A DNA stretch of 64,000 nt from Haloplanus rubicundus (GTDB lineage Archaea > Halobacteriota > Halobacteria > Halobacteriales > Haloferacaceae), in NCBI RefSeq assembly GCF_003342675.1, contig NZ_CP031148.1, forward strand, positions 2,604,001 to 2,668,000, given 5' to 3'. The position numbers were made by a program, and so were the translations under genes. Positions 1-64,000 of this stretch are shown here, piece after piece; positions within the stretch are counted from its first letter, which is position 1; each line of letters starts with the position of its first letter. Under the pieces are notes generated by a model. That model did no database searches. It saw only the letters and a list, made by a program, of their open reading frames with translations, and was not told where the DNA came from.

Positions 1-804
1 ATCGACGCGGCGCTCGCGACGCTCGTCGTGAACCTCGTCGCGACGGTGCTGGGCGGCGTCCCCTCGCTCCCCGCCCGCCTCCCCATCCCCCGAGCGATAC
101 TCCGGACGCTCCGCGAGACGGCCGGCGTGACGCTCGCGGAGCCGACGGTGTCGAGCGCCGCCGTCGTCGGCGCCGCCGTCGGTCTCCTCGTCTTCGTCGG
201 CGAGGTGGCCGTTCGGGGGCGACGGCCGCTCGTCGAGCAGTTCGAGGCGGCCAACCCCGCGCTTCAGGAGTCGCTCCGGACCGCGCGTGACGCCGTGCGC
301 CAGGATCAGGGCTCGCGGATGGCGCGACGCCTCTACGAGGGCGTCCTCGCCGACCTCAAGCGGGCGTCGAGCGTCGGCCTGCTCGACCTCCGACGGGTCG
401 CGGTGACGGTGCTTTTGATCACCGCGGTGAGCGTCGCGACGATCCATCTCGCCGTCGTCGACATCTCGCTCGCCGGCCTCGGCGACGGGCCGGACGCGAA
501 CACCCCCGGCGGCGGCACCACGTCGGAGTACACCGGTCTCCAGGACGGCTCGTCGATCCTCGGCGACCCGGAGGACGTCCCGGAGGGCTCGGAGGATCTG
601 GACGCCACCATCGACACCAGCGGCTCGGGGAGCGGGTCGGGGGCGGACGCGGAGTCCGCGACGGCCTACGAGGACAGCGGCTTCGGCGGCCCGGAGTCCG
701 TCGAGAGCCAGCGCGCGGGCTTCACCGAGCGCGAACAACTGGAAGACGCGGAGCTGATCCGCGAGTACAACCTGCGGATACGCCAGGAGACGAACGACGA
801 ATGA
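1..804 (+). CDS. membrane protein of the MoxR/DUF58 operon (5' end cut by window)
   Basis: The frame is open from base 1; the first start codon inside the window is GTG at 28, but the true start is probably upstream, so the gene is treated as partial. Two hydrophobic stretches are visible (about residues 40-62 and 125-150 counted from 28). They are separated by a charged cytoplasmic-looking segment and followed by an acidic Gly/Ser-rich tail. Its stop overlaps the start of the moxR-like gene by 4 bp (ATGA), so it is translationally coupled to the MoxR-DUF58 pair. Such operons usually encode membrane partners of the MoxR chaperone system. No enzymatic motif was seen, and the role is inferred only from context. 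Confidence 0.75.
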   Translation: MDAALATLVVNLVATVLGGVPSLPARLPIPRAILRTLRETAGVTLAEPTVSSAAVVGAAVGLLVFVGEVAVRGRRPLVEQFEAANPALQESLRTARDAVRQDQGSRMARRLYEGVLADLKRASSVGLLDLRRVAVTVLLITAVSVATIHLAVVDISLAGLGDGPDANTPGGGTTSEYTGLQDGSSILGDPEDVPEGSEDLDATIDTSGSGSGSGADAESATAYEDSGFGGPESVESQRAGFTEREQLEDAELIREYNLRIRQETNDE

Positions 805-1760
805 GCGAACCCACGGTAGACATCGACCAGTTACAGCAACGACTCGCTCGCGTTCGCGAGGAGGTCGGCAAACGAATCATCGGCCAGCGGGAGGTGCTCG
901 AAGGCCTGCTCGTCTGCATCCTCGCGGACGGCAACGCCCTCCTCGAGAGCAATCCGGGACTGGGAAAGACCACCATGGTCCGGACCGTCGCCGACGTGAC
1001 CGACCTCGACTTCTCGCGGGTGCAGAACACGCCCGACCTGATGCCTTCCGACATCACGGGCACCGAGATCATCCGCGAGGCGGGCGGGGAACGGGAGTTC
1101 GTCTTCGAGCGCGGCCCCATTTTCGCGAACGTCGTCCTCGCGGACGAGATCAACCGCGCGACGCCGAAGACCCAGGCCGCCCTACTCGAAGCCATGCAGG
1201 AAAAGCAGGTTACGGCGGCGGGTGAGACGTACGACCTCCCTCGCCCCTTCTTCGTCCTCGCGACGCAGAACCCCATCGACCAGGAGGGGACGTACCCGCT
1301 CCCCGAGGCCCAGACCGACCGCTTTCTCATCAAACTCGTCCTCGATTATCCCTCCTACGAGGAGGAACGCGACATCGTGAACCTCTACACCGGCAGCGGC
1401 TCGGGGGGTGCGGCCCCGGCGGTCGACAAGGTGCTCACGCGCGAGGAGATCAAACAGATCCAGTCGCTGGTGCGCGAGGTGCCCATCGCCGACGACGTGC
1501 GCGACCGCGCGATCCGGCTGGTGCGGGCGACTCGCGAGGCCGAGACGGTCGACTTCGGCGCCAGCCCCCGGGCCAGCATGGGCCTCGTCCTCACCGCGAA
1601 GGCGCGGGCGTTCCTCCGCGGCCGCAACCACGTCTCGTGGGAGGACGTCGAGGCGATGGCGGCGCCGGTGCTTCGCCACCGCATCCTGCTCGACTTCCGC
1701 GCGGAGCGCGAGGGCCTCTCGACCGACGACGTGATCGCCGACCTCGTCGACGAGGTATGA
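801..1760 (+). CDS. MoxR-family AAA+ ATPase
   Basis: This 319-residue protein is a typical MoxR ATPase. A Walker A loop (NPGLGKTT, residues 51-58) and Walker B (VVLADEIN, 111-118) are visible. They are followed by the conserved PEAQTDRF region and a C-terminal lid with the ASPRASMGL motif. MoxR proteins act as ATP-driven chaperones, usually with a DUF58 protein and vWA-domain membrane proteins encoded beside them. Here the gene overlaps the upstream membrane-protein gene by 4 bp and its stop overlaps the start of the DUF58 gene by 4 bp, so the three form one operon. The substrate is unknown. Confidence 0.93.
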   Translation: MSEPTVDIDQLQQRLARVREEVGKRIIGQREVLEGLLVCILADGNALLESNPGLGKTTMVRTVADVTDLDFSRVQNTPDLMPSDITGTEIIREAGGEREFVFERGPIFANVVLADEINRATPKTQAALLEAMQEKQVTAAGETYDLPRPFFVLATQNPIDQEGTYPLPEAQTDRFLIKLVLDYPSYEEERDIVNLYTGSGSGGAAPAVDKVLTREEIKQIQSLVREVPIADDVRDRAIRLVRATREAETVDFGASPRASMGLVLTAKARAFLRGRNHVSWEDVEAMAAPVLRHRILLDFRAEREGLSTDDVIADLVDEV

Positions 1761-2617
1761 CTATCGACCCCGACTTCCTCGACGAACTCGACCGGTTCGA
1801 GGCGTCGCTCAACCAGCAGACCTCGGCGATCAAGAAGGGCGAACAGGAGTCGCCGAGCGTCGGCGAAGGGCTGACCTTCAGCGACTACCGCCGCTACTCT
1901 CCCGGCGACGACACCCGCCTCATCGACTGGCGGCTCTACGCCCGCACCGAGGAGTTCTTCATCAAGCAGTTCGAGGAGGAGCGCAACCTGACCGTCCACG
2001 TCCTCCTCGACGCGAGCGCGTCGATGGACTTCGGCGAGGGCGATCAACACAAGTTCGAGTTCGGCGCGAAGTTGGGACTTGGCTACGCGTACCTCACCGC
2101 CGAGGAACACAACGACTTCCGCTTTTCCCTGTTCCGGGAGCGCTCGGAGCGCATCGACACCGGAAAGTCGACGCGCGGGGAGGTGCTGGCGCTCGTCGAC
2201 CGCCTCAACGAGACGACGCCCGAGGGCGAGGCCGACTTCGAGTCGGCGCTCTCGACGTACGCGGCGTCGATCCGCACGCGCTCGCTCGTCGTCGTCGTCA
2301 CCGACTGTATCGGCGATCTCGATGGCCTGGAGACGGGGCTTGCCTCGCTCGCGCGCAACGAGGTGGTCCTGATTCAGGTCCTCTCGCCGGACGAACTCGA
2401 CCCCGAAGCCGGCGGCGACACCATCTTCGAGGACCTCGAATCCGACCTGACGCGACGGACGTACTTCGGCGGGCGACTCGCTCAGGAGTACCGCACCCGC
2501 GTCGACGAGTTCGTCGACGACGTGGCGGACCGGGCGCAGGACCTCCGGCTCACCCACGCCCTCGTGGCGACCGACGAGGACTTCTTCGACGCCTTCTCCA
2601 CGGTGTGGATCGGGTAG
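1757..2617 (+). CDS. DUF58 domain protein (vWA-like, MoxR partner)
   Basis: The start is ATG 1757, which overlaps the moxR stop; a longer frame exists upstream but only as readthrough of moxR in another phase. The 286-residue product has the DUF58 signature YSPGDDTRLIDW (residues 47-58). It also has a MIDAS-like DASAS motif (85-89) of a von Willebrand A-type fold. Unlike many bacterial DUF58 proteins it has no N-terminal membrane segments. It is the standard partner of MoxR ATPases; the biochemical function is not established. Its end overlaps no gene; the next gene starts 32 bp later. Confidence 0.9.
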   Translation: MTIDPDFLDELDRFEASLNQQTSAIKKGEQESPSVGEGLTFSDYRRYSPGDDTRLIDWRLYARTEEFFIKQFEEERNLTVHVLLDASASMDFGEGDQHKFEFGAKLGLGYAYLTAEEHNDFRFSLFRERSERIDTGKSTRGEVLALVDRLNETTPEGEADFESALSTYAASIRTRSLVVVVTDCIGDLDGLETGLASLARNEVVLIQVLSPDELDPEAGGDTIFEDLESDLTRRTYFGGRLAQEYRTRVDEFVDDVADRAQDLRLTHALVATDEDFFDAFSTVWIG

Positions 2618-2649
2618 GTTTTTCCATCCGCCCACCCTACGGCGGCGGG

Positions 2650-3654
2650 ATGGCCTACGACGCCCTCGTCGCCCGCCTCGCCGACGGACTCGACCCCGTG
2701 CGCTTCGGCGCCTTTCCGGACGGGAGCGTCGACGACTACTACCGGCTGCATGGCGGCGAGTCGACCGTCACCTCGCGGTCGTCGTTCGCCGCCGCGATCA
2801 CCGCCGGCCGGGACTCCTTCACGCTCGAACACGTCGTGACCGAGGCGGGCGGGCAGGCGGTGAACGCGGCCCGACAGGCGGCGGCGCTCGGCGACGACAT
2901 CCTCCTCGCCGGCCACCTCGATCACCCCATCTTCGAGTTCGACTTCGAGACGGCCTCGATGGGCGACCCCGCCCGCGTCAGGGTCTGTCTCTTCGAGGCC
3001 GACGACGTGATGTTCGTCGAGGAGTCGGCCGACCTCGCCGACTGGTCCGTCGCCGACCTGCGGGGGGCGCTCGACGTCGACGCCTTCCTCGAACGCGACG
3101 CGCTCTGCTGTACCAACTGGGCGTCGGTGCCGGGACTCGGACCGTCGTTTCGCGACATCGCGGCCCGCGACCCCGACGGCGGCGTCTTCTGCCTCGACCC
3201 CGGGCCGCTGTCGACGGCGCAAGCGAACGACCTGCTCGACGCCCTCCGACCTCTCGGCGACGCGTACGACGTGGTCGTGAGCGTGAACGACGACGAGGCG
3301 GGCCGACTGGCGGCGGCCGTGGGCCACGACGGGCGACCGACCGAGTCGGCCACCCTCGACGCTATCCGGGCGGCCGCGAACGCGACGGGCGTCGTCGTCC
3401 ACGGCGCCGACGCCGCCGTCGCGTCGACCCCGGACGGGCGCGTGTCGGTCCCCACCCTCGACGTGTCGCGGGGGCTGACCGAGACGGGGGCGGGCGACCG
3501 CTTCAGCGCCGGTCTCGCCCGCTCGCTGGCGGCGGGGTGGGTGTGGGACCTCGCCGTCGCGATGGGCAACGCCTGTGCCGCCCACTACGTCGCCGGCGCG
3601 GGGACCGGCGGCGTCGACGACTTGCGGGCCCACGTCGACACGCACCGGCCGTAA
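2650..3654 (+). CDS. PfkB-family carbohydrate/nucleoside kinase
   Basis: This 334-residue sugar kinase of the ribokinase/PfkB fold is translated from ATG 2650. An in-frame start at 2605 lies inside the DUF58 gene and was rejected. The C-terminal PfkB signature TGAGDRFSAG (about residue 280) contains the anion hole and catalytic Asp. The N-terminal GGQAVNAARQAAALG segment matches the substrate-binding Gly-Gly region. It phosphorylates a sugar or nucleoside-like substrate with ATP; the specific substrate cannot be read from the sequence. No pathway partner lies beside it. Confidence 0.85.
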   Translation: MAYDALVARLADGLDPVRFGAFPDGSVDDYYRLHGGESTVTSRSSFAAAITAGRDSFTLEHVVTEAGGQAVNAARQAAALGDDILLAGHLDHPIFEFDFETASMGDPARVRVCLFEADDVMFVEESADLADWSVADLRGALDVDAFLERDALCCTNWASVPGLGPSFRDIAARDPDGGVFCLDPGPLSTAQANDLLDALRPLGDAYDVVVSVNDDEAGRLAAAVGHDGRPTESATLDAIRAAANATGVVVHGADAAVASTPDGRVSVPTLDVSRGLTETGAGDRFSAGLARSLAAGWVWDLAVAMGNACAAHYVAGAGTGGVDDLRAHVDTHRP

Positions 3655-3691
3655 TCGAAACCCTATACTGTCGGCCGAGCGGCGGTTCCAC

Positions 3692-4114
3692 ATGGGCTAT
3701 CTGCAGTGGTCGATTCTCGCGCTCCTCGCGTACTCGGCGGTCGCGCCGCTCGTCGGGTTCGCGACGACCGGCAACCCGAAGATCCCGAGTTTCGTCGCCG
3801 CACTCATCACCAACGGCCTCCTCCTCGTGGCGACCGTCGCCGTCGTCCTCTATCAGGGCCAGTCGGTGGCGACGTACCTCGGTCACCCCAAGGCCCCCTA
3901 CCTCTATCTCGCCGGCCTCTTTCTCGCGGTGGGGATCCTCGCGTACTACCGCGCGCTCTCGCTCGGTCCCGTCAGCGCCGTCGTCCCCATCTTCGGCACC
4001 TTCCTCGTCATCAGTGCCGCCATGGGCGTCCTCTTCCTGAGCGAGTCGCTCACGGCCCGGAAAGTCGCGGGCATCGGCTGTGCGATGCTCGGCATCTACC
4101 TGGTCTCGACGTAG
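3692..4114 (+). CDS. EamA/DMT-family small membrane transporter
   Basis: This 140-residue protein has about five predicted membrane helices. It carries the duplicated-half signature of the drug/metabolite transporter superfamily (YYRALSLGPVSAVVPI, then ESLTARKVAGIGCAMLGIYLVS). It is half the length of a ten-helix EamA protein, so it would have to act as a dimer, as the EmrE-like and EamA half-size members do. The start is ATG 3692. The substrate is unknown. Confidence 0.8.
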   Translation: MGYLQWSILALLAYSAVAPLVGFATTGNPKIPSFVAALITNGLLLVATVAVVLYQGQSVATYLGHPKAPYLYLAGLFLAVGILAYYRALSLGPVSAVVPIFGTFLVISAAMGVLFLSESLTARKVAGIGCAMLGIYLVST

Positions 4115-4156
4115 CGGTCCCAAACGATTTTCTGTCGGCTCGGCGAACGGTTCCCC

Positions 4157-4588
4157 GTGGCCCGAATTGGTCCCATCCCCGAACCGTGGCGCTACGCACT
4201 GCTCGGCGGCCTCCTCGCCCTCCCCGGAACGGCCTATCTCTACTGGCAGTCGGGTACCGAACTCTCCGTCGGCCCGGTCCTGCTCGGTGGGGTCGTCGCC
4301 GGCTACCTGTATCGAGGCACGGAGCGGCGACGCGTCGGCGTCCGCACCGGCCTGATCGGCGGCCTCCCGGCGCTCTGGATGCTGGCCGACGCCCTCGCCG
4401 TCGTCCCCGGCGTCGGCGGCCCGGCGTGGTTCCGGGTCGCTGCGGGCGGCATGGGCGTCCTCACGATGCTCCTGTTTACCCTGCTGGCGTTCGCGCTGGC
4501 CGCGGTGGCGGGCGTCGTCGGCGCGGCGGTCGGCGACTGGCTGTCGGAAAAGACCGGGCGCCGACGGTCGTCGCCCGCGGACGGCTGA
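4157..4588 (+). CDS. DUF5518-like integral membrane protein
   Basis: The 143-residue product starts at GTG 4157, with no better ATG in frame. It contains four hydrophobic stretches and a short Arg-rich C-terminal tail. The arrangement (alternating Gly-rich helices, GYLYRG loop) resembles the haloarchaeal DUF5518 membrane family, whose function is not known. It stands alone between the DMT transporter and a redoxin gene. Confidence 0.65.
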   Translation: MARIGPIPEPWRYALLGGLLALPGTAYLYWQSGTELSVGPVLLGGVVAGYLYRGTERRRVGVRTGLIGGLPALWMLADALAVVPGVGGPAWFRVAAGGMGVLTMLLFTLLAFALAAVAGVVGAAVGDWLSEKTGRRRSSPADG

Positions 4589-4641
4589 GCCGCCCGTTGC
4601 GCCGACGGGGGGTATTTGGGCGTCCGGAGGCTACCGCGGGT

Positions 4642-5193
4642 ATGGCACTCCCGGAATCCGACTCGGACCTCGAACGCGGTGATCCCGCCCCGGACTTCGA
4701 ACTGCCCGGCATCGACGGCGAGACGTACACCCTCGACTCCTTCGCCGCCGACGCCCTGCTGGTCGTCTTCACCTGCAACCACTGTCCGTACGCGCAGGCG
4801 AAGTTCGACCTGTTGAACGACCTGGCGGCCGACGACGACGTGGCCGTCGTCGGCATCAACGCCAACGACGCCGCGGAGTATCCGGAGGACTCGTTCGAGA
4901 AGATGCAGGCGTACGTCGAGGACGGAACCATCGCGTACGACGCCTACCTCCGCGACGAGACGGCCGAGGTGGCCCGCGCCTACGGCGCCGTCTGCACGCC
5001 CGACCCCTTCCTCTTCCGACGCGAGGGGGGGACGTATCGGCTGGCGTACCACGGCCGCCTCGACGACGCCATGAGCCCGGACGAGGCCGCGACCGAACAC
5101 TACGTCCGGCAGGCCATCGACGCCGTCCGCGCCGGCGAGCCGGTCGATATCGATCCCGGCCCGTCGCGTGGCTGCGGGATCAAGTGGCCGTAG
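4642..5193 (+). CDS. thioredoxin-fold redoxin (AhpC/TSA-like)
   Basis: This 183-residue cytoplasmic protein has the redoxin fold. PAPDFELPGIDG lies near the N-terminus, then a CNHC active-site-like pair at about residues 45-48 followed by PYAQAKF, a cis-Pro region (VCTPDPFLF), and a C-terminal GCGIKW motif. This combination is typical of a widespread family of thiol-disulfide proteins related to peroxiredoxins, whose physiological substrate is mostly untested. The start is ATG 4642; a long upstream extension of the same frame is antisense-like and was discarded. A thioredoxin gene follows 37 bp later. Confidence 0.85.
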   Translation: MALPESDSDLERGDPAPDFELPGIDGETYTLDSFAADALLVVFTCNHCPYAQAKFDLLNDLAADDDVAVVGINANDAAEYPEDSFEKMQAYVEDGTIAYDAYLRDETAEVARAYGAVCTPDPFLFRREGGTYRLAYHGRLDDAMSPDEAATEHYVRQAIDAVRAGEPVDIDPGPSRGCGIKWP

Positions 5194-5230
5194 GCGAACG
5201 ATTCAGAAGGGTTGGACGCCTACGTACGGT

Positions 5231-5554
5231 ATGCAAGGGACCGACGCCAAGCCGATTCGCGTCGAGACGGCCGCCGAACTCGACGCCCTGATCGACGCCC
5301 ACGACCGACTGCTCGTCGAACTGTTCACCGAGGGCTGCGGCGCCTGCGCCGCGATGGAGCCGGTGCTCGGCGTCGTCGCCCGGGAGACGGGCGTCCCCGT
5401 CGCCCTCGTCAACCCGCGCGACGACCCCGTCCTGATCGAGCGCTTCGACGTTCGGAGCGTCCCGACCCTCGTGCGGTTCGAGGACGGCGAGGCGGTCGAC
5501 CGACTGGCCGAGGGGTTCGTCGGAGCGGACCGCGTGATCGAGTTCCTGCGCTGA
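5231..5554 (+). CDS. thioredoxin-like protein (CGAC)
   Basis: This 107-residue thioredoxin-fold protein has an active site CGAC in place of the usual CGPC (about residues 37-40) and the cis-proline loop SVPTLVRF. It probably reduces protein disulfides in the cytoplasm. The Ala in place of Pro is expected to shift the redox potential. The ATG at 5231 fits the family length; the in-frame start at 5168 lies in the preceding gene. Confidence 0.85.
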   Translation: MQGTDAKPIRVETAAELDALIDAHDRLLVELFTEGCGACAAMEPVLGVVARETGVPVALVNPRDDPVLIERFDVRSVPTLVRFEDGEAVDRLAEGFVGADRVIEFLR

Positions 5555-5584
5555 GCGGTCGACGGCGACGCGTCCCCCACCGTT

Positions 5585-5752
5585 CTACATCAGGAGCGTC
5601 GCGCCGAGACCGAGCAACAGGACGATACCGATCACGCCGCCGACGAGCAGTTCCCGCTCGCTGTCGCCCGTTCCGAGCATCACGAACAGGAGTCCGAGGA
5701 CCGCCGCGACGATGGCCGCGACGGCGTAGACGGAGCTGAGGACGCCGACCAT
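5585..5752 (-). CDS. small two-helix membrane protein
   Basis: This frame encodes 55 residues from ATG 5752 and consists almost entirely of two hydrophobic helices joined by a short charged loop (GTGDSEREL). A longer frame to 5803 lacks a good upstream signal. Small proteins of this layout are common in haloarchaea and have no assigned function. It is convergent with the thioredoxin gene, with a 30 bp gap. Confidence 0.55.
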   Translation of the reverse strand: MVGVLSSVYAVAAIVAAVLGLLFVMLGTGDSERELLVGGVIGIVLLLGLGATLLM

Positions 5753-5839
5753 ACGTGGTATTCGGTGGCAGGGATTGAAATATTCTTGGCCGTCCGTCAC
5801 CACGAGGGCGTGAACCGGGGGCGTCCACGCCCCACGTCG

Positions 5840-6274
5840 TCACTCCGCCGCCCGCGTCTCCAGCGCCTCGCGGGCGTTCTCGACGGCCGTCTCCCGTTTC
5901 GCGGGGTAGGCCTCGACTTTCGCCCGGAGGGTGATACCGTTCCCCTGTCGAGGCTCGCCGCGGAAGGCGGCCTGCTTGTCGAGCGTGAGATAGAGCGAAC
6001 AGTCCTCGGAGACCCGCTCGTCGAGTTCGTCGAGGAAGGTGTCGTAGTCGGGGAGTTCGACCAGCCGGTCGAGGACGTAGCGCACGTCGTCGGCGTTCTC
6101 CAGCCGCGCCGAGAGGACGACGATCCGGTCGCCGTGGTGGCCCGCCGTCACCTGCCGGTCGAGTTCGGACTCCTCGGGGAGGTAGGTACGGAGCGCCGCC
6201 TCGACGCGCTTCTCGTCTTCGGTGGCGTAACAGAACGTGCGGAGGTCGACGTAGTGAAAGGGGACACTCGACAT
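5840..6274 (-). CDS. RNA-binding protein (COG1325-like exosome-associated family)
   Basis: The 144-residue product begins MSSVPFHYVDLRTFCYATED and resembles the archaeal COG1325 family of predicted exosome-linked RNA-binding proteins (hedged from memory of the family). Features are an N-terminal strand-rich half with the HHGD...LSARLENADDVR segment, then acidic helices. It lies 16 bp downstream of the small DUF1918-like gene on the same strand, so the two are probably cotranscribed. No catalytic motif is visible. Confidence 0.75.
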   Translation of the reverse strand: MSSVPFHYVDLRTFCYATEDEKRVEAALRTYLPEESELDRQVTAGHHGDRIVVLSARLENADDVRYVLDRLVELPDYDTFLDELDERVSEDCSLYLTLDKQAAFRGEPRQGNGITLRAKVEAYPAKRETAVENAREALETRAAE

Positions 6275-6290
6275 GCGGGGGGAGTCGGCG

Positions 6291-6491
6291 TTACTCGTCG
6301 TCCGCGTCGTCGCCGTCGGCGGCTTCCAGGGCGTCCTCGGGGACGCCGGTCTCCTGTCCGTCCTCGAAGCTGACCGTGTACGTGGCGTCGCCGAACATCG
6401 TCTCCATCACCTGCGTGATCGTTCCGGTGTCGCCGTCGTACTCGCTGTGTTTGTCGTGGAGTACGACCGAATCGTCTTTCTCGAAGCTCAT
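6291..6491 (-). CDS. DUF1918-like small protein
   Basis: Sixty-six residues are read from ATG 6491. The protein has an SH3-like strand pattern (DDSVVLHDKHSEYDGDTG, then TYTVSFEDGQETGVPEDAL) and a very acidic tail. It resembles the DUF1918 family of short beta-barrel proteins, for which no function is known. It precedes the COG1325-like gene on the same strand, suggesting one transcript. Confidence 0.7.
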   Translation of the reverse strand: MSFEKDDSVVLHDKHSEYDGDTGTITQVMETMFGDATYTVSFEDGQETGVPEDALEAADGDDADDE

Positions 6492-6582
6492 GGCCCGTCG
6501 TTTCGCCGGCGCACATTTAAGCGCGCTGATTCGGGGAAACGCGTGACCACGGCTATAAGTTCGAGAGGGAACACCTGACGGT

Positions 6583-7221
6583 ATGGACCGAACACGGCGC
6601 GGATATCTCGCGGCGGCGGCGGGGGTCGGCCTCGGCGCGACGGCCGGCTGTCTCGGCGGCGGAAGCAGCGGTGCGAGCGGCTGTACCATCGAGGACGAAC
6701 CGACGGTGTCCGAACTCGCGGCGCCGACGCTCGGCCCGAGCGACGCCGACGTGACCGTGCTGGCCTTCGAGGACTTCGCCTGCCCGCACTGTGCGACCTA
6801 CAGCCTGGAGGTGTTCCCCCAGCTTCGCTCGGAGTACGTCGAGAGCGGCGTCGTTCGCTACGAGTTCCACGACTTCCCCATCCCCGTCGACGAGCGGTGG
6901 TCGTGGCAGGCCGCGAGCGCCGCCCGCGGCGTCCAAGACGAAACCGACGACGAAACCTTCTTCGAGTATTCGCACGCCCTCTTCGAGAACCAGGGCGACT
7001 TCTCGCAGGCGCGGATCACGGAACTCGCGAACGACGTCGAGGCGCCGGGCTGTGCGATTCAGGCCGACGCCGTCAACGAGACGTACCGCCCGGTGATCGA
7101 GGCCGACCGCCAGCGGGCCGTCGACCGCGGCGCGGGGGGGACGCCGGCCGTCTTCGTCGCCGGACGCGCCGTCTCACCGACCTACGACGCCATCGCGAGC
7201 GCCATCGAGGCCGAGCGGTAG
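6583..7221 (+). CDS. DsbA-like thiol-disulfide oxidoreductase, TAT lipoprotein
   Basis: This 212-residue protein starts with a twin-arginine signal (RTRRGYLAAAAG) and a lipobox ending at the Cys of TAGC. It should therefore be exported folded and lipid-anchored outside the membrane. The thioredoxin fold has the DsbA-type active site CPHC (Cys67 and Cys70) and a cis-Pro loop GTPAVFVAG near residue 187. It probably oxidises or isomerises disulfides in surface proteins. It is the first gene of an envelope redox cluster (DsbA-, TlpA-, CcdA-, SCO-like). Confidence 0.88.
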   Translation: MDRTRRGYLAAAAGVGLGATAGCLGGGSSGASGCTIEDEPTVSELAAPTLGPSDADVTVLAFEDFACPHCATYSLEVFPQLRSEYVESGVVRYEFHDFPIPVDERWSWQAASAARGVQDETDDETFFEYSHALFENQGDFSQARITELANDVEAPGCAIQADAVNETYRPVIEADRQRAVDRGAGGTPAVFVAGRAVSPTYDAIASAIEAER

Positions 7222-7275
7222 GGTTCGACGACTGCACCACGGGGCACTTATCCGTCGGCGTCCAAGCCGGGACCA

Positions 7276-7836
7276 ATGAGCGACGAGTCGGACGGCGGAC
7301 GGACGCTCGGCCGCCGCCACCTCCTCGCCGGCGTCGTCGGCACCGGCCTGCTGGGGGCCGGCGTCGTCGGCAGCGGCGCCGTCGATCTCGGTACGGGCGA
7401 CGCGGGTCAGCGACGCCTCCCCGTCGAGGTGACCACCCTCGACGCCGTCGGCTCGACGGCCGGCACCACACGGGTCCCGTCGCCGGAGACGCCGACCGTC
7501 GTCGACTGCTTCGCGACGTGGTGTGGCCCCTGTATCGAGCAGATGGACGCGCTCGGCGCCGTCTACGACCGCTACGGCGACCGCGCGGCGTTCGTCTCCG
7601 TCACCAACGAACGCTTCGGCGGCGGCCTCGACGCCGACGACGTGCGGGCGTGGTGGCGCGAGCACGACGGCCGGTGGACGCTCGGCCACGACCCCGAGGG
7701 CGACCTGTTGGCGGCGCTCGGCGCGAGCGGCCTCCCCTATCTCGCCGTGACCGACGGGTCGGGATCGGTCGTCTGGACCCACGGCGGCGTGGCGTCCGTC
7801 GAGACGCTCGACCGGCAGGTCGCGTCGGTGCTGTGA
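7276..7836 (+). CDS. TlpA/ResA-like thioredoxin, exported
   Basis: The 186-residue product has an N-terminal twin-arginine stretch (GRRHLLAGVVGTG) and one hydrophobic anchor. A TlpA-type domain follows with the active site WCGPC (Cys83, Cys86) and the loop GLPYLAV. It is likely a membrane-anchored reductant for cytochrome c or Cu-site maturation. Its stop shares one base with the start of the CcdA gene (TGATG), so the two are coupled. This supports electron flow CcdA to TlpA. Confidence 0.88.
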   Translation: MSDESDGGRTLGRRHLLAGVVGTGLLGAGVVGSGAVDLGTGDAGQRRLPVEVTTLDAVGSTAGTTRVPSPETPTVVDCFATWCGPCIEQMDALGAVYDRYGDRAAFVSVTNERFGGGLDADDVRAWWREHDGRWTLGHDPEGDLLAALGASGLPYLAVTDGSGSVVWTHGGVASVETLDRQVASVL

Positions 7837-8498
7837 TGATCGACGCCGCCTTCGCCGGCACGGTCACCTTCGCCGTCGGCGCCGGCCTCGCCACCTTCTT
7901 CGCACCCTGTGCCTACCCCCTCCTGCCGGGATACGTGGGCTACACGCTCCAGGGCGACGAGACGGGACTGGCCGGGGCGACGGCGCGGGGACTGGCCGCC
8001 TCCGCCGGTGCCGTCGTCGTCCTCGCCGCAGTCGGGGGGCTCCTCCTCGCCGTCGGCGGGCGTCTCGCCCGGCACCTGACGCTGCTCGAACCGCTGGTCG
8101 GCGCTGCGCTCGTCGTCCTCGGTGTCCTCGTGCTGACCGACCGGGCACCGACGCTCCATCTCCGCCTGCCCGAACGGCGGGCGTCGGTGGCGGGGGCGGC
8201 CGTCTTCGGCGGCGGCTACGCCCTCGCCGCCGCTGGCTGTGTCGTTCCCGTGGTGCTGGGCGTGTTCACGCAGTCGCTCACCCTCGCCCCGTCGCAGGCT
8301 GCCGTCGCGCTCGGAAGCTACGCGGCGGCGACGGCGCTCCCGCTGACCGGCGTGACCCTCCTCTCGGCCGTCGGGAGCGACGCCCTCCGGACGTGGAGCG
8401 CGCGCGTCGGGACGGTGCAGCGTCTCGCGGCTGTCGTCATGATCCTCGCCGGGGTGGCACAGATCGTCGCCTCGCTTCGGTATCTCGGCGTGGTGTGA
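7836..8498 (+). CDS. ccdA: CcdA-type cytochrome c biogenesis / thiol transporter
   Basis: This 220-residue protein has six predicted membrane helices and the CcdA hallmark: one Cys in TM1 (FFAPCAYPLLPGY, Cys25) and one in TM4 (AAAGCVVPVVLG, Cys135). CcdA carries reducing equivalents from cytoplasmic thioredoxin across the membrane to exported TlpA-like proteins. The ATG at 7836 overlaps the stop of the TlpA-like gene, its expected partner. The frame upstream of this ATG is antisense noise. Confidence 0.9.
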   Translation: MIDAAFAGTVTFAVGAGLATFFAPCAYPLLPGYVGYTLQGDETGLAGATARGLAASAGAVVVLAAVGGLLLAVGGRLARHLTLLEPLVGAALVVLGVLVLTDRAPTLHLRLPERRASVAGAAVFGGGYALAAAGCVVPVVLGVFTQSLTLAPSQAAVALGSYAAATALPLTGVTLLSAVGSDALRTWSARVGTVQRLAAVVMILAGVAQIVASLRYLGVV

Positions 8499-8556
8499 CG
8501 ACCGCCTTCGACGACCGGACCAGATACGCTTTGAGCGTCGCGGCCTTGCGTCCGAT

Positions 8557-9240
8557 ATGGACCGACGGACGTATCTCGGGACGCTGAGCGCGACGGCGCT
8601 CGGCGGGGCCGCCGGCTGCCTCGGCGTCGGCGGCAACCCGAACACGACGCTCGGCGAACCGGACCGCCCCGAGGGAGTGACGAGCGAGGCGCTCGCCTAC
8701 CCGGCGTGGGGCGAGCGAGTGCCCGACGTGACCCTCCCCGATCCGCTGACCGACGAGCGAATCGATCTGCGCGAGGTGGACCGGCCGACCTTCGTGAGCT
8801 TCTTCTACTCCAACTGCATGAGCGTCTGTCCCCGACTCGTCTCCGCGCTCCGGGAGGTACAGATCCACAGCGTGGAGAACGGCTACGCCGACGAGGTTGG
8901 GTTCTATCCGATCACCTTCGATCCGCAACGTGACACCGCGTCGACCCTGCGGGAGTACGCCGACCGGATGAACGTCGACCTGTCGGCGGGCAACTGGCAC
9001 TTCCTGCGCCCCGACGGTCGGGAGCGGGCGAAGACCGTCCTCGAAGAGGAGTTCGGGTTCGTCTTCAAACGGGACGAACCGGACGACGGCGGGAAGTACA
9101 TGTTCACCCACATCGGCCTCGTGCTCCTCGTCAACGCCGACGGGTACGTCGAACGCGCCTACCGGGATCGGGAGGGGACGGAGGGCCGGTACATCGCGGA
9201 CCTGGAGCGGGTTCGGTCGGGCGGGGGCGGCCTCCTCTAG
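8557..9240 (+). CDS. SCO1/SenC-like copper chaperone, TAT lipoprotein
   Basis: This 227-residue protein has a signal (MDRRTYLGTLSATALG), a lipobox Cys in AAGC, and the SCO copper-binding motif CMSVC (Cys87, Cys91). A conserved His lies in the FTHIGLVLLVN segment near residue 187. SCO proteins deliver copper to the CuA site of cytochrome oxidase. It fits with the TlpA/CcdA genes upstream as part of terminal-oxidase maturation. It is convergent with the aldo/keto reductase gene, whose stop overlaps its own by 4 bp. Confidence 0.88.
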   Translation: MDRRTYLGTLSATALGGAAGCLGVGGNPNTTLGEPDRPEGVTSEALAYPAWGERVPDVTLPDPLTDERIDLREVDRPTFVSFFYSNCMSVCPRLVSALREVQIHSVENGYADEVGFYPITFDPQRDTASTLREYADRMNVDLSAGNWHFLRPDGRERAKTVLEEEFGFVFKRDEPDDGGKYMFTHIGLVLLVNADGYVERAYRDREGTEGRYIADLERVRSGGGGLL

Positions 9241-10211
9241 TCGTGCCCGGAGACGGGGACGGGTTCGTACGGCTCCTCTAAGTACTCGACGTCGCTGTCC
9301 GAGAGATCGATCTCCAGCGCCTCGACCGCGTCTTCCAGATGTTCGACGGAGGAGGTGCCGACGATGGGGGCGTCGACGTGGTCCTTGTGGAGCACCCACG
9401 AGAGCGCGATCTGCGCCATCTTCACGCCCCGTTCCGCGGCGAGTTGCCGGACGCGTTCGTTCACTTCCCGCCCGCCACCCTCGCGGTAGGGGTGTTCGTA
9501 CAGGCGCCGCTCGCTCGCGCCCCGGGTCGTGGCGTCCACGTCCTCGTCGGGGCGGGTGAGATAGCCCCGCGCCATCGGCGACCACGGGATGACGCCGATT
9601 CCCGCCCGGTCACACAGGGGGAGCATCTCGCGTTCCTCCTCGCGGTAGACGAGATTGTAGTGGTTCTGCATGGTCGCGAACCGATCCAGCCCCAACCGAT
9701 CGCTCGTGTGGAGGGCGTCCGCGAACTGGTGGGCCCACATCGAGGAGGCGCCGAGATACCGAACCTGTCCGCGTCTGACGGCGTCGTCGAGGGCGCGAAG
9801 CGTCTCCTCGATGGGCGTGTCGTAGTCCCAGCGGTGGATCTGATAGAGGTCGACGGTGTCCATCCCCAACCGGTTCAGGGAGTTCGACAACTCCTGCTCG
9901 ATGGCCTTCCGCGACAGGCCGCCGGAGTTGGGGTCGTCCTCGTCCATGGGGAAGTAGCCCTTGGTGGCGACGACCTGCTCCTCGCGGCGCCCCTCCAGCG
10001 CCTTCCCGAGGACGCGTTCGGACTCGCCGTTCGAGTACATGTTCGCCGTATCGAAGAAGTTGATCCCCAACTCGACGGCACGGTCGACGAGTTCCATCCC
10101 CTCCCGCTCGTCCAACACCCAGTCGCGCCAGTCGCTCGTCCCGATACTCATGCAACCGAGACAGAGGCGCGACACCTCCATGCCGGTGGACCCGAGCGTA
10201 GTGTACTCCAT
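9237..10211 (-). CDS. aldo/keto reductase
   Basis: This 324-residue AKR-fold oxidoreductase shows the catalytic set: Asp and Tyr in FFDTANMYSNGESE, Lys in VVATKGY and His in YQIHRWD. The family reduces carbonyl substrates with NADPH. The tail includes the cofactor-binding QIALSWVL...PIVGTSS region. The closest match in layout is to AKR12/AKR11-type proteins. The substrate is not predictable. It is divergent from the photolyase gene. Confidence 0.92.
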   Translation of the reverse strand: MEYTTLGSTGMEVSRLCLGCMSIGTSDWRDWVLDEREGMELVDRAVELGINFFDTANMYSNGESERVLGKALEGRREEQVVATKGYFPMDEDDPNSGGLSRKAIEQELSNSLNRLGMDTVDLYQIHRWDYDTPIEETLRALDDAVRRGQVRYLGASSMWAHQFADALHTSDRLGLDRFATMQNHYNLVYREEEREMLPLCDRAGIGVIPWSPMARGYLTRPDEDVDATTRGASERRLYEHPYREGGGREVNERVRQLAAERGVKMAQIALSWVLHKDHVDAPIVGTSSVEHLEDAVEALEIDLSDSDVEYLEEPYEPVPVSGHD

Positions 10212-10291
10212 ACCGAAAGCTGACCGCGGTGTGACAAAAAGCTACGCCGCACCGGCCACACCGTTTTGCACCCCCGAGCCTAACGCCGGCC

Positions 10292-11782
10292 ATGACCGTC
10301 TGGCTGCTCGGCGACCAGCTCCACCCCGAGAGTCACGTCCTCGACGGCGCCGACAGGGTCCTCCTGATCGAGGCAACGGCCTTCGCCGACCGGCGATCCT
10401 ACCACCCCCAGAAGCTCGGCCTCGTCTTCGCCGCGATGCGTCACGCCCGCGACCGATTGCAGGATGCGGGCTACGAGGTCGAGTACCGCCGGGGCGACAG
10501 CTTCGGCGACGCCCTCGACGCCCACTTCGAGACGCATCCGGGTGACGACCTGCGACTCATGCGCCCGCCGAGCCACGGCGCCGCCGACCGGCTGCGCGAA
10601 CTGGTCGAATCCCGCGGCGGAACGCTCACCCTCGTCGACGACGACCGGTTCCTCTGTTCGCCCGCGGCGTTCGACGAGTGGCACGGCGGGGGCGACTTCC
10701 GCCACGAGGACTTCTATCGCTGGATGCGACGGCGCGAGGGCGTCCTGACGGCCGACGGCGACCCGGTCGGCGGGGGGTGGAACTTCGACGAGTCGAACCG
10801 CGAGACGCCGCCCGACGACTGGTCCCCGCCGCCGGTACCGCGGTACGAACCGGACGCCCTGACCCGCGAGACGCTCGACTGGGTCGAGGAGCGGTTCGAC
10901 ACGTGGGGCGAGCGCGAGGGGTTCGCGTGGCCAGTCACGCACGAGGACGCCCGGGACGCCCTCGATCACTTCGTCACCCACCGCCTCCCCGAGTTCGGGC
11001 CGTATCAGGACGCGATGGTCGGCGACGAGTGGGCGCTCGCTCACTCCCTGCTCTCGTCGTCGCTGAACCTCGGCCTCCTCGGCCCACGGGAAGTCGTCGA
11101 CGCCGCCGTCGGGGCGTGGGAGCGCGACGCCGCGCCCATCGAGAGCGTCGAGGGGTTCGTCCGGCAGGTGCTCGGCTGGCGGGAGTTCATGCGGCACGTC
11201 TACCGGCGGACGATGCCCGACCTGGCCGAGGGCGACCTGCTGGACCGATCCCGTGACCTCCCGTCACTCTACTACGACGGCGAGACGCGGATGCGGTGTC
11301 TGGACGAAGCGGTGTCACACGTCTACGACCACGGCTACGCCCACCACATCGAGCGGCTAATGGTCCTCTCGAACTTCGCGACGCTCGTCGGCGCCGACCC
11401 GCACGAACTCAACGAGTGGTTCCACGTCGGCTTCGTCGACGCCTACCACTGGGTGACGACGCCGAACGTCCTCGGGATGGGGACGTTCGCCACCGACGCG
11501 TTCACCTCGAAGCCGTACGTCTCCTCCGGCAACTACGTCGACAAGATGAGCGACCACTGCACGGCCTGTCCGTACGACGTGGACGCGACGACGGGCGAGG
11601 ACGCCTGCCCCTTCAACGCGCTCTACTGGGACTTCCTGAAAGAACACGAGGAGACGCTCCGGGGGACGGGGCGGATGGGGCTGATGTACAGCCACGTCGA
11701 CCGGAAAGGCGAGGCGGAGTGGGCGGCGATCCAGGACCGGGCGTCGAAACTGCGCGAACGGGCGGCGGAGGGGTCGCTGTAG
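10292..11782 (+). CDS. Fe-S cryptochrome/photolyase-related protein (PhrB-like)
   Basis: The 496-residue product begins with the photolyase Rossmann domain (WLLGDQLHPES). It has the FAD-binding helical domain with GWREFMRHVYRR. Four cysteines (MRCLD; DHCTACPY; EDACPF) match the [4Fe-4S] cluster site of the bacterial cryptochrome/6-4 photolyase (FeS-BCP) group. These enzymes repair (6-4) photoproducts or act as blue-light sensors. The length is near the family norm. It stands alone and is divergent from the aldo/keto reductase gene. Confidence 0.9.
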   Translation: MTVWLLGDQLHPESHVLDGADRVLLIEATAFADRRSYHPQKLGLVFAAMRHARDRLQDAGYEVEYRRGDSFGDALDAHFETHPGDDLRLMRPPSHGAADRLRELVESRGGTLTLVDDDRFLCSPAAFDEWHGGGDFRHEDFYRWMRRREGVLTADGDPVGGGWNFDESNRETPPDDWSPPPVPRYEPDALTRETLDWVEERFDTWGEREGFAWPVTHEDARDALDHFVTHRLPEFGPYQDAMVGDEWALAHSLLSSSLNLGLLGPREVVDAAVGAWERDAAPIESVEGFVRQVLGWREFMRHVYRRTMPDLAEGDLLDRSRDLPSLYYDGETRMRCLDEAVSHVYDHGYAHHIERLMVLSNFATLVGADPHELNEWFHVGFVDAYHWVTTPNVLGMGTFATDAFTSKPYVSSGNYVDKMSDHCTACPYDVDATTGEDACPFNALYWDFLKEHEETLRGTGRMGLMYSHVDRKGEAEWAAIQDRASKLRERAAEGSL

Positions 11783-11924
11783 CTCGGCGCGTCGAGAAAA
11801 GTCGAATCTTCGTTCGTGCGTCGCTACCGACCGACCGAGCCGGGACTCGGATCGGTCCGATACGGGTGTTGTAAGTCAGTTCCGGCGGTCGCCGACCACC
11901 GGAACACAGTTACAACACTCCGTA

Positions 11925-12119
11925 TTACAGCCGCTGGAGGTTGGTCGCTCGTGGGCCCTTGTCGGCCTGTTCGATGTCGAACTCCACCTCCTGTCCTTCT
12001 TCCAGGTCCGGACCGCCGATGTCTTCCATGTGGAAGAAGACGTCTTCGTCCGAATCTTCAGTCTCGATGAACCCGTAACCGCCAGTGTCGTTAAAGAACG
12101 CAACCGTACCTGTCGCCAT
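11925..12119 (-). CDS. CspA-family cold-shock protein
   Basis: This 64-residue single cold-shock domain has RNP1-like GYGFIET and RNP2-like DVFFHMEDI motifs. It has the acidic haloarchaeal composition ([22 protein letters not shown]). It should bind single-stranded nucleic acids and act as an RNA chaperone. ATG 12119 gives the canonical N-terminus [12 protein letters not shown] promoter lies about 30 bp upstream. Confidence 0.95.
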
Positions 12120-12146
12120 TGCGTCCACTACGACGAAAAGCAGCCG

Positions 12147-12160
12147 TATAAGGTTTCCGG
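12147..12160 (-). promoter_or_regulatory. BRE/TATA promoter of the cold-shock gene
   Basis: On the minus strand the sequence CGGAAACCTTATA places a BRE (GGAAAC) directly before a TATA-like CTTATA, about 30 bases upstream of ATG 12119. This leaves a very short leader, as is usual in haloarchaea. Confidence 0.55.
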
Positions 12161-12236
12161 GGGATTTCACGGAATCGCGCGTTTGTTCAACGGTGAGTCG
12201 GGCGGAATGCGAGTTCGACCGTCGTCCACGTCCGCG

Positions 12237-12809
12237 TCACTGCTCGCGACCGAGCGTGTGAAACTCCGCGTTCGGGCGCATGTCCACGAAGCTCGCCAGC
12301 CGGTTGCTGAGGTTGAAGAAGGCCGTGATGGCGCCGATGTCCCAGATTTCGCGCTCGGAGTAGCCGGCCTCGGCCAGTCGGTCGAGATCGTCGTCGGTCA
12401 CTTCCCACGGTCGCTCGGTGAGTGTCACCGCCACGTCGAGCATGAGCAGTCGCTCGTCGCTCACGTCCGCGGTGCGGTAGTTGGCGACGAGCTGGTCGGC
12501 GAGCAGGGGGTCGTCGGCGTAGATGCGCACCAAGGCGCCGTGGGCGACGTTGCAGTAGTAACAGTGGTTGACGCCGGAGACGGCGACGACGATCATCTCC
12601 ACCTCCTCGCGATCCAGACTCGTTCCCTCGACGAGGGCGTCGTGGTAGTCGACGAACGCGCGGAACTGCTCGGGGGCGTAGGCGAGCGCCGCGAAGACGT
12701 TGGGCGTGAAGCCCGCGCGCTCCGTCTCCGCGTCGATACGCTCGCGCAGGTCGGCGGGCAGGTCCTCGTAGTCGGGCACCGGGAACCGGGTCATCGCGTC
12801 GTCGTTCAT
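12237..12809 (-). CDS. AhpD-like carboxymuconolactone decarboxylase-family peroxidase
   Basis: This 190-residue helical protein carries the AhpD redox motif NHCYYCNVAH (Cys83-Cys86), with the upstream Glu (EEVEMIVVAVS) that completes the proton relay. Members of the peroxidase-related subgroup of this family reduce peroxides or act as alkylhydroperoxidase partners. No AhpC gene is adjacent. The gene is divergent from nothing nearby and may be monocistronic. Confidence 0.85.
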   Translation of the reverse strand: MNDDAMTRFPVPDYEDLPADLRERIDAETERAGFTPNVFAALAYAPEQFRAFVDYHDALVEGTSLDREEVEMIVVAVSGVNHCYYCNVAHGALVRIYADDPLLADQLVANYRTADVSDERLLMLDVAVTLTERPWEVTDDDLDRLAEAGYSEREIWDIGAITAFFNLSNRLASFVDMRPNAEFHTLGREQ

Positions 12810-12839
12810 ACCCTCGCGTCGGGCGGCGCGTACAAAAAC

Positions 12840-13328
12840 TCACGCCACCCGGAGGGCGACGAAACCCGCCGCCGCCGTCGCACACACCCCGACCGCGAGG
12901 AGGACGTAGTTCGCCAGCGTGTTGTCGGCGCGGGTGAGGTAGACGGAGAAGTCCCGCCCCGACAGCGGCCAGAGGGCGGGAACGCCCGCGGGCGTCAGCG
13001 CGTCCGCGAGGAGGTGTGCGAGGATGCCGAGGGTGCCGATGCCGAAGCCGAAGGCGACGAGGGTCGTCCGATCACCGCCGAGAACCGAGGTGAGACCGAT
13101 GCCCGCACCGGCGCCGACGGCGCCGACGAGGAGGGCGAAGGCAAGCGTATGCGTGGGACCACGGTGGGTGATGCCGGGGATGCGGTGGTCCACGTCGGGG
13201 AGCGTCGACAGCCAGAGCATGGCGGCGCCGCCGACGACGGCGAAGCCGGGGCGCCCGAGGAGCACGAACGCGAGGCCGACGGGTGCGAACACGAGCAGGG
13301 AGACGCCCCAGTGGCCACGACGGTACAT
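12840..13328 (-). CDS. YdjM/DUF457-like membrane-bound metal-dependent hydrolase
   Basis: The 162-residue product starts at ATG 13328. It has four or five hydrophobic helices with the conserved His/Asp cluster of this family: LPDVDHRIPGITHRGPTH near residues 55-72 and HLLADALTPAG near residue 110. The family resembles LexA-regulated YdjM and is annotated as a metal-dependent hydrolase. The natural substrate is unknown. A start at 13352 is in frame, but ATG 13328 gives the family N-terminus MYRRGHWG. Confidence 0.85.
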   Translation of the reverse strand: MYRRGHWGVSLLVFAPVGLAFVLLGRPGFAVVGGAAMLWLSTLPDVDHRIPGITHRGPTHTLAFALLVGAVGAGAGIGLTSVLGGDRTTLVAFGFGIGTLGILAHLLADALTPAGVPALWPLSGRDFSVYLTRADNTLANYVLLAVGVCATAAAGFVALRVA

Positions 13329-13407
13329 AGAGTGTCGTGAGCGGGGCACCAACCAGAACCTTTCGGCCGATGGATACGGTTATCGCTCCCCGGCGCCTCT
13401 CTCGGTC

Positions 13408-14520
13408 GTGCTCGGCGGACTCGTGGCTGGACTCGACGCCCTCCCCGCGTGGCAAGCCACGGCCGTCGTCCTCGCGCTCTCTCTCGGGGGCGCCGTCCTC
13501 CTCGAACTGGTGGGCGTCCGTCTCGCCCGCCGTCTCACCCGCCGAACCGAGACGACCCTCGACGACATCGTGTTCGAGGAACTCCGGGTGCCCCTCGTCG
13601 TCACCGTCGCCCTCGCGGGCGTCTACGTCCTGACGCGCGTGGAGTCCGTGGCGACGGCGACGCTCGTCGACGCCCGCACCCTCTCGCTGTTTTTCGGCCG
13701 CCCCTCGCTGACGGTCATCGTCCTCGTGTGGGCGCGGGCGCTCAACCGCGTCGTCAACCGCCTCGTCGAGGCGGTGAAGGATCGGGGCGACCGCTTCGAT
13801 TTCGCCCCCGTCTTCTCGAACGTCTGGACGCTCGTCGTCCTCGTCGGCACCGTCGCCGTCCTGCTCTCGCTGTGGGAGTACGACATTTCGCCCCTGCTGG
13901 CAGGGGCCGGCATCGCGGGCATCGCCATCGGCTTCGCCGCCAAGGACACCGTCGCCAACTTCTTCGGCGGGATCGCGTTGTATTTCGACGACACCTACAA
14001 ACTCGGGGACTTCGTCGTCCTCGACTCCGGCGAGTCGGGAACGGTCGTGAAGGTGGGCGTCCGCTCGACCACCCTGCTGACTCGCGACGAGGTGCTCGTC
14101 ACGGTGCCGAACTCCGTCCTGAACGCGACGCGGGTCACCAACGAGTCGGCGCCGGGCCGACGCCGGCGGGTCCGGGTGCCCGTCGGCGTCGCCTACGGCA
14201 CCGACATCGACGCCTTCGAGGACCTGCTGGTCGACCTCGCGCTCGCGGAGTCGCTGGTGCTCGACGCCCCCAAACCGCGGATGCGATTCCGGCGGTTCGG
14301 CGACTCGGCGCTCGAGTACGAACTGCTCTGCTGGGTGAACGGCCCGACGCGGGCGGCGCGGGCGCGCCACGAACTCAACCGCGTCATCTACCACGCGCTC
14401 GACGACGCGGACATCGAGATTCCGTACCCGCGAAGCGACGTGACGGTCAGGGAAGCGGACGAGGCGGCGACGGACGAACGCCGGCCGCCCGGCGACGACG
14501 CCGTCGCTGGCGGTCGGTGA
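13408..14520 (+). CDS. MscS-family mechanosensitive channel
   Basis: Reading from GTG 13408 gives 370 residues: several N-terminal helices, then the MscS pore helix and beta domain (AGIAGIAIGFAAKDTVANFFGGIALYFDDTYKLGDFV, in parts). A C-terminal alpha-beta vestibule follows. MscS channels open on membrane tension to release solutes in hypo-osmotic shock. The GTG start was chosen because the AT-rich stretch at 13374-13384 (GGATACGGTTATC) sits about 27 bases upstream, as expected for a leaderless transcript. The longer frame reaching 13024 runs antisense through the DUF457 gene. Confidence 0.9.
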   Translation: MLGGLVAGLDALPAWQATAVVLALSLGGAVLLELVGVRLARRLTRRTETTLDDIVFEELRVPLVVTVALAGVYVLTRVESVATATLVDARTLSLFFGRPSLTVIVLVWARALNRVVNRLVEAVKDRGDRFDFAPVFSNVWTLVVLVGTVAVLLSLWEYDISPLLAGAGIAGIAIGFAAKDTVANFFGGIALYFDDTYKLGDFVVLDSGESGTVVKVGVRSTTLLTRDEVLVTVPNSVLNATRVTNESAPGRRRRVRVPVGVAYGTDIDAFEDLLVDLALAESLVLDAPKPRMRFRRFGDSALEYELLCWVNGPTRAARARHELNRVIYHALDDADIEIPYPRSDVTVREADEAATDERRPPGDDAVAGGR

Positions 14521-14526
14521 GAACGG

Positions 14527-14556
14527 AGTGTACGTTACCGGTTGCCCACGGGACGG
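14527..14556 (+). repeat. left copy of a direct repeat flanking the DUF5059-type gene
   Basis: The stretch begins GTGTACGTTACC and continues with GCCCACGG. Both blocks recur in the same order and orientation at about 17167-17196, on the other side of the large lipoprotein gene. The 12-base block is identical; the middle differs by short changes. Confidence 0.5.
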
Positions 14557-14598
14557 GGACCGCATGATCGTGTGGTGGTCAGGGGGCCGCCGGTGGCG

Positions 14599-17073
14599 TC
14601 ACTCCTCGACGACGATCATTCCCTCCATGCCCGCCGCCTCGTGCGGGACGCAGAAGTAGGCGTGTTCGCCGGTCGTCTCGAAGGTGTGGACGTACGACTG
14701 GCCCTCTTGTACGGCGCCCTCGCCGTTCTCCCAGCCGGACCGGGCGGCCTCCTCGGACTCGAAGCCGCCCGAGGCCCAGTAGGTCGCGCCCTCGGGAATC
14801 CCGTCCTCGTAGGCGACGACGTTGTGGGGTTCGCCAGCGGCCCACTCCCACGCCACCGTGTCGCCGACGGAGACGGTGAGTTCCGCCGGCTCGAATGCGA
14901 CGGCCTGCATGCTGACGACGTGGTCGGCGTCGTCGGGCACGCCCTCGACGACGTTCGGGCCACCCGATAGCTCGGGGTCCTCGCCGCTACCGCTGCCACC
15001 GCCGCCCATCGACATCGCGGGCGCGTCGTCCGCGGCGCCGGCGACGGCGAAGGCCGCGTTCCGGGTCGCTTGTGCGTACCGCTCGGCGGCCGCGTCCACG
15101 TCCGCGCCGCTCTCCAGTGCAGAGACGTAGTCCGAGAGCGCGGACTCGAAGGCCTCGTAGAACTCCCGGTCGCCCGCCTCGACGGCCTCGTGGACGCGAG
15201 CGTTCTCGAAGGTCGCGAACACCGCGCTCACCAGTGGCGCAGCGTTCACGTCGCCGCCGGAGCTACCGTTCTCGACGATGGCGTAGACGGCCGCGGTCGC
15301 CTCGTCCGCGAACGTCGTCGCGGCGCCGTAGGCGTCGGCCGAGCCGGTCGTCGCCGATCGGAGGGCGCCGAGCGCCTCCTCGAAGGAAGCGTAGCGCTCC
15401 TCGCTGGCGTCCTCGACAGCCTCGTGGAAGCCGTTGGCGCCGGCCTCGAAGTAGGCGAAGGCGTCGCTCGCGACCGTCTCGGCGCGGTCGGTCGCGCCGG
15501 CCGTCGAGAGGGCGCCCGCGTCGCCAGCGCGACCGGTCACGTAGCCCGCGGCGGCAGCGCTCGCGACGGCCGTCGATCCGGCCATCGCCTCGTACTCGAT
15601 CAGCGCGTCCATCGCGCCGGTGACGTGGGTTGCTACCGCCTCGTCGTCGCCGTTCCGGAAGGCGTCGGGCAGGGCCGCCAGGTGGTCCTCCTCGAAGGTG
15701 TGATAGAGGTCCTCGCTTGTCTCCTCCAGGGACTCGTGGAAGCCGGACTGGTTCTCCTCGAACAGGGCGAAGAGGTCCTCCGCGATGGTCGCGGCGACCT
15801 CGCCCTCGCCCAGCAGGTAGCGCTCGTGGGCGTCGCCGAGGCGGGCACGGAAGAAGCCGGACTGGAGGATGGCCGCGTTCTGGCCGGCCAGCGCGTCGAT
15901 GCCCGTCGTGAGACCGCCGTGGACGGTCGCCACGGCGTCGTCGACGCCGGCGTCGTCGCCGTCCTCGATGGCCGTGACGAGGGCTTCGAGCCCCTCGTGT
16001 TCGAACTGCCCGTACGCCTCCTCGCTGGCCTCCTCCAGGGCCTCGTGGGCGCGGGCGCCCTCGAAGTGCTGGAAGATGGACTGGGCGGCCGCCTTCGCGG
16101 CCTCGGCCTGCCCGGCGTCGTAGAGCCACTGGGCGTCGCGGACGCGGATACGGTAGCCGTTGAGACCGGCGGCGTGGGCGACGCCTAGGCCGGGGCCACC
16201 CATGCCCGCGGCCATCTCGGCGTCGAAGCCGACCGCACCCATCAGGGAGAGGTGGGCGACTCCCGCGATGGCCTCGGACGTGAGTTCGTAGGCCGCGTCG
16301 ACGGCGCCCTGCGACGAGGCTAGGGCGGCCTCGTGGACCGCCTCGGCGTCGCCGGACTGAGCCGCGGAGACGACCTCTTCCATGCCGCCCTCGAAGGCCT
16401 CGTAGTACTCCTCACCGGCGGACTCGATGGTGTCGTGAACGGCCGCTCCCTCGAAGTCGGCGAAGACCTCCTGACCGACCGTCGCCGCCGCGTCGGTCAG
16501 GCCGGCAGTCGCGAGGGCGTCCACGTCGCGGACGCGGGCGGCGAAAGTCATGATCGTGAACACCTCGGCCACGTCGGTCGACGTGCGGCCGCGCTGGGCC
16601 GAGAGCAGGTTCGTCTCCGCTTCCGCGAGGGCGTCCATCGCGTCCTCGGCCGAGCCCTCCTCCAAGCCGGTGCGGGCCGCGCCAAGGTGTTCCTCGAAGG
16701 ACTCGTAGGCCGACTCGCTGGTCGACTCCAGTCCCTCGTGGGCACCCCACTCACCGCCGGCGTTCTCGAAGCGAGCGAACACGTCGCCGACGAGGCTCGC
16801 CGCCGCCGCGTGCTGTCCCGTGTGGCCGAGCGCCATCGCGTCGTGAAGACGGGCGCGCATCACGTTCCACTGGGCGGCGAGCGCCGTCGCTGCGGACGCC
16901 TCGGCCGTCGGCGTCTCCGTCGCAGTCGGTTCGGCGGTGTCCGTCGCCGTCTCGGTGTCCGTCGCCGTCGACTCGTTCGCATCGGTTCCGCTCTGGCCAC
17001 CACAACCGGCCAGCCCGACGCCGCCGAGGGCGACGCCGGTGGTCTGTAGTAACCGTCGTCTGGTTTGCCGCAT
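14599..17073 (-). CDS. large surface lipoprotein: six helical repeats plus C-terminal cupredoxin (DUF5059-type)
   Basis: This 824-residue protein has a twin-arginine signal (TRRRLLQTTG) with lipobox Cys24 and a Thr/Glu-rich linker. Six degenerate helical repeats follow, each with a core of Phe-x-x-Phe-Glu, then a His-(Glu/Asp)-x-x-Glu motif, then a Tyr-x-x-Phe-Glu. After an acidic Gly/Ser linker comes a C-terminal blue-copper domain with ligands His (GEPHN), Cys and His (YFCVPHE) and Met (AGMEGM). Two perfect DtxR-type palindromes lie at its promoter, so iron-dependent repression is likely. HxxxE repeats combined with a cupredoxin recall EfeO-type iron-uptake proteins. A role in surface iron capture or oxidation is inference. 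Confidence 0.88.
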   Translation of the reverse strand: MRQTRRRLLQTTGVALGGVGLAGCGGQSGTDANESTATDTETATDTAEPTATETPTAEASAATALAAQWNVMRARLHDAMALGHTGQHAAAASLVGDVFARFENAGGEWGAHEGLESTSESAYESFEEHLGAARTGLEEGSAEDAMDALAEAETNLLSAQRGRTSTDVAEVFTIMTFAARVRDVDALATAGLTDAAATVGQEVFADFEGAAVHDTIESAGEEYYEAFEGGMEEVVSAAQSGDAEAVHEAALASSQGAVDAAYELTSEAIAGVAHLSLMGAVGFDAEMAAGMGGPGLGVAHAAGLNGYRIRVRDAQWLYDAGQAEAAKAAAQSIFQHFEGARAHEALEEASEEAYGQFEHEGLEALVTAIEDGDDAGVDDAVATVHGGLTTGIDALAGQNAAILQSGFFRARLGDAHERYLLGEGEVAATIAEDLFALFEENQSGFHESLEETSEDLYHTFEEDHLAALPDAFRNGDDEAVATHVTGAMDALIEYEAMAGSTAVASAAAAGYVTGRAGDAGALSTAGATDRAETVASDAFAYFEAGANGFHEAVEDASEERYASFEEALGALRSATTGSADAYGAATTFADEATAAVYAIVENGSSGGDVNAAPLVSAVFATFENARVHEAVEAGDREFYEAFESALSDYVSALESGADVDAAAERYAQATRNAAFAVAGAADDAPAMSMGGGGSGSGEDPELSGGPNVVEGVPDDADHVVSMQAVAFEPAELTVSVGDTVAWEWAAGEPHNVVAYEDGIPEGATYWASGGFESEEAARSGWENGEGAVQEGQSYVHTFETTGEHAYFCVPHEAAGMEGMIVVEE

Positions 17074-17075
17074 AT

Positions 17076-17095
17076 TTTTTAGGCTAGCCTAAAAA
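17076..17095. promoter_or_regulatory. DtxR-type operator 1 (perfect palindrome) at the lipoprotein start
   Basis: TTTTTAGGCTAGCCTAAAAA is a perfect 20-base palindrome ending two bases before ATG 17073 on the minus strand. The core TTAGGCTAGCCTAA matches the known DtxR/IdeR consensus (TTAGGTTAGCCTAACCTAA-like half sites). It covers the expected transcription start, which fits repression when metal is abundant. Confidence 0.8.
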
Positions 17096-17104
17096 TACAA
17101 AAGC
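17092..17104 (-). promoter_or_regulatory. probable TATA region of the lipoprotein gene
   Basis: The minus strand reads CTTTTGTATTTTT about 25 bases upstream of ATG 17073, between the two operators. Operator 1 overlaps its downstream edge. Confidence 0.45.
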
Positions 17105-17113
17105 CCATCGGAT

Positions 17114-17129
17114 TTTAGGCTAGCCTAAA
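17114..17129. promoter_or_regulatory. DtxR-type operator 2 (perfect palindrome)
   Basis: TTTAGGCTAGCCTAAA is a perfect 16-base palindrome with the same core as operator 1. It lies 18 bases upstream of it, on the far side of the TATA region. The pair is well placed for cooperative repression of the lipoprotein gene. Confidence 0.8.
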
Positions 17130-17329
17130 CATGGTGACTATCTGCGACAAAGAGGGGTTGGAGGGGTGTACGTTACCAGTGCCCACGGTAGCGGGGTGTC
17201 GGTGGGAGCGGGCGACTCCCGGGTTCACGCCGTCCCGATTCGGCCCTCCCGTGCATCGCGTCCGCCGATCCGTCGCGAGGTCGACCGACCGGACGGGTCG
17301 AGTGGTCGTCGTTCGAGTCGCTGCACAAT
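17130..17329. other. 200-base spacer between two operator pairs, no convincing gene
   Basis: The stretch lies between operators 2 and 3. A 67-codon plus-strand frame starts at ATG 17131, directly after operator 2, and ends in operator 3. Its product is Arg/Pro-rich without recognisable features and lacks the acidic bias of the genes around it. The right copy of the GTGTACGTTACC repeat lies at 17167-17196. Confidence 0.5.
17167..17196 (+). repeat. right copy of the direct repeat flanking the lipoprotein gene
   Basis: GTGTACGTTACC followed by GCCCACGG and GCGGGG repeats the block at 14527-14556 in the same orientation, with small changes between the identical blocks. Confidence 0.5.
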
Positions 17330-17345
17330 TTTAGGTTAACCTAAA
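17330..17345. promoter_or_regulatory. DtxR-type operator 3 (perfect palindrome)
   Basis: TTTAGGTTAACCTAAA is a perfect 16-base palindrome of the same class as operators 1 and 2, with TTAA in place of CTAG at the centre. No start codon follows within reach on the plus strand. On the minus strand it is about 255 bases upstream of the lipoprotein gene. Confidence 0.65.
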
Positions 17346-17365
17346 GGAACAAAAACGCATCGATT

Positions 17366-17381
17366 TTTAGGTTAGCCGAAA
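17366..17381. promoter_or_regulatory. degenerate DtxR-type operator 4
   Basis: TTTAGGTTAGCCGAAA keeps the left half site TTTAGG and most of the right half (CCGAAA for CCTAAA). It lies 20 bases after operator 3 and just beyond the stop codon of the permease gene. Confidence 0.5.
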
Positions 17382-17387
17382 CCGATC

Positions 17388-18893
17388 TCAGTCGCGAAGG
17401 AACCGGTCGAACGCGGACGTGAAGGCGGCGTCGTCCTCGGTCGCCTGTTCCCACTCGACGAGGCCGCGTTCCTCGCGGGTCCCCTCGATGGTGTTGTCGA
17501 GGACGAACGCGACGAGGCCGCCGACGGCCATGCCCGTCGATCCGATGACGTAGACGGTGTCGGCGACGGCCCGGGCGCCGAGGACCGGACCGAGGACGGC
17601 GACCCCGCGCATCCCCTCGCGGAAGGCAGCCGCACTCCCCACGTTGCCCATGTAGGCCGGGATGGCGAGACCCGTAAAGAGCGCGATGCCGACGACGAAG
17701 ACGTTTCGCGAGGAGTCGAGGTCGACGTACTCCAGATTCGAGAGGCCGACGGCGACGATCTGGCCGAACATGGCGACGTAGAGGCCGCCGACGATGGGGT
17801 CGGGGATGGTCGCGATCAGTTGGCCGAAGTAGCCGACGAAGCCGACCACGAGCATCACCGCGGCACCGATCTGGACGACGTAGCGCGAGGCGACGCCGGT
17901 CAGGCCGATGGCGCCGATGTTCTCCGAGTAGGAGGTGGAGCCACCGGTGCCCATGAGGCCGGCGAAGACGTTCATCAGGCCTTCCATCCCGATGCCGTGG
18001 TTGATGCGCTCCTCGCTCGGGGCGCCGATGCCCGAGAGTCGGGCGACGGCGTGGTAGTCGCCGAACGACTCCAGCATGGAGGCCGCGACGCCCGCGAGCA
18101 TCCCGATGACGTAGGCCGTCTCGACCCGCGGGACCCCCCACTGGAGCGGGTAGATGGGCATGACCGCCGGCGCCGCGGCGACGGACGCGAGGTCGACGTA
18201 ACCCGACGTGCCCGGCGCGTAGACGCCCGCCACCGAGAGGACGGCGGCGATCACCCACGCGACGACGACGCCGAGCAGGACCGGGAACAGCTGAAAGGCC
18301 CGCGAGGCGTCGCCGAGATACTGCGAGAACAGGACGATCAGGCCGAGCGTCAGCCCCAGCAACCACCAGTTGCCCGTCGCGCTCGTCACCTGCGGCGCGT
18401 TGAACAGCGCGAGGCCGATCAGCGCGATGGTCGGCGCGATGATGACCGGCGAGATGAACGTCCGGAGCCGGCCGAGCAGGCCGAAGTAGCCCACCGCCAC
18501 CTCCACGACGGCGGCGACGACGATGGCACCCTGGAGTTGCAGGAGTGCGGCCTCCCACGCCGGCCCCGTCGGGTTGCTCGCCTGCACGACGCCGATGACC
18601 GCGAGCGCCGGCGCCAACATCGAGAAGGGCGCCCCCTGCACGATGGGGTAGCGGTTGCCGAACGTCGTCTGGGCGAGCGTCGCGATTCCCGAGACGACGA
18701 AGAACGTGCCGACGAAGCGCGGGATCACCGACTCGGGCATTCCGAGCGCCCCCGCGAGGATCAGCGGGACGGCGACGTTCGCGCCGACCATCGTCAGGTA
18801 ATGCTGGACGCCGAGCAGCACCGACGTGCCGAGCGGCGGTTTGTCGTCGATGCCGTACGAGACGAACCCCGCACGGTCCTCCCGATCACTCAT
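17388..18893 (-). CDS. NCS2-family xanthine/uracil permease
   Basis: The 501-residue integral membrane protein starts at ATG 18893 (MSDREDRAGFVSYGID). It has about 12-14 helices and the NCS2 signature in the GSTSYSENIGAIGLTGVASR segment plus the QTTFGNRYPIVQGAPF substrate region. It imports xanthine, uracil or a related base with protons or sodium. Operators 3 and 4 lie directly behind its stop codon, not at its promoter, so iron control of this gene is not supported. Confidence 0.93.
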   Translation of the reverse strand: MSDREDRAGFVSYGIDDKPPLGTSVLLGVQHYLTMVGANVAVPLILAGALGMPESVIPRFVGTFFVVSGIATLAQTTFGNRYPIVQGAPFSMLAPALAVIGVVQASNPTGPAWEAALLQLQGAIVVAAVVEVAVGYFGLLGRLRTFISPVIIAPTIALIGLALFNAPQVTSATGNWWLLGLTLGLIVLFSQYLGDASRAFQLFPVLLGVVVAWVIAAVLSVAGVYAPGTSGYVDLASVAAAPAVMPIYPLQWGVPRVETAYVIGMLAGVAASMLESFGDYHAVARLSGIGAPSEERINHGIGMEGLMNVFAGLMGTGGSTSYSENIGAIGLTGVASRYVVQIGAAVMLVVGFVGYFGQLIATIPDPIVGGLYVAMFGQIVAVGLSNLEYVDLDSSRNVFVVGIALFTGLAIPAYMGNVGSAAAFREGMRGVAVLGPVLGARAVADTVYVIGSTGMAVGGLVAFVLDNTIEGTREERGLVEWEQATEDDAAFTSAFDRFLRD

Positions 18894-19003
18894 CGTTCCG
18901 ACCCACCAGTAGCATACCGCGCACCTCTCCGGGGAAGCATCTAAAATCGCCCGGATCGGATCGGCCGAAAGCGTCACGGCGGCGGCGGCCGTCCACCCGC
19001 CCG

Positions 19004-19666
19004 ATGGAGCGGGACGGCGGCGCCGACGGGCGGCCGGCAACACCGGGCGCGAGCGATGGAATCGACACCGAGAGCGCGGGGCGAGCCGACCCGGTCGGCT
19101 CGGCCGAGTACGACCCCGAAACCCTCTGTTATCGGGGCGAGCGGGTCGTCGAGCGGACGCCCCTCGGCGCCGGCTGGGCGGCCGTCACGACCCACCGCGT
19201 GCTGGCGTACAATCCGACCACGGACGGCCGACGGTTCGAGGCGGTCGACCGGCCGAACGTGAGCGACGTGGCCGTCGACGCCGCGGGCGACAAGCGACTC
19301 CTCGGCTGGGGACTCCGGGCCGCCGTCTACGGGCTGGCGGGCCTCGGCGGTGGCGTCGCGCTCCGGGCGATGAACCTCGGAGAAACGCTGTCGATGGACC
19401 CGGCGAGCACTGGGGCCGCCCCCGTCGGGAGCGTTCTCGCGGTGACCGACGCGCTCGCGGCGGCGCTGTCGGTGCTCACGACGCTCCTCCTCGTCGGCGG
19501 CGGCGCCCTCGTCGTCGGCGCCCTGGGTCTCCTGGCGCGCTACCTCCGGACGCGCCGGCCGGCGCTGGTCGTCGACCGCTTCGGCGACGACCCCGTGCGG
19601 CTGTCCGTGCCGAAGTCGGACGGCGAACGGGCGGCTCGGGCGCTGTCGGCCGCGCTGGATAGCTAG
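19004..19666 (+). CDS. haloarchaeal membrane protein with PH-like N-terminal domain (unassigned)
   Basis: This 220-residue protein was not assigned to a named family. An N-terminal strand-rich part (LCYRGERVVERTPLGAGWAAVTTHRVLAYNP, in parts) resembles a bacterial PH-type domain. Two hydrophobic helical regions follow near residues 105-125 and 145-185. The acidic composition and GC-rich codons match the neighbours. It is convergent with the zinc-ribbon gene, whose stop overlaps its own by 4 bp. Confidence 0.75.
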   Translation: MERDGGADGRPATPGASDGIDTESAGRADPVGSAEYDPETLCYRGERVVERTPLGAGWAAVTTHRVLAYNPTTDGRRFEAVDRPNVSDVAVDAAGDKRLLGWGLRAAVYGLAGLGGGVALRAMNLGETLSMDPASTGAAPVGSVLAVTDALAAALSVLTTLLLVGGGALVVGALGLLARYLRTRRPALVVDRFGDDPVRLSVPKSDGERAARALSAALDS

Positions 19667-20079
19667 AAGGCGGCGCCACAGTCCGGACAGCCGTCGGCGT
19701 CGAGCGCAACCTGAGTCTTGCAGTTGCTACAGTAGCCCCGCGACCCGCTCCGGAGCAGTCGCGCGTCGACGACGTCGTTTCCCTCGTCGAGGGGTTCGCC
19801 ACACTCGGCACAGAAGTTGGGCGTCCCGTCGTGTCGCGTCGCGCACGCCGGACAGCGGCGGAAGCGGTCGGGGGCGTCGTCGCCGTCCGCACCGTCTTCC
19901 GGGTCGTCGGTGAGCAGCAGTGCCAGCAGGTAGACGACGACGCCGAACACCCCGAGGAGGAACGTGACGAGTCCCCAGACGAAGCCGGATCGGCCGCGAC
20001 CGCTGGCGTGGATGCCGACGGCGGCGGCGATGGTGATCCAGCAGAGGGCAACGATCAGGAGGAGGCCGTGACTGGACAC
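19663..20079 (-). CDS. membrane protein with two C-terminal zinc ribbons
   Basis: From GTG 20079 the product is 138 residues. Two transmembrane helices come first, then an acidic loop and two double-Cys zinc ribbons (CPACATRHD...CAEC and CSNC...CPDC). In-frame starts farther upstream give an Arg-rich noncoding-like leader. Such proteins tether a zinc ribbon to the membrane; the function is unknown. Confidence 0.75.
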   Translation of the reverse strand: MSSHGLLLIVALCWITIAAAVGIHASGRGRSGFVWGLVTFLLGVFGVVVYLLALLLTDDPEDGADGDDAPDRFRRCPACATRHDGTPNFCAECGEPLDEGNDVVDARLLRSGSRGYCSNCKTQVALDADGCPDCGAAF

Positions 20080-20165
20080 GCGCGATGGACGAACACGCGG
20101 GCTGAAAGGTCTTGTGTCGCCCGTCGACCAATGATATATCCCCACCGATGGCATAGGGGGGAGCG

Positions 20166-20963
20166 ATGGAAATTCGGCGGCTCCTCCGCGGTCGGATCGA
20201 CGACGACCGCCTCGACAGCGTGATCGACGAAATCGCGGCACGGTACGGCCGTGAGGAGCCGTCGGTCCGATATCTCGACGCCGACAACTGGCTCTCGACG
20301 CCGCTGGTCCTCGACGAGGACCTGTTCGTGAAGGTCATCTCCAAGCAGAACTCGCTGGTCCACGCCCTCATCACGACTGGGCGCAACCTCGGCGTCTTCT
20401 CGGCGGGCACCGAGGGCTTTTTCGAACACTTCGGGACGCCCTACGGCATGGCGAAACACGAACTCGAGGCGACCGAGAAGATGCGCGAGATCGGTCTAAA
20501 CGCGCCCGAACCGCTCGAAGCCCTGGAAGTCGACGGTCTCGGCGTCGTCGTCCTCGAATATCTCCCCGAGTTCCGCCCACTCGACGAACTCGACCGGGAG
20601 ACTGAACGCGAACTCGCGCCGGAACTGTTCGCCGCGCTCCGGACGATGCACGACCACGGCCTCGCACACGGCGACCTGCGAGCGGAGAACGTCCTCATCC
20701 TCGACGGCGACCTCTACTTCATCGACGCGACGAACGTCGGCTCGGAGAATCGGGAGGACGCGCGGTCCTACGACGCCGCCTGCGGGCTGGCGGCGCTCGA
20801 ACCCCTCATCGGTGCGGCGGCGACCGTCGACGCCGCGGCGACGGCCTACACGACGGCGGAACTCCTCGCAGCGCGTGATTTCCTGGATTTCGTCAACATC
20901 CGCCCGGATCACGGCTTCGACGCCGCGGCGCTCAAAGGCGAGATCGAGAAACGCGCCGCGTAG
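20166..20963 (+). CDS. RIO-type serine/threonine protein kinase
   Basis: This 265-residue atypical kinase has the ATP-lysine segment (DLFVKVISKQNSL) and hinge (VVVLEYLPEF). The catalytic loop HGDLRAENVLI has the Asp and Asn, and a metal-binding Asp lies in LYFIDATNVG. It groups with RIO1/RIO2-like archaeal kinases, though it lacks the N-terminal winged helix of RIO2. RIO kinases act in small-subunit ribosome maturation; this single-domain form may have another target. Confidence 0.82.
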   Translation: MEIRRLLRGRIDDDRLDSVIDEIAARYGREEPSVRYLDADNWLSTPLVLDEDLFVKVISKQNSLVHALITTGRNLGVFSAGTEGFFEHFGTPYGMAKHELEATEKMREIGLNAPEPLEALEVDGLGVVVLEYLPEFRPLDELDRETERELAPELFAALRTMHDHGLAHGDLRAENVLILDGDLYFIDATNVGSENREDARSYDAACGLAALEPLIGAAATVDAAATAYTTAELLAARDFLDFVNIRPDHGFDAAALKGEIEKRAA

Positions 20964-21175
20964 CGGAAGGGTGGACGAGGAGGCGGGATGTGACGGGACG
21001 AAGGAGGTCCGGATCGGCCTGCCGGGCGAGAGGCGATCCGGACCGAGGCCGGGGCGAGCGACGACGTGGTGGAGTTGTTGGTTGCCGAGTCTCGACGAGA
21101 AAAGCGTCGATGCGTCGGCATCAGCCGTTTGCGCCCTCTGACTCATAAACCCTCCGACCCCGGCACGACCGGCGA
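20964..21175. terminator. convergent intergenic region with an 11-bp hairpin
   Basis: No gene is seen. GGTCCGGATCG (21006-21016) and CGATCCGGACC (21034-21044) form a perfect 11-bp inverted repeat with a 17-base loop. It sits between the convergent kinase and nitrilase genes, where a bidirectional transcription or RNA-processing signal would be expected. There is no T-tract beside it, so the terminator role is a guess. Confidence 0.35.
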
Positions 21176-21985
21176 TCAGTCGCGCCGGTCCCGCAGCGCC
21201 GGAAACTCCTCGCGGACCGACTCGATCCGGTCGGGGTCGAGATCGGCGACGACGAGGGCCGGGTCGTCGCCTGCGCTCGCGAGCGTCGTCCCCCACGGGT
21301 CGTAGACGGTCGACCGGCCGAGGAGGGTCGCGTCCTCGAACTCGGCGGCGCCGTTCGTCGCCGCGACGTAGGTGAGGTTCTCGATGGCCCGCGCCCGCGC
21401 CAGCGTCTTCCAGTGTTCGACCCGGGGGAACGGCCACGCGCTCGGGACGCAGACGAGCGTCACGCCCCGATCCGCGAGCCGACGGTAGAGTTCGGGAAAG
21501 CGGAGGTCGTAACACGTCGACATCCCGACGGTGAAGCCCTCGAACTCGACGGTCGAGAGGCGTTCGCCGGACGTGAGCAGGCGTGCCTCCGCGGACTCGT
21601 AGCCGAAGAGGTGGTGTTTGCGGTAGACGGCCCGGCGCTTCCCGTCGCGGTCGTAGAAGACGCAGGTGTTCGCCAGTCCCTCGGTCGCGGGCACGTCGAC
21701 GCCCGCGTCGGCGCTGGCTTCGAGGTCCTCGACGTGGCTTCCCGCCAGGAGGCCGACGCCGTGGTCGGCGGCCACGTCGGCCAGCCGACCGAACGTCGGG
21801 CCGTCCAGTCCCTCCGCCACGCGGGCGTACGACTCGAAGGCGAAGAAGCCGACCGTGAACAGTTCGGGGAGGACGACCAGGTCGGCGCCGCGGGTGGCGG
21901 CATCGGCGACGGCCGTCGCCGCACGGTCGACGTTCTCGGTCACGTCGCCGGCGGTCTGGTCGAGTTGAGCGAGTGCGATCTTCAT
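21176..21985 (-). CDS. nitrilase-superfamily carbon-nitrogen hydrolase
   Basis: This 269-residue enzyme shows the full Glu-Lys-Cys triad: Glu in VVLPELFTVGFF, Lys in YRKHHLFG and Cys in STCYDLRFPELYR. The family hydrolyses amides or nitriles. The length and motif context resemble omega-amidase-type (Nit2-like) members, but substrate assignment is inference. Its start overlaps the stop of the SRPBCC gene by 4 bp, so both are one operon. Confidence 0.92.
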   Translation of the reverse strand: MKIALAQLDQTAGDVTENVDRAATAVADAATRGADLVVLPELFTVGFFAFESYARVAEGLDGPTFGRLADVAADHGVGLLAGSHVEDLEASADAGVDVPATEGLANTCVFYDRDGKRRAVYRKHHLFGYESAEARLLTSGERLSTVEFEGFTVGMSTCYDLRFPELYRRLADRGVTLVCVPSAWPFPRVEHWKTLARARAIENLTYVAATNGAAEFEDATLLGRSTVYDPWGTTLASAGDDPALVVADLDPDRIESVREEFPALRDRRD

Positions 21986-22407
21986 GCCGGGAGTTCGAGG
22001 TCACGCCTGAGCGCCGCGTCGAGGTTGTCGAGTTCGGCGTCGAGACGTTTCTTGAAGAAGCGTTCGACGCCGGGCAGACGGCCGTCGACGACGAACTCGT
22101 TGTGGAGGCGACAGCCCGTCTCGGTGTCCTCGATACGGTGTTCGCCGGTGACGCGCATCACCGAGGACTTGCCCACGAACTTCACGTACCGGGGCTCCTC
22201 CCGCTCGATGTCCTCGGTCTCGACGGTCGCGGTGCGGTCCACGAGCGGGAGCTGGAGGTCGATCTGCCACGTCGCGTCGTTGCCGTCGACCTCGTAGTCG
22301 CGGACGACGCTGATCGCGGCGGCACGCTTGCCGGGATCGGAGATGAAGTCCCAGACGCGCTCGGGCGGCGCCTCGAACTCGAACGTCCGCCGGACACGTA
22401 CGGTCAT
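21982..22407 (-). CDS. SRPBCC (START-like) ligand-binding protein
   Basis: The 141-residue product from ATG 22407 has the SRPBCC helix-grip pattern: an FEFEAPPERVWDFISDPGK N-terminus, central strands and a long C-terminal helix. Such proteins bind hydrophobic ligands or lipids in a deep cavity. Overlap with the nitrilase gene implies cotranscription. The ligand is unknown. Confidence 0.83.
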   Translation of the reverse strand: MTVRVRRTFEFEAPPERVWDFISDPGKRAAAISVVRDYEVDGNDATWQIDLQLPLVDRTATVETEDIEREEPRYVKFVGKSSVMRVTGEHRIEDTETGCRLHNEFVVDGRLPGVERFFKKRLDAELDNLDAALRRDLELPA

Positions 22408-22526
22408 ACGATGTGGTGCCGTCGAATCGTAAAAAAGCCGTGGGTTCGGAGGGTCGTCGGCCACCCGGAGCGCTCACCGCGGGCGGGGGAGAATCACTCG
22501 ATAGTGACGCTGACGGCCCGGCTACG

Positions 22527-22751
22527 TCACCCTTGCGTGACACGCCACGTCGTCGACCGGGCGCGTCCCCACTTCTCGATTTCGACGTCCTCGGACTTCT
22601 CGGCCAGACGGGGGAGACGAGAGCCGACCTGCTTGGCCGTCAACCCGATGGCGTCGGCGATGTTCTTCGCGCGGAAGTAGCGTTCACCCCGAGAGACGCT
22701 GTCGTGGAGGTACGCGAGGATTCGCCGTTCCTCTTCGGTCAGTGAGGTCAT
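22527..22751 (-). CDS. small winged-helix protein (DUF7123-like)
   Basis: Seventy-four residues carry a winged-helix pattern (LTEEERRILAYLHDSV, then AKNIADAIGLTAKQVGSRLPRL) and a terminal strand TTWRVTQ. It resembles the haloarchaeal DUF7123 family of small DNA-binding-like proteins (name recalled, not checked). A regulator role is likely, target unknown. Confidence 0.75.
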   Translation of the reverse strand: MTSLTEEERRILAYLHDSVSRGERYFRAKNIADAIGLTAKQVGSRLPRLAEKSEDVEIEKWGRARSTTWRVTQG

Positions 22752-22855
22752 CGTTCACCCCTCGTAGGTGACTCAAGGTCTTAACTCTTTCAAGCCCGAC
22801 CGCGAACCGACCGTCGTCGGTCGGTACCGTAGTCCATCCCGAACGGCCGGCAGCG

Positions 22856-23038
22856 TCAGGCGTACGCCTGAATCGCCACGACCGAGCAGAGCGCGGCCAC
22901 CATCGCGAGCGCGAACCCGCCGGCTTTCGTCAACTGTCCGGGGGCGGCGAGCATCGCCAGCGCGCCCACGACTGCGAGGATGCCGAACAGCACGCCGAAC
23001 CCCACTCCCTTGTCCGTCCCGGCCGCGTCGAGTGCCAT
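22856..23038 (-). CDS. small two-helix membrane protein
   Basis: Sixty residues from ATG 23038 form two hydrophobic helices ([20 protein letters not shown] and a C-terminal helix ending AIQAYA). The much longer in-frame extension runs antisense through the acyl-CoA dehydrogenase gene and was rejected. No function is recognised. It is divergent from the acyl-CoA dehydrogenase gene, 84 bp away. Confidence 0.6.
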
Positions 23039-23122
23039 GTACGCAGGGTCCGAGGGCGCACACTTAGCCCCTTCGATGGGGACGACGACCAACATATAAG
23101 CGCCGGGGACCGTACGCCCGGT

Positions 23123-24262
23123 ATGGACTTCAGCCTCTCCGCGGAGAGTGCCCAGATTCGGGACATGGTGGCCGAGTTCGTCGACGAGGAGATCGTCCCC
23201 GTCGCCGGCGACATCGACGAGGCCGACGAGTTCCCCCGCGGCCTGATCGACGACATGGCCGCGCTCGGACTCATGGGGATGCCCTTCGACGAGGAGTACG
23301 GCGGCGCCGGCCTCGACTACCACGCCTACGCGGCCGCCCTCGCGGAGATTAGCCGGGGGAGCGGCGGTCTCGGCACCATCGTCGCCGCCCACACCAGCCT
23401 CGCCGGCGGGATGCTGGACTCGTTCGCCGACGAGGACCAGAAAGAGCGGTTCCTGACGCCGCTGAACGAGGGCGCGGACATCGGCGCCTTCGCGCTCTCG
23501 GAGGCCGGCGCGGGCAGCGACGTGCCCGCGATGGTGACGACGGCCATCCGCGACGGCGACGAGTACGTCATCGACGGCGAGAAGCTCTGGATCTCCAACG
23601 GCTCCGTCGCCGACACGGTCGTCCTGTTCGCCAAGACCGACCCCGACGCGGGTCGGAAGGGCATCTCCTCTTTTATCGTCCGACCCGGTGAGGACGACGG
23701 CTTCTACGTCGAGGGGACCGAGAAGAAGTTGGGCGATAAGGGCTGTCCGACCGCCGAACTCCGCTTTTCGGACCTCCGGATTCCGGCCGACCGCCGCCTC
23801 GGCGAGGAGGGCGACGGCTTCGTGCAGGCGCTGAAGACGCTCAACACCGGGCGCATCACCATCGCCGCCCGCGGCGTCGGCATCGCGCAGGCGGCCCTCG
23901 ACGAGGCCGTCGCCTACGCGAACGAGCGCGAGCAGTTCGGCCAGCCCATCGGCGACTTTCAGGCCATCGGCCACAAACTCGCCGACATGGACACGAAAGT
24001 CGAGACGGCGAGGCTCCTGATGCATTACGCCGCCGACCGCAAGCTGGAGGGCAAACGGTTCGTCAAAGAGGCCGCACAGGCCAAACTCTACGCCAGCGAG
24101 GTGAGTCGGGAAGTGGCGAACGAGGCCATCCAGATCCACGGCGGCTACGGCTACACGAAGGACTTCCCGGTCGAGCGGTTCTACCGCGACGCGAAGCTCA
24201 ACGAAATCTACGAGGGGACGAGCGAGGTGCTTCGCAACACCATCGCGGACGAAGTTCGGTAA
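23123..24262 (+). CDS. acyl-CoA dehydrogenase
   Basis: This 379-residue flavoenzyme of the acyl-CoA dehydrogenase family shows an N-terminal helical domain and a beta domain with [14 protein letters not shown] and KLWISNG. The C-terminal helical domain has [19 protein letters not shown] and the catalytic-base region [11 protein letters not shown]. It introduces the alpha-beta double bond in acyl-CoA in beta-oxidation or branched amino-acid degradation, passing electrons to ETF. The length is that of short/medium-chain members. Confidence 0.95.
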
Positions 24263-24300
24263 CCGGAAGGTTCGACTCCCCCCAGTCCTGACGGACGACC

Positions 24301-24582
24301 ATGACCGAAAGCGGCGACTCGACGGCGGACGAGGGCGTCACCGCTCGCTACTACGAGACCGGCGACGAACGCGTCCTCGCGTTCGACCGGGACGGTCGAA
24401 CGGCGGCCATCGCCCAGAACGTCGAGGGCTACGCGATGGTGAAAGTCCGGCACACACCCGACGACGACGAACTGGAGAAGTACTACGGCTTCGACATGGC
24501 GCTCGACCACGCGGCGGAACTCCTCGGCGTGCGCGTCGCCGACCTGCCGGTCCCCGAGGAAGCGAGCGACATGGGGATGTAG
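24301..24582 (+). CDS. haloarchaeal conserved small protein (DUF7111-like)
   Basis: The 93-residue acidic product contains a strand-rich core (TARYYETGDERVLAFDRDG) and ends PVPEEASDMGM. It seems to match a small haloarchaeal family that I recall as DUF7111; no motif suggests an activity. It follows the acyl-CoA dehydrogenase gene by 38 bp on the same strand. Confidence 0.7.
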   Translation: MTESGDSTADEGVTARYYETGDERVLAFDRDGRTAAIAQNVEGYAMVKVRHTPDDDELEKYYGFDMALDHAAELLGVRVADLPVPEEASDMGM

Positions 24583-24660
24583 GGCTCGTCGTCCCTGTCG
24601 ATGGATGGTCGCCGTCGCGGTCCGGCGAGCAGCCATCGTGACGTACGACGAGCCCGACGA

Positions 24661-25338
24661 TCAGGTCCAGTAGAAGCGTGGCCCGAGGAACAGGTACGCG
24701 AGCGCGAGAAAGAGGAGGGCGAACGCGAACACCTCGCCGGGACGGCCGCGGAGCGAGATGGCGAGGACCTGCACGACCCCCATCACGAGGGCGTCCTGCG
24801 GGTGGAGGTCCGGATACGTGATCTGTGTCACCATCAGCGCCGCGAGCAGTCCCGAGAGGGCAACGAGGAGCGACGGCCCGACGAAGCCCGCGAGGACGCC
24901 CGCCGAGAGCACTGTCGCCGCGAGCGTCGACGGCACGCCCTTGGTCTCTGAGGCGTCGCTGTCGTAGGCGGTGTAGAGGCCGAGGCGGGTGACCGCCATG
25001 GCGACGTAGACGGCGGGGACGAGGAGCGCGAGGCCGTACGCGAGCGGGTCGGTCCCCCACGACCACACGTCGGCCGCCCGCGAGGCGACGAGGAGGGCGG
25101 GCGCGACGCCGAAGGAGGCCACGTCCGCGAGCGAGTCGAGGTAGGGGCCGGCGAGGGTCCCGCCGCGCTTGCGGGCGACGACGCCGTCGAGACCGTCCAT
25201 GACGGCCGCGAGCAGGACGATGCGGGCGGCGAGGCCCGCGTCGCGGGTCGCGACGAACGCCGCCAGAAAGCCGAGCATCGCGTTGCTGACCGTGACGGCG
25301 TCCGCGAGACCCAGTCGCCCCACGAACCGCGGTTGCAT
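24661..25338 (-). CDS. pssA: CDP-alcohol phosphatidyltransferase (archaetidylserine synthase)
   Basis: This 225-residue protein has six or more helices and the CDP-alcohol phosphotransferase signature DG-x2-DG-x2-AR-x8-G-x3-D-x3-D (MDGLDGVVARKRGG...PYLDSLAD) near residues 48-70. It makes archaetidylserine, or a related phospholipid, from CDP-archaeol. In haloarchaea PssA-type enzymes are linked to archaeosortase-dependent lipid anchoring of PGF-CTERM proteins. Nothing else of that pathway lies here. The in-frame extension beyond 25338 was rejected. Confidence 0.85.
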   Translation of the reverse strand: MQPRFVGRLGLADAVTVSNAMLGFLAAFVATRDAGLAARIVLLAAVMDGLDGVVARKRGGTLAGPYLDSLADVASFGVAPALLVASRAADVWSWGTDPLAYGLALLVPAVYVAMAVTRLGLYTAYDSDASETKGVPSTLAATVLSAGVLAGFVGPSLLVALSGLLAALMVTQITYPDLHPQDALVMGVVQVLAISLRGRPGEVFAFALLFLALAYLFLGPRFYWT

Positions 25339-25512
25339 AGTCGCTCACTCAGCCACCGGGGATTTACGTCTTTATACTGCCGGCTGGACGTCGAGCAAGA
25401 CCGGCGCCGTTCCGGGGTGCGCAGGGCCCGAAACGGGGACTGCTGGGGTGGTATCGCCCGTTTCGACCGTCGAACCACGCCGCATTTATCCGTCGACCCC
25501 CGAGGTTCGCGT

Positions 25513-25926
25513 ATGCGCAGACGCCGGATGCTCGCGACGTTGGGAGCGGTGGTCGCCACGGGGGGAGCCGGCTGTACCGCCGTCGGCTCTCTGGGCGGCG
25601 TCGACGGCGACGTGGGCATGACCGCGGTGGCGTTCGAACCCGCGACGATCACCGTCGACGCCGGCGAGGAGCTCGTCTGGTACAACAACAGCGCCCGCGC
25701 CCACTCCATCACTGCCTACGAGGGCGGCATCCCGGAGGACGCCGACTACTTCGCCACCGGCGGCTACGACTCCGAGGCCGCCGCCCGGGACGCGTGGGAC
25801 GGCATGCACGGCGCGATCACCAACGGCCAGCGATACGCCCACACTTTCGAGGTGCCCGGCACCTACAACTACTTCTGCATCCCCCACGAGCGCGGCGGGA
25901 TGGTCGGACAGGTCGTCGTCGAATAG
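25513..25926 (+). CDS. halocyanin-type blue copper lipoprotein
   Basis: From ATG 25513 the product is 137 residues: a twin-arginine signal (RRRRMLATLG), lipobox Cys21, and a single cupredoxin domain with ligands His (RAHSI), Cys and His (YFCIPHE) and Met (GGMVG). It is an externally anchored one-electron carrier. It closely resembles the C-terminal domain of the 14.6-17.1 kb lipoprotein, including the insert GYDSEAAARDAW (GFESEEAARSGW there). It is convergent with the histidine kinase gene, with a gap of one base. Confidence 0.9.
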   Translation: MRRRRMLATLGAVVATGGAGCTAVGSLGGVDGDVGMTAVAFEPATITVDAGEELVWYNNSARAHSITAYEGGIPEDADYFATGGYDSEAAARDAWDGMHGAITNGQRYAHTFEVPGTYNYFCIPHERGGMVGQVVVE

Positions 25927-25927
25927 C

Positions 25928-27157
25928 CTACGGGGTCGGCAGTTCGATCACGACGGTCGTCCCGGCGTCGTCGGAGGCCACGTCGATTCGTCCGCTCGAC
26001 GCACGAACGATCCAGTTGGTGAGCCACAGTCCCAGCCCGGTGCTGTGGGTGAGCTGTGTCTCCTCGGCCGTCCGGAGCACCCGCCGCTCGACCGACGGGA
26101 GTCCGGGGCCGTCGTCGGCGATGCGGACCGAGACGCGGCCCTCCTCGGTCGCGGGCGGCGTGAGGTCGACCGCCACGTTCGGACGGGCAGCGTCGTTGTG
26201 TTCGACCGCGTTCTCGAGGACGTCGTCGAAGGCGTTCGGGAGGAGTTCGTGGCCGACGGCGGGCGCCCGGTCCGGAAGCGTGACGCTCACCGACGCCTCG
26301 GGTGCCTCGCGTCGCAGGCGCTCGATGCGGTCGGTCAACACGTCGACCAGGTCGACCGTCACCGTCTCGGTGCGGTCGGCGTCGGCAACCCGTTCGATCC
26401 GACGGGCCGTCTCGCCGAGTTCGACGATGGCGTCCAGCCGGTCGCGAACGACCCCGAGGCTGGGGTCGTCGTCGGGCACGCGCGTCGCGAGGCGGTCGAG
26501 ATGCCCCGCCGCGACGTTCACCTCGTTGCGGATGTTGTGGCGCAACACCCTGTTGAGGACGGCGAGTCGCTGGCGGCGCGCCCGGCGTTCGGTCACGTCG
26601 TGGACGAGAAACGTCGCGCCGTCGATTCGGTCCTCGTCCAGCGGCGCGGCCCAGACCTGCGCGTCGAGCAGCGAGCCGTCGGGTCGCCGAAGCGTCGCCT
26701 CCGCCCCCACGATGGCCTCGCCGTCGCGGAGGCGGCCAAGACACTCCGCCAGCGTGATCGTCCCCTCGTCGTCGGCCCACACGGTCGCGAACGACCGACC
26801 GATCATCGACGAGCGGTCGCGGTCGAACGTGCGCTCGGCCGCCGGATTCCACAGCTGAACGACGCCGTCACCGTCGACCGCACAGATGGCGACCGGTGCC
26901 GCGTCGACGACCGTCGAAAACCGCTCGACCAGCCCCTCGACGGCCGCGGTGAGCACGTCGACCTGCTGCTCGCTGTCCAGATGCCGGTCGAGTGCGTCGA
27001 GCAGTTCGGCGAACATCGTCCGGGAGAGTCCCGCCCGATCCGACACCTCGTCGGCCTCGGCGTAGGCGTCCACGACGACTCGCTGCACCTCGTCGTGTCC
27101 GCGCTGGGTGAGCGCGCGAAACACCGCGCCGGCGACCTGATCCGTGGAGCCGTTCAT
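25928..27157 (-). CDS. PAS-domain sensor histidine kinase under a DtxR-type operator
   Basis: The 409-residue soluble kinase has an N-terminal helical domain (about 1-85), a PAS domain (APVAICAVDGDGVVQLWNPAAE onward, in parts), a dimerisation helix with the phosphorylatable His in LRHNIRNEVNV, and a HATPase domain (LENAVEHND, DDGPGLP, STGLGLWLTNWI). No membrane segment and no receiver domain were found, and no response regulator is adjacent. An operator-like palindrome overlaps the first base of its ATG, so iron-dependent expression is likely. It lies downstream of eS1 but has its own promoter. Confidence 0.9.
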   Translation of the reverse strand: MNGSTDQVAGAVFRALTQRGHDEVQRVVVDAYAEADEVSDRAGLSRTMFAELLDALDRHLDSEQQVDVLTAAVEGLVERFSTVVDAAPVAICAVDGDGVVQLWNPAAERTFDRDRSSMIGRSFATVWADDEGTITLAECLGRLRDGEAIVGAEATLRRPDGSLLDAQVWAAPLDEDRIDGATFLVHDVTERRARRQRLAVLNRVLRHNIRNEVNVAAGHLDRLATRVPDDDPSLGVVRDRLDAIVELGETARRIERVADADRTETVTVDLVDVLTDRIERLRREAPEASVSVTLPDRAPAVGHELLPNAFDDVLENAVEHNDAARPNVAVDLTPPATEEGRVSVRIADDGPGLPSVERRVLRTAEETQLTHSTGLGLWLTNWIVRASSGRIDVASDDAGTTVVIELPTP

Positions 27158-27174
27158 TTTAGGCTGGCCTAAAA
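27157..27174. promoter_or_regulatory. DtxR-type operator at the histidine kinase start
   Basis: TTTTAGGCTGGCCTAAAA has eight-base arms that pair perfectly around a TG centre, with the same half sites as the operators at 17.1 kb. It begins on the A of ATG 27157 and covers the expected start of a leaderless transcript. Confidence 0.75.
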
Positions 27175-27182
27175 CAGGGTGG

Positions 27183-27192
27183 CGTATAAACT
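27183..27192 (-). promoter_or_regulatory. TATA box of the histidine kinase gene
   Basis: The minus strand reads AGTTTATACG, about 27 bases upstream of ATG 27157, the standard spacing for a leaderless haloarchaeal gene. The operator lies directly downstream. Confidence 0.6.
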
Positions 27193-27234
27193 TCCCGCTC
27201 CGTGGCGGGGGTGAGAAAAACGTCGCGTTCGAAC

Positions 27235-27879
27235 TCAGTCCTCGTCGACGGCGACGTCTTCCTCGTCGACGTCGACGGCGGCCTCTTCCTCGGCGGCGAC
27301 CTCTTCGGGTCGCGCTTCGAGGGTGAGCTTCTGGATTTCGACCCGGCGGAGCGGGTAGACCGTCTTCGCGTCGCCGTAGATGGCCGAGGAGAGTCGGCCC
27401 TCGACGGCGCTCTCGACGAAGGACTGGAAGTCGCGTTCGGCGGCGGCGTCCTCGATGATGTCGATCATGATGCGACGGATGGCCTGTTCCTGACTGCGGT
27501 CGGCCTTCTTCGTCGTGAACGCGACGGGCTGGACGCGGACGCGGTAGTCGTCCGTCGTCAGCACCGTGATCGTCGCGTCGACCTTCGAGGCGCCGCGGCG
27601 CACGAGACTACGAAGGTAGTCCCGCGTGAGTTCGTGCTTGACGAACTCCGTGTAGGCGGCGTCCGAGCCCACGTCCGTGATCTTGAAGGTGAGTTTGGTG
27701 TTGTTCGCCCCGGCGTCGTCGGTGAGTTCGCCGAGGGTCGTTTCGATCGTTCGTCCGATGACTTTTTGCGGTTCGTCGGCAACCGTCTGGCCGAGTTCCG
27801 CCCGGTCGTACTGCTCCGGGGCGAAAATCGTGTACCAGCGCTTGCCTCGCTTCTGCTTGGATACTGAACGTTCACTCAT
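27235..27879 (-). CDS. rps3ae: ribosomal protein eS1 (S3Ae)
   Basis: This 214-residue small-subunit ribosomal protein has the archaeal eS1 layout: a basic N-terminus (SVSKQKRGKRWYTIFAPEQYD, in parts), central RTIETTLGELT and RRIMIDIIEDAA segments, and an acidic C-terminal tail typical of haloarchaea. The N-terminal residues overlap the 3' end of pcc1 by 8 bp, so it is cotranscribed with pcc1 and the RecJ-like gene. A TTTTT run behind the stop (27216-27220 region) may end the transcript. Confidence 0.96.
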   Translation of the reverse strand: MSERSVSKQKRGKRWYTIFAPEQYDRAELGQTVADEPQKVIGRTIETTLGELTDDAGANNTKLTFKITDVGSDAAYTEFVKHELTRDYLRSLVRRGASKVDATITVLTTDDYRVRVQPVAFTTKKADRSQEQAIRRIMIDIIEDAAAERDFQSFVESAVEGRLSSAIYGDAKTVYPLRRVEIQKLTLEARPEEVAAEEEAAVDVDEEDVAVDED

Positions 27880-28108
27880 GGGTTTGTCTGTGTTCGCGTG
27901 CCGTTCGTGCGACGGTCTCCGCGACCGTCAGGTTCACCACGTAGTCGTCCACGGTCGACTGCAACCCGCCGACGGTGTCGCGTTCGACCGTCGTGCGGAC
28001 GCCGTCGTCCGTCACGACCGTCGACATCGACGGCGTGTCGTCCGGCCGGAGTGCGGCCGCGACAGTCGCCGCGTCGTCGTGGGTCGTCTCGATACAGGCG
28101 CGTTTCAT
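27872..28108 (-). CDS. pcc1: KEOPS complex subunit Pcc1
   Basis: The 78-residue protein has the Pcc1 pattern: short strands, then the C-terminal helix (GGLQSTVDDYVVNLTVAETVA, in parts) used for dimerisation. KEOPS makes the t6A37 modification of ANN-decoding tRNAs, and Pcc1 bridges two complexes. It overlaps the RecJ-like gene by 4 bp upstream and eS1 by 8 bp downstream, the conserved archaeal gene order. Confidence 0.93.
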   Translation of the reverse strand: MKRACIETTHDDAATVAAALRPDDTPSMSTVVTDDGVRTTVERDTVGGLQSTVDDYVVNLTVAETVARTAREHRQTHE

Positions 28109-29316
28109 AGCGCCTCCCTGAACGCCGTGATGAACCGCGATACCTCTCCGTCCGCGTCGAACCGCGCCGTCGCCCGTCGGGCGTCGCCGGCGCTCGTTCC
28201 GTCCCCGTCGACCGACTGCACCGCCTCGCGGGTCGCGTCGGCGAGTCGAGCGTCGTCGACGCTCGCCGCGGCCGCGGCAGTAGCCGCGCCGTCACTTCCC
28301 GCGGCAGTAGCCGCGCCGTCACTTCCCGCGGCAGTAGCCGCGCCCCCGACGACCAACACGACCGGCTCCGGCGACTGAAAGTCACGACAGAGTCGTGCGA
28401 CCGTCCCGAGTCGCCCGGGATCGGCCTCGTCGACGCGCGCGACGAAGACGCCGTCGTACCGGCCCGTCGTCGCCGTGGTCAGCGCCTCGTGGACCGCGCG
28501 GGCGTGGCCGCGCCACGCGTCGAGGGTGGCCGTCACCGGCCCGCCGTCGCGGATGGCGAGGGCGACGCCCGTTCCCGGCCGCTCGCGAGCGACCGCGTCC
28601 AGCGCGTCGCCGAAGCCCTCTATCGTCGCGACCCGGGCGTCGGGCGTCGCGTGCGGGCGCAATGCCCGCTCGACTGCCTCGGTCGCCCGCGCCGACGACG
28701 CCGTCGCCTCGATGGCCAGCCACGACGCGAGTCGGCGGCGGTCCTCCTCGGTCGGGTCCGACGGCAGATCGAGCCTCGACAGCGCTTCCCGCGCCATCTC
28801 GGGATCGCCCGAGACCGGCGCCGAGACGAGCGTCGAGTGTGCCAGTCCGTCCGCGAGATCCGGCGTCGGCGTCGCCACCCCCGGCCGGCGCTCGACCGCC
28901 GTCCGCTCGCGCGCCGCGTCGAGCAGCACCGCCGCGTCGCCCGAATCGAGCGGCCGATCCGCCGTCGCGACGCCGGCGAGCGCGAGCGTCGGGTCGGGGT
29001 CGACACCGAGTTCGCGCGCCGCCGCCGCGGCGACGAGACTCGCTGGCTCGGCGCCCGCGAGTGCCACGTCGCCGCCCGCCGCGCCGACGCCGACGACGAG
29101 GTCGTCGCCCTCGCCCGGCGTCAGGTTGGGGATCGGATCGACGCGCACCTGGAAGGGGGTCGAACGCTCCCGGCACGCCCGCGCGAGGACGCCGCTGGCG
29201 GCCAGCGCGTCGCCGTCGGCGGCCGCGACGACCCGAACGAACGGGGCCTCGCGGAGCGCCGCGGCTATCTCGCCGGCGTCGGCGGCATCCTCGGGGACTG
29301 CGGGCGCGGTCGACAT
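28105..29316 (-). CDS. RecJ/Cdc45-like DHH-family protein with degenerate active site
   Basis: From ATG 29316 the product is 403 residues. The position between uS15 and Pcc1 is that of archaeal RecJ/GAN-like proteins. The first motif reads VAAADGDALAAS in place of the catalytic HxDxDG, and no DHH triplet is seen, so nuclease activity is doubtful. It may act structurally, as Cdc45 does in CMG. A 27-bp in-frame tandem repeat near its C-terminus adds an Ala/Gly-rich loop. It overlaps pcc1 by 4 bp. The family assignment rests on synteny and a partial motif. Confidence 0.8.
   Translation of the reverse strand: MSTAPAVPEDAADAGEIAAALREAPFVRVVAAADGDALAASGVLARACRERSTPFQVRVDPIPNLTPGEGDDLVVGVGAAGGDVALAGAEPASLVAAAAARELGVDPDPTLALAGVATADRPLDSGDAAVLLDAARERTAVERRPGVATPTPDLADGLAHSTLVSAPVSGDPEMAREALSRLDLPSDPTEEDRRRLASWLAIEATASSARATEAVERALRPHATPDARVATIEGFGDALDAVARERPGTGVALAIRDGGPVTATLDAWRGHARAVHEALTTATTGRYDGVFVARVDEADPGRLGTVARLCRDFQSPEPVVLVVGGAATAAGSDGAATAAGSDGAATAAAAASVDDARLADATREAVQSVDGDGTSAGDARRATARFDADGEVSRFITAFREAL
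28274..28345. repeat. 27-bp tandem repeat inside the RecJ-like gene
   Basis: Two identical 27-base units (28274-28300, 28301-28327) and about two thirds of a third follow without gap; each starts GCGGCAGTAGCCGCGCC. The unit is a multiple of three and encodes a nine-residue Ala/Gly/Ser/Asp repeat, so the frame is kept. Confidence 0.9.
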
Positions 29317-29317
29317 C

Positions 29318-29782
29318 CTATTCGAGTAGCTCGACGGCGACGTCGTAGCTGTAGCGGAAGTCCTCGTCGAGGGCGTCGCCACGGTAGTAGTTGACCAGGC
29401 GACGGATCTTCGACTCGGTGTTCTGGAGCGCGCGCTTGTTCTGGTGGTCCTGCGGGTTCGCCTCCATGTGCTCGCGCAGGCGGATCGCCCGCTGCATCAG
29501 GTTGCGCAGGTCCGACGGCAGGTCGCCGTCGGCGTCGTTGTCCTCCAGAATCTCCGTGAGCTTCTTCCCCGTCGCCAGCTTCACGTCGGGGATCGGCGTG
29601 CCCTTCACGCCCTCGTCACGGAGCTTCATCCCGATGACGCTCGGGTCGTGGCCCTGTTCGGCGAGTTCGACCACGCGCTCCTCGATCGCATCCGTGTCTA
29701 CGTCGCTCCACTCCGGGGGTTCGTCTGCCACCGGCTTGTCCGATCCGGACGAGCCACGGCGGCGGGTGTGCATTCGTGCCAT
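29318..29782 (-). CDS. rps15: ribosomal protein uS15
   Basis: The 154-residue archaeal uS15 starts at ATG 29782 (MARMHTRRRG) and has the N-terminal extension of archaeal/eukaryal S15 before the four-helix core (RAIRLREHMEANPQDHQNKR, KIRRLVNYYRG). It binds 16S rRNA at the central domain. Its stop is 1 bp from the start of the RecJ-like gene, so it heads the uS15-RecJ-Pcc1-eS1 operon. A leader of about 115 nt with a hairpin lies upstream. Confidence 0.96.
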   Translation of the reverse strand: MARMHTRRRGSSGSDKPVADEPPEWSDVDTDAIEERVVELAEQGHDPSVIGMKLRDEGVKGTPIPDVKLATGKKLTEILEDNDADGDLPSDLRNLMQRAIRLREHMEANPQDHQNKRALQNTESKIRRLVNYYRGDALDEDFRYSYDVAVELLE

Positions 29783-29818
29783 AGATGGGTTGGAACTGCA
29801 CGGACCGCAGAAGCGTAT

Positions 29819-29842
29819 GTGCACCGACGGCTGTCGGTACAC
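29819..29842 (-). promoter_or_regulatory. 10-bp hairpin in the uS15 leader
   Basis: On the minus-strand RNA, GUGUACCGAC and GUCGGUGCAC pair along ten positions (one G-U) around a four-base loop AGCC. It lies 37 bases before the start codon, in the place where ribosomal protein operons often have autoregulatory RNA structures. Confidence 0.4.
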
Positions 29843-29918
29843 GCACTCCCGCAATCCCAAGCCCAGATGGGCGAGTCGGATTTGCGGTCGCGGCGTTCCC
29901 GTCGACATCTTCGGGAAT

Positions 29919-29937
29919 CGAACATTAAACCGTTTCG
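29919..29937 (-). promoter_or_regulatory. BRE/TATA promoter of the uS15 operon
   Basis: The minus strand reads CGAAACGGTTTAATG: a BRE (CGAAAC) followed by TATA-like TTTAAT (29924-29929). This is the strongest promoter-like element upstream of uS15 and would leave a leader of roughly 115 nt. Confidence 0.6.
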
Positions 29938-29979
29938 AAGGGGTCGAGGACGGTGTCACCGGCCCGCATACGGACGAGT

Positions 29980-29998
29980 CGAAGCCCTTATTATTCGG
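29980..29998 (+). promoter_or_regulatory. BRE/TATA promoter of tRNA-Ala
   Basis: CGAAGCCCTTATTATTCGG has the BRE CGAAGCCC and TATA TTATTA (29988-29993) about 31-36 bases before the tRNA, as is standard for haloarchaeal stable RNA genes. Confidence 0.7.
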
Positions 29999-30023
29999 AC
30001 CGCGGTACGATTCGTTGCGACGC

Positions 30024-30095
30024 GGGCTCGTAGATCAGGGGTAGATCACTCCCTTGGCATGGGAGAGGCCCCGGGTTCAAATCCCGGCGAGTCCA
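30024..30095 (+). tRNA. tRNA-Ala (GGC anticodon)
   Basis: A 72-base cloverleaf: acceptor GGGCTCG pairs with CGAGTCC (one G-U), the anticodon stem CTCCC/GGGAG encloses TTGGCAT with anticodon GGC, and the T arm reads CCGGGTTCAAATCCCGG. The discriminator is A95; CCA is not encoded. No intron is seen. Its 3' end is repeated downstream. Confidence 0.95.
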
Positions 30096-30344
30096 TCGGA
30101 ACGACCGAGCCGTGGCGAGGGAGTGAGAATGGTCGAGCCGGGATTTTAATCAGGGAAGTCGCAGCGCCGAGCGGAGCGAGGCGACCGTCTTCCCGTGGTT
30201 CAGAATCCCGGCGAGTCCATCGGAACGACCGAGCCGTGGCGAGGGAGTGAGAATGGTCGAGCCGGGATTTTAATCAGGGAAGTCGCAGCGCCGAGCGGAG
30301 CGAGGCGACCGTCTTCCCGTGGTTCAGAATCCCGGCGAGTCCAT
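30081..30344 (+). repeat. 124-bp tandem repeat built on the tRNA-Ala 3' end
   Basis: Two units of 124 bases (30081-30204 and 30205-30328), identical as far as read, are followed by a third partial start at 30329. Each unit begins with the last 15 bases of the tRNA (ATCCCGGCGAGTCCA). Units two and three are preceded by GGTTCAGA, a variant of the T-arm GGTTCAA. The repeat therefore copies the tRNA tail, the usual attachment site for archaeal integrases. Confidence 0.9.
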
Positions 30345-30498
30345 TTCCTTTCGCTCACTTCGTTCGCTCCAGTCAATGGACTCGCCTGAGTCCCCCTCGC
30401 TCCCTGCGGTCGCTCGCGGGACTCCCGGCGAGTCCGCTCGACTCATTCCGATCGGTTCCGTCCCTCGTCGCTCTCGGTCGTCTTACTGGGAGCAACGG
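30096..30498. other. gene-free region after tRNA-Ala with att-like sequences
   Basis: No gene is supported. Besides the tandem repeat it holds a 12-bp inverted copy of the tRNA end (GGCGAGTCCATT 30334-30345; AATGGACTCGCC 30375-30386) and a further direct copy CCCGGCGAGTCC at 30424-30435. The region looks like the scar of repeated integration and excision events; no integrase gene is present. Confidence 0.7.
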
Positions 30499-31080
30499 TC
30501 ACCCCGGCAACAGCCAGTTGATCCCCGCCACCACCAGCCCCGCCAGCCCCATGCGCGCCGCGGCGACGTACCACCGCTGGCCGGAGATCGAGCCCATGTA
30601 GGCCCCGAACGCGCTCAGAACGCCGACCCCGAGGCCGACGGCGATCAGGGCGGCCTCGCCCATCGTGAACACCGACCCCTCGAACAGGAACGGGACGAGG
30701 GGAACGAGGATGCCGATGAGTGGGCCGAGCCCGCTCGTGGTGGCGTGGAGGAGGCGGGCACCGCGCTGTTCGTGCTGGATGCGCGTGTCGTCGAGGTCGG
30801 TGAGCATCGCGCGTTCGAGGCGGAGGATCTCGGCTCTGGTCTCGGCGCGTTCGATCTCCCAGACGCTCCAGACGGCGGAGGTGCCGAGGCCGACGGCGGC
30901 GCCCAGCCCAATTTTGACGACCGTCGCTCCGTCGGGAACGCCGGAGAGGACGGCGCCGACGACGATGCCGATGGCCGTGAGGGTGCCGTCGAAGCCGTTG
31001 GAGACGAAGTAGCGACGCGAAATCGCGAGGATGTCCTCCTTCGCGAGCAACCGTCGGAGGAGCCGACGAACGGAAGCCAC
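30499..31080 (-). CDS. VIT1/CCC1-type metal transporter homolog
   Basis: The 193-residue protein contains about five helices with the VIT-type N-terminus (SRRYFVSNGFDGTLTAIGIVVGAVLSG, in parts). A charged cytoplasmic helix (ETRAEILRLERAMLTDLDDTRIQHEQRG) corresponds to the iron-binding loop of the family. VIT/CCC1 proteins move Fe2+ or Mn2+. It may share a transcript with the DUF211 gene 5 bp upstream on the same strand. No DtxR-type operator was seen upstream. Confidence 0.78.
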   Translation of the reverse strand: MASVRRLLRRLLAKEDILAISRRYFVSNGFDGTLTAIGIVVGAVLSGVPDGATVVKIGLGAAVGLGTSAVWSVWEIERAETRAEILRLERAMLTDLDDTRIQHEQRGARLLHATTSGLGPLIGILVPLVPFLFEGSVFTMGEAALIAVGLGVGVLSAFGAYMGSISGQRWYVAAARMGLAGLVVAGINWLLPG

Positions 31081-31084
31081 GGGC

Positions 31085-31375
31085 TCAGGCGTCGCGGGGC
31101 GGCCGCTGGGGGGTCACGAGGCGGTCACCGCAGGCGACCAGGTCGATGGAGTGGACGGTGCCGCCGAGTTCGTCGATGGTCTCCTCGACCGCTCCGATGT
31201 CGAGGTTCTCGCCTTCCAGCGTCACCTCGACGTTCTGCACCTCGCGATCCAGTTCGACGAGCGTGCAGGTGGCGCCCGCGACGCCGTCCACCCGGGAGAG
31301 CTGGTCGGTGAAGTCCACGAGCGGCGGGTCGTGGGGCTTGAGCACGTCGAGGACGAGGCGTCGGACGGATGCCAT
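31085..31375 (-). CDS. DUF211 family protein
   Basis: This 96-residue ferredoxin-like-fold protein starts at ATG 31375. It has the archaeal DUF211 pattern (RRLVLDVLKPHDPPLVDFTDQLS, VEVTLEGENLD and TVHSIDLVACGDRLV, each in part). Members form rings that may bind divalent cations. It is directly upstream of the VIT-type transporter on the same strand. DUF211-transporter pairing hints at metal sensing, which is inference. Confidence 0.88.
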   Translation of the reverse strand: MASVRRLVLDVLKPHDPPLVDFTDQLSRVDGVAGATCTLVELDREVQNVEVTLEGENLDIGAVEETIDELGGTVHSIDLVACGDRLVTPQRPPRDA

Positions 31376-31475
31376 GGGTCGTCGTGGGAGCGGCACAGTC
31401 TAAAAACATCGGGACGTTGTCACGCGCGGGGGACGGCAACCGGCTTTACTACTCGGGGCCACGATTGGGGTCGTG

Positions 31476-32396
31476 ATGCTCGTCGACGCCGCGCTCTTTC
31501 TCGGAGGGCTGGCCGCGCTCGTGCTCGGCGCCGACCGTGCGGTGACGGGGGCGGGTGACCTCGCGCTCTACTACGGCGTCTCGCCGTTCTTCATCGGCGT
31601 GACCCTCGTCTCGGTCGGCACGTCGGTGCCCGAGATGGTCACCTCGGTGTACGCCGCGTACTACGGGGCGGGCGACCTGGTCGTCGGCAACATCGTCGGC
31701 TCCGAGACGGCACAGATAACCCTCGCCATCGGTATCGTCGCGCTGATCGCCCCGTTCGTCACCGAGCGACGGAACGTCCTCGTCTACGGCTCCGCGATGT
31801 TGCTGGCGATGATCGTCATGGCCCTCACGCTCGACGACGGCGTGATCGTCCGCTCGGAGGGGTTTCTCATGATGCTGGCCTACCTCCAGTTCGTCTACAC
31901 GCTCTACACGAACGAGGGTGGCGCGGAGATAGCTGAGGAGGTAATCGAGGAACCGGCGGAGCCGGAGAACGCCCTCCCCGGCATTCTCGGCGGCCTGGCG
32001 CTGGTCGTCGTCGGGGGACAGCTCATGGTCACGAACGGCGTCGCGCTCGCGGCGACGCTCGGCATCCCCGAGTACCTGATCGGCCTGCTGACCGGGCTGG
32101 GGACGACCCTGCCGGAAATCGTCGTCGCCGGCATCGCCGCCCACGAGGGGCGGGGTGGCATCTCGGTCGGCTCCATCCTCGGGAGCAACATCACCGATCC
32201 GGTGTTCTCGCTGGGCGTCGGCGCCCTCCTCTTCGACGTGACAGTCGAGAACGCCGCGGCGCTCCAGCCGTCGCTCGTCTACATGTTCGTCGCGTCCGCA
32301 GCCGTGTTGAGCCTGTTTTACTGGCGGCGCGGGATCGACCGCCGGGCCGCCGTCGTCTGTCTGGCGCTGTATCTCCCCACCTTCGTCGTCGTGTGA
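31476..32396 (+). CDS. calcium/sodium antiporter (CaCA family)
   Basis: This is a ten-helix exchanger of about 306 residues with both alpha repeats visible: SVGTSVPEMVTSV...GNIVGSE and GLGTTLPEIVVAG...GSILGSNITDP. The acidic residues in each repeat bind Ca2+. It exchanges Ca2+ (or Na+/K+) across the membrane. An acidic loop between the halves is short. GTG 31473 and ATG 31476 are both possible starts; ATG was preferred. Confidence 0.92.
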   Translation: MLVDAALFLGGLAALVLGADRAVTGAGDLALYYGVSPFFIGVTLVSVGTSVPEMVTSVYAAYYGAGDLVVGNIVGSETAQITLAIGIVALIAPFVTERRNVLVYGSAMLLAMIVMALTLDDGVIVRSEGFLMMLAYLQFVYTLYTNEGGAEIAEEVIEEPAEPENALPGILGGLALVVVGGQLMVTNGVALAATLGIPEYLIGLLTGLGTTLPEIVVAGIAAHEGRGGISVGSILGSNITDPVFSLGVGALLFDVTVENAAALQPSLVYMFVASAAVLSLFYWRRGIDRRAAVVCLALYLPTFVVV

Positions 32397-32458
32397 GCGG
32401 CCTCGGACGGATCGTCCCGACGGTCGACGGACCGTCTTGGCGACCGACCGGTACTGAT

Positions 32459-35218
32459 TTAGGATGCGCCGTCTCGCTCGCTCGGCGACCGAACGGATCG
32501 GTCGAGGAAGTCACGCACCCCGAGGTTGAGCAGGAGGAAGCCGGCGAACGCGACGGTGACGGGCGCCCAGTCGCCGAGCGAGAGCGGTTGCACCGCGAAG
32601 GCGTCGGCGAGCGGCGTGTAGAGGACGAGCAGTTGCAAGAGGAGTGTCACCGCGATGGCTCCGAGCAGCCAGGGGTTCGACAGGATGGAGAGGTCGTACC
32701 GCGAGCGGATCACCTGAATGCGCACCACCTCGACGACGACGAGGAACGTAAACAGGAGCGTCTGGGCACGGACCAGGTCGGCGACCGTCGCCAGACTGTA
32801 GAAAAAGAGCGCGAGCCCAGTGGCCGTCATGACGACGCCGATGGCGGCGATGGAGACCATCGTCCGCCGGTCGATGACCGACTCGTCCGGCGGGCGGGGC
32901 GGGCGTTCGAGGACGCCGTCGGCCTTCGGGTCGGCGCCGAGCGCGAGTGCCGGCAGTCCGTCGGTAACCAGATTGATCCAGAGGAGCATCACCGGCGTGA
33001 GCACCAGCGCCTCGGCCCCTGTGGTGAAGACGCCGGGAAAGAGGGCGGTGCCGAGGAGGACGCCGAGAAAGACCACGAGCACCTCGCCCGCGTTGGCCGA
33101 GAGGAGGTAGTTGACGAACTTGCGGACGTTGTCGAAGACCCCGCGACCCTCGGCGATGGCGTCGCGGATCGTCGCGAAGTTGTCGTCCTGCAGGATCATG
33201 TCGCTTGCCCCCCGCGCCACGTCGGTGCCGCGCTGGCCCATCGCGATGCCCACGTCGGCGGTTCGGAGCGCCGGGGCGTCGTTGACGCCGTCGCCGGTCA
33301 TCGCCACCGTGTGGTCGTTCGCCTGGAGCGCACGGAGGACGCGGACCTTGTGGTCGGGGCTGACGCGGGCGAACACCTCCACCTCCTCGACGGTGCGCCG
33401 GAGTTCCGCGTCGGAGTAGTCCTCGATCTCCCGCCCGGTCAGCGCGCCGGTCGGGTCGAAGCCCACGTCCGCCCCGATGGCCTTCGCCGTCTCGACGTTG
33501 TCGCCGGTGACCATCACGACCCTGATGCCCGCGTCCCGGCAGTCGGCGACGGCGCCCGGCACCTCCTCGCGGGCGGGGTCGAGCATCCCCTGCAGGCCGA
33601 GAAAGACCATCCCTCGCTCGATATCGTCGTCGCTCGCGTCGGGGTCGTCGATCGCCTTGGACGCGAAGCCGAGAACCCGGAGCGCGTCGCCCGCGAACGA
33701 TCGGTTGGTCTCGAGGATCGCCGCCCGCTTCTCGTCGGTGAGCGGCGATACCGACCCGTCTTCGAGGACGCGATCACACCGGTCGAGCACCACCTCGGGG
33801 GCACCTTTCGTGTAGGCGGTGAGCGGGTCGTCGTCGACGACGACGGTCATGTGCCCGCGCTCGGAGGTGAAGGGGAGTTCGCGGACGCGTTCGGCGTCGG
33901 CCTCGATGCCGGCGTCCGCCGCGGCGGTCAGGAGCGCGACTTCGGTCGGGTCGCCGCGGTGTGTCGTCTCGGCGTCGGGGGTGCGGGTCGCGTTGTTACA
34001 GAGGGCGCCACAGCGGAGGACGGACACGATGGAGCCGGCGACGGCGGCGGACCCGTTCGCGAGTGCCGTCTCGCCGCTCGATCCGGCCGGGAGAAGCGCC
34101 GAGTCCGACGCCGCCTCGTCGAGCGCGTACGTCTCGCCGCCGGCGTAGAGCCGCGTGACCGTCATCCGGTTCTCGGTGAGCGTCCCGGTCTTGTCCGTGA
34201 GAATGGTGTCGACCGAACCCAGACTCTCGACGACGGGCAGGCGGCGGACCAGGGCGTTGCGCTCGACCAGTCGCCGGGAGCCGAGCGCGAGCGTGAACGT
34301 GACCACCGCGGGGAGCCCTTCGGGGACGGCCGCGACGGCGAGCGTGACGCCGACGAGCAGGACCGTCAGGGGACTCGCGGCCGTGAACGCGAACTGGACC
34401 GCGGCGACGACGGTGATGAGCAGGAGGACGCCGTAGCCGATCTGTCTGCCGAGGTGATCGACCTCCGCCTGGAACGGCGTCGGGTCGTCCGGCGCGGATT
34501 CGATCTGTGTGGCGATGCTCCCGACTTCGGTGTCCATGCCCGTCCGCACCACGACGGCCCGCCCCCGACCCGTGACGACCGAGGTGTTCATGTAGACCAT
34601 GTCGGTCCGTTCGGCCAGCGGCGTGTCGGGATCGACCGCCTCGACCGACTTCGAGACGCTCGTGCTCTCGCCGGTGAGGGCGGACTCGTCCGTCCCCATC
34701 CCGGCGGCGTCGACGAGTCGGGCGTCGGCCGGCACCGCGTCCCCGCCTTCGAGGACGAGGACGTCGCCGGGGACCACGGCCGTCGCGTCGACGGTGACCG
34801 GCTCGCCGTCGCGCAGGACCGTCGCCTCGGGGGCGGACAGTTCGCGGAGCGCGGCGATGGACCGCTCGGCCCGGTAGTCCTGAACGAACCCGAAGACGCC
34901 GTTCGCGAGGAGGATCAGGAGGATCAGCGCCGCGTCGGCGTAGTGGGGGTCGGACCCCGGGAGCAACCCGATCCCGAGCGACAGGAGGGCGGCGAGGACG
35001 AGCAGGTAGACGAGGAAATCACGGAACTGCGAGAGGAAGATGCGAAGCGGGGAGACGTCTTCGGTCGCGACGATGTCGTTCGGCCCGTAGGCGTCGAGAC
35101 GGGCACTGGCCTCGTCGGCGTCGAGGCCTGCCGTGTCCGTCTCCAGTCGGTCGACGGCCTCCGCGACCGACAGCCCGTGCCAGGCCACCTCGTCGTCGGG
35201 GGCTGGCTGGGCGCTCAT
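32459..35218 (-). CDS. P2-type cation-translocating ATPase
   Basis: The 919-residue pump has the P-type ATPase plan: N-terminal cation-ATPase domain, actuator domain with ALTGES, TM4 motif PEGLPAVVTFT, phosphorylation site DKTGTLT (Asp342), nucleotide domain and [11 protein letters not shown] hinge. PEGLP with no heavy-metal domain points to a P2A (Ca2+) or P2-type Na+/K+ pump. It acts in the cytoplasmic membrane. ATG 35218 was chosen over 35242 because it gives the compact N-terminus MSAQPAPDDE. Confidence 0.94.
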   Translation of the reverse strand: MSAQPAPDDEVAWHGLSVAEAVDRLETDTAGLDADEASARLDAYGPNDIVATEDVSPLRIFLSQFRDFLVYLLVLAALLSLGIGLLPGSDPHYADAALILLILLANGVFGFVQDYRAERSIAALRELSAPEATVLRDGEPVTVDATAVVPGDVLVLEGGDAVPADARLVDAAGMGTDESALTGESTSVSKSVEAVDPDTPLAERTDMVYMNTSVVTGRGRAVVVRTGMDTEVGSIATQIESAPDDPTPFQAEVDHLGRQIGYGVLLLITVVAAVQFAFTAASPLTVLLVGVTLAVAAVPEGLPAVVTFTLALGSRRLVERNALVRRLPVVESLGSVDTILTDKTGTLTENRMTVTRLYAGGETYALDEAASDSALLPAGSSGETALANGSAAVAGSIVSVLRCGALCNNATRTPDAETTHRGDPTEVALLTAAADAGIEADAERVRELPFTSERGHMTVVVDDDPLTAYTKGAPEVVLDRCDRVLEDGSVSPLTDEKRAAILETNRSFAGDALRVLGFASKAIDDPDASDDDIERGMVFLGLQGMLDPAREEVPGAVADCRDAGIRVVMVTGDNVETAKAIGADVGFDPTGALTGREIEDYSDAELRRTVEEVEVFARVSPDHKVRVLRALQANDHTVAMTGDGVNDAPALRTADVGIAMGQRGTDVARGASDMILQDDNFATIRDAIAEGRGVFDNVRKFVNYLLSANAGEVLVVFLGVLLGTALFPGVFTTGAEALVLTPVMLLWINLVTDGLPALALGADPKADGVLERPPRPPDESVIDRRTMVSIAAIGVVMTATGLALFFYSLATVADLVRAQTLLFTFLVVVEVVRIQVIRSRYDLSILSNPWLLGAIAVTLLLQLLVLYTPLADAFAVQPLSLGDWAPVTVAFAGFLLLNLGVRDFLDRSVRSPSERDGAS

Positions 35219-35337
35219 GTGTACCCGCGGCGGTGACGCCACGGTCCGGAGCGGTCCGCGGTGACGCGTCCAGTCACGAGTATCGTGTCATGTCTGTCGA
35301 TGGCGCGGTTAAATCCACGGGCTGGGATCGACGCCGA

Positions 35338-35763
35338 CTACGATTTGGGGTGTGCCTCGACGATCATCACGTCCCGGTCGGTGCCATCGGTGACGCGCCG
35401 GCCGACGCCGGAGAAATGTTCCTCGTGATCGCCGTGTTCGCCGATGACGATGGTGTCCGCGTCCACCTCGTCGGCGCATTCGAGGATGATCTCGTCGGGA
35501 ACGCCGTGGCGGGTGTCGCCCTCGACGTCGACGGGGCGGTCCGCGGCCATCCCGACCACCTCGTCGACGGAGAGCACCGCGTGATCCTCCGCGTATATCG
35601 TCGCGAGTTCGGCCGAACTGAGCGCGGGGTCGTCGAACCGCCGCTCGTCGACGACACAGATGACGTGGAGGGTGGCGTCGCGCTCCTCGGCGAGATCGAT
35701 TGCCTCCCGGGCGGCCCGTCGCGCGTACTCGCTTCCGTCCGTCGCCAGTAGTATCGTTCCCAT
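35338..35763 (-). CDS. universal stress protein (UspA family)
   Basis: The 141-residue UspA-fold protein begins MGTILLATDGSEYA, with a modified ATP-binding loop near the C-terminus (VIGEHGDHEEHFSGVGRRVT) in place of the usual G-x2-G-x9-G(S/T). It probably binds nucleotide weakly or not at all. A TATA-like AATTAATTATTTG lies about 30 bases upstream of ATG 35763. The role in stress is inferred from family only. Confidence 0.9.
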   Translation of the reverse strand: MGTILLATDGSEYARRAAREAIDLAEERDATLHVICVVDERRFDDPALSSAELATIYAEDHAVLSVDEVVGMAADRPVDVEGDTRHGVPDEIILECADEVDADTIVIGEHGDHEEHFSGVGRRVTDGTDRDVMIVEAHPKS

Positions 35764-35858
35764 ACCCGTCTTACAGCCAGTGTCCAATTAATTATTTGTC
35801 ATTCTTCCCACGCGGTGACGCCCGGCACGTTAACGGGGGCGCCGCCCGATGGCGGCGT

Positions 35859-36377
35859 ATGAGCCGCGCTGATCGAACCGTGATCCTCGGCGGGACGTTC
35901 ACGCCGATCCACAACGGACACCGCGCCCTGCTACACGAGGCGTTTCAGACGGCGAGTCACGACGGCCCCGGCGACGGGCACGTCGTCGTCGGCCTCACGT
36001 CGACGGCGCTCGCGAAGCGGACGCGGAGCGACCCGTCCCACGCCGACCTGCTCGGACCCTTCGAGAAGCGGCGAGCGGCGCTCGACGCCGAACTCGACGA
36101 GACGGCCGCGGCGTACACGGCCACCTGCGAAATCGTCGAATTGACCGACACGAGCGGCCCGGCCGCGACGCGGGCGGACGTGGACGCCCTCGTCGCGTCG
36201 CCGGAGGCGAAAGCGCAGTACCGCGCCCACGAACTCAACCGCGAGCGACGCGAGAGCGGGCTCCGGCCGCTCGAAATCCACACCCCGCCCTTCGTCGTCG
36301 CCGAAGACGGTGAGCGCATCAGCAGCACTCGAATTCGAAACGGCGAAATCGACGAACACGGCCGGCTGCTGGACTGA
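35859..36377 (+). CDS. coaD: archaeal phosphopantetheine adenylyltransferase
   Basis: The 172-residue nucleotidyltransferase shows TFTPIHNGH (TxxHxGH motif, residues 13-21) and the C-terminal ISSTRIR motif (about 153-159). This is the archaeal PPAT type, which makes dephospho-CoA in coenzyme A synthesis. The start ATG 35859 follows a GC-rich region; the in-frame extension upstream is antisense to the uspA gene. Confidence 0.92.
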   Translation: MSRADRTVILGGTFTPIHNGHRALLHEAFQTASHDGPGDGHVVVGLTSTALAKRTRSDPSHADLLGPFEKRRAALDAELDETAAAYTATCEIVELTDTSGPAATRADVDALVASPEAKAQYRAHELNRERRESGLRPLEIHTPPFVVAEDGERISSTRIRNGEIDEHGRLLD

Positions 36378-36459
36378 TAGTGTTTATTGTGACTGTTTAC
36401 CGGCGTGTTGCCGAACAGGAGCGGCAACACGCCGGTAATGAGTTACAATCGTCACTATG
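36376..36459. repeat. 84-base imperfect palindrome with a perfect 17-bp core
   Basis: TTACCGGCGTGTTGCCG (36397-36413) and its exact complement (36422-36438) enclose an eight-base loop. The flanks continue to pair, with a few mismatches, out to ATAGTG and CACTAT at the ends, giving arms of about 38 bases. It fills the gap between the convergent coaD and SIMPL genes. Confidence 0.9.
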
Positions 36460-36467
36460 ATGCCGAA

Positions 36468-37259
36468 TTACGCGGTCGCGTTCGTCCGCGGCCCGGCCTC
36501 GTAGACGACCTGAATCGTCGTCGTCACCGTCACCGGCCCGGATTCGAGGTCCGAGGGCGCCGCGGGGGTCGGGGCGGCCGTCGCCGTCGCGGCGCCGCCG
36601 GCGTCGGCGTATCGCGGCGCTCCGCTACTCCCCGTCCGGATCACCCGCACGCCCGTGACGGTGAGGTTCGCGTCCGTCGCGAGCGCGCTCGCTTTCGACC
36701 GGGCATCGGCCATCGCGGCGCTCCGGGCGCGCCGTTCGAGGGTCCGACGCCGTTCCGTGGAGAGGGTGAAGGAGACGTCGTTGATCTCCGTGGCGCCGTT
36801 GCGGACCGCGGTGTCGATCACCTCTCCCACGTCGTCGGGATCGGTGACCGTGATCTCGAAGTCGTGGGAGGCGCGGTACTGCACGCGCGGTTCGGCGCCC
36901 TCTTCGCGGGGCCGGCGCCGATCCTGATAGATGTCGTACCGCTCGGTGGTGATCTGTCCGTCTCCGACGCCGATCCGGTCGAGCGCGGTCCGCATCCGTG
37001 AGGTGTTCTCGGCGAGACGTTGCCGGGCCGTCGCGGCGTCGGAGCCGACGGCGACGACGGCGACCCGGACGACCGCCTGGTTCGGTTCGGCGTCCGCGCT
37101 CCCGCTGCCGGCGACGCGGATGGTGCTCTCGGCGTCCGTGGCTGGCTGGCTATCCGTCGGCGTCGACACGGCGGCCCCCGGCGATTCGGGACCGGCCGAA
37201 CAGCCGGCGAGGGCGAGGAGGAGCGCGACGCCGAGGGTGGCGAGTGTCTGTCGTCGCAT
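36468..37259 (-). CDS. SIMPL (DUF541) domain lipoprotein
   Basis: The 263-residue product from ATG 37259 has a signal ending in the lipobox LAGC and a Thr/Ser-rich linker. The SIMPL domain follows (RVAGSGSADAEPNQAVV, then DARSKASALATDAN). SIMPL proteins are exported beta-barrel-like proteins of unknown activity, linked in other organisms to envelope stress. It is convergent with coaD across the large palindrome. Confidence 0.88.
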   Translation of the reverse strand: MRRQTLATLGVALLLALAGCSAGPESPGAAVSTPTDSQPATDAESTIRVAGSGSADAEPNQAVVRVAVVAVGSDAATARQRLAENTSRMRTALDRIGVGDGQITTERYDIYQDRRRPREEGAEPRVQYRASHDFEITVTDPDDVGEVIDTAVRNGATEINDVSFTLSTERRRTLERRARSAAMADARSKASALATDANLTVTGVRVIRTGSSGAPRYADAGGAATATAAPTPAAPSDLESGPVTVTTTIQVVYEAGPRTNATA

Positions 37260-37477
37260 AGTCGTCCCGTCGGCGGCGACGGGTAAAGCCCTCGTGAAGA
37301 CACAAACGGCCGTTTGAGGCACGTAGCGCGGGCGTGGCTGGAACCGGATAGCGGGGGGATTGATACCGCTGGAACGGATCGGCTTGTAGCACATGCGCGC
37401 GGAGGCGATCGGGACGGGTGGCTCGATAGGGACCGGCGCCGGTAACGGGGAGCGACGACCGGACTGGAGGCCCCCCG

Positions 37478-38674
37478 ATGGCGGCTGAGACGACCCTCCT
37501 AGAGGTCGGCGTCATGTTCGCGGCCATCGGCGCCGTGGGCTTTCTCGCCGCCCGGTTCGACCTCTCACCGATTCCGTTCTACATCGTCGCGGGCATCGCG
37601 CTGAACGAGTCCGTCCTCGGCGCCGTCGACCTCCCCGCGGTGTCCGCGAGCGAGTTCGTCGTCGTCGGCGCCGAACTCGGCATCGTCTTCCTCCTCTTTT
37701 TTCTCGGCCTGGAGTTCAACCTCGACCGCCTGCTGGCGGACAAGGAACGCATCGGTCGCGCCGGGGTGATCGACCTCGTCGTCAACTTCGGCGTCGGTCT
37801 CGCGCTCGGCGTCTACCTCTTCGGGGAACCCCTACCCGCCCTCCTGCTCGCCGGCGTGGTCTACATCTCCTCCAGTGCCATCATCACGAAGTCGCTGCTC
37901 GATCTGGGGTGGATCGCCAACCCGGAAAGCTCGCCCATGCTCGGCGTTCTCGTCTTCGAAGACCTCGTCATCGCCGTCTACCTCGCGGTGGTGGTCGCCC
38001 TGGTCTCGGGCGGCGGCGACGCGTGGTCGGCAGCCCGCGCCATCGGCGTCGCCTTCGCCTTCATCGCCCTCCTGCTCGTCCTCGTGGCCGCGGGGACGAC
38101 GCTGTTCGAACGCCTCCTCGACACTCCGTCCTCCGAGTATTTCATCCTCCGGGCGGTCGGGGTGACGGTCCTGCTCGCGGGCGCGGCGCTCGCCGTCGGC
38201 GTCAGCGAGGCCGTCGCCGCCTTCTTCGTCGGCATGGCGTTCAGCGCGACGGAGTACGTCCACGACCTCGAAACGGCGCTCTCGTCGCTCCGTGACGTCT
38301 TCGCCGCCGTCTTCTTCTTCTGGATCGGTCTCGTCACCGACCCGTTCGTCGTCGTCGAAGCCGCCGGCGTCGTCGCCGTCATGGTCGTCGTCACGGCGCC
38401 CGCCAAACTCCTCAGCGGCTTCTTCGGCGGCCGAATCTACGCCCTCGACGACCGCCGCTCGCTCCGGGTGGGGCTGGCGATGGTCACCCGCGGCGAGTTC
38501 TCGCTCATCATCGCGGCGGTGGCGCTCTCGGGGGCGGGCGGGACGCTCGCCCCCGAGACGGCCCGCACCATCTACGCCGCCGCCGTGGGCTACGTCCTCG
38601 TCATGAGCGCGCTCGGGACGACGCTGATGGGGGCGTCGGGGTGGTTCGAGCGGTTCGTGACGACCGGATCGTGA
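37478..38674 (+). CDS. cation:proton antiporter, CPA2 (KefB/KhtU-like)
   Basis: This 398-residue membrane protein has about 12 helices and the CPA2 features FLGLEFNLDRL, the SSSAIITKSLLDLG region and the charged helix MVTRGEFSLIIAAVAL. It exchanges K+ or Na+ for H+. The RCK-C gene 40 bp downstream is the expected regulatory subunit, as in KhtTU. Confidence 0.92.
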   Translation: MAAETTLLEVGVMFAAIGAVGFLAARFDLSPIPFYIVAGIALNESVLGAVDLPAVSASEFVVVGAELGIVFLLFFLGLEFNLDRLLADKERIGRAGVIDLVVNFGVGLALGVYLFGEPLPALLLAGVVYISSSAIITKSLLDLGWIANPESSPMLGVLVFEDLVIAVYLAVVVALVSGGGDAWSAARAIGVAFAFIALLLVLVAAGTTLFERLLDTPSSEYFILRAVGVTVLLAGAALAVGVSEAVAAFFVGMAFSATEYVHDLETALSSLRDVFAAVFFFWIGLVTDPFVVVEAAGVVAVMVVVTAPAKLLSGFFGGRIYALDDRRSLRVGLAMVTRGEFSLIIAAVALSGAGGTLAPETARTIYAAAVGYVLVMSALGTTLMGASGWFERFVTTGS

Positions 38675-38714
38675 CCGACGACATGTTTAACCCGAAACCG
38701 CGTCGAGTGAACGT

Positions 38715-39197
38715 ATGCGGGTCTACGAGTCGGAAGTGCCCGGCGTGGGCCGAAAGTTCGAACTCGAACTCACGGGGGGGAAGAGCGCGGTGGTCGTCGT
38801 CCACCACGACGGCCGGTGCGAACTCTTCCGCCGGGACGGGCCGGACGCCGACGGCGAGAAAATCCTCGATCTGAAGGGCGAACAGGCGAATCGACTCGGC
38901 TCGATCCTCGAAGGGGCGTACTTCGAATCGGTCGACGTGGACTCCCTGTCGGTGCCGCTGGGCGACGCCATCATCGAGTGGATCGAGGTGGTCGACGACT
39001 CCCCGGTGGCCGGCACGACGCTCGGGGAGTCACGGATTCGAACCGAGACCGGTACCTCGATCATCGCGATTCAGCGCGGCGAGGAGACCATCTCCAACCC
39101 GCCGCCCGAGACGGGACTCGAACCCGGCGACCTGCTGGTGGCGGTGGGGACGCGAGAGGAACAGGCCGAACTCGACGCGCTGGTCGAACCGACCTAA
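38715..39197 (+). CDS. antiporter regulatory subunit with RCK-C domain (KhtT-like)
   Basis: The 160-residue cytoplasmic protein has an N-terminal strand-rich domain (MRVYESEVPGVGRKFELEL, in parts) and a C-terminal RCK_C/TrkA-C domain (GTSIIAIQRGEETISNPP...LEPGDLLVAVG). KhtT-like subunits gate the antiporter on nucleotide or pH signals. The gene follows the CPA2 antiporter and is probably cotranscribed. Confidence 0.92.
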   Translation: MRVYESEVPGVGRKFELELTGGKSAVVVVHHDGRCELFRRDGPDADGEKILDLKGEQANRLGSILEGAYFESVDVDSLSVPLGDAIIEWIEVVDDSPVAGTTLGESRIRTETGTSIIAIQRGEETISNPPPETGLEPGDLLVAVGTREEQAELDALVEPT

Positions 39198-39229
39198 CGG
39201 TTTTGTCGTCCGCGACCCACCCGTCGACC

Positions 39230-39547
39230 ATGGCACACTCGCTCGTCAACTACGACGACGTGGACCCGGTCGGCGGCGGCCTCCACTTCCTGCGCGACAG
39301 CCTCGACTGTTCGAACCTCGGCGTCTCGGTGCTGGACGTCGAGGCGGGTTGGAGCGGGAAAGCACACGATCACGCCGACGACGGGCAAGAAGAGGTGTAC
39401 GTCCTCGTCGAGGGTGCGGCGACCGTCACCGTCGAGGACGAGACGGTGTCGATGTCGGCGGGCGACGCCCTCCGCGTCGATCCCGAGGCGACGCGGCAGG
39501 TCGACGCCGACGCCGACTCGCTGTTCGTGATCGCTGGCGCGTCCTAG
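39230..39547 (+). CDS. cupin-domain protein
   Basis: The 105-residue single-cupin protein has motif 1 residues in KAHDHADDGQEEVYVLVEG (His, His, Glu) and a motif 2 SAGDALRVDPEATRQV, in which the usual His is replaced by a Thr/Arg segment. It may bind a metal only partly. The function is unknown. It follows the KhtT-like gene by 32 bp. Confidence 0.85.
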   Translation: MAHSLVNYDDVDPVGGGLHFLRDSLDCSNLGVSVLDVEAGWSGKAHDHADDGQEEVYVLVEGAATVTVEDETVSMSAGDALRVDPEATRQVDADADSLFVIAGAS

Positions 39548-39726
39548 ACGCGCGCGTCCAGGTCGACGAGTGCCGTCTCCTCGACGTCGGCGTCGACGAG
39601 GTGCCGGCGGTCGATGGATCGGGGGCGCTTCGCCCGACGCCGACCGAGCCACCGCCAGCCGAGGCTGCGTAGTTCGCGTCGCTGTGCACGGTCGAGTCGG
39701 GATCGGGTGTCGCTCGTATCGCTCAT
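39544..39726 (-). CDS. small charged hypothetical protein
   Basis: Sixty residues from ATG 39726, rich in Arg and Asp (MSDTSDTRSRLDRAQRR onward). It overlaps the cupin stop by 4 bp in convergent orientation. The mixed charge and clear ATG make it plausible, but no family is recognised. It could be a chance frame. Confidence 0.4.
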   Translation of the reverse strand: MSDTSDTRSRLDRAQRRELRSLGWRWLGRRRAKRPRSIDRRHLVDADVEETALVDLDARV

Positions 39727-39856
39727 GGTGGATGGCCTGAATCGCCACACCGTCGGTCGATCCGGCCGGCTCGTCGCCTACTCCGCCCCCGACTGACTTC
39801 AACCTGTGGGTACCTGTCACACGATACCACTGTTCGCCGCACAGACCCTTCACAAA

Positions 39857-39867
39857 AACAATTATGA
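39857..39867 (+). promoter_or_regulatory. TATA box of the acyl-CoA synthetase gene
   Basis: The AT-rich ACAATTATGAA stretch lies 25-30 bases upstream of ATG 39891. That spacing supports 39891 as the leaderless start and makes the in-frame ATG at 39864 (inside the TATA) unlikely. Confidence 0.55.
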
Positions 39868-39890
39868 ACTCCGGCGGACACCTTGTGGTC

Positions 39891-41504
39891 ATGCAGAAAC
39901 CGCTCCTGGTGACGGATTTCCTCGACAGGGCCCGCGAATACTACGGCGACCACGAAGCCGTCGTAGCGACGACCGGGGACCGATACACCTACGACGAACT
40001 CGGCGAGCGGGCGGATCGGTTTGCCGCGTTCCTCCAGTCCCGCGGGATCGAGAAGGGCGACCGGGTGGCGGTGCTCGACCCGAACACCCACTACCACCTC
40101 GAAGCCGCGTACGGCAGCATACAGTGTGGGGCGATCCACACCCCACTCAACTACCGGCTGACGGCCGACGACTTCGAGTACATCCTCAACGACGCCCGCG
40201 TCGACGCCATCTACGCCGACTACGACTACGCGGAGAAGGTCGAGGCCGTCCGCGATTCGGTGCCGACCGAGACGTTCGTCACGAACGACCCCGACGCCGT
40301 CGACGGCGACTGGGAGGGGTTCGACGCCGTCGTCGAGGCGGCCGGAACCGACTACGACCGCCCCGAGATGGACGAAGACGAGGTCATCACCATCAACTAC
40401 ACCTCGGGCACCACCGGCGATCCGAAGGGCGTGATGCGCACCCACCGCTGTGAGACGATCCACGCCTATCTCACGGCGATTCACCAAGACATCAGCGACG
40501 ACGACGTCTACCTCTGGACGCTCCCCATGTTCCACGTCAACGGATGGGGACACATCTACGCAATTACGGGTCTCGGGGCGAAACACGTCTGCGCCCGCGG
40601 GGTCGACGCCGAGTGGCTCTTCGACACCGTCGTCGAGGAGAACGTCTCCTATCTCTGTGGCGCGCCGACGGTGCTCAACATGCTGATCGACTACCACGAC
40701 GACCACGACGTGGCCACCCAGGGCGACAACGACGTGCGCATCGCCACCGCGGGGTCGGCGCCGCCGGAGGCGACCATCCGAACCGTCGAGGACGAGTTCG
40801 GCTGGTATCTCATGCAGGTCTACGGCGCCACCGAGACGGGACCACTCATCACCACCTCCGACGCCCGTCGCATGTTCGACGACGACAGCCGCGACCGGTT
40901 CAGGGTCAAAAAGCGTCAGGGCCTCGGCTTCCTCGGAACCGAACTCCGCGTCGTCGACGAGGACGGTAACGACGTGCCCCGCGACGACGAGACCATCGGC
41001 GAGGTGGTCGTCCGTGGCAACCAGGTGATGGAAGGCTACTGGGAGCAACCGGAGACGACCGAGGAGGCCTTCTCCGAACGCGCCGAGGGCTACTACCACA
41101 TGGGTGACCTCGCGACCGTCGACGAGAACGGCATGATCGCGATTCAGGATCGGAAAAAGGACATCATCATCACCGGCGGGGAGAACGTCTCCAGCATCGA
41201 ACTCGAGGACACGCTGTTCGACCACGAGGCGGTCGGGAGCGTGGCGGTCATCCCCGCCCCGAGCGAGCAGTGGGGCGAGGAGCCGAAGGCCTTCGTCGTC
41301 CCCGCGAACGGGAACCCGGACGACCCCGGCGTCACCGCCGAGGAACTGATCGCGTTCACCCGCGACCGCCTCGCGGGGTTCAAGGCGCTCAAACAGGTCG
41401 AGTTCGTCGACACCCTCCCCACCACGGCGACGGGGAAGGTCCAGAAGTACGAACTTCGCTCGAAGGAGTGGGAAGACGAGGACCGGATGGTCGGCGAGGG
41501 GTAA
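39891..41504 (+). CDS. acyl-CoA synthetase (AMP-forming)
   Basis: The 537-residue enzyme of the ANL superfamily shows the P-loop INYTSGTTGDPKGVMRTHR (about residue 168 on), the YGATETGP motif, the GDLATVDENG hinge region and the C-terminal catalytic Lys region PTTATGKVQK. It activates a fatty or aromatic acid to acyl-CoA with ATP. The resemblance is to medium/long-chain fatty-acyl-CoA ligases. The start 39891 was chosen from promoter spacing. Confidence 0.92.
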   Translation: MQKPLLVTDFLDRAREYYGDHEAVVATTGDRYTYDELGERADRFAAFLQSRGIEKGDRVAVLDPNTHYHLEAAYGSIQCGAIHTPLNYRLTADDFEYILNDARVDAIYADYDYAEKVEAVRDSVPTETFVTNDPDAVDGDWEGFDAVVEAAGTDYDRPEMDEDEVITINYTSGTTGDPKGVMRTHRCETIHAYLTAIHQDISDDDVYLWTLPMFHVNGWGHIYAITGLGAKHVCARGVDAEWLFDTVVEENVSYLCGAPTVLNMLIDYHDDHDVATQGDNDVRIATAGSAPPEATIRTVEDEFGWYLMQVYGATETGPLITTSDARRMFDDDSRDRFRVKKRQGLGFLGTELRVVDEDGNDVPRDDETIGEVVVRGNQVMEGYWEQPETTEEAFSERAEGYYHMGDLATVDENGMIAIQDRKKDIIITGGENVSSIELEDTLFDHEAVGSVAVIPAPSEQWGEEPKAFVVPANGNPDDPGVTAEELIAFTRDRLAGFKALKQVEFVDTLPTTATGKVQKYELRSKEWEDEDRMVGEG

Positions 41505-41567
41505 CCGGAAACGACGGGCGTCCCGTACGGGAGAAACGGATACGTCACTGGCGACCGAATAGGTAGC

Positions 41568-42227
41568 ATGAGCGTCGTTCTGGAGTTCTCGATTCCGGCC
41601 CGGGAGTTCACGCTCGGACGGGTGCTCGCGGGGCCGCCGGCGATGCACTGCGAACTCGAACGCATCGTCCCGACGGGGGACATGATGATGCCGTTCGTGT
41701 GGGTGACCGGCGACGACCACGAGGCGTTCGCGGAGAGCGTCCGGGAACACGAACTGGTCGAGGAGTTACTGATCCTGGACGCCGTCGGGGAGAGCGCGCT
41801 GTACCGGATCGAGTGGACGGAGGTGCCGACGAACCTGATCGACGGCATCGTCAGAACCGACGCCGTCGTCTTGCAGGCACTGGGGAACGAGACCTGGGAG
41901 TTCCGGCTCCGCTTCCCCGACCACGACGGACTCTCCGCGTTCCACAACTTCGTCGTCGAGAACGACATTCCCTGTCACATCGAGCGGACCTACACGCTGG
42001 CGGAGACGAGCAAGAGCGGCTACCGCTTCGACCTCTCGCAGGAACAGCGGGAGGCCCTCCTGCTCGCGCTCCGGCGTGGCTACTTCGCGACGCCCAGCGA
42101 GGTGACGCTCGACGAACTCGCCGACGAACTGGACATCACCAGACAGGCGCTTTCGGACCGGATTCGTCGGGGAAACGAGCAGTTGCTTCGGAAGGTGTTG
42201 CTCTCCGCGGTCGACGGCCTCGGATAG
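41568..42227 (+). CDS. Bat-type helix-turn-helix regulator (HTH_10)
   Basis: The 219-residue protein has an N-terminal ligand-binding-like domain and the C-terminal HTH_10 domain (QREALLLALRRGYFATPSEVTLDELADELDITRQALSDRIR, in parts) of bacterio-opsin-activator family regulators. It lacks the PAS and GAF domains of full Bat. It lies 63 bp downstream of the acyl-CoA synthetase gene and may control it. The target is not known. Confidence 0.9.
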   Translation: MSVVLEFSIPAREFTLGRVLAGPPAMHCELERIVPTGDMMMPFVWVTGDDHEAFAESVREHELVEELLILDAVGESALYRIEWTEVPTNLIDGIVRTDAVVLQALGNETWEFRLRFPDHDGLSAFHNFVVENDIPCHIERTYTLAETSKSGYRFDLSQEQREALLLALRRGYFATPSEVTLDELADELDITRQALSDRIRRGNEQLLRKVLLSAVDGLG

Positions 42228-42294
42228 GTGGAATGTACCCCTTGACAGGTCAACCCAACCACTGATTCCGGAGTCGGAACAACGAGAGGATAGA

Positions 42295-42678
42295 ATGACT
42301 CCCCCCGGCCCCGACATCTACGAGGCGCTCGTCCATCCGTACCGCCGACGCTTACTGCTCGCCATGCTCAGAGCCGACGACCACGGCGTAGCGTATCCGA
42401 ACCCGCAGGAGTTCGCACCCGTGGTGCAGGGCGACCCCGGTCGGTCGAGACGCATCGCGATGGCGCATACGCACCTGCCGAAACTGGACGACATGGGCAT
42501 CGTCGAGTGGGATCGGGAGGCCGAGGAACTCTCGAAGGGACCGACGTGGGACGAGCTCGAACCGCTGCTCCGTTGGATGGCCAAGAACCGGGACGAGTTA
42601 CCCGAGGGGTGGCTGCCGGAGGAGGCAACCGACTACGACGCGAGCGACGACGCGACGGGGACGCCGTCGGAATCGTAA
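42295..42678 (+). CDS. winged-helix regulator (DUF7344-like)
   Basis: The 127-residue protein has an ArsR-like winged helix (EALVHPYRRRLLLAMLRAD, then HTHLPKLDDMGIVEWDREAEEL). This layout is common in small haloarchaeal regulators. It is on the same strand as the Bat-type regulator 67 bp upstream. No ligand-binding motif is seen. Confidence 0.8.
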   Translation: MTPPGPDIYEALVHPYRRRLLLAMLRADDHGVAYPNPQEFAPVVQGDPGRSRRIAMAHTHLPKLDDMGIVEWDREAEELSKGPTWDELEPLLRWMAKNRDELPEGWLPEEATDYDASDDATGTPSES

Positions 42679-42691
42679 CCGCCGCGCGGGA

Positions 42692-43207
42692 TCAGCCGTC
42701 GTCCGGATCGACGACCTGCGAGGACTCGGCGTACTGAGCGCCCCGCTTCACGTACTCGTCGGCGGCGATGGCGCCCATGTCGCCGTCGACCTCCTTGACG
42801 ACCTCGGCGGGCGTCCCGGCGGCCAGCGTCCCGGGCGGCACGTCGGTGCCGCCGGTGACGACGCTCCCGGCGGCGACGATGGCGCCCTCGCCGATGGTGG
42901 CGTCGTCGAGGACGATGGCGCCCATCCCGATCAGCGCCTCCTCCTCCACCGTCGCGGCGTGGACGATGGCGGTGTGGCCGACGGTGACCCGCGGACCGAG
43001 GACGGCGTCCTCGTGGAGGACGGCGTTGTCCTGCACGTTCGACTCCTCGCCGACGACGATAGGATGTGAATCACCGCGGAGCGTGGCGTTCGGCCACACC
43101 GACGCCGCGCGTTCGAGCGTCACGTCGCCGACGACGACGGCGTCGTCGTCGACGTAGGCGTCTTCGTGGACGGTGGGTTCGACCCCATCGAGGCTTCTGA
43201 GTACCAT
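42692..43207 (-). CDS. gamma-type carbonic anhydrase-like protein
   Basis: The 171-residue left-handed beta-helix is built from hexapeptide repeats. The His ligands of the gamma-carbonic anhydrase class are present (VLHEDAVLG, TVGHTAIVHAA). It forms a trimer with metal between subunits. Many such proteins have CO2 hydratase or unknown acyl activity; without the acidic loop of Cam the activity is uncertain. Confidence 0.9.
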   Translation of the reverse strand: MVLRSLDGVEPTVHEDAYVDDDAVVVGDVTLERAASVWPNATLRGDSHPIVVGEESNVQDNAVLHEDAVLGPRVTVGHTAIVHAATVEEEALIGMGAIVLDDATIGEGAIVAAGSVVTGGTDVPPGTLAAGTPAEVVKEVDGDMGAIAADEYVKRGAQYAESSQVVDPDDG

Positions 43208-43253
43208 GCGAGCGCCTTCGGCAGGGGGGGCTAAAGAGACTGCGGGCTCCTCG

Positions 43254-45848
43254 TCAGCGCCGGCGCCCGAGGAGTTCGTAGTCGTGATCCGGGGTGTACC
43301 GCCGGAACAGCAGACTGTTGGCGAGCACCGAGACGCTGGAGAAGGCCATCGCCCCCGCGGCGAGGACGGGCTGGAGCAGGCCGAGCGACGCCAGCGGGAT
43401 CATCGCGGTGTTGTAGCCGAGCGCCCACACGAGGTTCTGCTTGATCTTCGCGAGCGTCGCGTCGGAGACGCGGATGGCCTTCACCACGTCCAGCGGGTCG
43501 TTGCGCATCAGCGTCACGTCCGCCGCCTCGATGGCCACGTCCGTCCCGGAGCCGATGGCACAGCCGACGTAGGCCACGGCGAGGGCGGGGGCGTCGTTGA
43601 CGCCGTCGCCGACCATCATCACCCGCCGCCCCTCGTCCTGAATCGCCTCGACGGCGTCCGACTTGTCCTCGGGGAGCACCCCCGCGCGGACGTTCGCGGG
43701 GTCGATACCCACCTGCTCCGCGACGGCGCGGGCGGTGCGTTCGTTGTCGCCGGTGAGCATCATCACGTCGACGCCGCGGTCACGGAGCGCGCTCACCGCG
43801 GCCGCCGAACTCCCTTTCACCGTGTCCGCGGCCGCGACGACGCCGACGAGTTCGCCCCCGCCGTCGCCGTCGCCGTCGGCGGGTGCACGCGCGACCAACA
43901 TCGCCGTCTTGCCTTCCGACTCCAGTCGCTCCATCGTCTCCGCCGCGGGCGAGGGGTCGATCCCCACGTCGCGGAGGAGTTTCCGGTTGCCGACGAACAC
44001 CGTATCCGCACCCACGGTGGCCCGGACGCCGTGCCCGGGAACGTTCTCGAAGCCGTCGGCGTCGCCGACGTCGACACCGCGGTCCCGCGCCCCCTCGACG
44101 ATGGCGCGGGCGAGGGGGTGTTCGCTCCCGCGTTCGGCCGTCGCGGCGAGGCGGAGCACCTCGTCGTCGGTCAGGCCCTCCGGGCGGTCCAACTGCCCGC
44201 CGTCGGCCATCGTCCCGTCGACGACGACCACGTCGGTCAGTTCCATCTCGCCTTCGGTCAGCGTCCCCGTCTTGTCGAAGACGACCGTATCCACGTCCTT
44301 CGCGCGTTCGAGTACGTCGCCGCCCTTGAACAGCACGCCGTTCCCCGCGCCGATGGTGGTGCCGACCATCGTCGCCGCCGGGGTGGCGAGCCCCAGCGCA
44401 CAGGGGCAGGCGATGAGGACGGCGGAGGCGAAGACGACGACGGCGAACTCGAAGACGGAGACGGTGCCGCCGACGACGGCCGGGCCGCCCGCCACCAAGC
44501 TCCACAGCGGGAGCCACGAGACGAGCCCGTAGAGCGCTTCGGGCGCGAGATACCAGCCGACGCTCCAGAGGACGGCGTTGGCGATGACTGCGGGGACGAA
44601 GTACGCCGAGATGCGGTCGGCGAGGTTCTGAATCTCGGGCTGGCGGGACTGCGCCTCGCTGACCGTCCGGACGATGCCCTGGAGCGCCGTGTCCTCGCCC
44701 ACCTTCGTCGCCTCGACGATCAGGACGCCGTTCTCGTTGATCGTCGACCCGATCACCTCGTCGCCCTCGCCTTTCTCGACGGGGACGGACTCGCCGGTCA
44801 GCGTCGACTCGTCGACCGCCGACTGGCCGGAGACGACGACGCCGTCGGTCGGAACCTTCTCGCCGGGGCGGACCTTCATCCGGTCGCCAACCGCGACGTC
44901 TTCGAGTGGCACCTCCCGCTCGATGCCGTCGTCGTCGACGAGCGTCGCCGTGTCGGCCTCCATCTCCAGCAGTTTCCGCAGGGCCTCGCCGGCCTGCCCC
45001 TTCGACCGAGCTTCGAGGTAGTTGCCGAGCGTGATGAACACGAGGATGAGCGCCGCGGTGTCGAAGTAGAGGCTCCCGGCGATGGCGCCGAGGAGGACGG
45101 CGACGGAGTAGAGGTAGGCCGTCGACGACCCCAGCGCGATCAGCACGTCCATGTTGGCGCGGCGGTTCTTCACGAGCGCCTTGTAGGAGTTCCTGTAGAA
45201 CGGCCAGCCGAGGACGGCCTGCACCGGCGTCGCGAGCAGGAACTCGACCCAGCCGAACTCGACGCCGAGGACGCGGTCGGGGAGGACGCCGCCACCGAGG
45301 AGGAACCGCTCGGCGAGAAAGAGGAGAAGCGGCGCCGCGAGCGCCGCGCCGAACAGCGTCAGTCGGCGCTGTTTCCGAATCTCGGCTCGGCGGGCGGCGT
45401 CGCGGGCGTCGGTGCCGCCGCCGTCCTCCTCGCGAACCGGCGAGTAGCCCGCGTCCGCGACGGCGTCGTACAGCGCGTCCATCGACGCCTCGCCGGGGAG
45501 GTAGGTGACCCGCGCCTCGTCGGTGGCGTAGTTCACCTCGGCGTCGACGACGCCCGGGACGGCTTCGAGCGCCGTCTCGTTCGTGTCCGCGCAGTTCGCA
45601 CACGTCATGTCGGTGATCGCGATGGTCACGGATTCCGTGACGGCGCCGTAGCCCGCGTCCTCGACCGCCGCGACGATAGCCCCGAGGGTCGTCGCGTCGG
45701 GGTCGTACTCGACGGTGCCCTCGTCGGTGGCGAAATTGACCGACGCGTCCGTCACGCCGTCGAGCGCCGTGACCGCGTCCTCGACCGTCGCCGAACAGTT
45801 GGCACAGGACATCTCCGTGATGTCGAGGTGCGTCGTACGTACTCCCAT
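43254..45848 (-). CDS. copA: Cu+-exporting P1B-type ATPase with two heavy-metal domains
   Basis: The 864-residue pump from ATG 45848 has two N-terminal HMA domains (MSCANC, Cys15/18; MTCANC, Cys83/86), the TM metal site [13 protein letters not shown], phosphorylation site DKTGTLTEG, the HP motif (SEHPLA) and the hinge [12 protein letters not shown]. These mark a P1B-1 Cu+ exporter. It removes excess copper from the cytoplasm. An alternative start at 45932 adds a basic leader. No CopZ gene or Cu regulator is adjacent. Confidence 0.94.
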
Positions 45849-46089
45849 CTTACTGCTCACTACGTGATCCCCACTTAGTTCACTTGCTCCTTTGAAACCG
45901 CCGTCCCTTCGCGTTTTCACTTTCGATTCCAAACCGATCGGCGGCTGACGGCCGGGACGTTGGGTCGGTCCGGACGGGTGCCGCCGCCGCAGGGTGATCG
46001 CCTCGTGGGTGAGGCTGGTCGTCGCGTCCCGCCGGACCGCAGGGGCGCGGCTCCGGCGTCGGGGCCGAGTGGCTATGCCGACACTCCGG
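45849..46089. other. intergenic region upstream of copA
   Basis: No gene is supported in these 241 bases. About 30 bases before copA ATG 45848 the minus strand reads GAACTAAGTGG, a possible TATA region. It lies within GTGA...TCAC inverted tetramers that could be part of a copper operator. Confidence 0.35.
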
Positions 46090-46521
46090 CTACAGCCGGC
46101 CGCTGCCGACGTAGGCCAGGGCGAGGCACCCGACGAGGAGCAGCCCGCCGAACGGGTGGTCCGGGAGCGAACCGGGCGCGTCGCCGACGGCGCCGACGAG
46201 GGCGACGACGACGGCGACGGCGGTGGGGAGGGGGTGAGCGCGCAGTTCCCTGCCGAACGCCCGGACGGACCAGTAGCCCGTCGCCAGCGACGACGCGACG
46301 GCGGTCCCGAGCGACCGGTCGGCCGCGGGCGGGTCGGCCGCGGTGAACCCGTCGAAGGCGTCGGCGTCGACGCTGACGAGTTCGCCCGTGTGAGCGCGGT
46401 GCCCGTCGGCGTCGGTGACCCGGAGGAGCGTCACCGTGCCGTCGCCCGTGCCGACGACGCGGTAGACCCCGTCGGGGTAGTCGGCGTCGGTCGGGACGAC
46501 GTGTTCGTAGGGGGCGGGCAT
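46090..46521 (-). CDS. haloarchaeal membrane protein, unassigned
   Basis: The 143-residue protein has an N-terminal soluble beta-rich half ([24 protein letters not shown], in parts) and two C-terminal helices. It seems to be one of the uncharacterised haloarchaeal families. It is divergent from the AIM24 gene, 118 bp away. Confidence 0.7.
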
Positions 46522-46578
46522 CGTCACCGACGTGGTGCGTGACAGGGTAAAACGGTCGGGGCACGCTATCCACTCCCA

Positions 46579-46592
46579 CAAATTCGAATTTG
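46579..46592. promoter_or_regulatory. 14-bp perfect palindrome upstream of the AIM24 gene
   Basis: CAAATTCGAATTTG is a perfect palindrome in an otherwise GC-rich stretch. It lies 13 bases before the TATA-like CATATAC (46606-46612), a suitable place for a regulator dimer. It could also serve the divergent membrane-protein gene. Confidence 0.55.
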
Positions 46593-46639
46593 AGTCTACG
46601 GGAGGCATATACGACCGCCGACGGACCGTGGACGTACAC

Positions 46640-47299
46640 ATGGAGATCGACGAGTTCACGCGAGCCAACGCGCCCGCGGAGGGCGGCGACGGCTTCCAAC
46701 TGGAGAACAAGCGCCTGCTGGACGTCCCGGTCGACGGCACGGTGATGGTCAGGGCCGGCTCGATGATCGGCTACACCGGCGAGATGACGTTCACGGGGAA
46801 GTCCTCGGCGGAAGGGGGACTGACCGGCTTCGTCAAGGAGGCGGTGTCGAGCGAAGGCACGCCGATCATGGAGGCAGAGGGGAGGGGCCACCTCTACGTC
46901 GCCGACCGGGGCAAGAAGGTACAGGTGCTCGAACTCGGCGACGGGGAGGCCATCTCGGTCAACGGCAGCGACGTCCTCGCGTTCGAGTCGACGGTCGACT
47001 ACGAAATCACCACCATCGGCGGCATCTCCGAGGCCGCGGCCGGCGGGCTGACGAACGTCCACCTCGGCGGCCCCGGACAGGTGGCAATCACGACACACGG
47101 CGACCCGCTGGTGCTGTCGCCGCCCGTCGTCACCGACCCCGACGCGACGGTGGCGTGGAGCACCGATCTATCGCCCTCCGTGGGGACGAACAAGGCCATC
47201 GAAATCGGCCAGACCTCCGGCGAGTCGATCCAGATGGAGTTCACCGGGTCGGAGGGGTTCGTCGTCATCCAGCCCTACGAGGAAGCACAGCAGGTGTAG
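46640..47299 (+). CDS. AIM24 family protein
   Basis: The 219-residue all-beta protein starts at ATG 46640, 28 bases after the TATA-like CATATAC. It has the AIM24/TerB-like barrel pattern (QLENKRLLDVPVDGTVMVRAGSM, in parts, and the C-terminal GSEGFVVIQPYEE). The family includes mitochondrial biogenesis factor AIM24; archaeal members have no known role. Confidence 0.85.
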   Translation: MEIDEFTRANAPAEGGDGFQLENKRLLDVPVDGTVMVRAGSMIGYTGEMTFTGKSSAEGGLTGFVKEAVSSEGTPIMEAEGRGHLYVADRGKKVQVLELGDGEAISVNGSDVLAFESTVDYEITTIGGISEAAAGGLTNVHLGGPGQVAITTHGDPLVLSPPVVTDPDATVAWSTDLSPSVGTNKAIEIGQTSGESIQMEFTGSEGFVVIQPYEEAQQV

Positions 47300-47319
47300 G
47301 TCGACGCGCCCAGCGCCCG

Positions 47320-47340
47320 GTTATAAATAACTGAAATATC
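47320..47340 (+). promoter_or_regulatory. TATA promoter of the NSS symporter gene
   Basis: GTTATAAATAACTGAAATATC is markedly AT-rich. The TATA-like TTATAAATA (47321-47329) lies about 25-30 bases before ATG 47352. Confidence 0.65.
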
Positions 47341-47351
47341 TATCCAGCTAC

Positions 47352-48770
47352 ATGTCTCCCGAGCGCTGGTCGTCGGGGCCGGGATTCCTGCTGTCGGCCG
47401 TCGGCGCGGCGGTCGGTCTCGGCAACATCTGGCGGTTCTCCGCCGTCCTCGGCGCGAACGGGGGCGGCGCGTATCTCGTCCCCTACCTCGTCGCGGCGTT
47501 CGGCCTCGCCGTCCCGATGCTCGTCCTCGAGTTGGCGGTGGGACGGACGCTCCGTTCGGACGTGGTCTCCGCGTTCCGGAGCGTCGACGCCGACTACACG
47601 GCGCTCGGCTGGCTGGTCGTGGGCGGCGTGTTGCTCGTCCTGAGCTACTACCTCGTCCTCACCGGCTGGGTGTTCGGCTTCCTGCTCTCGTGGCTCGGGG
47701 GCACGGGGACGACGTTCGCGACCTTCACCGCGGGGTGGCTCCCGGTGGGCTATTTCGTCGTCGCCACCGTCCTGACGGGCGTCGTCGTCGCCCGCGGGGT
47801 GCGGGGTGGGATCGAGCGACTGTCGAACGTCGTGATGCCGACCGTCTTCGCGCTTCTCCTCTCGCTCGCCGTCTACGCCGTCACCCTCCCGGGCTGGGAG
47901 CGGGCGCTCGATTTCCTCGTTACCCCCGACCTCACGGTCCTCGCCGACCCGGGCCTCTGGAGCGCAGCGGTCGGGCAGGTGTTTTTTTCGCTGTCGGTCG
48001 GGCAGGGCATCATGCTGACCTACGGGAGCTACGTCGACGAGGGGGCCGACCTCCTCCGGTCGTCGCTGCTGATCACCGTCGCCGACATCGCGGCGGCCCT
48101 GCTCGCCGGCTTCGTCATCTTCCCCATCGTGTTCAGCTTCGGTCTCGCGCCGACGCTCGGCACCGAACTCGCCTTCACGACGCTCCCGGCCGCGTTCGCG
48201 CCGATGGGGATCGGCCGCGTCGTCGCCGTCGCCTTCTTCGGCCTCCTCTTTTTCGCCGCGCTCAGTTCCTCGGTCGCCCTCCTCGAAGTCGGCGTCGCGG
48301 CCGCGACGAACACGACGCGTCTCGGCCGCGGGCGGGCGACGCTCCTCCTGACCGCCGGCGTCTTCCTGGCCGGCCTCCCCTCCGCCCTGAGCTACAGTCC
48401 CCTCGAACTCGCCGTCGCCGGCACGCCGGTGCTCGACCTCGTCGACGAGTCGGTGGGGACGTACGCGCTCCCGGTGTCCGCCGTCCTGATCGCGCTCGTG
48501 TTCGTCCACGGTGCCGACTTCGACCCCGTGCGCGACGAGTTGGGTCGCCTCCTCCCGCTCGTCCGCTACGTCATCCCGCCGGCCCTCGTGGCCGTCACGG
48601 GGGCTAAGGCGGCCGGCGTCGCGCGGCCGGCGTGGCGCCTGTTGGTCGACGGCGCGCGCGACGAGCCGCTGGCGCTCGTCGCCACCACCGTCGCGCTGGC
48701 GGCGCTCGGTGCGGTCGGGTGGTTGCTCCGGGCGCGGCTGTCCTATCCGCGCCGACGGGGACGCGGCTGA
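47352..48770 (+). CDS. neurotransmitter:sodium symporter family (NSS/SNF) transporter
   Basis: This 472-residue protein has about 12 helices with the NSS TM1 motif SAVGAAVGLGNIWRFS and the extended GGGAYLVPYL region for sodium sites. TM6 and TM8 residues (SLSVGQGIMLTYGSY) fit. NSS proteins take up amino acids with Na+. The substrate is not predicted. Confidence 0.93.
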   Translation: MSPERWSSGPGFLLSAVGAAVGLGNIWRFSAVLGANGGGAYLVPYLVAAFGLAVPMLVLELAVGRTLRSDVVSAFRSVDADYTALGWLVVGGVLLVLSYYLVLTGWVFGFLLSWLGGTGTTFATFTAGWLPVGYFVVATVLTGVVVARGVRGGIERLSNVVMPTVFALLLSLAVYAVTLPGWERALDFLVTPDLTVLADPGLWSAAVGQVFFSLSVGQGIMLTYGSYVDEGADLLRSSLLITVADIAAALLAGFVIFPIVFSFGLAPTLGTELAFTTLPAAFAPMGIGRVVAVAFFGLLFFAALSSSVALLEVGVAAATNTTRLGRGRATLLLTAGVFLAGLPSALSYSPLELAVAGTPVLDLVDESVGTYALPVSAVLIALVFVHGADFDPVRDELGRLLPLVRYVIPPALVAVTGAKAAGVARPAWRLLVDGARDEPLALVATTVALAALGAVGWLLRARLSYPRRRGRG

Positions 48771-48832
48771 ACGGGCGACGGCGACGGGCGCCGCGGCACA
48801 AACTTCATTCACGGGGCGCGTCGCTACGTGGT

Positions 48833-49885
48833 ATGGTCTCCCGCAGAACGACGCTCCGATCCGCCGGCCTCCTCCTCGGCGGCACCGGCGCCGGCTGTCT
48901 CGGCGGCGGCCCCGACGCCGACCGTGTCCGCTGGCGAAAGGGAATTTCCGGTGGCCTAGCCCTCGACGGCGACGACCTGTTCGTCCTCGACTACCTGACG
49001 CTCCACGCGCTGTCGTCGGCCGACGGGGAGCGGCGGTGGGCAATCGAGTACGACGACGACGACTTCGAGCGGCGCCTCTGTCTGCGCTCCGACATCGTCG
49101 CCGACGACCGATACGTCTACCTCCCCGGCTGTGACGGGTTACGGGCGCTCCGACGGTCGGACGGCGAACGGGCGTGGTTCGTCGGCTCGGCGCTTCGGAC
49201 GGGCATCGGCCACGCCGGCGGGCGGGTGTACGCGAACGCCGACGACCTCCTCGCCATCGACGCGGAGACGGGAGCGGTCGACTGGCGCGTCGCGGTCGGC
49301 GGCGACCGGCTCGCGTCGCCGGCGGCGACCGAGGACGGCGTCGTCTTCGTCAACCGTGTCGACGGCGTCGTCGCCGCATTCGACGCCGACGGCGAGCACC
49401 GGTGGACCCACCGGACGGACGTGGAGACGCGGTCGCCGACGATCCGGGACGGAACCGTCTACGTCGCCACGTCGCCCGACCCCGGGCGTGCCGGACGGCT
49501 ACTGGCGCTCGACCTCGCGGACGGCGCCGTCCGGTGGGCGGTCGATACGCCGTCGCCGAAACGCGGGACGCGACCCGTCGTCGACGGCGACGCGGTGTAT
49601 CTCGGCTGTACCGGCCGCGACAGCGGACGCCTCGTCTCGCGTTCGCGGACCGACGGCGCCGAGCGGTGGACCTTCGCGGACGACAACAGCACCGTCTACG
49701 AACCCGCGGTGGCCGGCGACCGCGTGTACGCCGGATCGAACGACGACACGCTGTACGCCCTCTCCCGAGACGGCGACCTGCTGTGGCGGGTCGAGATGGA
49801 CAGCACCGTCGGCTCGGTCGCCGTCGACGCCGACCGCGTCTACGCGTCGAGCAACGAGCGACTGGTCGGCGTCGAGCGGGACTGA
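48833..49885 (+). CDS. PQQ-like beta-propeller lipoprotein
   Basis: The 350-residue product has an export signal (SRRTTLRSAGLLLGG) with lipobox GAGC. Six or seven PQQ-like repeats follow, marked by GERRWAIEY, GERAWFVGS, GAVDWRVAV, GEHRWTHRT, GAVRWAVDT and GAERWTFAD. It is anchored outside the membrane. There are no active-site residues of quinoprotein dehydrogenases, so it is probably a scaffold or BamB-like binding protein. It lies 63 bp after the NSS gene. Confidence 0.9.
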   Translation: MVSRRTTLRSAGLLLGGTGAGCLGGGPDADRVRWRKGISGGLALDGDDLFVLDYLTLHALSSADGERRWAIEYDDDDFERRLCLRSDIVADDRYVYLPGCDGLRALRRSDGERAWFVGSALRTGIGHAGGRVYANADDLLAIDAETGAVDWRVAVGGDRLASPAATEDGVVFVNRVDGVVAAFDADGEHRWTHRTDVETRSPTIRDGTVYVATSPDPGRAGRLLALDLADGAVRWAVDTPSPKRGTRPVVDGDAVYLGCTGRDSGRLVSRSRTDGAERWTFADDNSTVYEPAVAGDRVYAGSNDDTLYALSRDGDLLWRVEMDSTVGSVAVDADRVYASSNERLVGVERD

Positions 49886-49890
49886 TCCCG

Positions 49891-50289
49891 TCAGTCGCGA
49901 CCTTCGACGGCCGCGAGCACGCGTTCGAAGCGCTCGCGGACGTCGCTGGCAATCGCGTCGAGTGCCGGATTCGACGCCACGTCGAGGAGGCGCTCCGGGT
50001 CGACGGCGCTCACGGCGACGTCGCCCTCGTCGGTTTCGTAGACGATCACGTTACACGGGAGAAGCGCCCCGAGCGTCGGTTCCTCGCTCAGCCCCTCGTG
50101 CGCCAGTTCGGGGTTGCAAGCACCGAGAATTCGGTAGCGTCGGAACTGCTCGCCGAGCTTCTCTTCGAACGTCGCCCGCACGTCGATGTCACAGAGGACG
50201 CCGAACCCCTCGGCTTCCAGCGCCACGATAGTCGAATCGACGGTGTCGGCGAAACTGTCGTCCGAGTGGACGTCCATAGTATAGGGCAT
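49891..50289 (-). CDS. DUF302 family protein
   Basis: The 132-residue protein has the DUF302 pattern (DSFADTVDSTIVALEAEGFGVLCDIDVRATFEEKLG, in parts; ILGACNPELAHEGL; LLPCNVIVYE). The family is often linked to redox or heavy-metal genes, but no activity is known. It is convergent with the PQQ-like gene, 5 bp away. The ATG at 50277 is an alternative start. Confidence 0.9.
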   Translation of the reverse strand: MPYTMDVHSDDSFADTVDSTIVALEAEGFGVLCDIDVRATFEEKLGEQFRRYRILGACNPELAHEGLSEEPTLGALLPCNVIVYETDEGDVAVSAVDPERLLDVASNPALDAIASDVRERFERVLAAVEGRD

Positions 50290-50433
50290 ACACTACAATA
50301 TTGTCGGTGGGAGGGAAAGATGTTGCGTAAGTCGGATACGCCACCAAACGCCACGACCGGCGAAGTTGGCCGAGAGCGGTGACGGCGGACGTGACGACGT
50401 GAGCGGTTCCCGCGTCCTCACGCCACGTCGACG

Positions 50434-50535
50434 CTACTCCAGCCGTTCGGCGTACGCGAAGTCGGCCTCGGTGGCGTCGTGACACTCGCCGTCGAGCCTG
50501 ATCCGCCACCCGTGCAACGCCGTCGGATCGTCTCG
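50434..50535 (-). pseudogene. C-terminal remnant of a DUF309 gene, split by the island
   Basis: The minus strand reads DDPTALHGWRIRLDG...FAYAERLE followed by a stop at 50434. It matches the end of the intact DUF309 protein at 60.8-61.3 kb ([15 protein letters not shown]...REYAERLE). Homology stops at about 50532, where base composition also changes. The N-terminal part of the same gene, in the same orientation, is at 61.3-61.5 kb; about 75 residues between the two pieces are missing. Confidence 0.85.
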
Positions 50536-50539
50536 CTTC

Positions 50540-51303
50540 CGGGGGCTGCCGACACTGACCTCGAATTGGAGAATACGGTTCTACAGATCGCTAGTGACCT
50601 CGAGGAAGTTAGCGAAGATGCTATTGCAGTCACGCCGGAGAGCGCGTTCGTCGAACGGATAGTCGACGAAGCAGCCGACCGAACTCCCGTCGGATCGATA
50701 TCGCTCACGGGGGAGAACTCCGAGATTAGACTACCGGAGTGGATCACAGCTGGGCCAGTCGAGGTCGCAGACCGAGCGTTCACCCCCTACTACGACCGGC
50801 GAGCACTCTGTGTTCTTTTTCACGTCGGGATCGAGACGGTCAGCGAGTACCAACGTGAGGGACCCCGTGCAATCGCCATCGATCTCAACGATCACGAAGA
50901 ACGTCCACGCCTCGCGGAAAGTTACTTAGATCTGACCGAAGTCGGTCGACAGCAATCATTCTCTGAGGAAACGTCCGTTGATGCGCGAAGAGTAGAGGAA
51001 GCGATCGAGTTCGCTCGAACAGCGGTCGTAGACGAAGTAGACCCGACAGTAAAAGAGACACAGGAGCGCGCGACCCGTGCTGCCGAAGTCGAACTCGACG
51101 AGTATCGACAGTTCGTACGCCAGCGTCGCGATGAGCTGAAAGACGAAATCGACAACATCAACGAGCGTATCGAAGAGGTGAACGAAGCGATCGATAGCGC
51201 ACCGACACAGGACGAACGTGTCGACGCTCTTCGAAAGCGGAAGGAGCTAAGCTCCGAGGTAGAGGATCTACGTACGGAATTGAACGAACTTATCGACGCC
51301 ATT
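50540..51303 (+). pseudogene. internal fragment of a large SNF2/RapA-like helicase C-terminal region
   Basis: An open plus frame (part of 50479-51546) encodes DLELENTVLQIASDLEEV, a beta-rich part (FTPYYDRRALCVLFHVGIE) and a long charged coiled coil (ERIEEVNEAIDSAPTQDERVDALRKRKEL, in parts). There is no helicase core and no natural start: the frame opens inside the DUF309 remnant, and the product after about 51300 is merely antisense to the next fragment. I recall similar C-termini in large haloarchaeal SNF2 helicases such as DISARM DrmD; this assignment is tentative. Confidence 0.55.
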
Positions 51304-51648
51304 CTGGTCGAGAATTTTGAGAATCTCCTCGCTGAGTGCGCCTTCGGCCTGTCCACGAAAGATGTTCCACGTGTTGGTCTGCTGCAAATCGATCTGCTTC
51401 TCACTGTTGAGGGATTTGTAAAACGTCGCAGGTACGTAGAGATCCCCTACATGAGGAGTGGTGGGCTGATCGAGCGTTGTCTGCGTCTGCGAAGTGAAAA
51501 CTGCGGAATCAGCGAGTCGTGTGAGAAGGACATCAGCTACCAGTAGAGAGGGATCGAGAAGTATCTCTACTGGCGGCTGGAACTTACCGCTGATCTCTGA
51601 TCTAATCGAATCGTTTTCAGCAGCCATCATCTCTGCCTGGATAGACAT
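51268..51648 (-). pseudogene. truncated gene, possible PIN-like N-terminal half
   Basis: A minus frame of 126 codons from ATG 51648 gives a protein-like sequence (VEILLDPSLLVADVLLTRL, HVGDLYVPATFYKSL). Its last residues are antisense to the helicase fragment, so its 3' end seems lost at the same junction (about 51300). An early Asp after a strand and a VPATFYKSL segment suggest a PIN-like fold, which is a weak guess. Confidence 0.4.
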
Positions 51649-51756
51649 ATTGATAAACTACGGCCATTTCTCCGTGGAGAAGTTCTAACTACCGATAACC
51701 GAAAGGAACCCCTATGCTCCATTTAACCGAACCCGATTTTCTTCCCGATCAGACAT

Positions 51757-53814
51757 ATGACTAGGCCTACGCAACGTTCATTCGACGGGACGCTAGTCAC
51801 GGCACCGTTCGGGAACGAAAACGTCGAACGGACAGCGCGGGACGAATACCGAACGCTCCTCGGCGAGCACGATTCTGAGGATGTGCTCGTTGTCACGGGT
51901 GCGCCGACGAGTACGGATACGTTCCGGGAAACCTTAGGTGAGGAACTTGCCGGCGCAACGACACCGTACGTGACGTCGCTCGTCGTGCACGCGACCGACG
52001 TCCTCAACCAGACCGACGACCGCGTCATTCTCTCCGACGCGCTACGACGAGAACTCCTCCACCGATTCCTCACAGACTACGAGTGGGAAACAGAGTATCT
52101 TCAACGCGCATCTGAACAGCCGTCGTTCATCGAGGACGTGGATGCTGTGATGGGCACGATCTCCTGGCAGACGGTCACGCCTGACGAGACACCGGAACTC
52201 CGTGACATTACGGCTGCCCTCGATGCGTTCCACGAGTGGCTGGCCGAGCACGGTCACATGGAACGCGGGCAACTCATCTCGGAAGCGCTCGATGTGCTCA
52301 CCGGCGATGCCCGAGGCGATGTCGTCGATTTCGAGGCGGTGCTCGCAGTCGAGTTTGAAGAGTTCTTTCCGCTCGACCGCGCGTATCTCGACGCGCTCGT
52401 AGGGGACTGTGACCTCGTCTGTATCGCCGAAGAGAATGCGGGTGTGCGCCGCACGTGGGTCGAGGCAGGCCCCGTTACGGACTACGTCTCCTTCAGCGAG
52501 TCCCGACACCGAGCGTCAGAGACGCCGTCGACACGCCCGGCTGCCACAGCAGCGTACTTCGCCGACGAAACGATTCCGGCAGACCCGGAAACAGGGTCGG
52601 TGTCCGTCCTCGCTACGGACTCCAGTGACGAACAACTCGCCGAGATTGCGAACGAGATCGAAGACCTCGTCGCGCAGTCAGACTGGAAGTACGATGACAC
52701 CGCTGTCGCCACGAAGCAAAGTGGGAGTACCGTTACGGACACCATCGAAGCGCTCGAATGCACCGGGATTCCGACGGAATCGACGACCGTGACTGGGTTC
52801 GGTGATGACCCAGCGATTCGGGAACTCCTCGCTGCCGTTCGACATCTGGCCGCAGATGGGGAAGATGAGAGACCCGATCATGGCCCGGACCTCGATACGG
52901 AGCGCTTGGATCGCGTCAGTGAGATAGACAGCCTCGAAGAGGGGGTCCGCTGGTGGGCGACCGATGCAGGGTTGAAAGAGCGGATTGCGAAGCACGCGAC
53001 CCCGCTTGATGCACGGGCGCAGTTCGGGAACGTCAAGCGGGCGTTCCGGATGGCGGAGTTCCTCGAAGACACTTCGTTCGTGGATGCGACGTGGGAGTCC
53101 TTCGAGGAGATGCTCGAACGCGCCCACGAGTACGCACCGCAACAAAACCAGACGAGCGCGACGGATCTCGACGGCGGTGTCCGCGTAGACCATCTGCAGG
53201 CGATCAAAAACGAGTCGTTCCGTGCGGTGTTTCTCGTGAACCTCGTCGATAGCGAGTACCCGGGTGACCCGTTCCTGACGCGGTTGTTCCCGACCGAGCG
53301 GGTCGCGTCGATGTCGGACTACCCTGGTGTTACGGACCTCGACGAGCCGGACGTGGACGCGACGTTCTCGACGACGTCTACAGCGTCGAGTCGGCCGTTC
53401 GCGCGGTATCACACGGAACACGCGCGGCGACGCCTCGCAGTTGGGGCTGGCGCTACGGACGAGCACCTGTACTGTTGTCTGTACGAGTACGAGGACACCG
53501 CACTGGAAGAGCGTGCGCAGGCGTCGCGGTTCCTCACGGCAGCCTACGACGACCTGCCGTGGGTCACCGACGCCGACGACCCGCAGATCACAAGCGAGCA
53601 ATCGGCGGAGGATTTCCTGTTGTCGCGGGTCGACGACGCGCTCGCGGAGGTGCGTCGCGCAAACAGCCAAGACGTGACGGTGTCGCTCGACGAGGTGGAA
53701 GCGGAGCTCGGCGAGATCCAGGACCTGCTCGACAAGAGCGGGGCGCGTGGTGAGGAGCTTCGGAAGGCACTCCGTGCGCGGGTCGAGTTTGCAAATGGGG
53801 AGGTCAGACGATGA
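51757..53814 (+). CDS. AddB-like inactive SF1 helicase subunit (nuclease domain split off)
   Basis: This 685-residue protein has a UvrD-like layout without ATPase motifs. The N-terminal GTLVTAPFGNENVER occupies the place of an AddB P-loop but lacks GKT. The region VDHLQAIKNESFRAVFLVNLVDSEYPG (in parts) matches the motif V area of AddB/RecB-type helicases. It ends before any nuclease domain, which the next gene supplies. Stop and next start overlap (ATGA). In AddAB the AddB subunit scans for chi; such a role here is inference. No clear family name was recognised beyond this. Confidence 0.72.
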   Translation: MTRPTQRSFDGTLVTAPFGNENVERTARDEYRTLLGEHDSEDVLVVTGAPTSTDTFRETLGEELAGATTPYVTSLVVHATDVLNQTDDRVILSDALRRELLHRFLTDYEWETEYLQRASEQPSFIEDVDAVMGTISWQTVTPDETPELRDITAALDAFHEWLAEHGHMERGQLISEALDVLTGDARGDVVDFEAVLAVEFEEFFPLDRAYLDALVGDCDLVCIAEENAGVRRTWVEAGPVTDYVSFSESRHRASETPSTRPAATAAYFADETIPADPETGSVSVLATDSSDEQLAEIANEIEDLVAQSDWKYDDTAVATKQSGSTVTDTIEALECTGIPTESTTVTGFGDDPAIRELLAAVRHLAADGEDERPDHGPDLDTERLDRVSEIDSLEEGVRWWATDAGLKERIAKHATPLDARAQFGNVKRAFRMAEFLEDTSFVDATWESFEEMLERAHEYAPQQNQTSATDLDGGVRVDHLQAIKNESFRAVFLVNLVDSEYPGDPFLTRLFPTERVASMSDYPGVTDLDEPDVDATFSTTSTASSRPFARYHTEHARRRLAVGAGATDEHLYCCLYEYEDTALEERAQASRFLTAAYDDLPWVTDADDPQITSEQSAEDFLLSRVDDALAEVRRANSQDVTVSLDEVEAELGEIQDLLDKSGARGEELRKALRARVEFANGEVRR

Positions 53815-54716
53815 GTAACGTCTCTCTGTCCCCGTCACGGTTAGCGACGTACGCGACGTGTCCGCGCCAGTACGACTACAGTTACGTACAGGATGTCATC
53901 ACGCCGGATCGTACCGAACTGTATCTCAACCAAGGGACGATTTACCACGAGACGATCGAGGAAGTGTGTGACGAGACCGACCCAGTTGATTCTTCTGAGG
54001 CAATCCACGAGCGCGCGATGGACATCTTCGACGCGAAGTGGGCCGAACACAGCACACCGGCGGATTACGAATCGGAGGCGCACCAAGAGTATCAGCGCGT
54101 GGAGAACCGTGCTGGAGTCGAGGCGTTTTTCGATCCCGACGGCGGCGACGGCATCGACCATGCACGTCAGTCGATTGCCACCGAGTGCTGGGTAGAGTGC
54201 GAACGCGATGGTCGTGCACTCCACGGGAAAGCAGATAACGTCCTTCGGACGGAGGACGGGCTTCACGTCATCGACTACAAACGGAACACGCGTGGCGTGC
54301 TTTCGTCCGGTACGGCAGACTATCTCGGTGAGCACCTCGATGGAGGCGCACACGAACCGAAGCGTGTCCGGAACGCATTCCAGACGGCGGTGTACATCGA
54401 GGGCGTGAAGAACGAACCGTTCTACGAGGACGGGATGGAGGTCCAGTTCAGTTTCTACGGCCTCCTCAACCGCACGTCCTTCGAGAGTACCCCGACTGGG
54501 TACGAGGTGTCCGCCCGCGGGTATCCGCGGGAAACCACGGAGATTTACGAGGAATATCACGACACGATCTGGGAACTCATTCGTGCGGCACACGACGGCA
54601 TCACGGGCGAGGCCTACGAGCCGGAGCCGTTCGACCTCATCAACGAGGAGGCGTGCCCGGACTGTGACTATCGAGAGATGTGTGCTGACCGCTTGGCGAC
54701 GGAGGTGCGACGATGA
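53811..54716 (+). CDS. Cas4/AddB-type PD-(D/E)XK nuclease with Fe-S cysteines
   Basis: The 301-residue RecB-fold nuclease shows the His of motif I in GTIYHETIEEV (His46), an Asp in HGKADNVLRT (about 140), and the core motif VIDYKRN (about 153-159). A four-Cys Fe-S site is formed by Cys17 (ATCPRQYDY) and CPDCDYREMC near the C-terminus (about 283-292). The same Cys layout occurs in AddB and Cas4. It is coupled by 4-bp overlaps to both neighbours. It most likely works as the detached nuclease of the AddB-like subunit. No CRISPR array is present. Confidence 0.88.
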   Translation: MSNVSLSPSRLATYATCPRQYDYSYVQDVITPDRTELYLNQGTIYHETIEEVCDETDPVDSSEAIHERAMDIFDAKWAEHSTPADYESEAHQEYQRVENRAGVEAFFDPDGGDGIDHARQSIATECWVECERDGRALHGKADNVLRTEDGLHVIDYKRNTRGVLSSGTADYLGEHLDGGAHEPKRVRNAFQTAVYIEGVKNEPFYEDGMEVQFSFYGLLNRTSFESTPTGYEVSARGYPRETTEIYEEYHDTIWELIRAAHDGITGEAYEPEPFDLINEEACPDCDYREMCADRLATEVRR

Positions 54717-57700
54717 GCGACGACAGTGACGAGTACCCGTCGTGGTTCCCGGTTCCAGAGGAAGATGTGTCGCCGGAGCCCCAGCAGCGGGCGATTATCG
54801 ACTCCGACGCGTACCCGATGCGGGTGCTCGCTGGGGCGGGGACGGGGAAGACGTTCACGATGGTGCGGAAGATCGAGCACCTCATCGACGAGGAAGACGT
54901 GTCTCCGGACCGGATTCTCGCGTTGACATTCACGAACAACGCTGCGGACTCGATGCGTGAAAAACTCAACGCGAAACTCGGCACGGCCGGGTACGACATC
55001 GGCGCGTACACGTATCACTCGATCTGCAACGAGATCCTCACCGACTACGCGTACGAAGCCGGGATCGATCCGGACTTCGAGGTCGCCACGGACGCCGAGA
55101 AGTACGCCATCGTGCTGGACGTCCTGGACGAGATCGAGTACCGGTCGGTCAAACCCAACGTGTACGGGAGCGACGGGTACGCGTCAGGGGCCGCGTCGAA
55201 GCTGCTCAACTTCATCGGGTCGATGAAACGCAGCGGCATCACGCCCGACGACATCGACGCCTTCCTCGGGACTGCCGACCGTGTCTACGAACTCGCCGAC
55301 CTTCCGGAGCGCGCCGAGGCTATTGCCAGCGACCACCTGGGCGGCCGGTCCGTGTCGAGCGTGCTTGGCTCGCTTCCAGACGCACGCGCTGACCTCGTCG
55401 CTGAACGCGACGCGCTCGGGACGGACGGTATCGAAGCCAGCGTCCGCGACTTCCTCGACCGCCTCGTGGATCTCTGCGACGAGCTGGAAGCAGCGTTCGA
55501 AGCCCACGAGGCAGGCGACCGGGAGTTACCGGAAAACGCGTACAAGCTCCCGAAATACCTGCTCGGTGGATACGCGAGCGGTGCGCCGACAGGTATCCCG
55601 GACGATCTCGACCTCGAACTCACGGAGCACCTCGACTCGTTCCTCTCGGACTGCCTCACGGCCCGAGACCTGACCGCGGGCTATGCGGCCTACGAGCGCG
55701 AGCTAGATGAGCGGAATCTCATCGACTTCGACGGCCTCGTCGTGGAAACGGCTGCACTGATGGATTCGCCGGTCGGCGAAGAAATCGCAGACCGATGGGA
55801 CTACGTGTTCTGTGACGAGTTCCAGGATACCGACCGACTTCAGTTCGACCTCGTCACGTCACTCGTCACCGACGACAACCTATTCGTCGTCGGCGACGAC
55901 GACCAGGCGATCTACGAGTGGCGCGGGGCGCACGTCGCCAACATCACCGACGAACTTGACCGGGCGTTCGCGGCGCTCACCGACGAACCGTTAGAAGAGA
56001 ACTTCCGATCCCGGCAGCCAATCCTCGACCTGGCGAACGAAGCGATACAGAAGCTCGATCACCGACAACGACACAAGACACTGAAACGCGTCGACGAACC
56101 CGAGTACGACGGGGACACTGTCGCTACCGTCGAGCTCCCGGACGAGGATGACGAGGACGGCGCGACCCAACTTCGCACCGTCGTTCAGAATTTACTGAGT
56201 GGTGGAGCGGCGAACCTCGACGAGGCGTACGACCCGGGCGACATCGCCCTGCTTGTCCGGAAGAACGACCACGCCACCCCCGTCATCGAGGAGTTCGAAG
56301 ACGCCGGCATCCCGTACCAGGTTGCTGGCGATCTGGCCACGGAATCCGTCGGCGTCGGCACCGTGACCGCCTACCTGAAGGCACTCGCGCGGCCGGAAGA
56401 CGAAGTGAGCTGGAATCGCGTCCTCCTGATGCGGTACCGGCTCTGCGATGCGGACCTCCGCACGCTCAACGCGGGCGACGACCCGCTCGTGGACACGCTG
56501 CGCGAGACGCCGCTCGACGAGTTCGGGGAACCCGACCGCGTCGCAGAGGCCCGTAAGCACGTCACGGAACTCCTCGGCATCCGTGACTCGGCGTCTCTCA
56601 GCCACCTGTACCGCGAACTCACGGACATCACGAACATCGAGTGGTATCTCAGCGAACAGGAGCGCCGGGATCTCGCCCAGCTGGAGGACGTCATCGAACA
56701 GTACGGGGACAGTGCTGTCCAACCACCGCTCACGCCGGAGTTCATCGACTCGCTCGAACACTACGACTCGCTGTTCGACGAGAGCGGCTCGACACCGACG
56801 AGTCAGCCGGACGTCGCCGACGACGCGGTCAACGTGATGACCATCCACAAGAGCAAGGGCCTGGACTTCCCGGTCGTCCTCATCCCGCAAGTCACAGCCG
56901 ACGAGTGGGCACCGAGTTCACGCACCTACGACGCGCTCGAAACCGGCCTCTCGGACGGGCCGGAGGCGGCGTTCGCCGAGGACTTCGTCACGCGCGACGC
57001 CCGCGAAACCCGTCGCGTGTTCCACGTCGGAATCACGCGCGCCGAGGACATCCTCGTGTTGCAGGGAGGACGAGAGGAAGCCGACCCCGACGAAACGCAT
57101 CCGATGGTAGAGGCAGTCGACGACATTCTGCCATCCCAAACCCCGTGGGGACCGGAGCGGGGGAACCTTCCGATCTGGACCGACGTGCAAGCGTGCCTCC
57201 CGGACGAGGCGGTCGACTGGAGCGACACGCTGGCCAGCGAGACTGTCGGGGATATCGGTGGCACAATCAGACACGACGGCGACGAACTCTCACTCGAGGT
57301 AGCGCGCGACCGCCTGTTGAACCTCGCGAGGGCATCCATCGACGGAGACCTCACGACGGACGGTGAGCGATCGACGCTCCAGGTCGAATCGTTGACTGGG
57401 CCCTCGGCACCGTATCCATCGATTTCACACAGCTACACGTCGCTGACGGCCTACGAGGAATGCCCGCGCAGTCATTACCTCGAGTACGTGGTCAACGCCT
57501 TCCCCGACTATCGGAGATCCACAAGCGATGATGGAGACGGCGTGTCACAACGCGATATCGGCGTGCTCTTCCACGACACTGCGGAGCAAGCCGCGAACCA
57601 GTCGATTCGTGATCGGGACGTGTGGTACGAAATCTGCGAACGGCTCGCCAGCCAGCGGCGAGCGGAAGACGCACTCCCTGCTGCGAACGCGTGCATCGGC

Positions 57701-58150
57701 CGGTACTTCGAGTTGGCGTTGAGCGACTACGAGATCGTGGACGCGGAGCGAGAGTTCGAACTCGATCTCGACGGGCACGAACTCGTCGGATACATCGACG
57801 CCGTCTACCGGCTGCCGGACGGCGAGTTACTCGTCATCGATTACAAGGCAACTGAACGGTATCGGAACCTGCAGGAGGATAAGCAACTCCCGATCTATCT
57901 GTTGGCCTGCCGCGACCTGTACGACGAACCAGTCTCACGCGCAGGCTACGCCTACGTCGGCGATGTCGGCCCGAACGTCGAAACGCGTTCGTTCGACGAA
58001 TCAGAACTTCGTGCGGTCGAGGACGACGTCGTGAGCAAAATGAATCGGATCTCGAATTCGTCGTTCGGAGAGTATCACGACGGTGAGCACTGCCAGTGGT
58101 GTCGACACAATCAGCTTCCGTGTTCCCCAGCATCGCTACGGAGTGACTGA
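54713..58150 (+). CDS. AddA-like UvrD helicase fused to Fe-S PD-(D/E)XK nuclease
   Basis: The 1145-residue protein carries all SF1A motifs: Walker A AGAGTGKT (40-47), DEFQDT (about 368-373), GDDDQAIYEWRG (about 394-405), ENFRSRQP, MTIHKSKGLDFP (about 709-720) and HVGITRAED (about 770). The C-terminal RecB-type nuclease has GVLFHDTAEQA, GYIDAVYRL and VIDYKATE (about 1040-1047), with Cys in EECPRSHY and CQWCRHNQLPC (about 1126-1136) for a second Fe-S cluster. This matches AddA/AdnA-type double-strand-end resection enzymes. Its start overlaps the Cas4-like gene by 4 bp. Confidence 0.92.
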   Translation: MSDDSDEYPSWFPVPEEDVSPEPQQRAIIDSDAYPMRVLAGAGTGKTFTMVRKIEHLIDEEDVSPDRILALTFTNNAADSMREKLNAKLGTAGYDIGAYTYHSICNEILTDYAYEAGIDPDFEVATDAEKYAIVLDVLDEIEYRSVKPNVYGSDGYASGAASKLLNFIGSMKRSGITPDDIDAFLGTADRVYELADLPERAEAIASDHLGGRSVSSVLGSLPDARADLVAERDALGTDGIEASVRDFLDRLVDLCDELEAAFEAHEAGDRELPENAYKLPKYLLGGYASGAPTGIPDDLDLELTEHLDSFLSDCLTARDLTAGYAAYERELDERNLIDFDGLVVETAALMDSPVGEEIADRWDYVFCDEFQDTDRLQFDLVTSLVTDDNLFVVGDDDQAIYEWRGAHVANITDELDRAFAALTDEPLEENFRSRQPILDLANEAIQKLDHRQRHKTLKRVDEPEYDGDTVATVELPDEDDEDGATQLRTVVQNLLSGGAANLDEAYDPGDIALLVRKNDHATPVIEEFEDAGIPYQVAGDLATESVGVGTVTAYLKALARPEDEVSWNRVLLMRYRLCDADLRTLNAGDDPLVDTLRETPLDEFGEPDRVAEARKHVTELLGIRDSASLSHLYRELTDITNIEWYLSEQERRDLAQLEDVIEQYGDSAVQPPLTPEFIDSLEHYDSLFDESGSTPTSQPDVADDAVNVMTIHKSKGLDFPVVLIPQVTADEWAPSSRTYDALETGLSDGPEAAFAEDFVTRDARETRRVFHVGITRAEDILVLQGGREEADPDETHPMVEAVDDILPSQTPWGPERGNLPIWTDVQACLPDEAVDWSDTLASETVGDIGGTIRHDGDELSLEVARDRLLNLARASIDGDLTTDGERSTLQVESLTGPSAPYPSISHSYTSLTAYEECPRSHYLEYVVNAFPDYRRSTSDDGDGVSQRDIGVLFHDTAEQAANQSIRDRDVWYEICERLASQRRAEDALPAANACIGRYFELALSDYEIVDAEREFELDLDGHELVGYIDAVYRLPDGELLVIDYKATERYRNLQEDKQLPIYLLACRDLYDEPVSRAGYAYVGDVGPNVETRSFDESELRAVEDDVVSKMNRISNSSFGEYHDGEHCQWCRHNQLPCSPASLRSD

Positions 58151-58364
58151 TAACTTCCGGCGGGGGTACGTACATATCATCAGCTCTGTTGAAATCCGTC
58201 GGGACTAATGGAACTGTTGAGTAGAGAGGAGGTACACAGTATCGCGGTGCTGAATATGCGCTCTGTATTCAGCACGAGCGCTGAAACCTACCACTGCCTG
58301 AGAATTTTGACAACCAATATCAAGTATGAATCGGCACTTGGGAACCTCCTGTTGTTCCTTCTGA
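58151..58364. other. AT-rich noncoding stretch with a hairpin after the helicase operon
   Basis: No convincing gene is seen; short frames on both strands (for example 58208-58396) lack family-like features. GTGCTGAATA (58247-58256) and TATTCAGCAC (58266-58275) form a perfect 10-bp stem with a nine-base loop. It could end the operon transcript or be part of an old element. Confidence 0.5.
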
Positions 58365-59090
58365 TCACACACTTCTTGGATACGAAGGGAGATTGAATTC
58401 ACGCCCGACTCGCGGGGCAAGGAACTGATGGACCACCTCCAGTTCGAGATACGTCGGATCGTCCAGAAGCCGCGCCATCAGCACGAGCGACCGACCAAGC
58501 GACAACGTATCGGACTGCTCCTCTACGCTCTCGATTGAGAGGTCAATATCTTCGAAAGCCCCAAGCATCCGATCGAGACCACTCACGAGCAGACGCTTGA
58601 CTGCCTCGTACTCGACGGCGGATAACGATCGTCCGGCTGCAATTTTCTCGGTGACTGTGTCCGGATCGACCTGAGACTGCGTTTCGATCGTAACTGTCGC
58701 CGTTCCGCTGGTAAACGGCCCCTCCAGTTCCTGATCGAGCGCCCGAAGCAGGCCGTACTCGACGAGCTGTTCGAACAGAATGCCGATGTCTCGCGAACCG
58801 GCGTAGAGGAATGTGATTGCCCCAATAACACCGGACATCTCGTCTTCGCGGAGTGGCAAGTCGTCCGACTCGGCGTCATCACCCGTCAACGGATGAAGTT
58901 CGGCGAACACTTGTTTCCGATCTTCCGGATCGAGTTCCTTGGAGAGCAGTTCGAGATCCTTCAGCGAATTTCGAATACGTTTCCGCATCCGGTAGCGCGT
59001 GTTCGTCTCGGACTGTTCCACCTCGTACTCCGCCTCTCCGCGAAGATATTCTCTCTGGGCGGGCGTCAGGAGGGCAGGATCACGACTCAT
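58365..59090 (-). CDS. haloarchaeal island protein, unassigned
   Basis: From ATG 59090 the product is 241 residues. The N-terminus LLTPAQREYLRGEAEYEVEQ and the following RMRKRIRNSLKDLELLSKEL (in parts) resemble a haloarchaeal family often found on plasmids and islands. The C-terminal part is helical. No catalytic or DNA-binding motif is clear. It is convergent with the helicase operon. In-frame extension to 59141 adds residues unlike the family start. Confidence 0.75.
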   Translation of the reverse strand: MSRDPALLTPAQREYLRGEAEYEVEQSETNTRYRMRKRIRNSLKDLELLSKELDPEDRKQVFAELHPLTGDDAESDDLPLREDEMSGVIGAITFLYAGSRDIGILFEQLVEYGLLRALDQELEGPFTSGTATVTIETQSQVDPDTVTEKIAAGRSLSAVEYEAVKRLLVSGLDRMLGAFEDIDLSIESVEEQSDTLSLGRSLVLMARLLDDPTYLELEVVHQFLAPRVGREFNLPSYPRSV

Positions 59091-59389
59091 ACACAGCTTT
59101 TGATTATTTACTAACTGAGTATTTGTGACTACAGGTAGCAACCACGCAAGATGATCCGAGCGGTTGAATCGACACGGACCGAGAAGCGCCCGTCAAACCG
59201 ATACTGTCGACGTACTCGGCGTGGCAAGTCAGTGGAACAGGCACCCAGTTACCGTACCGAGCGGTGTCTACTGATCCCCGCGCAATTCCGACGCTCTAAT
59301 TCACAAGGGGAGTCTAGTCATTTGACTCCAAGAGAGCAATCGTGTAGAACTGACGAGTGCGACCATGCATCCACCGAGGTGAACAACTG
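59091..59389. other. AT-rich region, weak small ORF only
   Basis: A 79-codon plus frame (ATG 59151 to TGA 59388-59390) overlaps the next start in TGATG, which would allow coupling. Its product is Arg/Ser-rich without any recognisable feature, so coding is doubtful. The rest shows no feature. Confidence 0.35.
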
Positions 59390-59596
59390 ATGACTGCTGG
59401 CCTCAGCTGCCCAACTTGTGATCGGTCGACACTCGAATCAGTCTCTGAAGAGGCTATGTGCGAGTGTACGAACTGTGGGCAACGGACTCACGTCGCCATG
59501 GCTGCCCGCGAGGATTTGGAAGATTTAGCGACTTCCGACCTCCCCTGTTCAGATATCGCTGAAACGCTGTTAGCGATCGTTCAAGAGAATGGATAA
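59390..59596 (+). CDS. small zinc-ribbon protein
   Basis: Sixty-eight residues from ATG 59390 contain a four-Cys ribbon (LSCPTCDRSTL, CECTNCGQRTH) followed by a helical tail with DLPCSDIAETLLAIVQE. Likely a small nucleic-acid- or protein-binding zinc ribbon. Family not recognised. It is the only strong plus-strand gene between the island protein and the phosphatase. Confidence 0.65.
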   Translation: MTAGLSCPTCDRSTLESVSEEAMCECTNCGQRTHVAMAAREDLEDLATSDLPCSDIAETLLAIVQENG

Positions 59597-59698
59597 TCGT
59601 CGTCTGCGTGCTAACGAGGCCGTGTTGGGTCTGACCCGCAACGACAACTCTGCTTCCCTGTTTCGCTTTCGTAGCTGGTCAACACGAGATTCCACTAA

Positions 59699-60049
59699 TC
59701 AGAAGCTGTCTTGGACGGCATCCATCTTGCACTGAACACAGAGGTCGTCGAAGATACAGCCGACGTTGTCGTAGGGGCAGACGTGGTCTTCAGTTTCGAC
59801 CGAGAGGCGGCGTTTCTGCTGTCGCCATTCAACCTCCCAAGCGTCGATAGACATCTCGCTGGAGGTGAAGACGATCTCGCCATCGCGGTTCTCGATTTTC
59901 GCGACCGTCCCTGGCGCGAGTTCCTCTTTCACGACCGCGATGGCTTCCTCGTAGGACTGACAGTCGCGCCGCTCTCGGTCCGTGTCGAGCAAGACGACCG
60001 TGATCGAACGATCAGTCGTCTCGGTCGGTTCGGGGGCTCGTGTCACCAT
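59699..60049 (-). CDS. haloarchaeal small protein with C-terminal Cys cluster
   Basis: From ATG 60049 the product is 116 residues: a strand-rich part (ITVVLLDTDRERRDCQSYEEAI, in parts), then IVFTSSEMSIDAWEVEW and the Cys-rich tail CPYDNVGCIFDDLCVQCKMD. I recall related proteins recurring on haloarchaeal plasmids and islands. The four Cys probably bind zinc. The longer frame to 60871 is antisense noise. Confidence 0.75.
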   Translation of the reverse strand: MVTRAPEPTETTDRSITVVLLDTDRERRDCQSYEEAIAVVKEELAPGTVAKIENRDGEIVFTSSEMSIDAWEVEWRQQKRRLSVETEDHVCPYDNVGCIFDDLCVQCKMDAVQDSF

Positions 60050-60202
60050 GTACAGCCGTCTCTTAGAGAATAATAAATTCTCGCCTGCCAGGAGGATCGA
60101 TCGAAAGGAGACAACAGGAGAAACGGAAATAATACATCGAGCGTCAAGCAACGGCAGACAGAGACCACAGATAGGTATGACACTCGAGCGGTCGATTCGT
60201 GC

Positions 60203-60697
60203 ATGATGTACAATTTCGCTCCGGCGGCCGAGGACGAACGGATCGTCTTCGGCGCTTGTCGTCCGAATCATCCACGACGAGCGCCACCCGACAGTTCGGT
60301 CGACGATTGGGTGCGATATATGCAGGAACGAGACGTCGAACGCGTCTGCTGTCTGCTCGACGAGACACATCTGAGCGAGTACGACGACCTCCTCGACACC
60401 TACGCGGCGGCGTTCGGTGAGGATCGCGTGACGCACGCGTCGATCGAGGATTTCAGCGTCGTCGATCGACGGACGCTCCACGAGACGATCCTGCCGTTTC
60501 TCGACGCGTCGAACGCCGCCTCGGAACGAGTCGTCGTCCACTGTTCGGCGGGCTCGGGCCGAACGGGACACGTACTGGCGCTCTGGCTGGCACACGATCG
60601 AGGCTGTAGCATCGAGGACGCCGTCGCCGAAGTACGTCGAATGGGACGTCGACCGCTCGAGGCCGCGAGTAGGGCAGACTTGCGCGCGTTGCTGTAA
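60203..60697 (+). CDS. dual-specificity / tyrosine protein phosphatase
   Basis: The 164-residue protein has the PTP loop HCSAGSGRTG (His113, Cys114, Arg120) that forms the phosphocysteine intermediate, and an upstream general-acid loop candidate (SIEDFSVVDRRTL). It would dephosphorylate proteins or small phosphates. Both ATG 60203 and 60206 are possible starts. It lies in the right part of the island, 118 bp before the intact DUF309 gene. Confidence 0.85.
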   Translation: MMYNFAPAAEDERIVFGACRPNHPRRAPPDSSVDDWVRYMQERDVERVCCLLDETHLSEYDDLLDTYAAAFGEDRVTHASIEDFSVVDRRTLHETILPFLDASNAASERVVVHCSAGSGRTGHVLALWLAHDRGCSIEDAVAEVRRMGRRPLEAASRADLRALL

Positions 60698-60815
60698 CAG
60701 ACTGCCGTACCGGATGCGGTAACGCCTCTCAACTGTGAAATCCGATCTCCCGCCAACAGTGCTCACGATGGGATCGGTCGGTGCGATTAGGTAGCTTGGA
60801 CGACTACTCACCGAT

Positions 60816-61310
60816 ATGGACGACCACACCCGAGACGACACTGTGGGCCCCCCAACCTCGGGAGATCCCACCGGGTGGGATAACGGCCGTGGACCGTCTA
60901 ACGGGTGGGAACACGGGACGCTCCGACGAGCAGTAATTCATGGGGTGCGCCTCTACAACGCCGGCGAGTACCACGAGGCGCATGATTGTTTTGAAGCAGA
61001 GTGGTACAACTACGGGAGCGGGTCGACGGAAAGCGCCTTCCTTCACGGGATGGTCCAAGTTGCCGCGGGCGCCTACAAACACGTCGACTTCGAGAACGAC
61101 GACGGTATGCGCTCGCTGTTCGAGACGGCGCTCCAGTATCTCCACGGCGTGCCCAGCGACTACTATGGTGTGAACGTCGACGACGTTCGCACGACCCTAC
61201 AGGCTTCGCTCGACGATCCGGACACACTCAATAGCTGGAAAATCGAGCTCGATGGCGACCGCCCCGTCGCGATGGACCACGACCGTGAGTACGCCGAGCG
61301 GCTGGAGTAA
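60816..61310 (+). CDS. DUF309 protein, intact copy carried by the island
   Basis: The 164-residue protein contains the DUF309 helical domain ([34 protein letters not shown], in parts). The function is unknown. It is homologous to both broken DUF309 pieces at the island borders but clearly diverged (for example [17 protein letters not shown] versus [17 protein letters not shown]) and in opposite orientation. It ends 9 bp from the stop of the right-hand fragment. It may have taken over the function of the split gene. Confidence 0.9.
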
Positions 61311-61319
61311 CTGACGGGA

Positions 61320-61523
61320 TTAATTGGCACTTCTGAAATCAATCTCGAAGTAGTCGTGCGATTCGTGGAACGCGCCCGCGTTGTAGAGTCGAACGCCGTG
61401 GACGACGGCTTTCCGGAGCGTCCCGTGTTCCCACCCGTTCGACTCGCCGCGGTCCGCCCGCCACCCGGTCGGGTCGCCCGAGACGGGTGGGCCGACGGTG
61501 TAATCGCGGGTGTGGTCGTCCAT
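61320..61523 (-). pseudogene. N-terminal remnant of the split DUF309 gene
   Basis: From ATG 61523 the minus strand reads [20 protein letters not shown]...[15 protein letters not shown], colinear with residues 1-58 or so of the intact copy. It then diverges (IDFRSAN) to a stop at 61320. The break is at about 61340. The matching C-terminus is at 50434-50535. Confidence 0.88.
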
Positions 61524-61655
61524 ACGGATCGGAGGCGGCCCAAGGTGGTAACCGCTACGGCGCGGGACGGGGGACGGCCCCGACGCCCACGAGGGACCGG
61601 CACACGGGGCGAACGGACGGAAACGCACTTCAACGCGCACGGCTAGAACCGGACA

Positions 61656-62507
61656 ATGAGGATTCGAGAGTTCGGCGACGACCCCGAGGTGGCGGTCGTC
61701 GCTGGGATCCACGGCGACGAACCCTGTGGTCCCGAGGCGGTCGAGTCGTTGCTCGCGGACCCGCCGGCGTTCGGGCGGCCGGTGAAGTTCGTCGTCGCCA
61801 ACGAGGCGGCGCTCGAACGGGGCGTGCGCTATCTGGACGAGGATCTCAACCGCGCGTTTCCGGGCGACGCCGAGGCGGAGAGCCACGAGCGGCGGCTGGC
61901 GGCACGCCTCCTGACCGAACTCGACGGCTGTACGACGCTCGCGCTGCACTCGACGCAGTCGTACGCCGGCCCGTTCGCGCTGGTGGATACGGTCAATCCG
62001 GCGACCGCCGAACTCTGTGCCGAACTCCCGGTCGACGCGGTGGTAGAGACGGACGCGTACGCGGGCGGTCGGCTGATCGACTACCCGCGGACGGTCGAGG
62101 TGGAGTGTGGGCTGCAGTGGTCGGAGACGGCGGTGGCGAACGGCCGGGGGCTCGTGACGGCGTTTCTCGAAGCGACGGGCGTGTTGCCGTCGGAGGGGCA
62201 GGGGAGCGACAACGTGCCCGTCTTTCGACTCACCAACCGGGTGCCGAAGGCGCCGGCCACGAACCACGAGGTGTTCGTGGACAACTTCGAACGCGTCGAA
62301 CCGGGCGTCCCCTTCGCCTCGGCGGACGGCGAGGACCGCGTCGCGGAGGAGCCGTTCTACCCCATCCTGATGTCGGCGGACGGATACGAGGACGTCTTCG
62401 GGTACGCGGGCGAGCGCGTGGGTCGGCTGGCGGACGTGGCGACCCGTGCGGACCGTGGTGTGTCGGCGACGGACGCTCGACAGGACGTTCCGGCGAACCA
62501 CCGGTAA
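61656..62507 (+). CDS. succinylglutamate desuccinylase/aspartoacylase-family protein (M14-like)
   Basis: The 283-residue zinc carboxypeptidase-fold protein has [15 protein letters not shown] (His and Glu ligands) near residue 18. [29 protein letters not shown] (third ligand His) and VECGLQWSE follow. The family removes acyl groups from amino acids. The substrate cannot be told. It was originally divergent from the split DUF309 gene. Confidence 0.9.
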
Positions 62508-62519
62508 ACAGTTACCGTA

Positions 62520-62969
62520 TCAGGACTCGCGTGGGGCGAATTCGACGAGCGTGAGATCCCGGTCTAGCATGCAGTAGTCGTGGGGCGGGTCGCCGAGCAC
62601 CTCGTCGATGCGGTACTCGGCCTCGAAATCGGCGCCGTCGGGGACGCAGTAGGCGTGGCTGGGACAGTCGGTGTACGGACAGGCGCCGGCGAGTTTCGCC
62701 TTGCTGCCGGCGTAGGCGACCTTGGAGGGGACGTTCGCGGGGATGGGGGCGGGTTCGACCTCGACGGCTCGGACGCCGCCGTCGTGGACGGCGCAGTCGA
62801 GCGTCTGGGCGTTCTCGCGGACGTCGGTGATCCGGTACCGCGTTCCGGGAGAGAGGTCGAGACACTGGCTGCGGTACGGACAGCCATCGCACGCGCTGGA
62901 TTCGCCGTGGAAGACGAACTCGCGGCCCACCTCGGCGAGGCGCGTCCCGATGAGCGTGACCTCGGACAT
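62520..62969 (-). CDS. UPF0179 family protein
   Basis: This 149-residue archaeal protein starts at ATG 62969 (MSEVTLIGTRLA) and has two Cys clusters (CDGCPYRSQC; CPYTDCPSHAYC) that suggest metal or Fe-S binding. The family is conserved in Euryarchaeota and has no known function. It is convergent with the aspartoacylase-like gene and lies 25 bp from the DUF5820 gene on the same strand. Confidence 0.9.
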   Translation of the reverse strand: MSEVTLIGTRLAEVGREFVFHGESSACDGCPYRSQCLDLSPGTRYRITDVRENAQTLDCAVHDGGVRAVEVEPAPIPANVPSKVAYAGSKAKLAGACPYTDCPSHAYCVPDGADFEAEYRIDEVLGDPPHDYCMLDRDLTLVEFAPRES

Positions 62970-62994
62970 GCGAAGACGTTCTCGGTCCGGGAGG

Positions 62995-63375
62995 TTAAGC
63001 CTCGCGACCGACGAGTTCGTCGAGGCGGTCGAAGTAGTCCTCGCGAGGGACCTGATAGGCGCCGCGGTAGTCGACGTCGCCGGCGGCGAACGCGCGGGCC
63101 ACGTCGCGGGCGGCGTCGACGCCCGCCTCGCGGGTGTCGGCGGTCTCCCGCCGCGCCTCCACCTCCGGTTCGAGATACAGCGTGACCGTCCAGCCGTCGT
63201 CCGTTCGGGCACCGGGACGACGCCGGGGTGAGCCGGGCGAGAGATAGATGGTCGGCAGACAGGCGGCGGGGAACGCCTCGGTGTCGAAGACGTCCGGGCG
63301 ATAGGCCAGGATGACCCGGCCGCCGGGTTCCTCGTGCCAGACCGTCCACCCGTCGGGAAGGTCCGCGAAGCTCAT
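62995..63375 (-). CDS. DUF5820 family protein
   Basis: The 126-residue product (DLPDGWTVWHEEPGGRVILAYRPDVF, in parts) fits the haloarchaeal DUF5820 family. It has no known activity. It probably forms a transcript with the UPF0179 gene. A TATA-like ATTATA on the minus strand (63399-63404) lies 24 bases upstream of the ATG, with a ten-base palindrome GTCCCGGGAC (63387-63396) between them. Confidence 0.82.
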   Translation of the reverse strand: MSFADLPDGWTVWHEEPGGRVILAYRPDVFDTEAFPAACLPTIYLSPGSPRRRPGARTDDGWTVTLYLEPEVEARRETADTREAGVDAARDVARAFAAGDVDYRGAYQVPREDYFDRLDELVGREA

Positions 63376-63747
63376 GTCCCGCCTTCGTCCCGGGACCCTA
63401 TAATCTCCCCGTCACGCGGCGACACCGACTAACCGTTCGTCTTCGTTCCGATCACGGACGTATCAGCGCCGGACCGGCCCGAAACGGGACGCGTCGTCCG
63501 AATGCGTCGGTGACGGTAGGGAACACCTACCGCCCAGATGTGGAAAAGAGTTATGTATATTGAATACTGACACTGTTTATAGTCTCGGTTACCAGCGGAC
63601 CGAGTACCCTCGTCGGACACCCCGCCGCCCTCGCCGCTCCAGACGACGACCATCCCGTGGTCGGCGCCGAATCGTGGTGCGTGTTACCACGGCTTACGGC
63701 GGCGGCGTAGCCGACGACGCGCTCGGGTCCGAGACACCGATGAGACA
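63376..63747. promoter_or_regulatory. divergent promoter region between DUF5820 and prkA genes
   Basis: No gene is supported in these 372 bases. The minus-strand DUF5820 promoter is at 63399-63404. An AT-rich stretch at 63549-63585 (GAGTTATGTATATTG, then CTGTTTATAGTC) is the likely prkA promoter and would leave a leader of roughly 140-170 nt. A 63-codon TTG frame overlapping the prkA start is Arg-rich and was rejected. Confidence 0.5.
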
Positions 63748-64000
63748 ATGACGAAGGAAACCCTCGAAGACCTCAGCCAGCATTACAAGGAATCGGTTCC
63801 GGCGGACCTCCGCGAAGCGAAGGCGTTCGACTGGTATCTGGACGAGGTGTACGACGATCCGCGGATCGCCCGAAACGCCCACCAGCGCGTCGCCGACATG
63901 TTCGACTACTACGGGACGGAGTACGACGAAGATGCCGGCGTCGTCGAGTACCTCATGGCCTCGGAGGACCCCTTACACGACGGGGAGAACACCTTCTACG
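63748..64000 (+). CDS. prkA: PrkA-type serine protein kinase, 5' part (runs off window)
   Basis: The first 84 residues (MTKETLEDLSQHYKESVPAD onward) include FDWYLDEVYDDPRIARNAHQR and LMASEDPLHDGENTFY (in parts), the conserved N-terminus of PrkA, an AAA+ protein with a C-terminal kinase-like domain. The ATP-binding part lies beyond the window. In haloarchaea a second prkA-like gene and a SpoVR/UPF0229 pair usually follow, which cannot be seen here. Confidence 0.9.
   Translation, partial: MTKETLEDLSQHYKESVPADLREAKAFDWYLDEVYDDPRIARNAHQRVADMFDYYGTEYDEDAGVVEYLMASEDPLHDGENTFY

Follow-up and report, generated by a model that had tools for sequence, protein, structure and literature searches.

A candidate metal-capture lipoprotein of haloarchaea: conserved His/Glu/Tyr repeats and a type-1 copper domain behind iron-type operators in Haloplanus rubicundus

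Introduction

A gene of the haloarchaeon Haloplanus rubicundus encodes a lipoprotein in which a long helical domain with recurring His/Glu motifs is followed by a cupredoxin, which raises the question of what such a protein does at the cell surface and whether it belongs with the bacterial iron-uptake protein EfeO. EfeO consists of an N-terminal cupredoxin and an M75 domain with an HxxE motif, and its partners are the FTR1-type permease EfeU and the peroxidase EfeB (PMC9174327, PMC3143127). The gene lies in a window of 64,000 nucleotides (the whole stretch of DNA analysed), and a reading of its letters (the sequence-only reading) had proposed an EfeO-like, iron-controlled protein with six HxxxE repeats.

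Gene and protein layout

Open reading frame analysis of the window identified an ORF of 824 aa, the product of which belongs to the family of Haloferax HVO_1228/HcpE (Table 1). Residues 58-690 correspond to Pfam DUF5059 (PF16502), with 732 bits against a curated cut-off of 25 (E 8.5e-220) and the profile aligned over its whole length (positions 1-619 of 619) to residues 64-685. In the AlphaFold model built with the family alignment, the mean pLDDT reaches 91.6 in the helical domain and 87.6 over the full chain; residues 1-54 stay below 50 and the linker is disordered. R5, R6, G23 and C24 are invariant in an alignment of 36 sequences, and lipidation of Cys24 is expected from this signal; HcpE is described as a putative Tat lipoprotein (PMC6267482).

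Table 1. Features of the DUF5059-cupredoxin locus, with positions in the window and residues of the predicted product
Feature	Residues	Position	Strand	Basis or remark
DUF5059-cupredoxin Tat lipoprotein	1-824	14599..17073	-	Pfam PF16502, PF00127
Twin-arginine signal and lipobox LAGC	1-24	17002..17073	-	R5, R6, G23, C24 invariance
Thr/Glu/Asp low-complexity linker	25-57	16903..17001	-	low pLDDT, sequence unconserved
Repeat 1; invariant E103, H112, E116, Y123, E127	60-164	16582..16896	-	
Repeat 2; motif degenerating	165-265	16279..16581	-	
Extra helix	267-290	16204..16275	-	AlphaFold helix; short-homolog comparison
Repeat 3; invariant E338, H343, E347, Y354, E358; also H300	294-392	15898..16194	-	
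Repeat 4; E439, H446, E450, Y457, E461	396-498	15580..15888	-	
Repeat 5; invariant E543, H550, E554, Y561, E565	499-602	15268..15579	-	
Repeat 6; E623, H628, E632, Y639, E643	603-680	15034..15267	-	
Cupredoxin, plastocyanin/halocyanin type	703-824	14602..14967	-	Pfam, Foldseek, ligand conservation
Proximal operator palindrome TTTAGGCTAGCCTAAA		17078..17093		between TATA region and ATG
Conserved CGAnnnnnTTTT element between palindromes		17094..17113	-	consensus over 35 loci
Distal operator palindrome TTTAGGCTAGCCTAAA		17114..17129		36 bp upstream of proximal
Second near-identical operator pair, TTTAGGTTAACCTAAA and TTTCGGCTAACCTAAA, starting 17330 and 17366		17330..17381	-	~250 bp further upstream

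Promoter and iron-linked neighbourhood

The promoter holds palindromes of the form TTTAGGnnnnCCTAAA about 18 and 54 bp before the ATG, on either side of the TATA region. Between them, a CGA...TTTT element is conserved in the consensus of 35 loci, and the CGAnnnnnTTTT element is likely the BRE/TATA box. At least one copy of the palindrome, with at most one mismatch, was found upstream in 43 of 43 homologs, as against 0.5% of shuffled upstream regions; it is carried by long and short forms of the family alike, and most long forms have two. The iron-type operators claimed earlier are borne out by the two palindromes, by the second pair and by this conservation.

The second promoter copy keeps the 36-bp distance between its palindromes and the same CGATGnnnTTTTTGT element, and it is oriented towards the DUF5059 gene. 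Only a 33-codon GTG ORF lies downstream of it, and the relatives L032 and L033 retain a single extra palindrome at this position; this copy may be a remnant, specify a small RNA or act as a tandem promoter.

Across the Haloplanus genome, 14 sites match the palindrome pattern when up to two mismatches are allowed, four of them upstream of the DUF5059 gene; the reversed control gives 4-5. In the same genome, the palindrome precedes an SBP_bac_6/BPD_transp_1/ABC_tran operon of the ferric ABC type (locus L087), and a palindrome pair lies close to, and upstream of, a DUF7551/DUF7260/Fe_dep_repress/DpsA cluster (L090). The ABC operon stands beside the DUF5059 gene in two other genomes and the DUF7551/DUF7260/DtxR/DpsA cluster, or parts of it, in roughly 17. 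An operator shared with iron-uptake-type genes, as is typical of a DtxR/FerR-type iron regulon, can thus be recognized at the sequence level. The neighbours of the gene are otherwise diverse (107 Pfam families, 72 neighbours) and hold no conserved operon partner, with the exception of a xanthine/uracil permease upstream within the same genus; no conserved permease partner was found beside the DUF5059 gene, which counts against a role in metal capture.

The DpsA cluster itself recurs in haloarchaea, whole or in part, as DUF7551/DUF7552, DUF7260, a short Fe_dep_repress regulator and the ferritin DpsA (L090, L041, L102, L103, L111, L050, L117), and its DUFs appear good candidates for iron homeostasis. 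Elsewhere in the window, a PAS/histidine-kinase protein (25931-27157, minus strand) matches DUF7551 at its N-terminus, and the same palindrome at 27158-27173 abuts the predicted start of its gene. DUF7551 proteins also adjoin the DtxR/DpsA cluster and, in other genomes, DUF5059, and it is possible that the DUF7551 kinase represents an iron-linked sensor family.

Published expression data and distribution

The Haloferax volcanii relative HVO_1228, annotated as halocyanin HcpE (PMC9051519, PMC6267482), has appeared in two expression studies. In an endA knock-down (PMC7714728) it rose by 4.2 log2 alongside siderophore and Fe(III) genes, and in a cas1 strain (PMC9051519) it fell by 2.9 together with iron genes; no discussion of it was found in these two papers. 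From the conserved operators and this co-variation, the DUF5059 gene may well be iron-regulated. HVO_1228 is absent by name from the main text of the H. volcanii iron-starvation proteome (PMC11349517), which is counted against the explanation favoured below.

DUF5059 was found only in Halobacteria, where 99 of the 391 genomes of the class exceed the cut-off; a phylum-wide draw yielded 11 of 295 genomes, all within the same order, and the 62 loci of a genome-contig scan all came from haloarchaeal records. Coupling to siderophore synthesis was considered and rejected: the synthetase IucA/IucC occurs in 37 of 99 genomes with DUF5059 and 71 of 283 without (p 0.03, kinship uncorrected, a weak association), and none was found in the Haloplanus genome itself. 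Since most DUF5059 genomes (62 of 99) lack IucA/IucC, the protein cannot be regarded simply as an accessory to siderophores.

Helical repeats and their conserved residues

The helical domain is built of six helix-bundle repeats of ~100 residues each, which align end to end and follow the signature E..(4-8)..H-[E/D]-x-x-E..x6..Y-x-x-[F]-E. All six His-[Glu/Asp]-x-x-Glu motifs claimed by the sequence-only reading are present in the Haloplanus protein (H112/E116, H213/E217, H343/E347, H446/E450, H550/E554, H628/E632), and the first helix of repeat 6 is held in common with the end of repeat 5. Homologs are ~50% identical overall, yet repeats 1, 3, 4, 5 and 6 keep the Glu/His/Glu/Tyr/Glu set almost without exception across 85 intact homologs (within 87 aligned frames, the outlier frames being those of one broken contig), so that the conservation of His and Glu holds for five repeats. 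The exceptions among the 87 frames are the two frames of the broken contig, a Glu-to-Ala change at 632 in one and gaps at 461 in two. In total, 56 of 633 helical-domain columns show no more than one deviating frame; they include 23 of the 25 columns that make up the motif in the five repeats (hypergeometric ~1e-24, for an extended motif picked partly by eye). The spacing is His-x3-Glu in all five.

Repeat 2 behaves differently: H213 is kept in 51, E217 in 68 and the Tyr in 25 of the 87 frames, and the motif reads EHEYE in 45, EYEYE in 17 and is mixed in the remainder. Because repeat 2 loses the motif, five is the conserved number of motifs, and the alignments define five conserved sites plus a sixth that is decaying. 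Repeat 4 bears two further invariant His residues, H464 and H483, in helices D and E (about 15623-15686, minus strand), possibly a separate sixth site.

The number of repeats is 3 or 6 across the family, and the outer repeats keep the motif. The three-repeat short form (about 500 aa; 8 loci, L052-L058 and L059) resembles a deletion of exactly three repeats, and helix 267-290 of the Haloplanus protein is similar to helix A of the last repeat in this form.

In the AlphaFold model helices A and B of each repeat are followed by the short helix C and, beyond a kink, by helices D and E. In repeat 1, E103 ends helix B, H112 and E116 stand one turn apart in helix C, and Y123 and E127 belong to helix D; His, Glu, Tyr and Glu at i, i+4, i+11 and i+15 would share a single face if the helix were continuous. 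Mean-field covariation was computed from 343 repeats after the motif columns and the outliers had been taken out, at a shallow effective depth of ~121. It recovered the antiparallel A-E register in 14 of 16 top pairs, compared with 2-7 in shuffles, and more weakly the B-D and D-E registers. These registers describe an up-down-up-down bundle in which E103, the neighbour of H112, Y123 and E127 lie at about the same height, and convergence of the His/Glu/Tyr residues on one site is plausible in this model.

The covariation pairs H112-E127 and E116-Y123 of the first two runs, with scores tied at 1.43, were rejected as an artefact of contig L145. This contig, from Haloferax massiliensis, carries a broken or misassembled DUF5059 gene with split frames and a run of N; its frame displaces every invariant column together, and the first C-D and B-C couplings were discarded for that reason.

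Whole-protein Foldseek searches were dominated by plastocyanins; for the helical domain alone, the best matches were strings of bundles from talin, vinculin and alpha-catenin at E 0.02 or worse. Such a rod-like string, together with the invariant R73 and R75 in helix A of repeat 1 and an Arg-x-Arg-x-x-Asp-like sequence in helix A of several repeats, would suit a metal-free network of Glu-Arg-Tyr-His bonds and salt bridges that holds the helix C-D kink in a protein of, for instance, adhesion or signalling. This is the alternative that survives best, and it is nevertheless unlikely: the His, unneeded in such a network, is the invariant residue, and the link to the iron regulon through operators, DtxR/DpsA neighbours and HVO_1228 co-variation is strong.

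The cupredoxin domain

The C-terminal domain matches Copper-bind (PF00127) with 66.7 bits against a cut-off of 21.2 (E 2.7e-18), and Foldseek aligned it with plastocyanins at a TM of up to 0.83 by target length. The type-1 copper ligands H750 and C808-x2-H811-x4-M816 are complete and invariant among the aligned homologs of the six-repeat form, which confirms the blue-copper site of the earlier reading, and from these ligands we infer copper binding and electron transfer. In several three-repeat forms the axial Met is replaced by His or Gln, and a changed redox potential is therefore expected in them. The window also holds a small halocyanin-type lipoprotein of 137 aa (25513-25923, plus strand; Copper-bind E 3.9e-18), which adjoins the kinase gene.

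In algae, plastocyanin and cytochrome c6 substitute for each other. By the same logic the DUF5059 protein could be an iron-sparing electron carrier, the copper of a halocyanin replacing iron carriers at low iron and the helical domain reaching across the S-layer as a spacer or as a rod for docking. The plastocyanin/halocyanin type of the cupredoxin, the halocyanin annotation of HVO_1228 and the rod-like, though never significant, Foldseek likenesses (talin, vinculin) fit this proposal. A spacer has no need of five His/Glu/Tyr residues fixed in five repeats, and the outer repeats hold on to the motif although the repeat number varies (3 or 6), which leaves the proposal a shade less probable than the metal-free network.

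Haem is commonly bound through Tyr and His, and iron-regulated haem binding is frequent in bacteria. The repeat sites might accordingly take haem or copper, for haem iron delivery or copper loading, the latter agreeing with the copper expected in the cupredoxin of the same protein. Carboxylate-rich E/H/E(Y)E sets such as those found here are typical of iron or other hard divalent or trivalent ions, and no haem-uptake neighbour was seen among the neighbours of the DUF5059 gene, so that a haem or copper receptor ranks lower again among the unlikely readings.

Relation to EfeO and FTR1

No match to M75 (PF09375) was found in the Haloplanus protein at E up to 10, and the Pfam scan of 36 homologs lists 25 families, none of them M75. 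Alignment with E. coli EfeO by hhalign gave a probability of 0.2 over a short cupredoxin stretch only, leaving the helical domain unaligned, and imelysin is not among the Foldseek matches listed for this domain. FTR1 is absent from the Haloplanus genome and was found in 0 of 382 haloarchaeal genomes, with the positive controls E. coli, B. subtilis and others detected; M75 above cut-off was likewise found in 0 of 382, and DyP peroxidase (Dyp_perox_N, EfeB-type) is absent from the Haloplanus genome. The co-occurrence with FTR1-type permeases suggested earlier thus fails, and the EfeO-like architecture falls with the lack of M75 homology, the HxxxE instead of HxxE spacing, the reversed domain order and a cupredoxin of another family.

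A true EfeO-type protein, in which a divergent M75/imelysin domain and a cupredoxin work with an FTR1-type permease, is highly improbable in view of all these findings, even though the idea of a cupredoxin and a helical His/Glu domain under iron control is shared and the ligands of M75 site III are likewise Tyr, His, Glu and Glu/Asp (PMC9174327). By its sequence the DUF5059 protein is not an EfeO; by analogy it may be functionally EfeO-like.

Proposed function and mechanism

The reading we prefer, with a probability of about 0.5, is that iron starvation induces a lipid-anchored protein outside the cytoplasm that captures metal, most likely iron, and carries a one-electron copper module. When iron is sufficient, a metal-responsive repressor, likely one of the DtxR/FerR/Idr type, would occupy the two observed TATA-flanking palindromes, and the promoter would be freed when iron is short. 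The Tat pathway, for which the signal is present, would export the folded product, and lipid on Cys24 would anchor it. Each of the five repeats would bring its invariant residues, Glu from the end of helix B, His and Glu from helix C, and Tyr and Glu from helix D, into the same slab of the bundle, a proximity to which covariation points weakly, and would bind one metal ion, most likely iron. The type-1 copper domain might then swap single electrons with the bound iron and a membrane electron chain, setting the oxidation state in which the iron is stored or passed on to ferric-type ABC transporters of the same regulon.

A single type-1 copper passes one electron and cannot reduce O2 alone; therefore, Fe(II) oxidation or Fe(III) reduction would need a partner. 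Multicopper-oxidase-like genes are present elsewhere in the Haloplanus genome, unlinked to the DUF5059 gene. Of the multivalent surface iron protein proposed by the sequence-only reading, the constrained His/Glu repeats, the type-1 copper site, the lipoprotein signal and the iron-starvation context stand, and the kinship with EfeO does not. A wider formulation is more tentative: a redox-linked iron-harvesting surface protein that arose in haloarchaea independently of EfeO/FTR1, with five metal sites on a rod and a copper head, widespread in the class and at work also where siderophore synthesis is missing.

Significance

Already known are the Pfam family DUF5059 and the name HcpE; no description of the repeat structure, the invariant sites or the conserved operator pair was found in the literature searched. 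New here are the repeat anatomy with its invariant sites, the family-wide promoter arrangement, the DtxR/DpsA link and the separation from EfeO. Haloarchaeal iron uptake is poorly known, with FTR1 absent (382 genomes) and IucA/IucC missing in 62 of the 99 DUF5059 genomes; in Halobacterium, according to PMC11349517, iron uptake has been measured and its gene is unassigned. The DUF5059 protein offers a concrete candidate, the residues of which can be mutated in H. volcanii HVO_1228 and in Halobacterium salinarum (L144). If the wider formulation is true, Halobacteria would widely possess an iron-acquisition component of a new class. The candidate would also give a function to a Pfam DUF and an explanation for an odd gene in two transcriptome tables.

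Comparison with known systems

Talin, vinculin and alpha-catenin are strings of bundles like the DUF5059 domain, a likeness of no significance that comes with neither homology nor metal motifs. Halocyanin, plastocyanin and amicyanin share with the C-terminal domain the plastocyanin fold and the H, C-x2-H-x4-M type-1 site, whereas ordinary halocyanins are without the 630-residue helical domain. EfeO/EfeM are extracytoplasmic and iron-regulated, as the DUF5059 protein probably is, and likewise have a helical His/Glu domain, to which EfeO adds a cupredoxin. They differ in the motif, which is GxHxxE (i/i+3) instead of His-x3-Glu (i/i+4), and in having one or two sites instead of five or six; the cupredoxin of EfeO is N-terminal, that of the DUF5059 protein C-terminal (703-824) and of the plastocyanin family, and EfeO works with FTR1 and EfeB, whereas the DUF5059 protein has neither partner. 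The closest counterpart is Haloferax HcpE (HVO_1228; PF16502), which belongs to the same family over 619 positions and has the C-terminal cupredoxin, the Tat lipoprotein signal and iron-linked expression; judged by sequence, the Haloplanus protein is a member of this uncharacterised DUF5059 family and shows no difference from HcpE.

Follow-up and report, generated by a model that had tools for sequence, protein, structure and literature searches.

Hairpin units carrying copies of the neighbouring tRNA tail behind tRNA genes of Halobacteria

Overall, after analyzing a 64-kb stretch of DNA, hereafter the window, we found that the short repeat behind its tRNA-Ala(GGC) gene belongs to a family of hairpin units that is spread through the Halobacteria. 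Each unit combines a spacer with a hairpin, ends in a copied tail of the host tRNA and lies in the orientation of the tRNA; the outer arms of the hairpin are a T-arm copy and the complement of the T arm. The arms and tails track each tRNA, and the tip of the hairpin is common to different tRNAs and varies between species. The conserved fold, the variable number of tandem copies and the tips common to different tRNAs lead us to favour a gene-less cassette at the tRNA tail. Tentatively, and at somewhat less than an even chance, we propose that the units are non-autonomous, folding, att-like cassettes that are anchored there. The window comes from a haloarchaeal genome of 3.77 Mb (G000), and its locus behind tRNA-Ala(GGC) is laid out as follows.

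30024..30095, + strand: tRNA-Ala(GGC) gene (ARAGORN, Rfam RF00005)
30076..30095, + strand: source of the tail copies, the final 20 nt of tRNA-Ala, TTCAAATCCCGGCGAGTCCA
30096..30219, + strand: unit 1 (124 bp), made of spacer, hairpin and tail copy
30137..30213 (end at 30212 or 30213), + strand: hairpin of unit 1, from the fold and covariance model R1
30199..30219, + strand: tail copy 2, with one extra base (TTCA-G-AATCC)
30220..30343, + strand: unit 2, the same as unit 1 throughout the shared 124-bp period
30261..30336, + strand: hairpin of unit 2, identical to that of unit 1 (R1 match at 30265-30331)
30323..30343, + strand: tail copy 3
30344..30435, + strand: a second kind of module, made of a spacer and a hairpin at 30378-30435

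The original prediction had described two 124-bp units with a third begun, each starting with the tRNA tail, and this description was borne out. Tandem Repeats Finder reported a period of 124 with 2.2 copies at 30070-30344 (score 536), and 141 bases from 30080 onwards are identical at an offset of 124, with 0 mismatches, which corresponds to two units and the start of a third. The tail AATCCCGGCGAGTCCA occurs at 30080, 30204 and 30328, and no other copy was found on either strand of the window with one mismatch allowed. The variant T arm that had been noticed before copies two and three is a one-base insertion in the T loop (TTCAGAATCC, compared with TTCAAATCC in the tRNA). The arms of the second-module hairpin are the acceptor-strand tail at 30424-30435 (CCCGGCGAGTCC), which had been correctly read as a further direct copy, and an inverted copy of it. 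The inverted copy exists as predicted, but it extends over 30377-30386 rather than 30375-30386.

The 5′ arm of the unit 1 hairpin complements the T loop and T stem, and the hairpin carries the conserved tip AGTCGCAG...ACCGTCT. The segment 30137-30213 folds at -45.6 kcal/mol (z -5.85); since none of 200 shuffled sequences folded as well, chance is excluded. The second-module hairpin gave a fold z of -4.73, again with 0/200 shuffles as good. R1 matched unit 1 at 30141-30207 with 83.9 bits, and in a search of the locus against Rfam 15 the tRNA alone scored above the gathering scores. None of the 13 integrase (PF00589) matches of G000 lies in the window, in agreement with the earlier remark that no integrase is nearby. 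Related species have one unit at the same tRNA, and in the relative G005 a module like the second kind stands directly after tRNA-Ala and again after a unit. Elsewhere in the window, a perfect 27-bp repeat (2.7 copies, 28272-28344) was observed within a minus-strand ORF (28105-29382), where it encodes repeated TAAGSDGAA residues.

The units are tied to tRNA genes throughout the genome. A search of G000 with R1 yielded 24 matches with E below 0.05, and for 20 of these an intact tRNA gene of the same strand ends no more than about 250 bp upstream, the tRNA-Pro(CGG) case being called by ARAGORN only. The other four follow a partial tRNA-Gly (one) or tRNA-tail copies without a gene (three). At L408 (G000:C2, about 741.3 kb), the tRNA-Pro(CGG) called by ARAGORN was missed in the RF00005 genome search. 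Among the 29 top loci from the whole class, 27 follow a tRNA of the same strand, the hairpin lying 32 to 390 bp downstream of it, and the remaining two (L216 and L217) follow integrase genes. The tandem arrays of G000 have unit periods of 94 to 137 bp, with no gene in the units.

The tie extends to the tail of each tRNA. In a census independent of the model, 12-nt tail copies were sought within 800 bp of each tRNA with one mismatch allowed. Copies of a tRNA's own tail were found downstream of 18 of 46 tRNAs in G000, 13 of 46 in G057 and 19 of 42 in G093, and upstream of 0, 1 and 0 tRNAs, respectively; the tail of a foreign tRNA was found in 9/1844, 4/1858 and 10/1558 tests. In the outgroup G316, five of 32 tRNAs were scored downstream and five of 32 upstream, and the downstream cases that were listed proved to be tandem whole tRNAs or mis-parsed short tails. 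A biased set of 199 tRNA loci contained 144 units, at tRNAs of 18 named amino acids and one unassigned tRNA. Where the T-loop 9-mer differs from TTCAAATCC, the copy carries the version of its host in 40 of 51 units. Most tRNAs of each genome are without an array, and isoacceptors with and without one coexist. At L218 (G097), tRNA-Thr(GGT) is followed by a unit with an Asp-type tail, a possible candidate for a move to a foreign tRNA. At L004 (G000:C2, about 27.3 kb), a second, partial tRNA-Phe lies near tRNA-Phe and keeps part of the anticodon arm; a hairpin stands at its variable loop/T-arm junction, and the T-loop tail follows.

Among 60 relatives searched, the hairpin also occurs behind Asp, Leu, Ile, Ser, Gly, Cys, Arg and Phe tRNAs, and nearly all of these hairpins end in the tail of their own tRNA. 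The structure was assessed on an alignment of 30 hairpins. In the named structure, 89.3% of cells were paired compared with 82.0% in shuffles, and 43 cells were changed on both sides compared with 14.6 in shuffles. Further pair types were no more numerous than in shuffles (22 versus 22.3), and all slid registers of the stem structure were far worse paired than the named one. An extra base in the copied T loop recurs at the same site (TTCA-N-AATCC) in 13 of 106 hairpins, which belong to different tRNAs; such a base would protrude from the hairpin as a bulge and leave the copy unfit to serve as a T loop.

R1 matched 283 of 292 Halobacteria genomes and 73 of 77 genera with E of 0.001 or better, no more than 17 sites being scored in each genome. 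A sample drawn from across the phylum gave matches in 41 of 246 genomes, all labelled as the same family or order. The genomes of this sample without a match comprise 18 listed outside Halobacteria, two listed in the class and 185 further ones that carry no kinship listing. A phage collection gave no match, and three haloarchaeal plasmid records matched, two of which list no RNA genes in their tables. The repeats had been taken for a local scar of several integration or slippage events, which does not agree with like units at many tRNAs across the class, with arms matched to the tRNA. The suggestion of a small RNA or minimal element for the non-tRNA part came close, in that this part is a defined covarying hairpin family. 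Its absence behind other tRNAs and in relatives had been raised as a possible refutation; it is present in both, and the feature stands. No description of tRNA-tail hairpin units was found in the open-access literature, most subscription journals lying outside that scope. We rate these hairpins as new among short palindromic repeats, their unusual trait being arms that fit the neighbouring tRNA.

The tip and the arms follow different rules. When the tip was searched by itself as a pattern, 122 sites were found in named genomes, nine bacterial and 113 haloarchaeal. T-loop arms are present at 60 of the 113 haloarchaeal sites, and a tRNA precedes 52 of these 60, three of the eight others sitting at the edge of the fetched stretch; among the 53 sites without T-loop arms, none is preceded by a tRNA. 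Therefore, the tip is a module, and the outer arms go with the site that it occupies. G005 has nearly the same hairpin, with an unchanged tip, at both tRNA-Ala and tRNA-Asp; the spacers and tails differ between the two. An inverted duplication of the whole tail was considered and is not supported: complementarity past the T loop reaches 0.66 and 0.42 at the first two T-stem bases, compared with 0.43 and 0.25 in controls, and is near background thereafter, so that it stops after one or two T-stem bases.

The armless tip hairpin (GAAGTCGCAGC...GACCGTCTTC) was observed at L270, L255, L253, L312 and other loci of named Halorubrum and relatives. At several Halorubrum loci it lies within a larger repeated intergenic element whose common blocks include GTGGGACTCAAAGGGGCAG and GGCTGGGGCTTTGGAGGTGTTC. 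The loci of the armless tip hairpin that were scanned gave no Rfam match.

One tRNA-Met locus, defined by its conserved downstream gene, was inspected in nine species; G001, where no tRNA-Met was listed for the locus, L420 and L433, which are without that gene, and repeat fetches were left out. In seven of the nine species, a hairpin ends in a tail copy, with the tail decayed in one further species and no hairpin in another. G000 has two units, G002 has one and a truncated one, and G005, G009, G011, G007 and G003 have one each, with different tips; G006 has one unit with a decayed tail, and G010 has none. On visual inspection, the Met T arm is matched by the 5′ arm in G000, G002, G005, G009 and G011, whereas the fit is poorer in G003, G006 and G007. 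No exact pair of empty and filled sites, one unit apart with otherwise identical flanks, was found, the unit-less G010 being too diverged.

Some arrays are displaced from their tRNA in the company of an integrase. At 136106 of G000, an orphan hairpin follows an integrase gene; the hairpin is preceded by a tail copy similar to the one belonging to a tRNA-Met(CAT) gene that lies 13 kb upstream. At L216 and L217, the order is integrase, partial tail, spacer, hairpin and tail, the integrase match scoring below the Pfam curated cut-off at L216 and above it at L217. tRNA-Gly(TCC) has an integrase close behind it, and 20 kb away there is a partial tRNA-Gly with a hairpin; for an element at tRNA-Arg(GCG), a search for the distal tail gave none. 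The displaced arrays at 136106, L216 and L217 are most simply read as the result of integration at the tRNA tail, in which the incoming element shifted an array already present to its far end. The earlier statement that integrases use these tRNA ends is supported. A separate region of G000 (C2:2138274-2158085; L359 and L360) contains the tRNA-Arg(TCG) tail, spacer, hairpin and tail three times in 20 kb, with similar sequence after each copy. Since no PF00589 match was found in this 2138-2158 kb region, we do not claim it as an integrative element.

We compared the units with known systems. Tyrosine integrases that target tRNA genes duplicate att, leaving direct copies of the tRNA 3′ end, and their elements can stand in tandem at one locus, as reviewed for archaea (PMC8371274). 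The haloarchaeal units resemble this arrangement in that an intact tRNA is followed by a directly oriented copy of its 3′ end. However, they are short and gene-less, and each contains a hairpin that is conserved, covaries and includes the complement of the T arm. At the window locus, no element with an integrase lies between the ends of the 124-bp units; therefore, they are not strict att duplications. Casposons and Cas1-type insertions at tRNA 3′ ends show a repeat-unit-repeat order with the tRNA end as the repeat. The haloarchaeal units share this order, but the 124-bp unit is too small for cas1 or polB, and the tail repeat is about 20 nt. As for the features of DNA transposons, the duplicated tail is present and terminal inverted repeats are not evident by eye.

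The attC sites of integrons are imperfect palindromes in a direct array behind one anchor, with structure more conserved than sequence, and some copies have a stray extra base in one arm. The haloarchaeal arrays agree with attC and CALIN arrays in their imperfect palindromes of conserved fold and in the stray base in one arm of some hairpins, whereas their arms, unlike those of attC, copy the host tRNA. The attC core is R′/R″ GTTRRRY / RYYYAAC; the haloarchaeal arms GTTCAAA and TTTGAAC fit this core at five of seven positions each and thus depart from it, so the units are not attC sites. REP/BIME and MITE-type repeats are short, gene-less, multi-copy palindromes, as are the haloarchaeal units. 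In contrast to such repeats, the copies with T-loop arms are bound to tRNA genes, with arms that fit each tRNA, and the intergenic dispersal of MITE and REP repeats was not seen (a tRNA precedes 52/60 armed sites and 20/24 matches in G000).

For the cassette that we favour, we propose that the unit would work as a folded single strand and substrate of a recombinase and that it would be gained, moved or lost through recombination at the tRNA tail. The likeliest candidate enzyme would be a tRNA-directed tyrosine recombinase of resident elements. Tandem copies would then be expanded and homogenised by homologous exchange, which in these polyploid cells would even out the copies. As a by-product, each unit would provide a spare tRNA-tail landing site, and elements could therefore insert with the tRNA gene itself untouched. 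This proposal draws on the own-tail copies downstream and rarely upstream of their tRNA, the covarying stems, the host's T-loop version in the copies, the tRNAs in front of armed and not of unarmed tips, and the near-identical hairpins at the Ala and Asp tRNAs of G005. It draws also on Met-locus tips that vary among species with most arms fitting Met, the foreign Asp-type tail behind tRNA-Thr, and the displaced arrays that adjoin integrase genes (G000 136106, L216 and L217). However, even the closest integrases lie a long way from the window, the displaced arrays can be explained as bystanders of ordinary tRNA integration, and the presence of the unit in most species at the Met locus looks more like a maintained feature than like sporadic insertion. 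A stronger version, which we consider quite unlikely, is an integron-like system on the tRNA genes of Halobacteria, in which the T arm and its complement form the folded single-strand site, the tip is recognised, and a putative recombinase adds, swaps or loses units.

Other explanations account for part of the same evidence. The units may be transcribed 3′ trailers of tRNAs, with the hairpin acting in termination, in 3′ processing or as a stable small RNA. This is a doubtful but serious alternative, consistent with the position of the hairpins on the tRNA strand close downstream at the 27 class-wide loci, with the covariation, and with a sense strand that folds better than the antisense strand in 81 of 103 hairpins. 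However, the occurrence is mosaic, with most tRNAs lacking an array and isoacceptors differing, and the mid and inner stems show no excess of G-U (13 G-U, 19 A-C). The outer arm has 36 G-U compared with 10 A-C, a count confounded by alternative pairing registers and one-base deletions; given these registers and the lack of bias in the mid and inner stems, we set it aside as evidence for RNA. Somewhat less probable is a functionless satellite of mutational origin, in which unequal exchange or slippage gives rise to the tail copies and template switching between arms keeps the palindromes near-perfect. The identity of the tandem units, arms that track the local T arm, and stems whose two sides change together between Watson-Crick pairs, G-U or A-C intermediates being few, are all expected of it, but it leaves unexplained the recurrence of the tip at many tRNAs and in a tRNA-free setting, as well as a class-wide spread with absence from the listed genomes outside the class.

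We regard it as improbable that the units are ordinary att scars, that is, remnants of separate integrations into tRNA genes. Integrases that target tRNAs do leave tail copies, and integrases and displaced arrays co-occur; nevertheless, unrelated elements would not share one covarying, host-matched hairpin throughout the class. That the second unit is a duplicated contig end produced in assembly is barely credible: both units are indeed identical, but other genomes have single as well as multiple units, and so do other tRNAs of G000, with other periods.

Mobile DNA often enters archaeal genomes at tRNA genes. Hairpins that rebuild tRNA ends behind many tRNA genes throughout a class would alter the interpretation of integration sites, 3′ flanks of tRNAs and partial tRNA genes in haloarchaea. 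The 15 tRNA genes of G000 that carry units according to the model offer natural replicates for studying how the match between a repeat and its host gene is maintained. Recombination of the units in folded single-strand form, if it occurs, would add a second example in nature to that of integrons.
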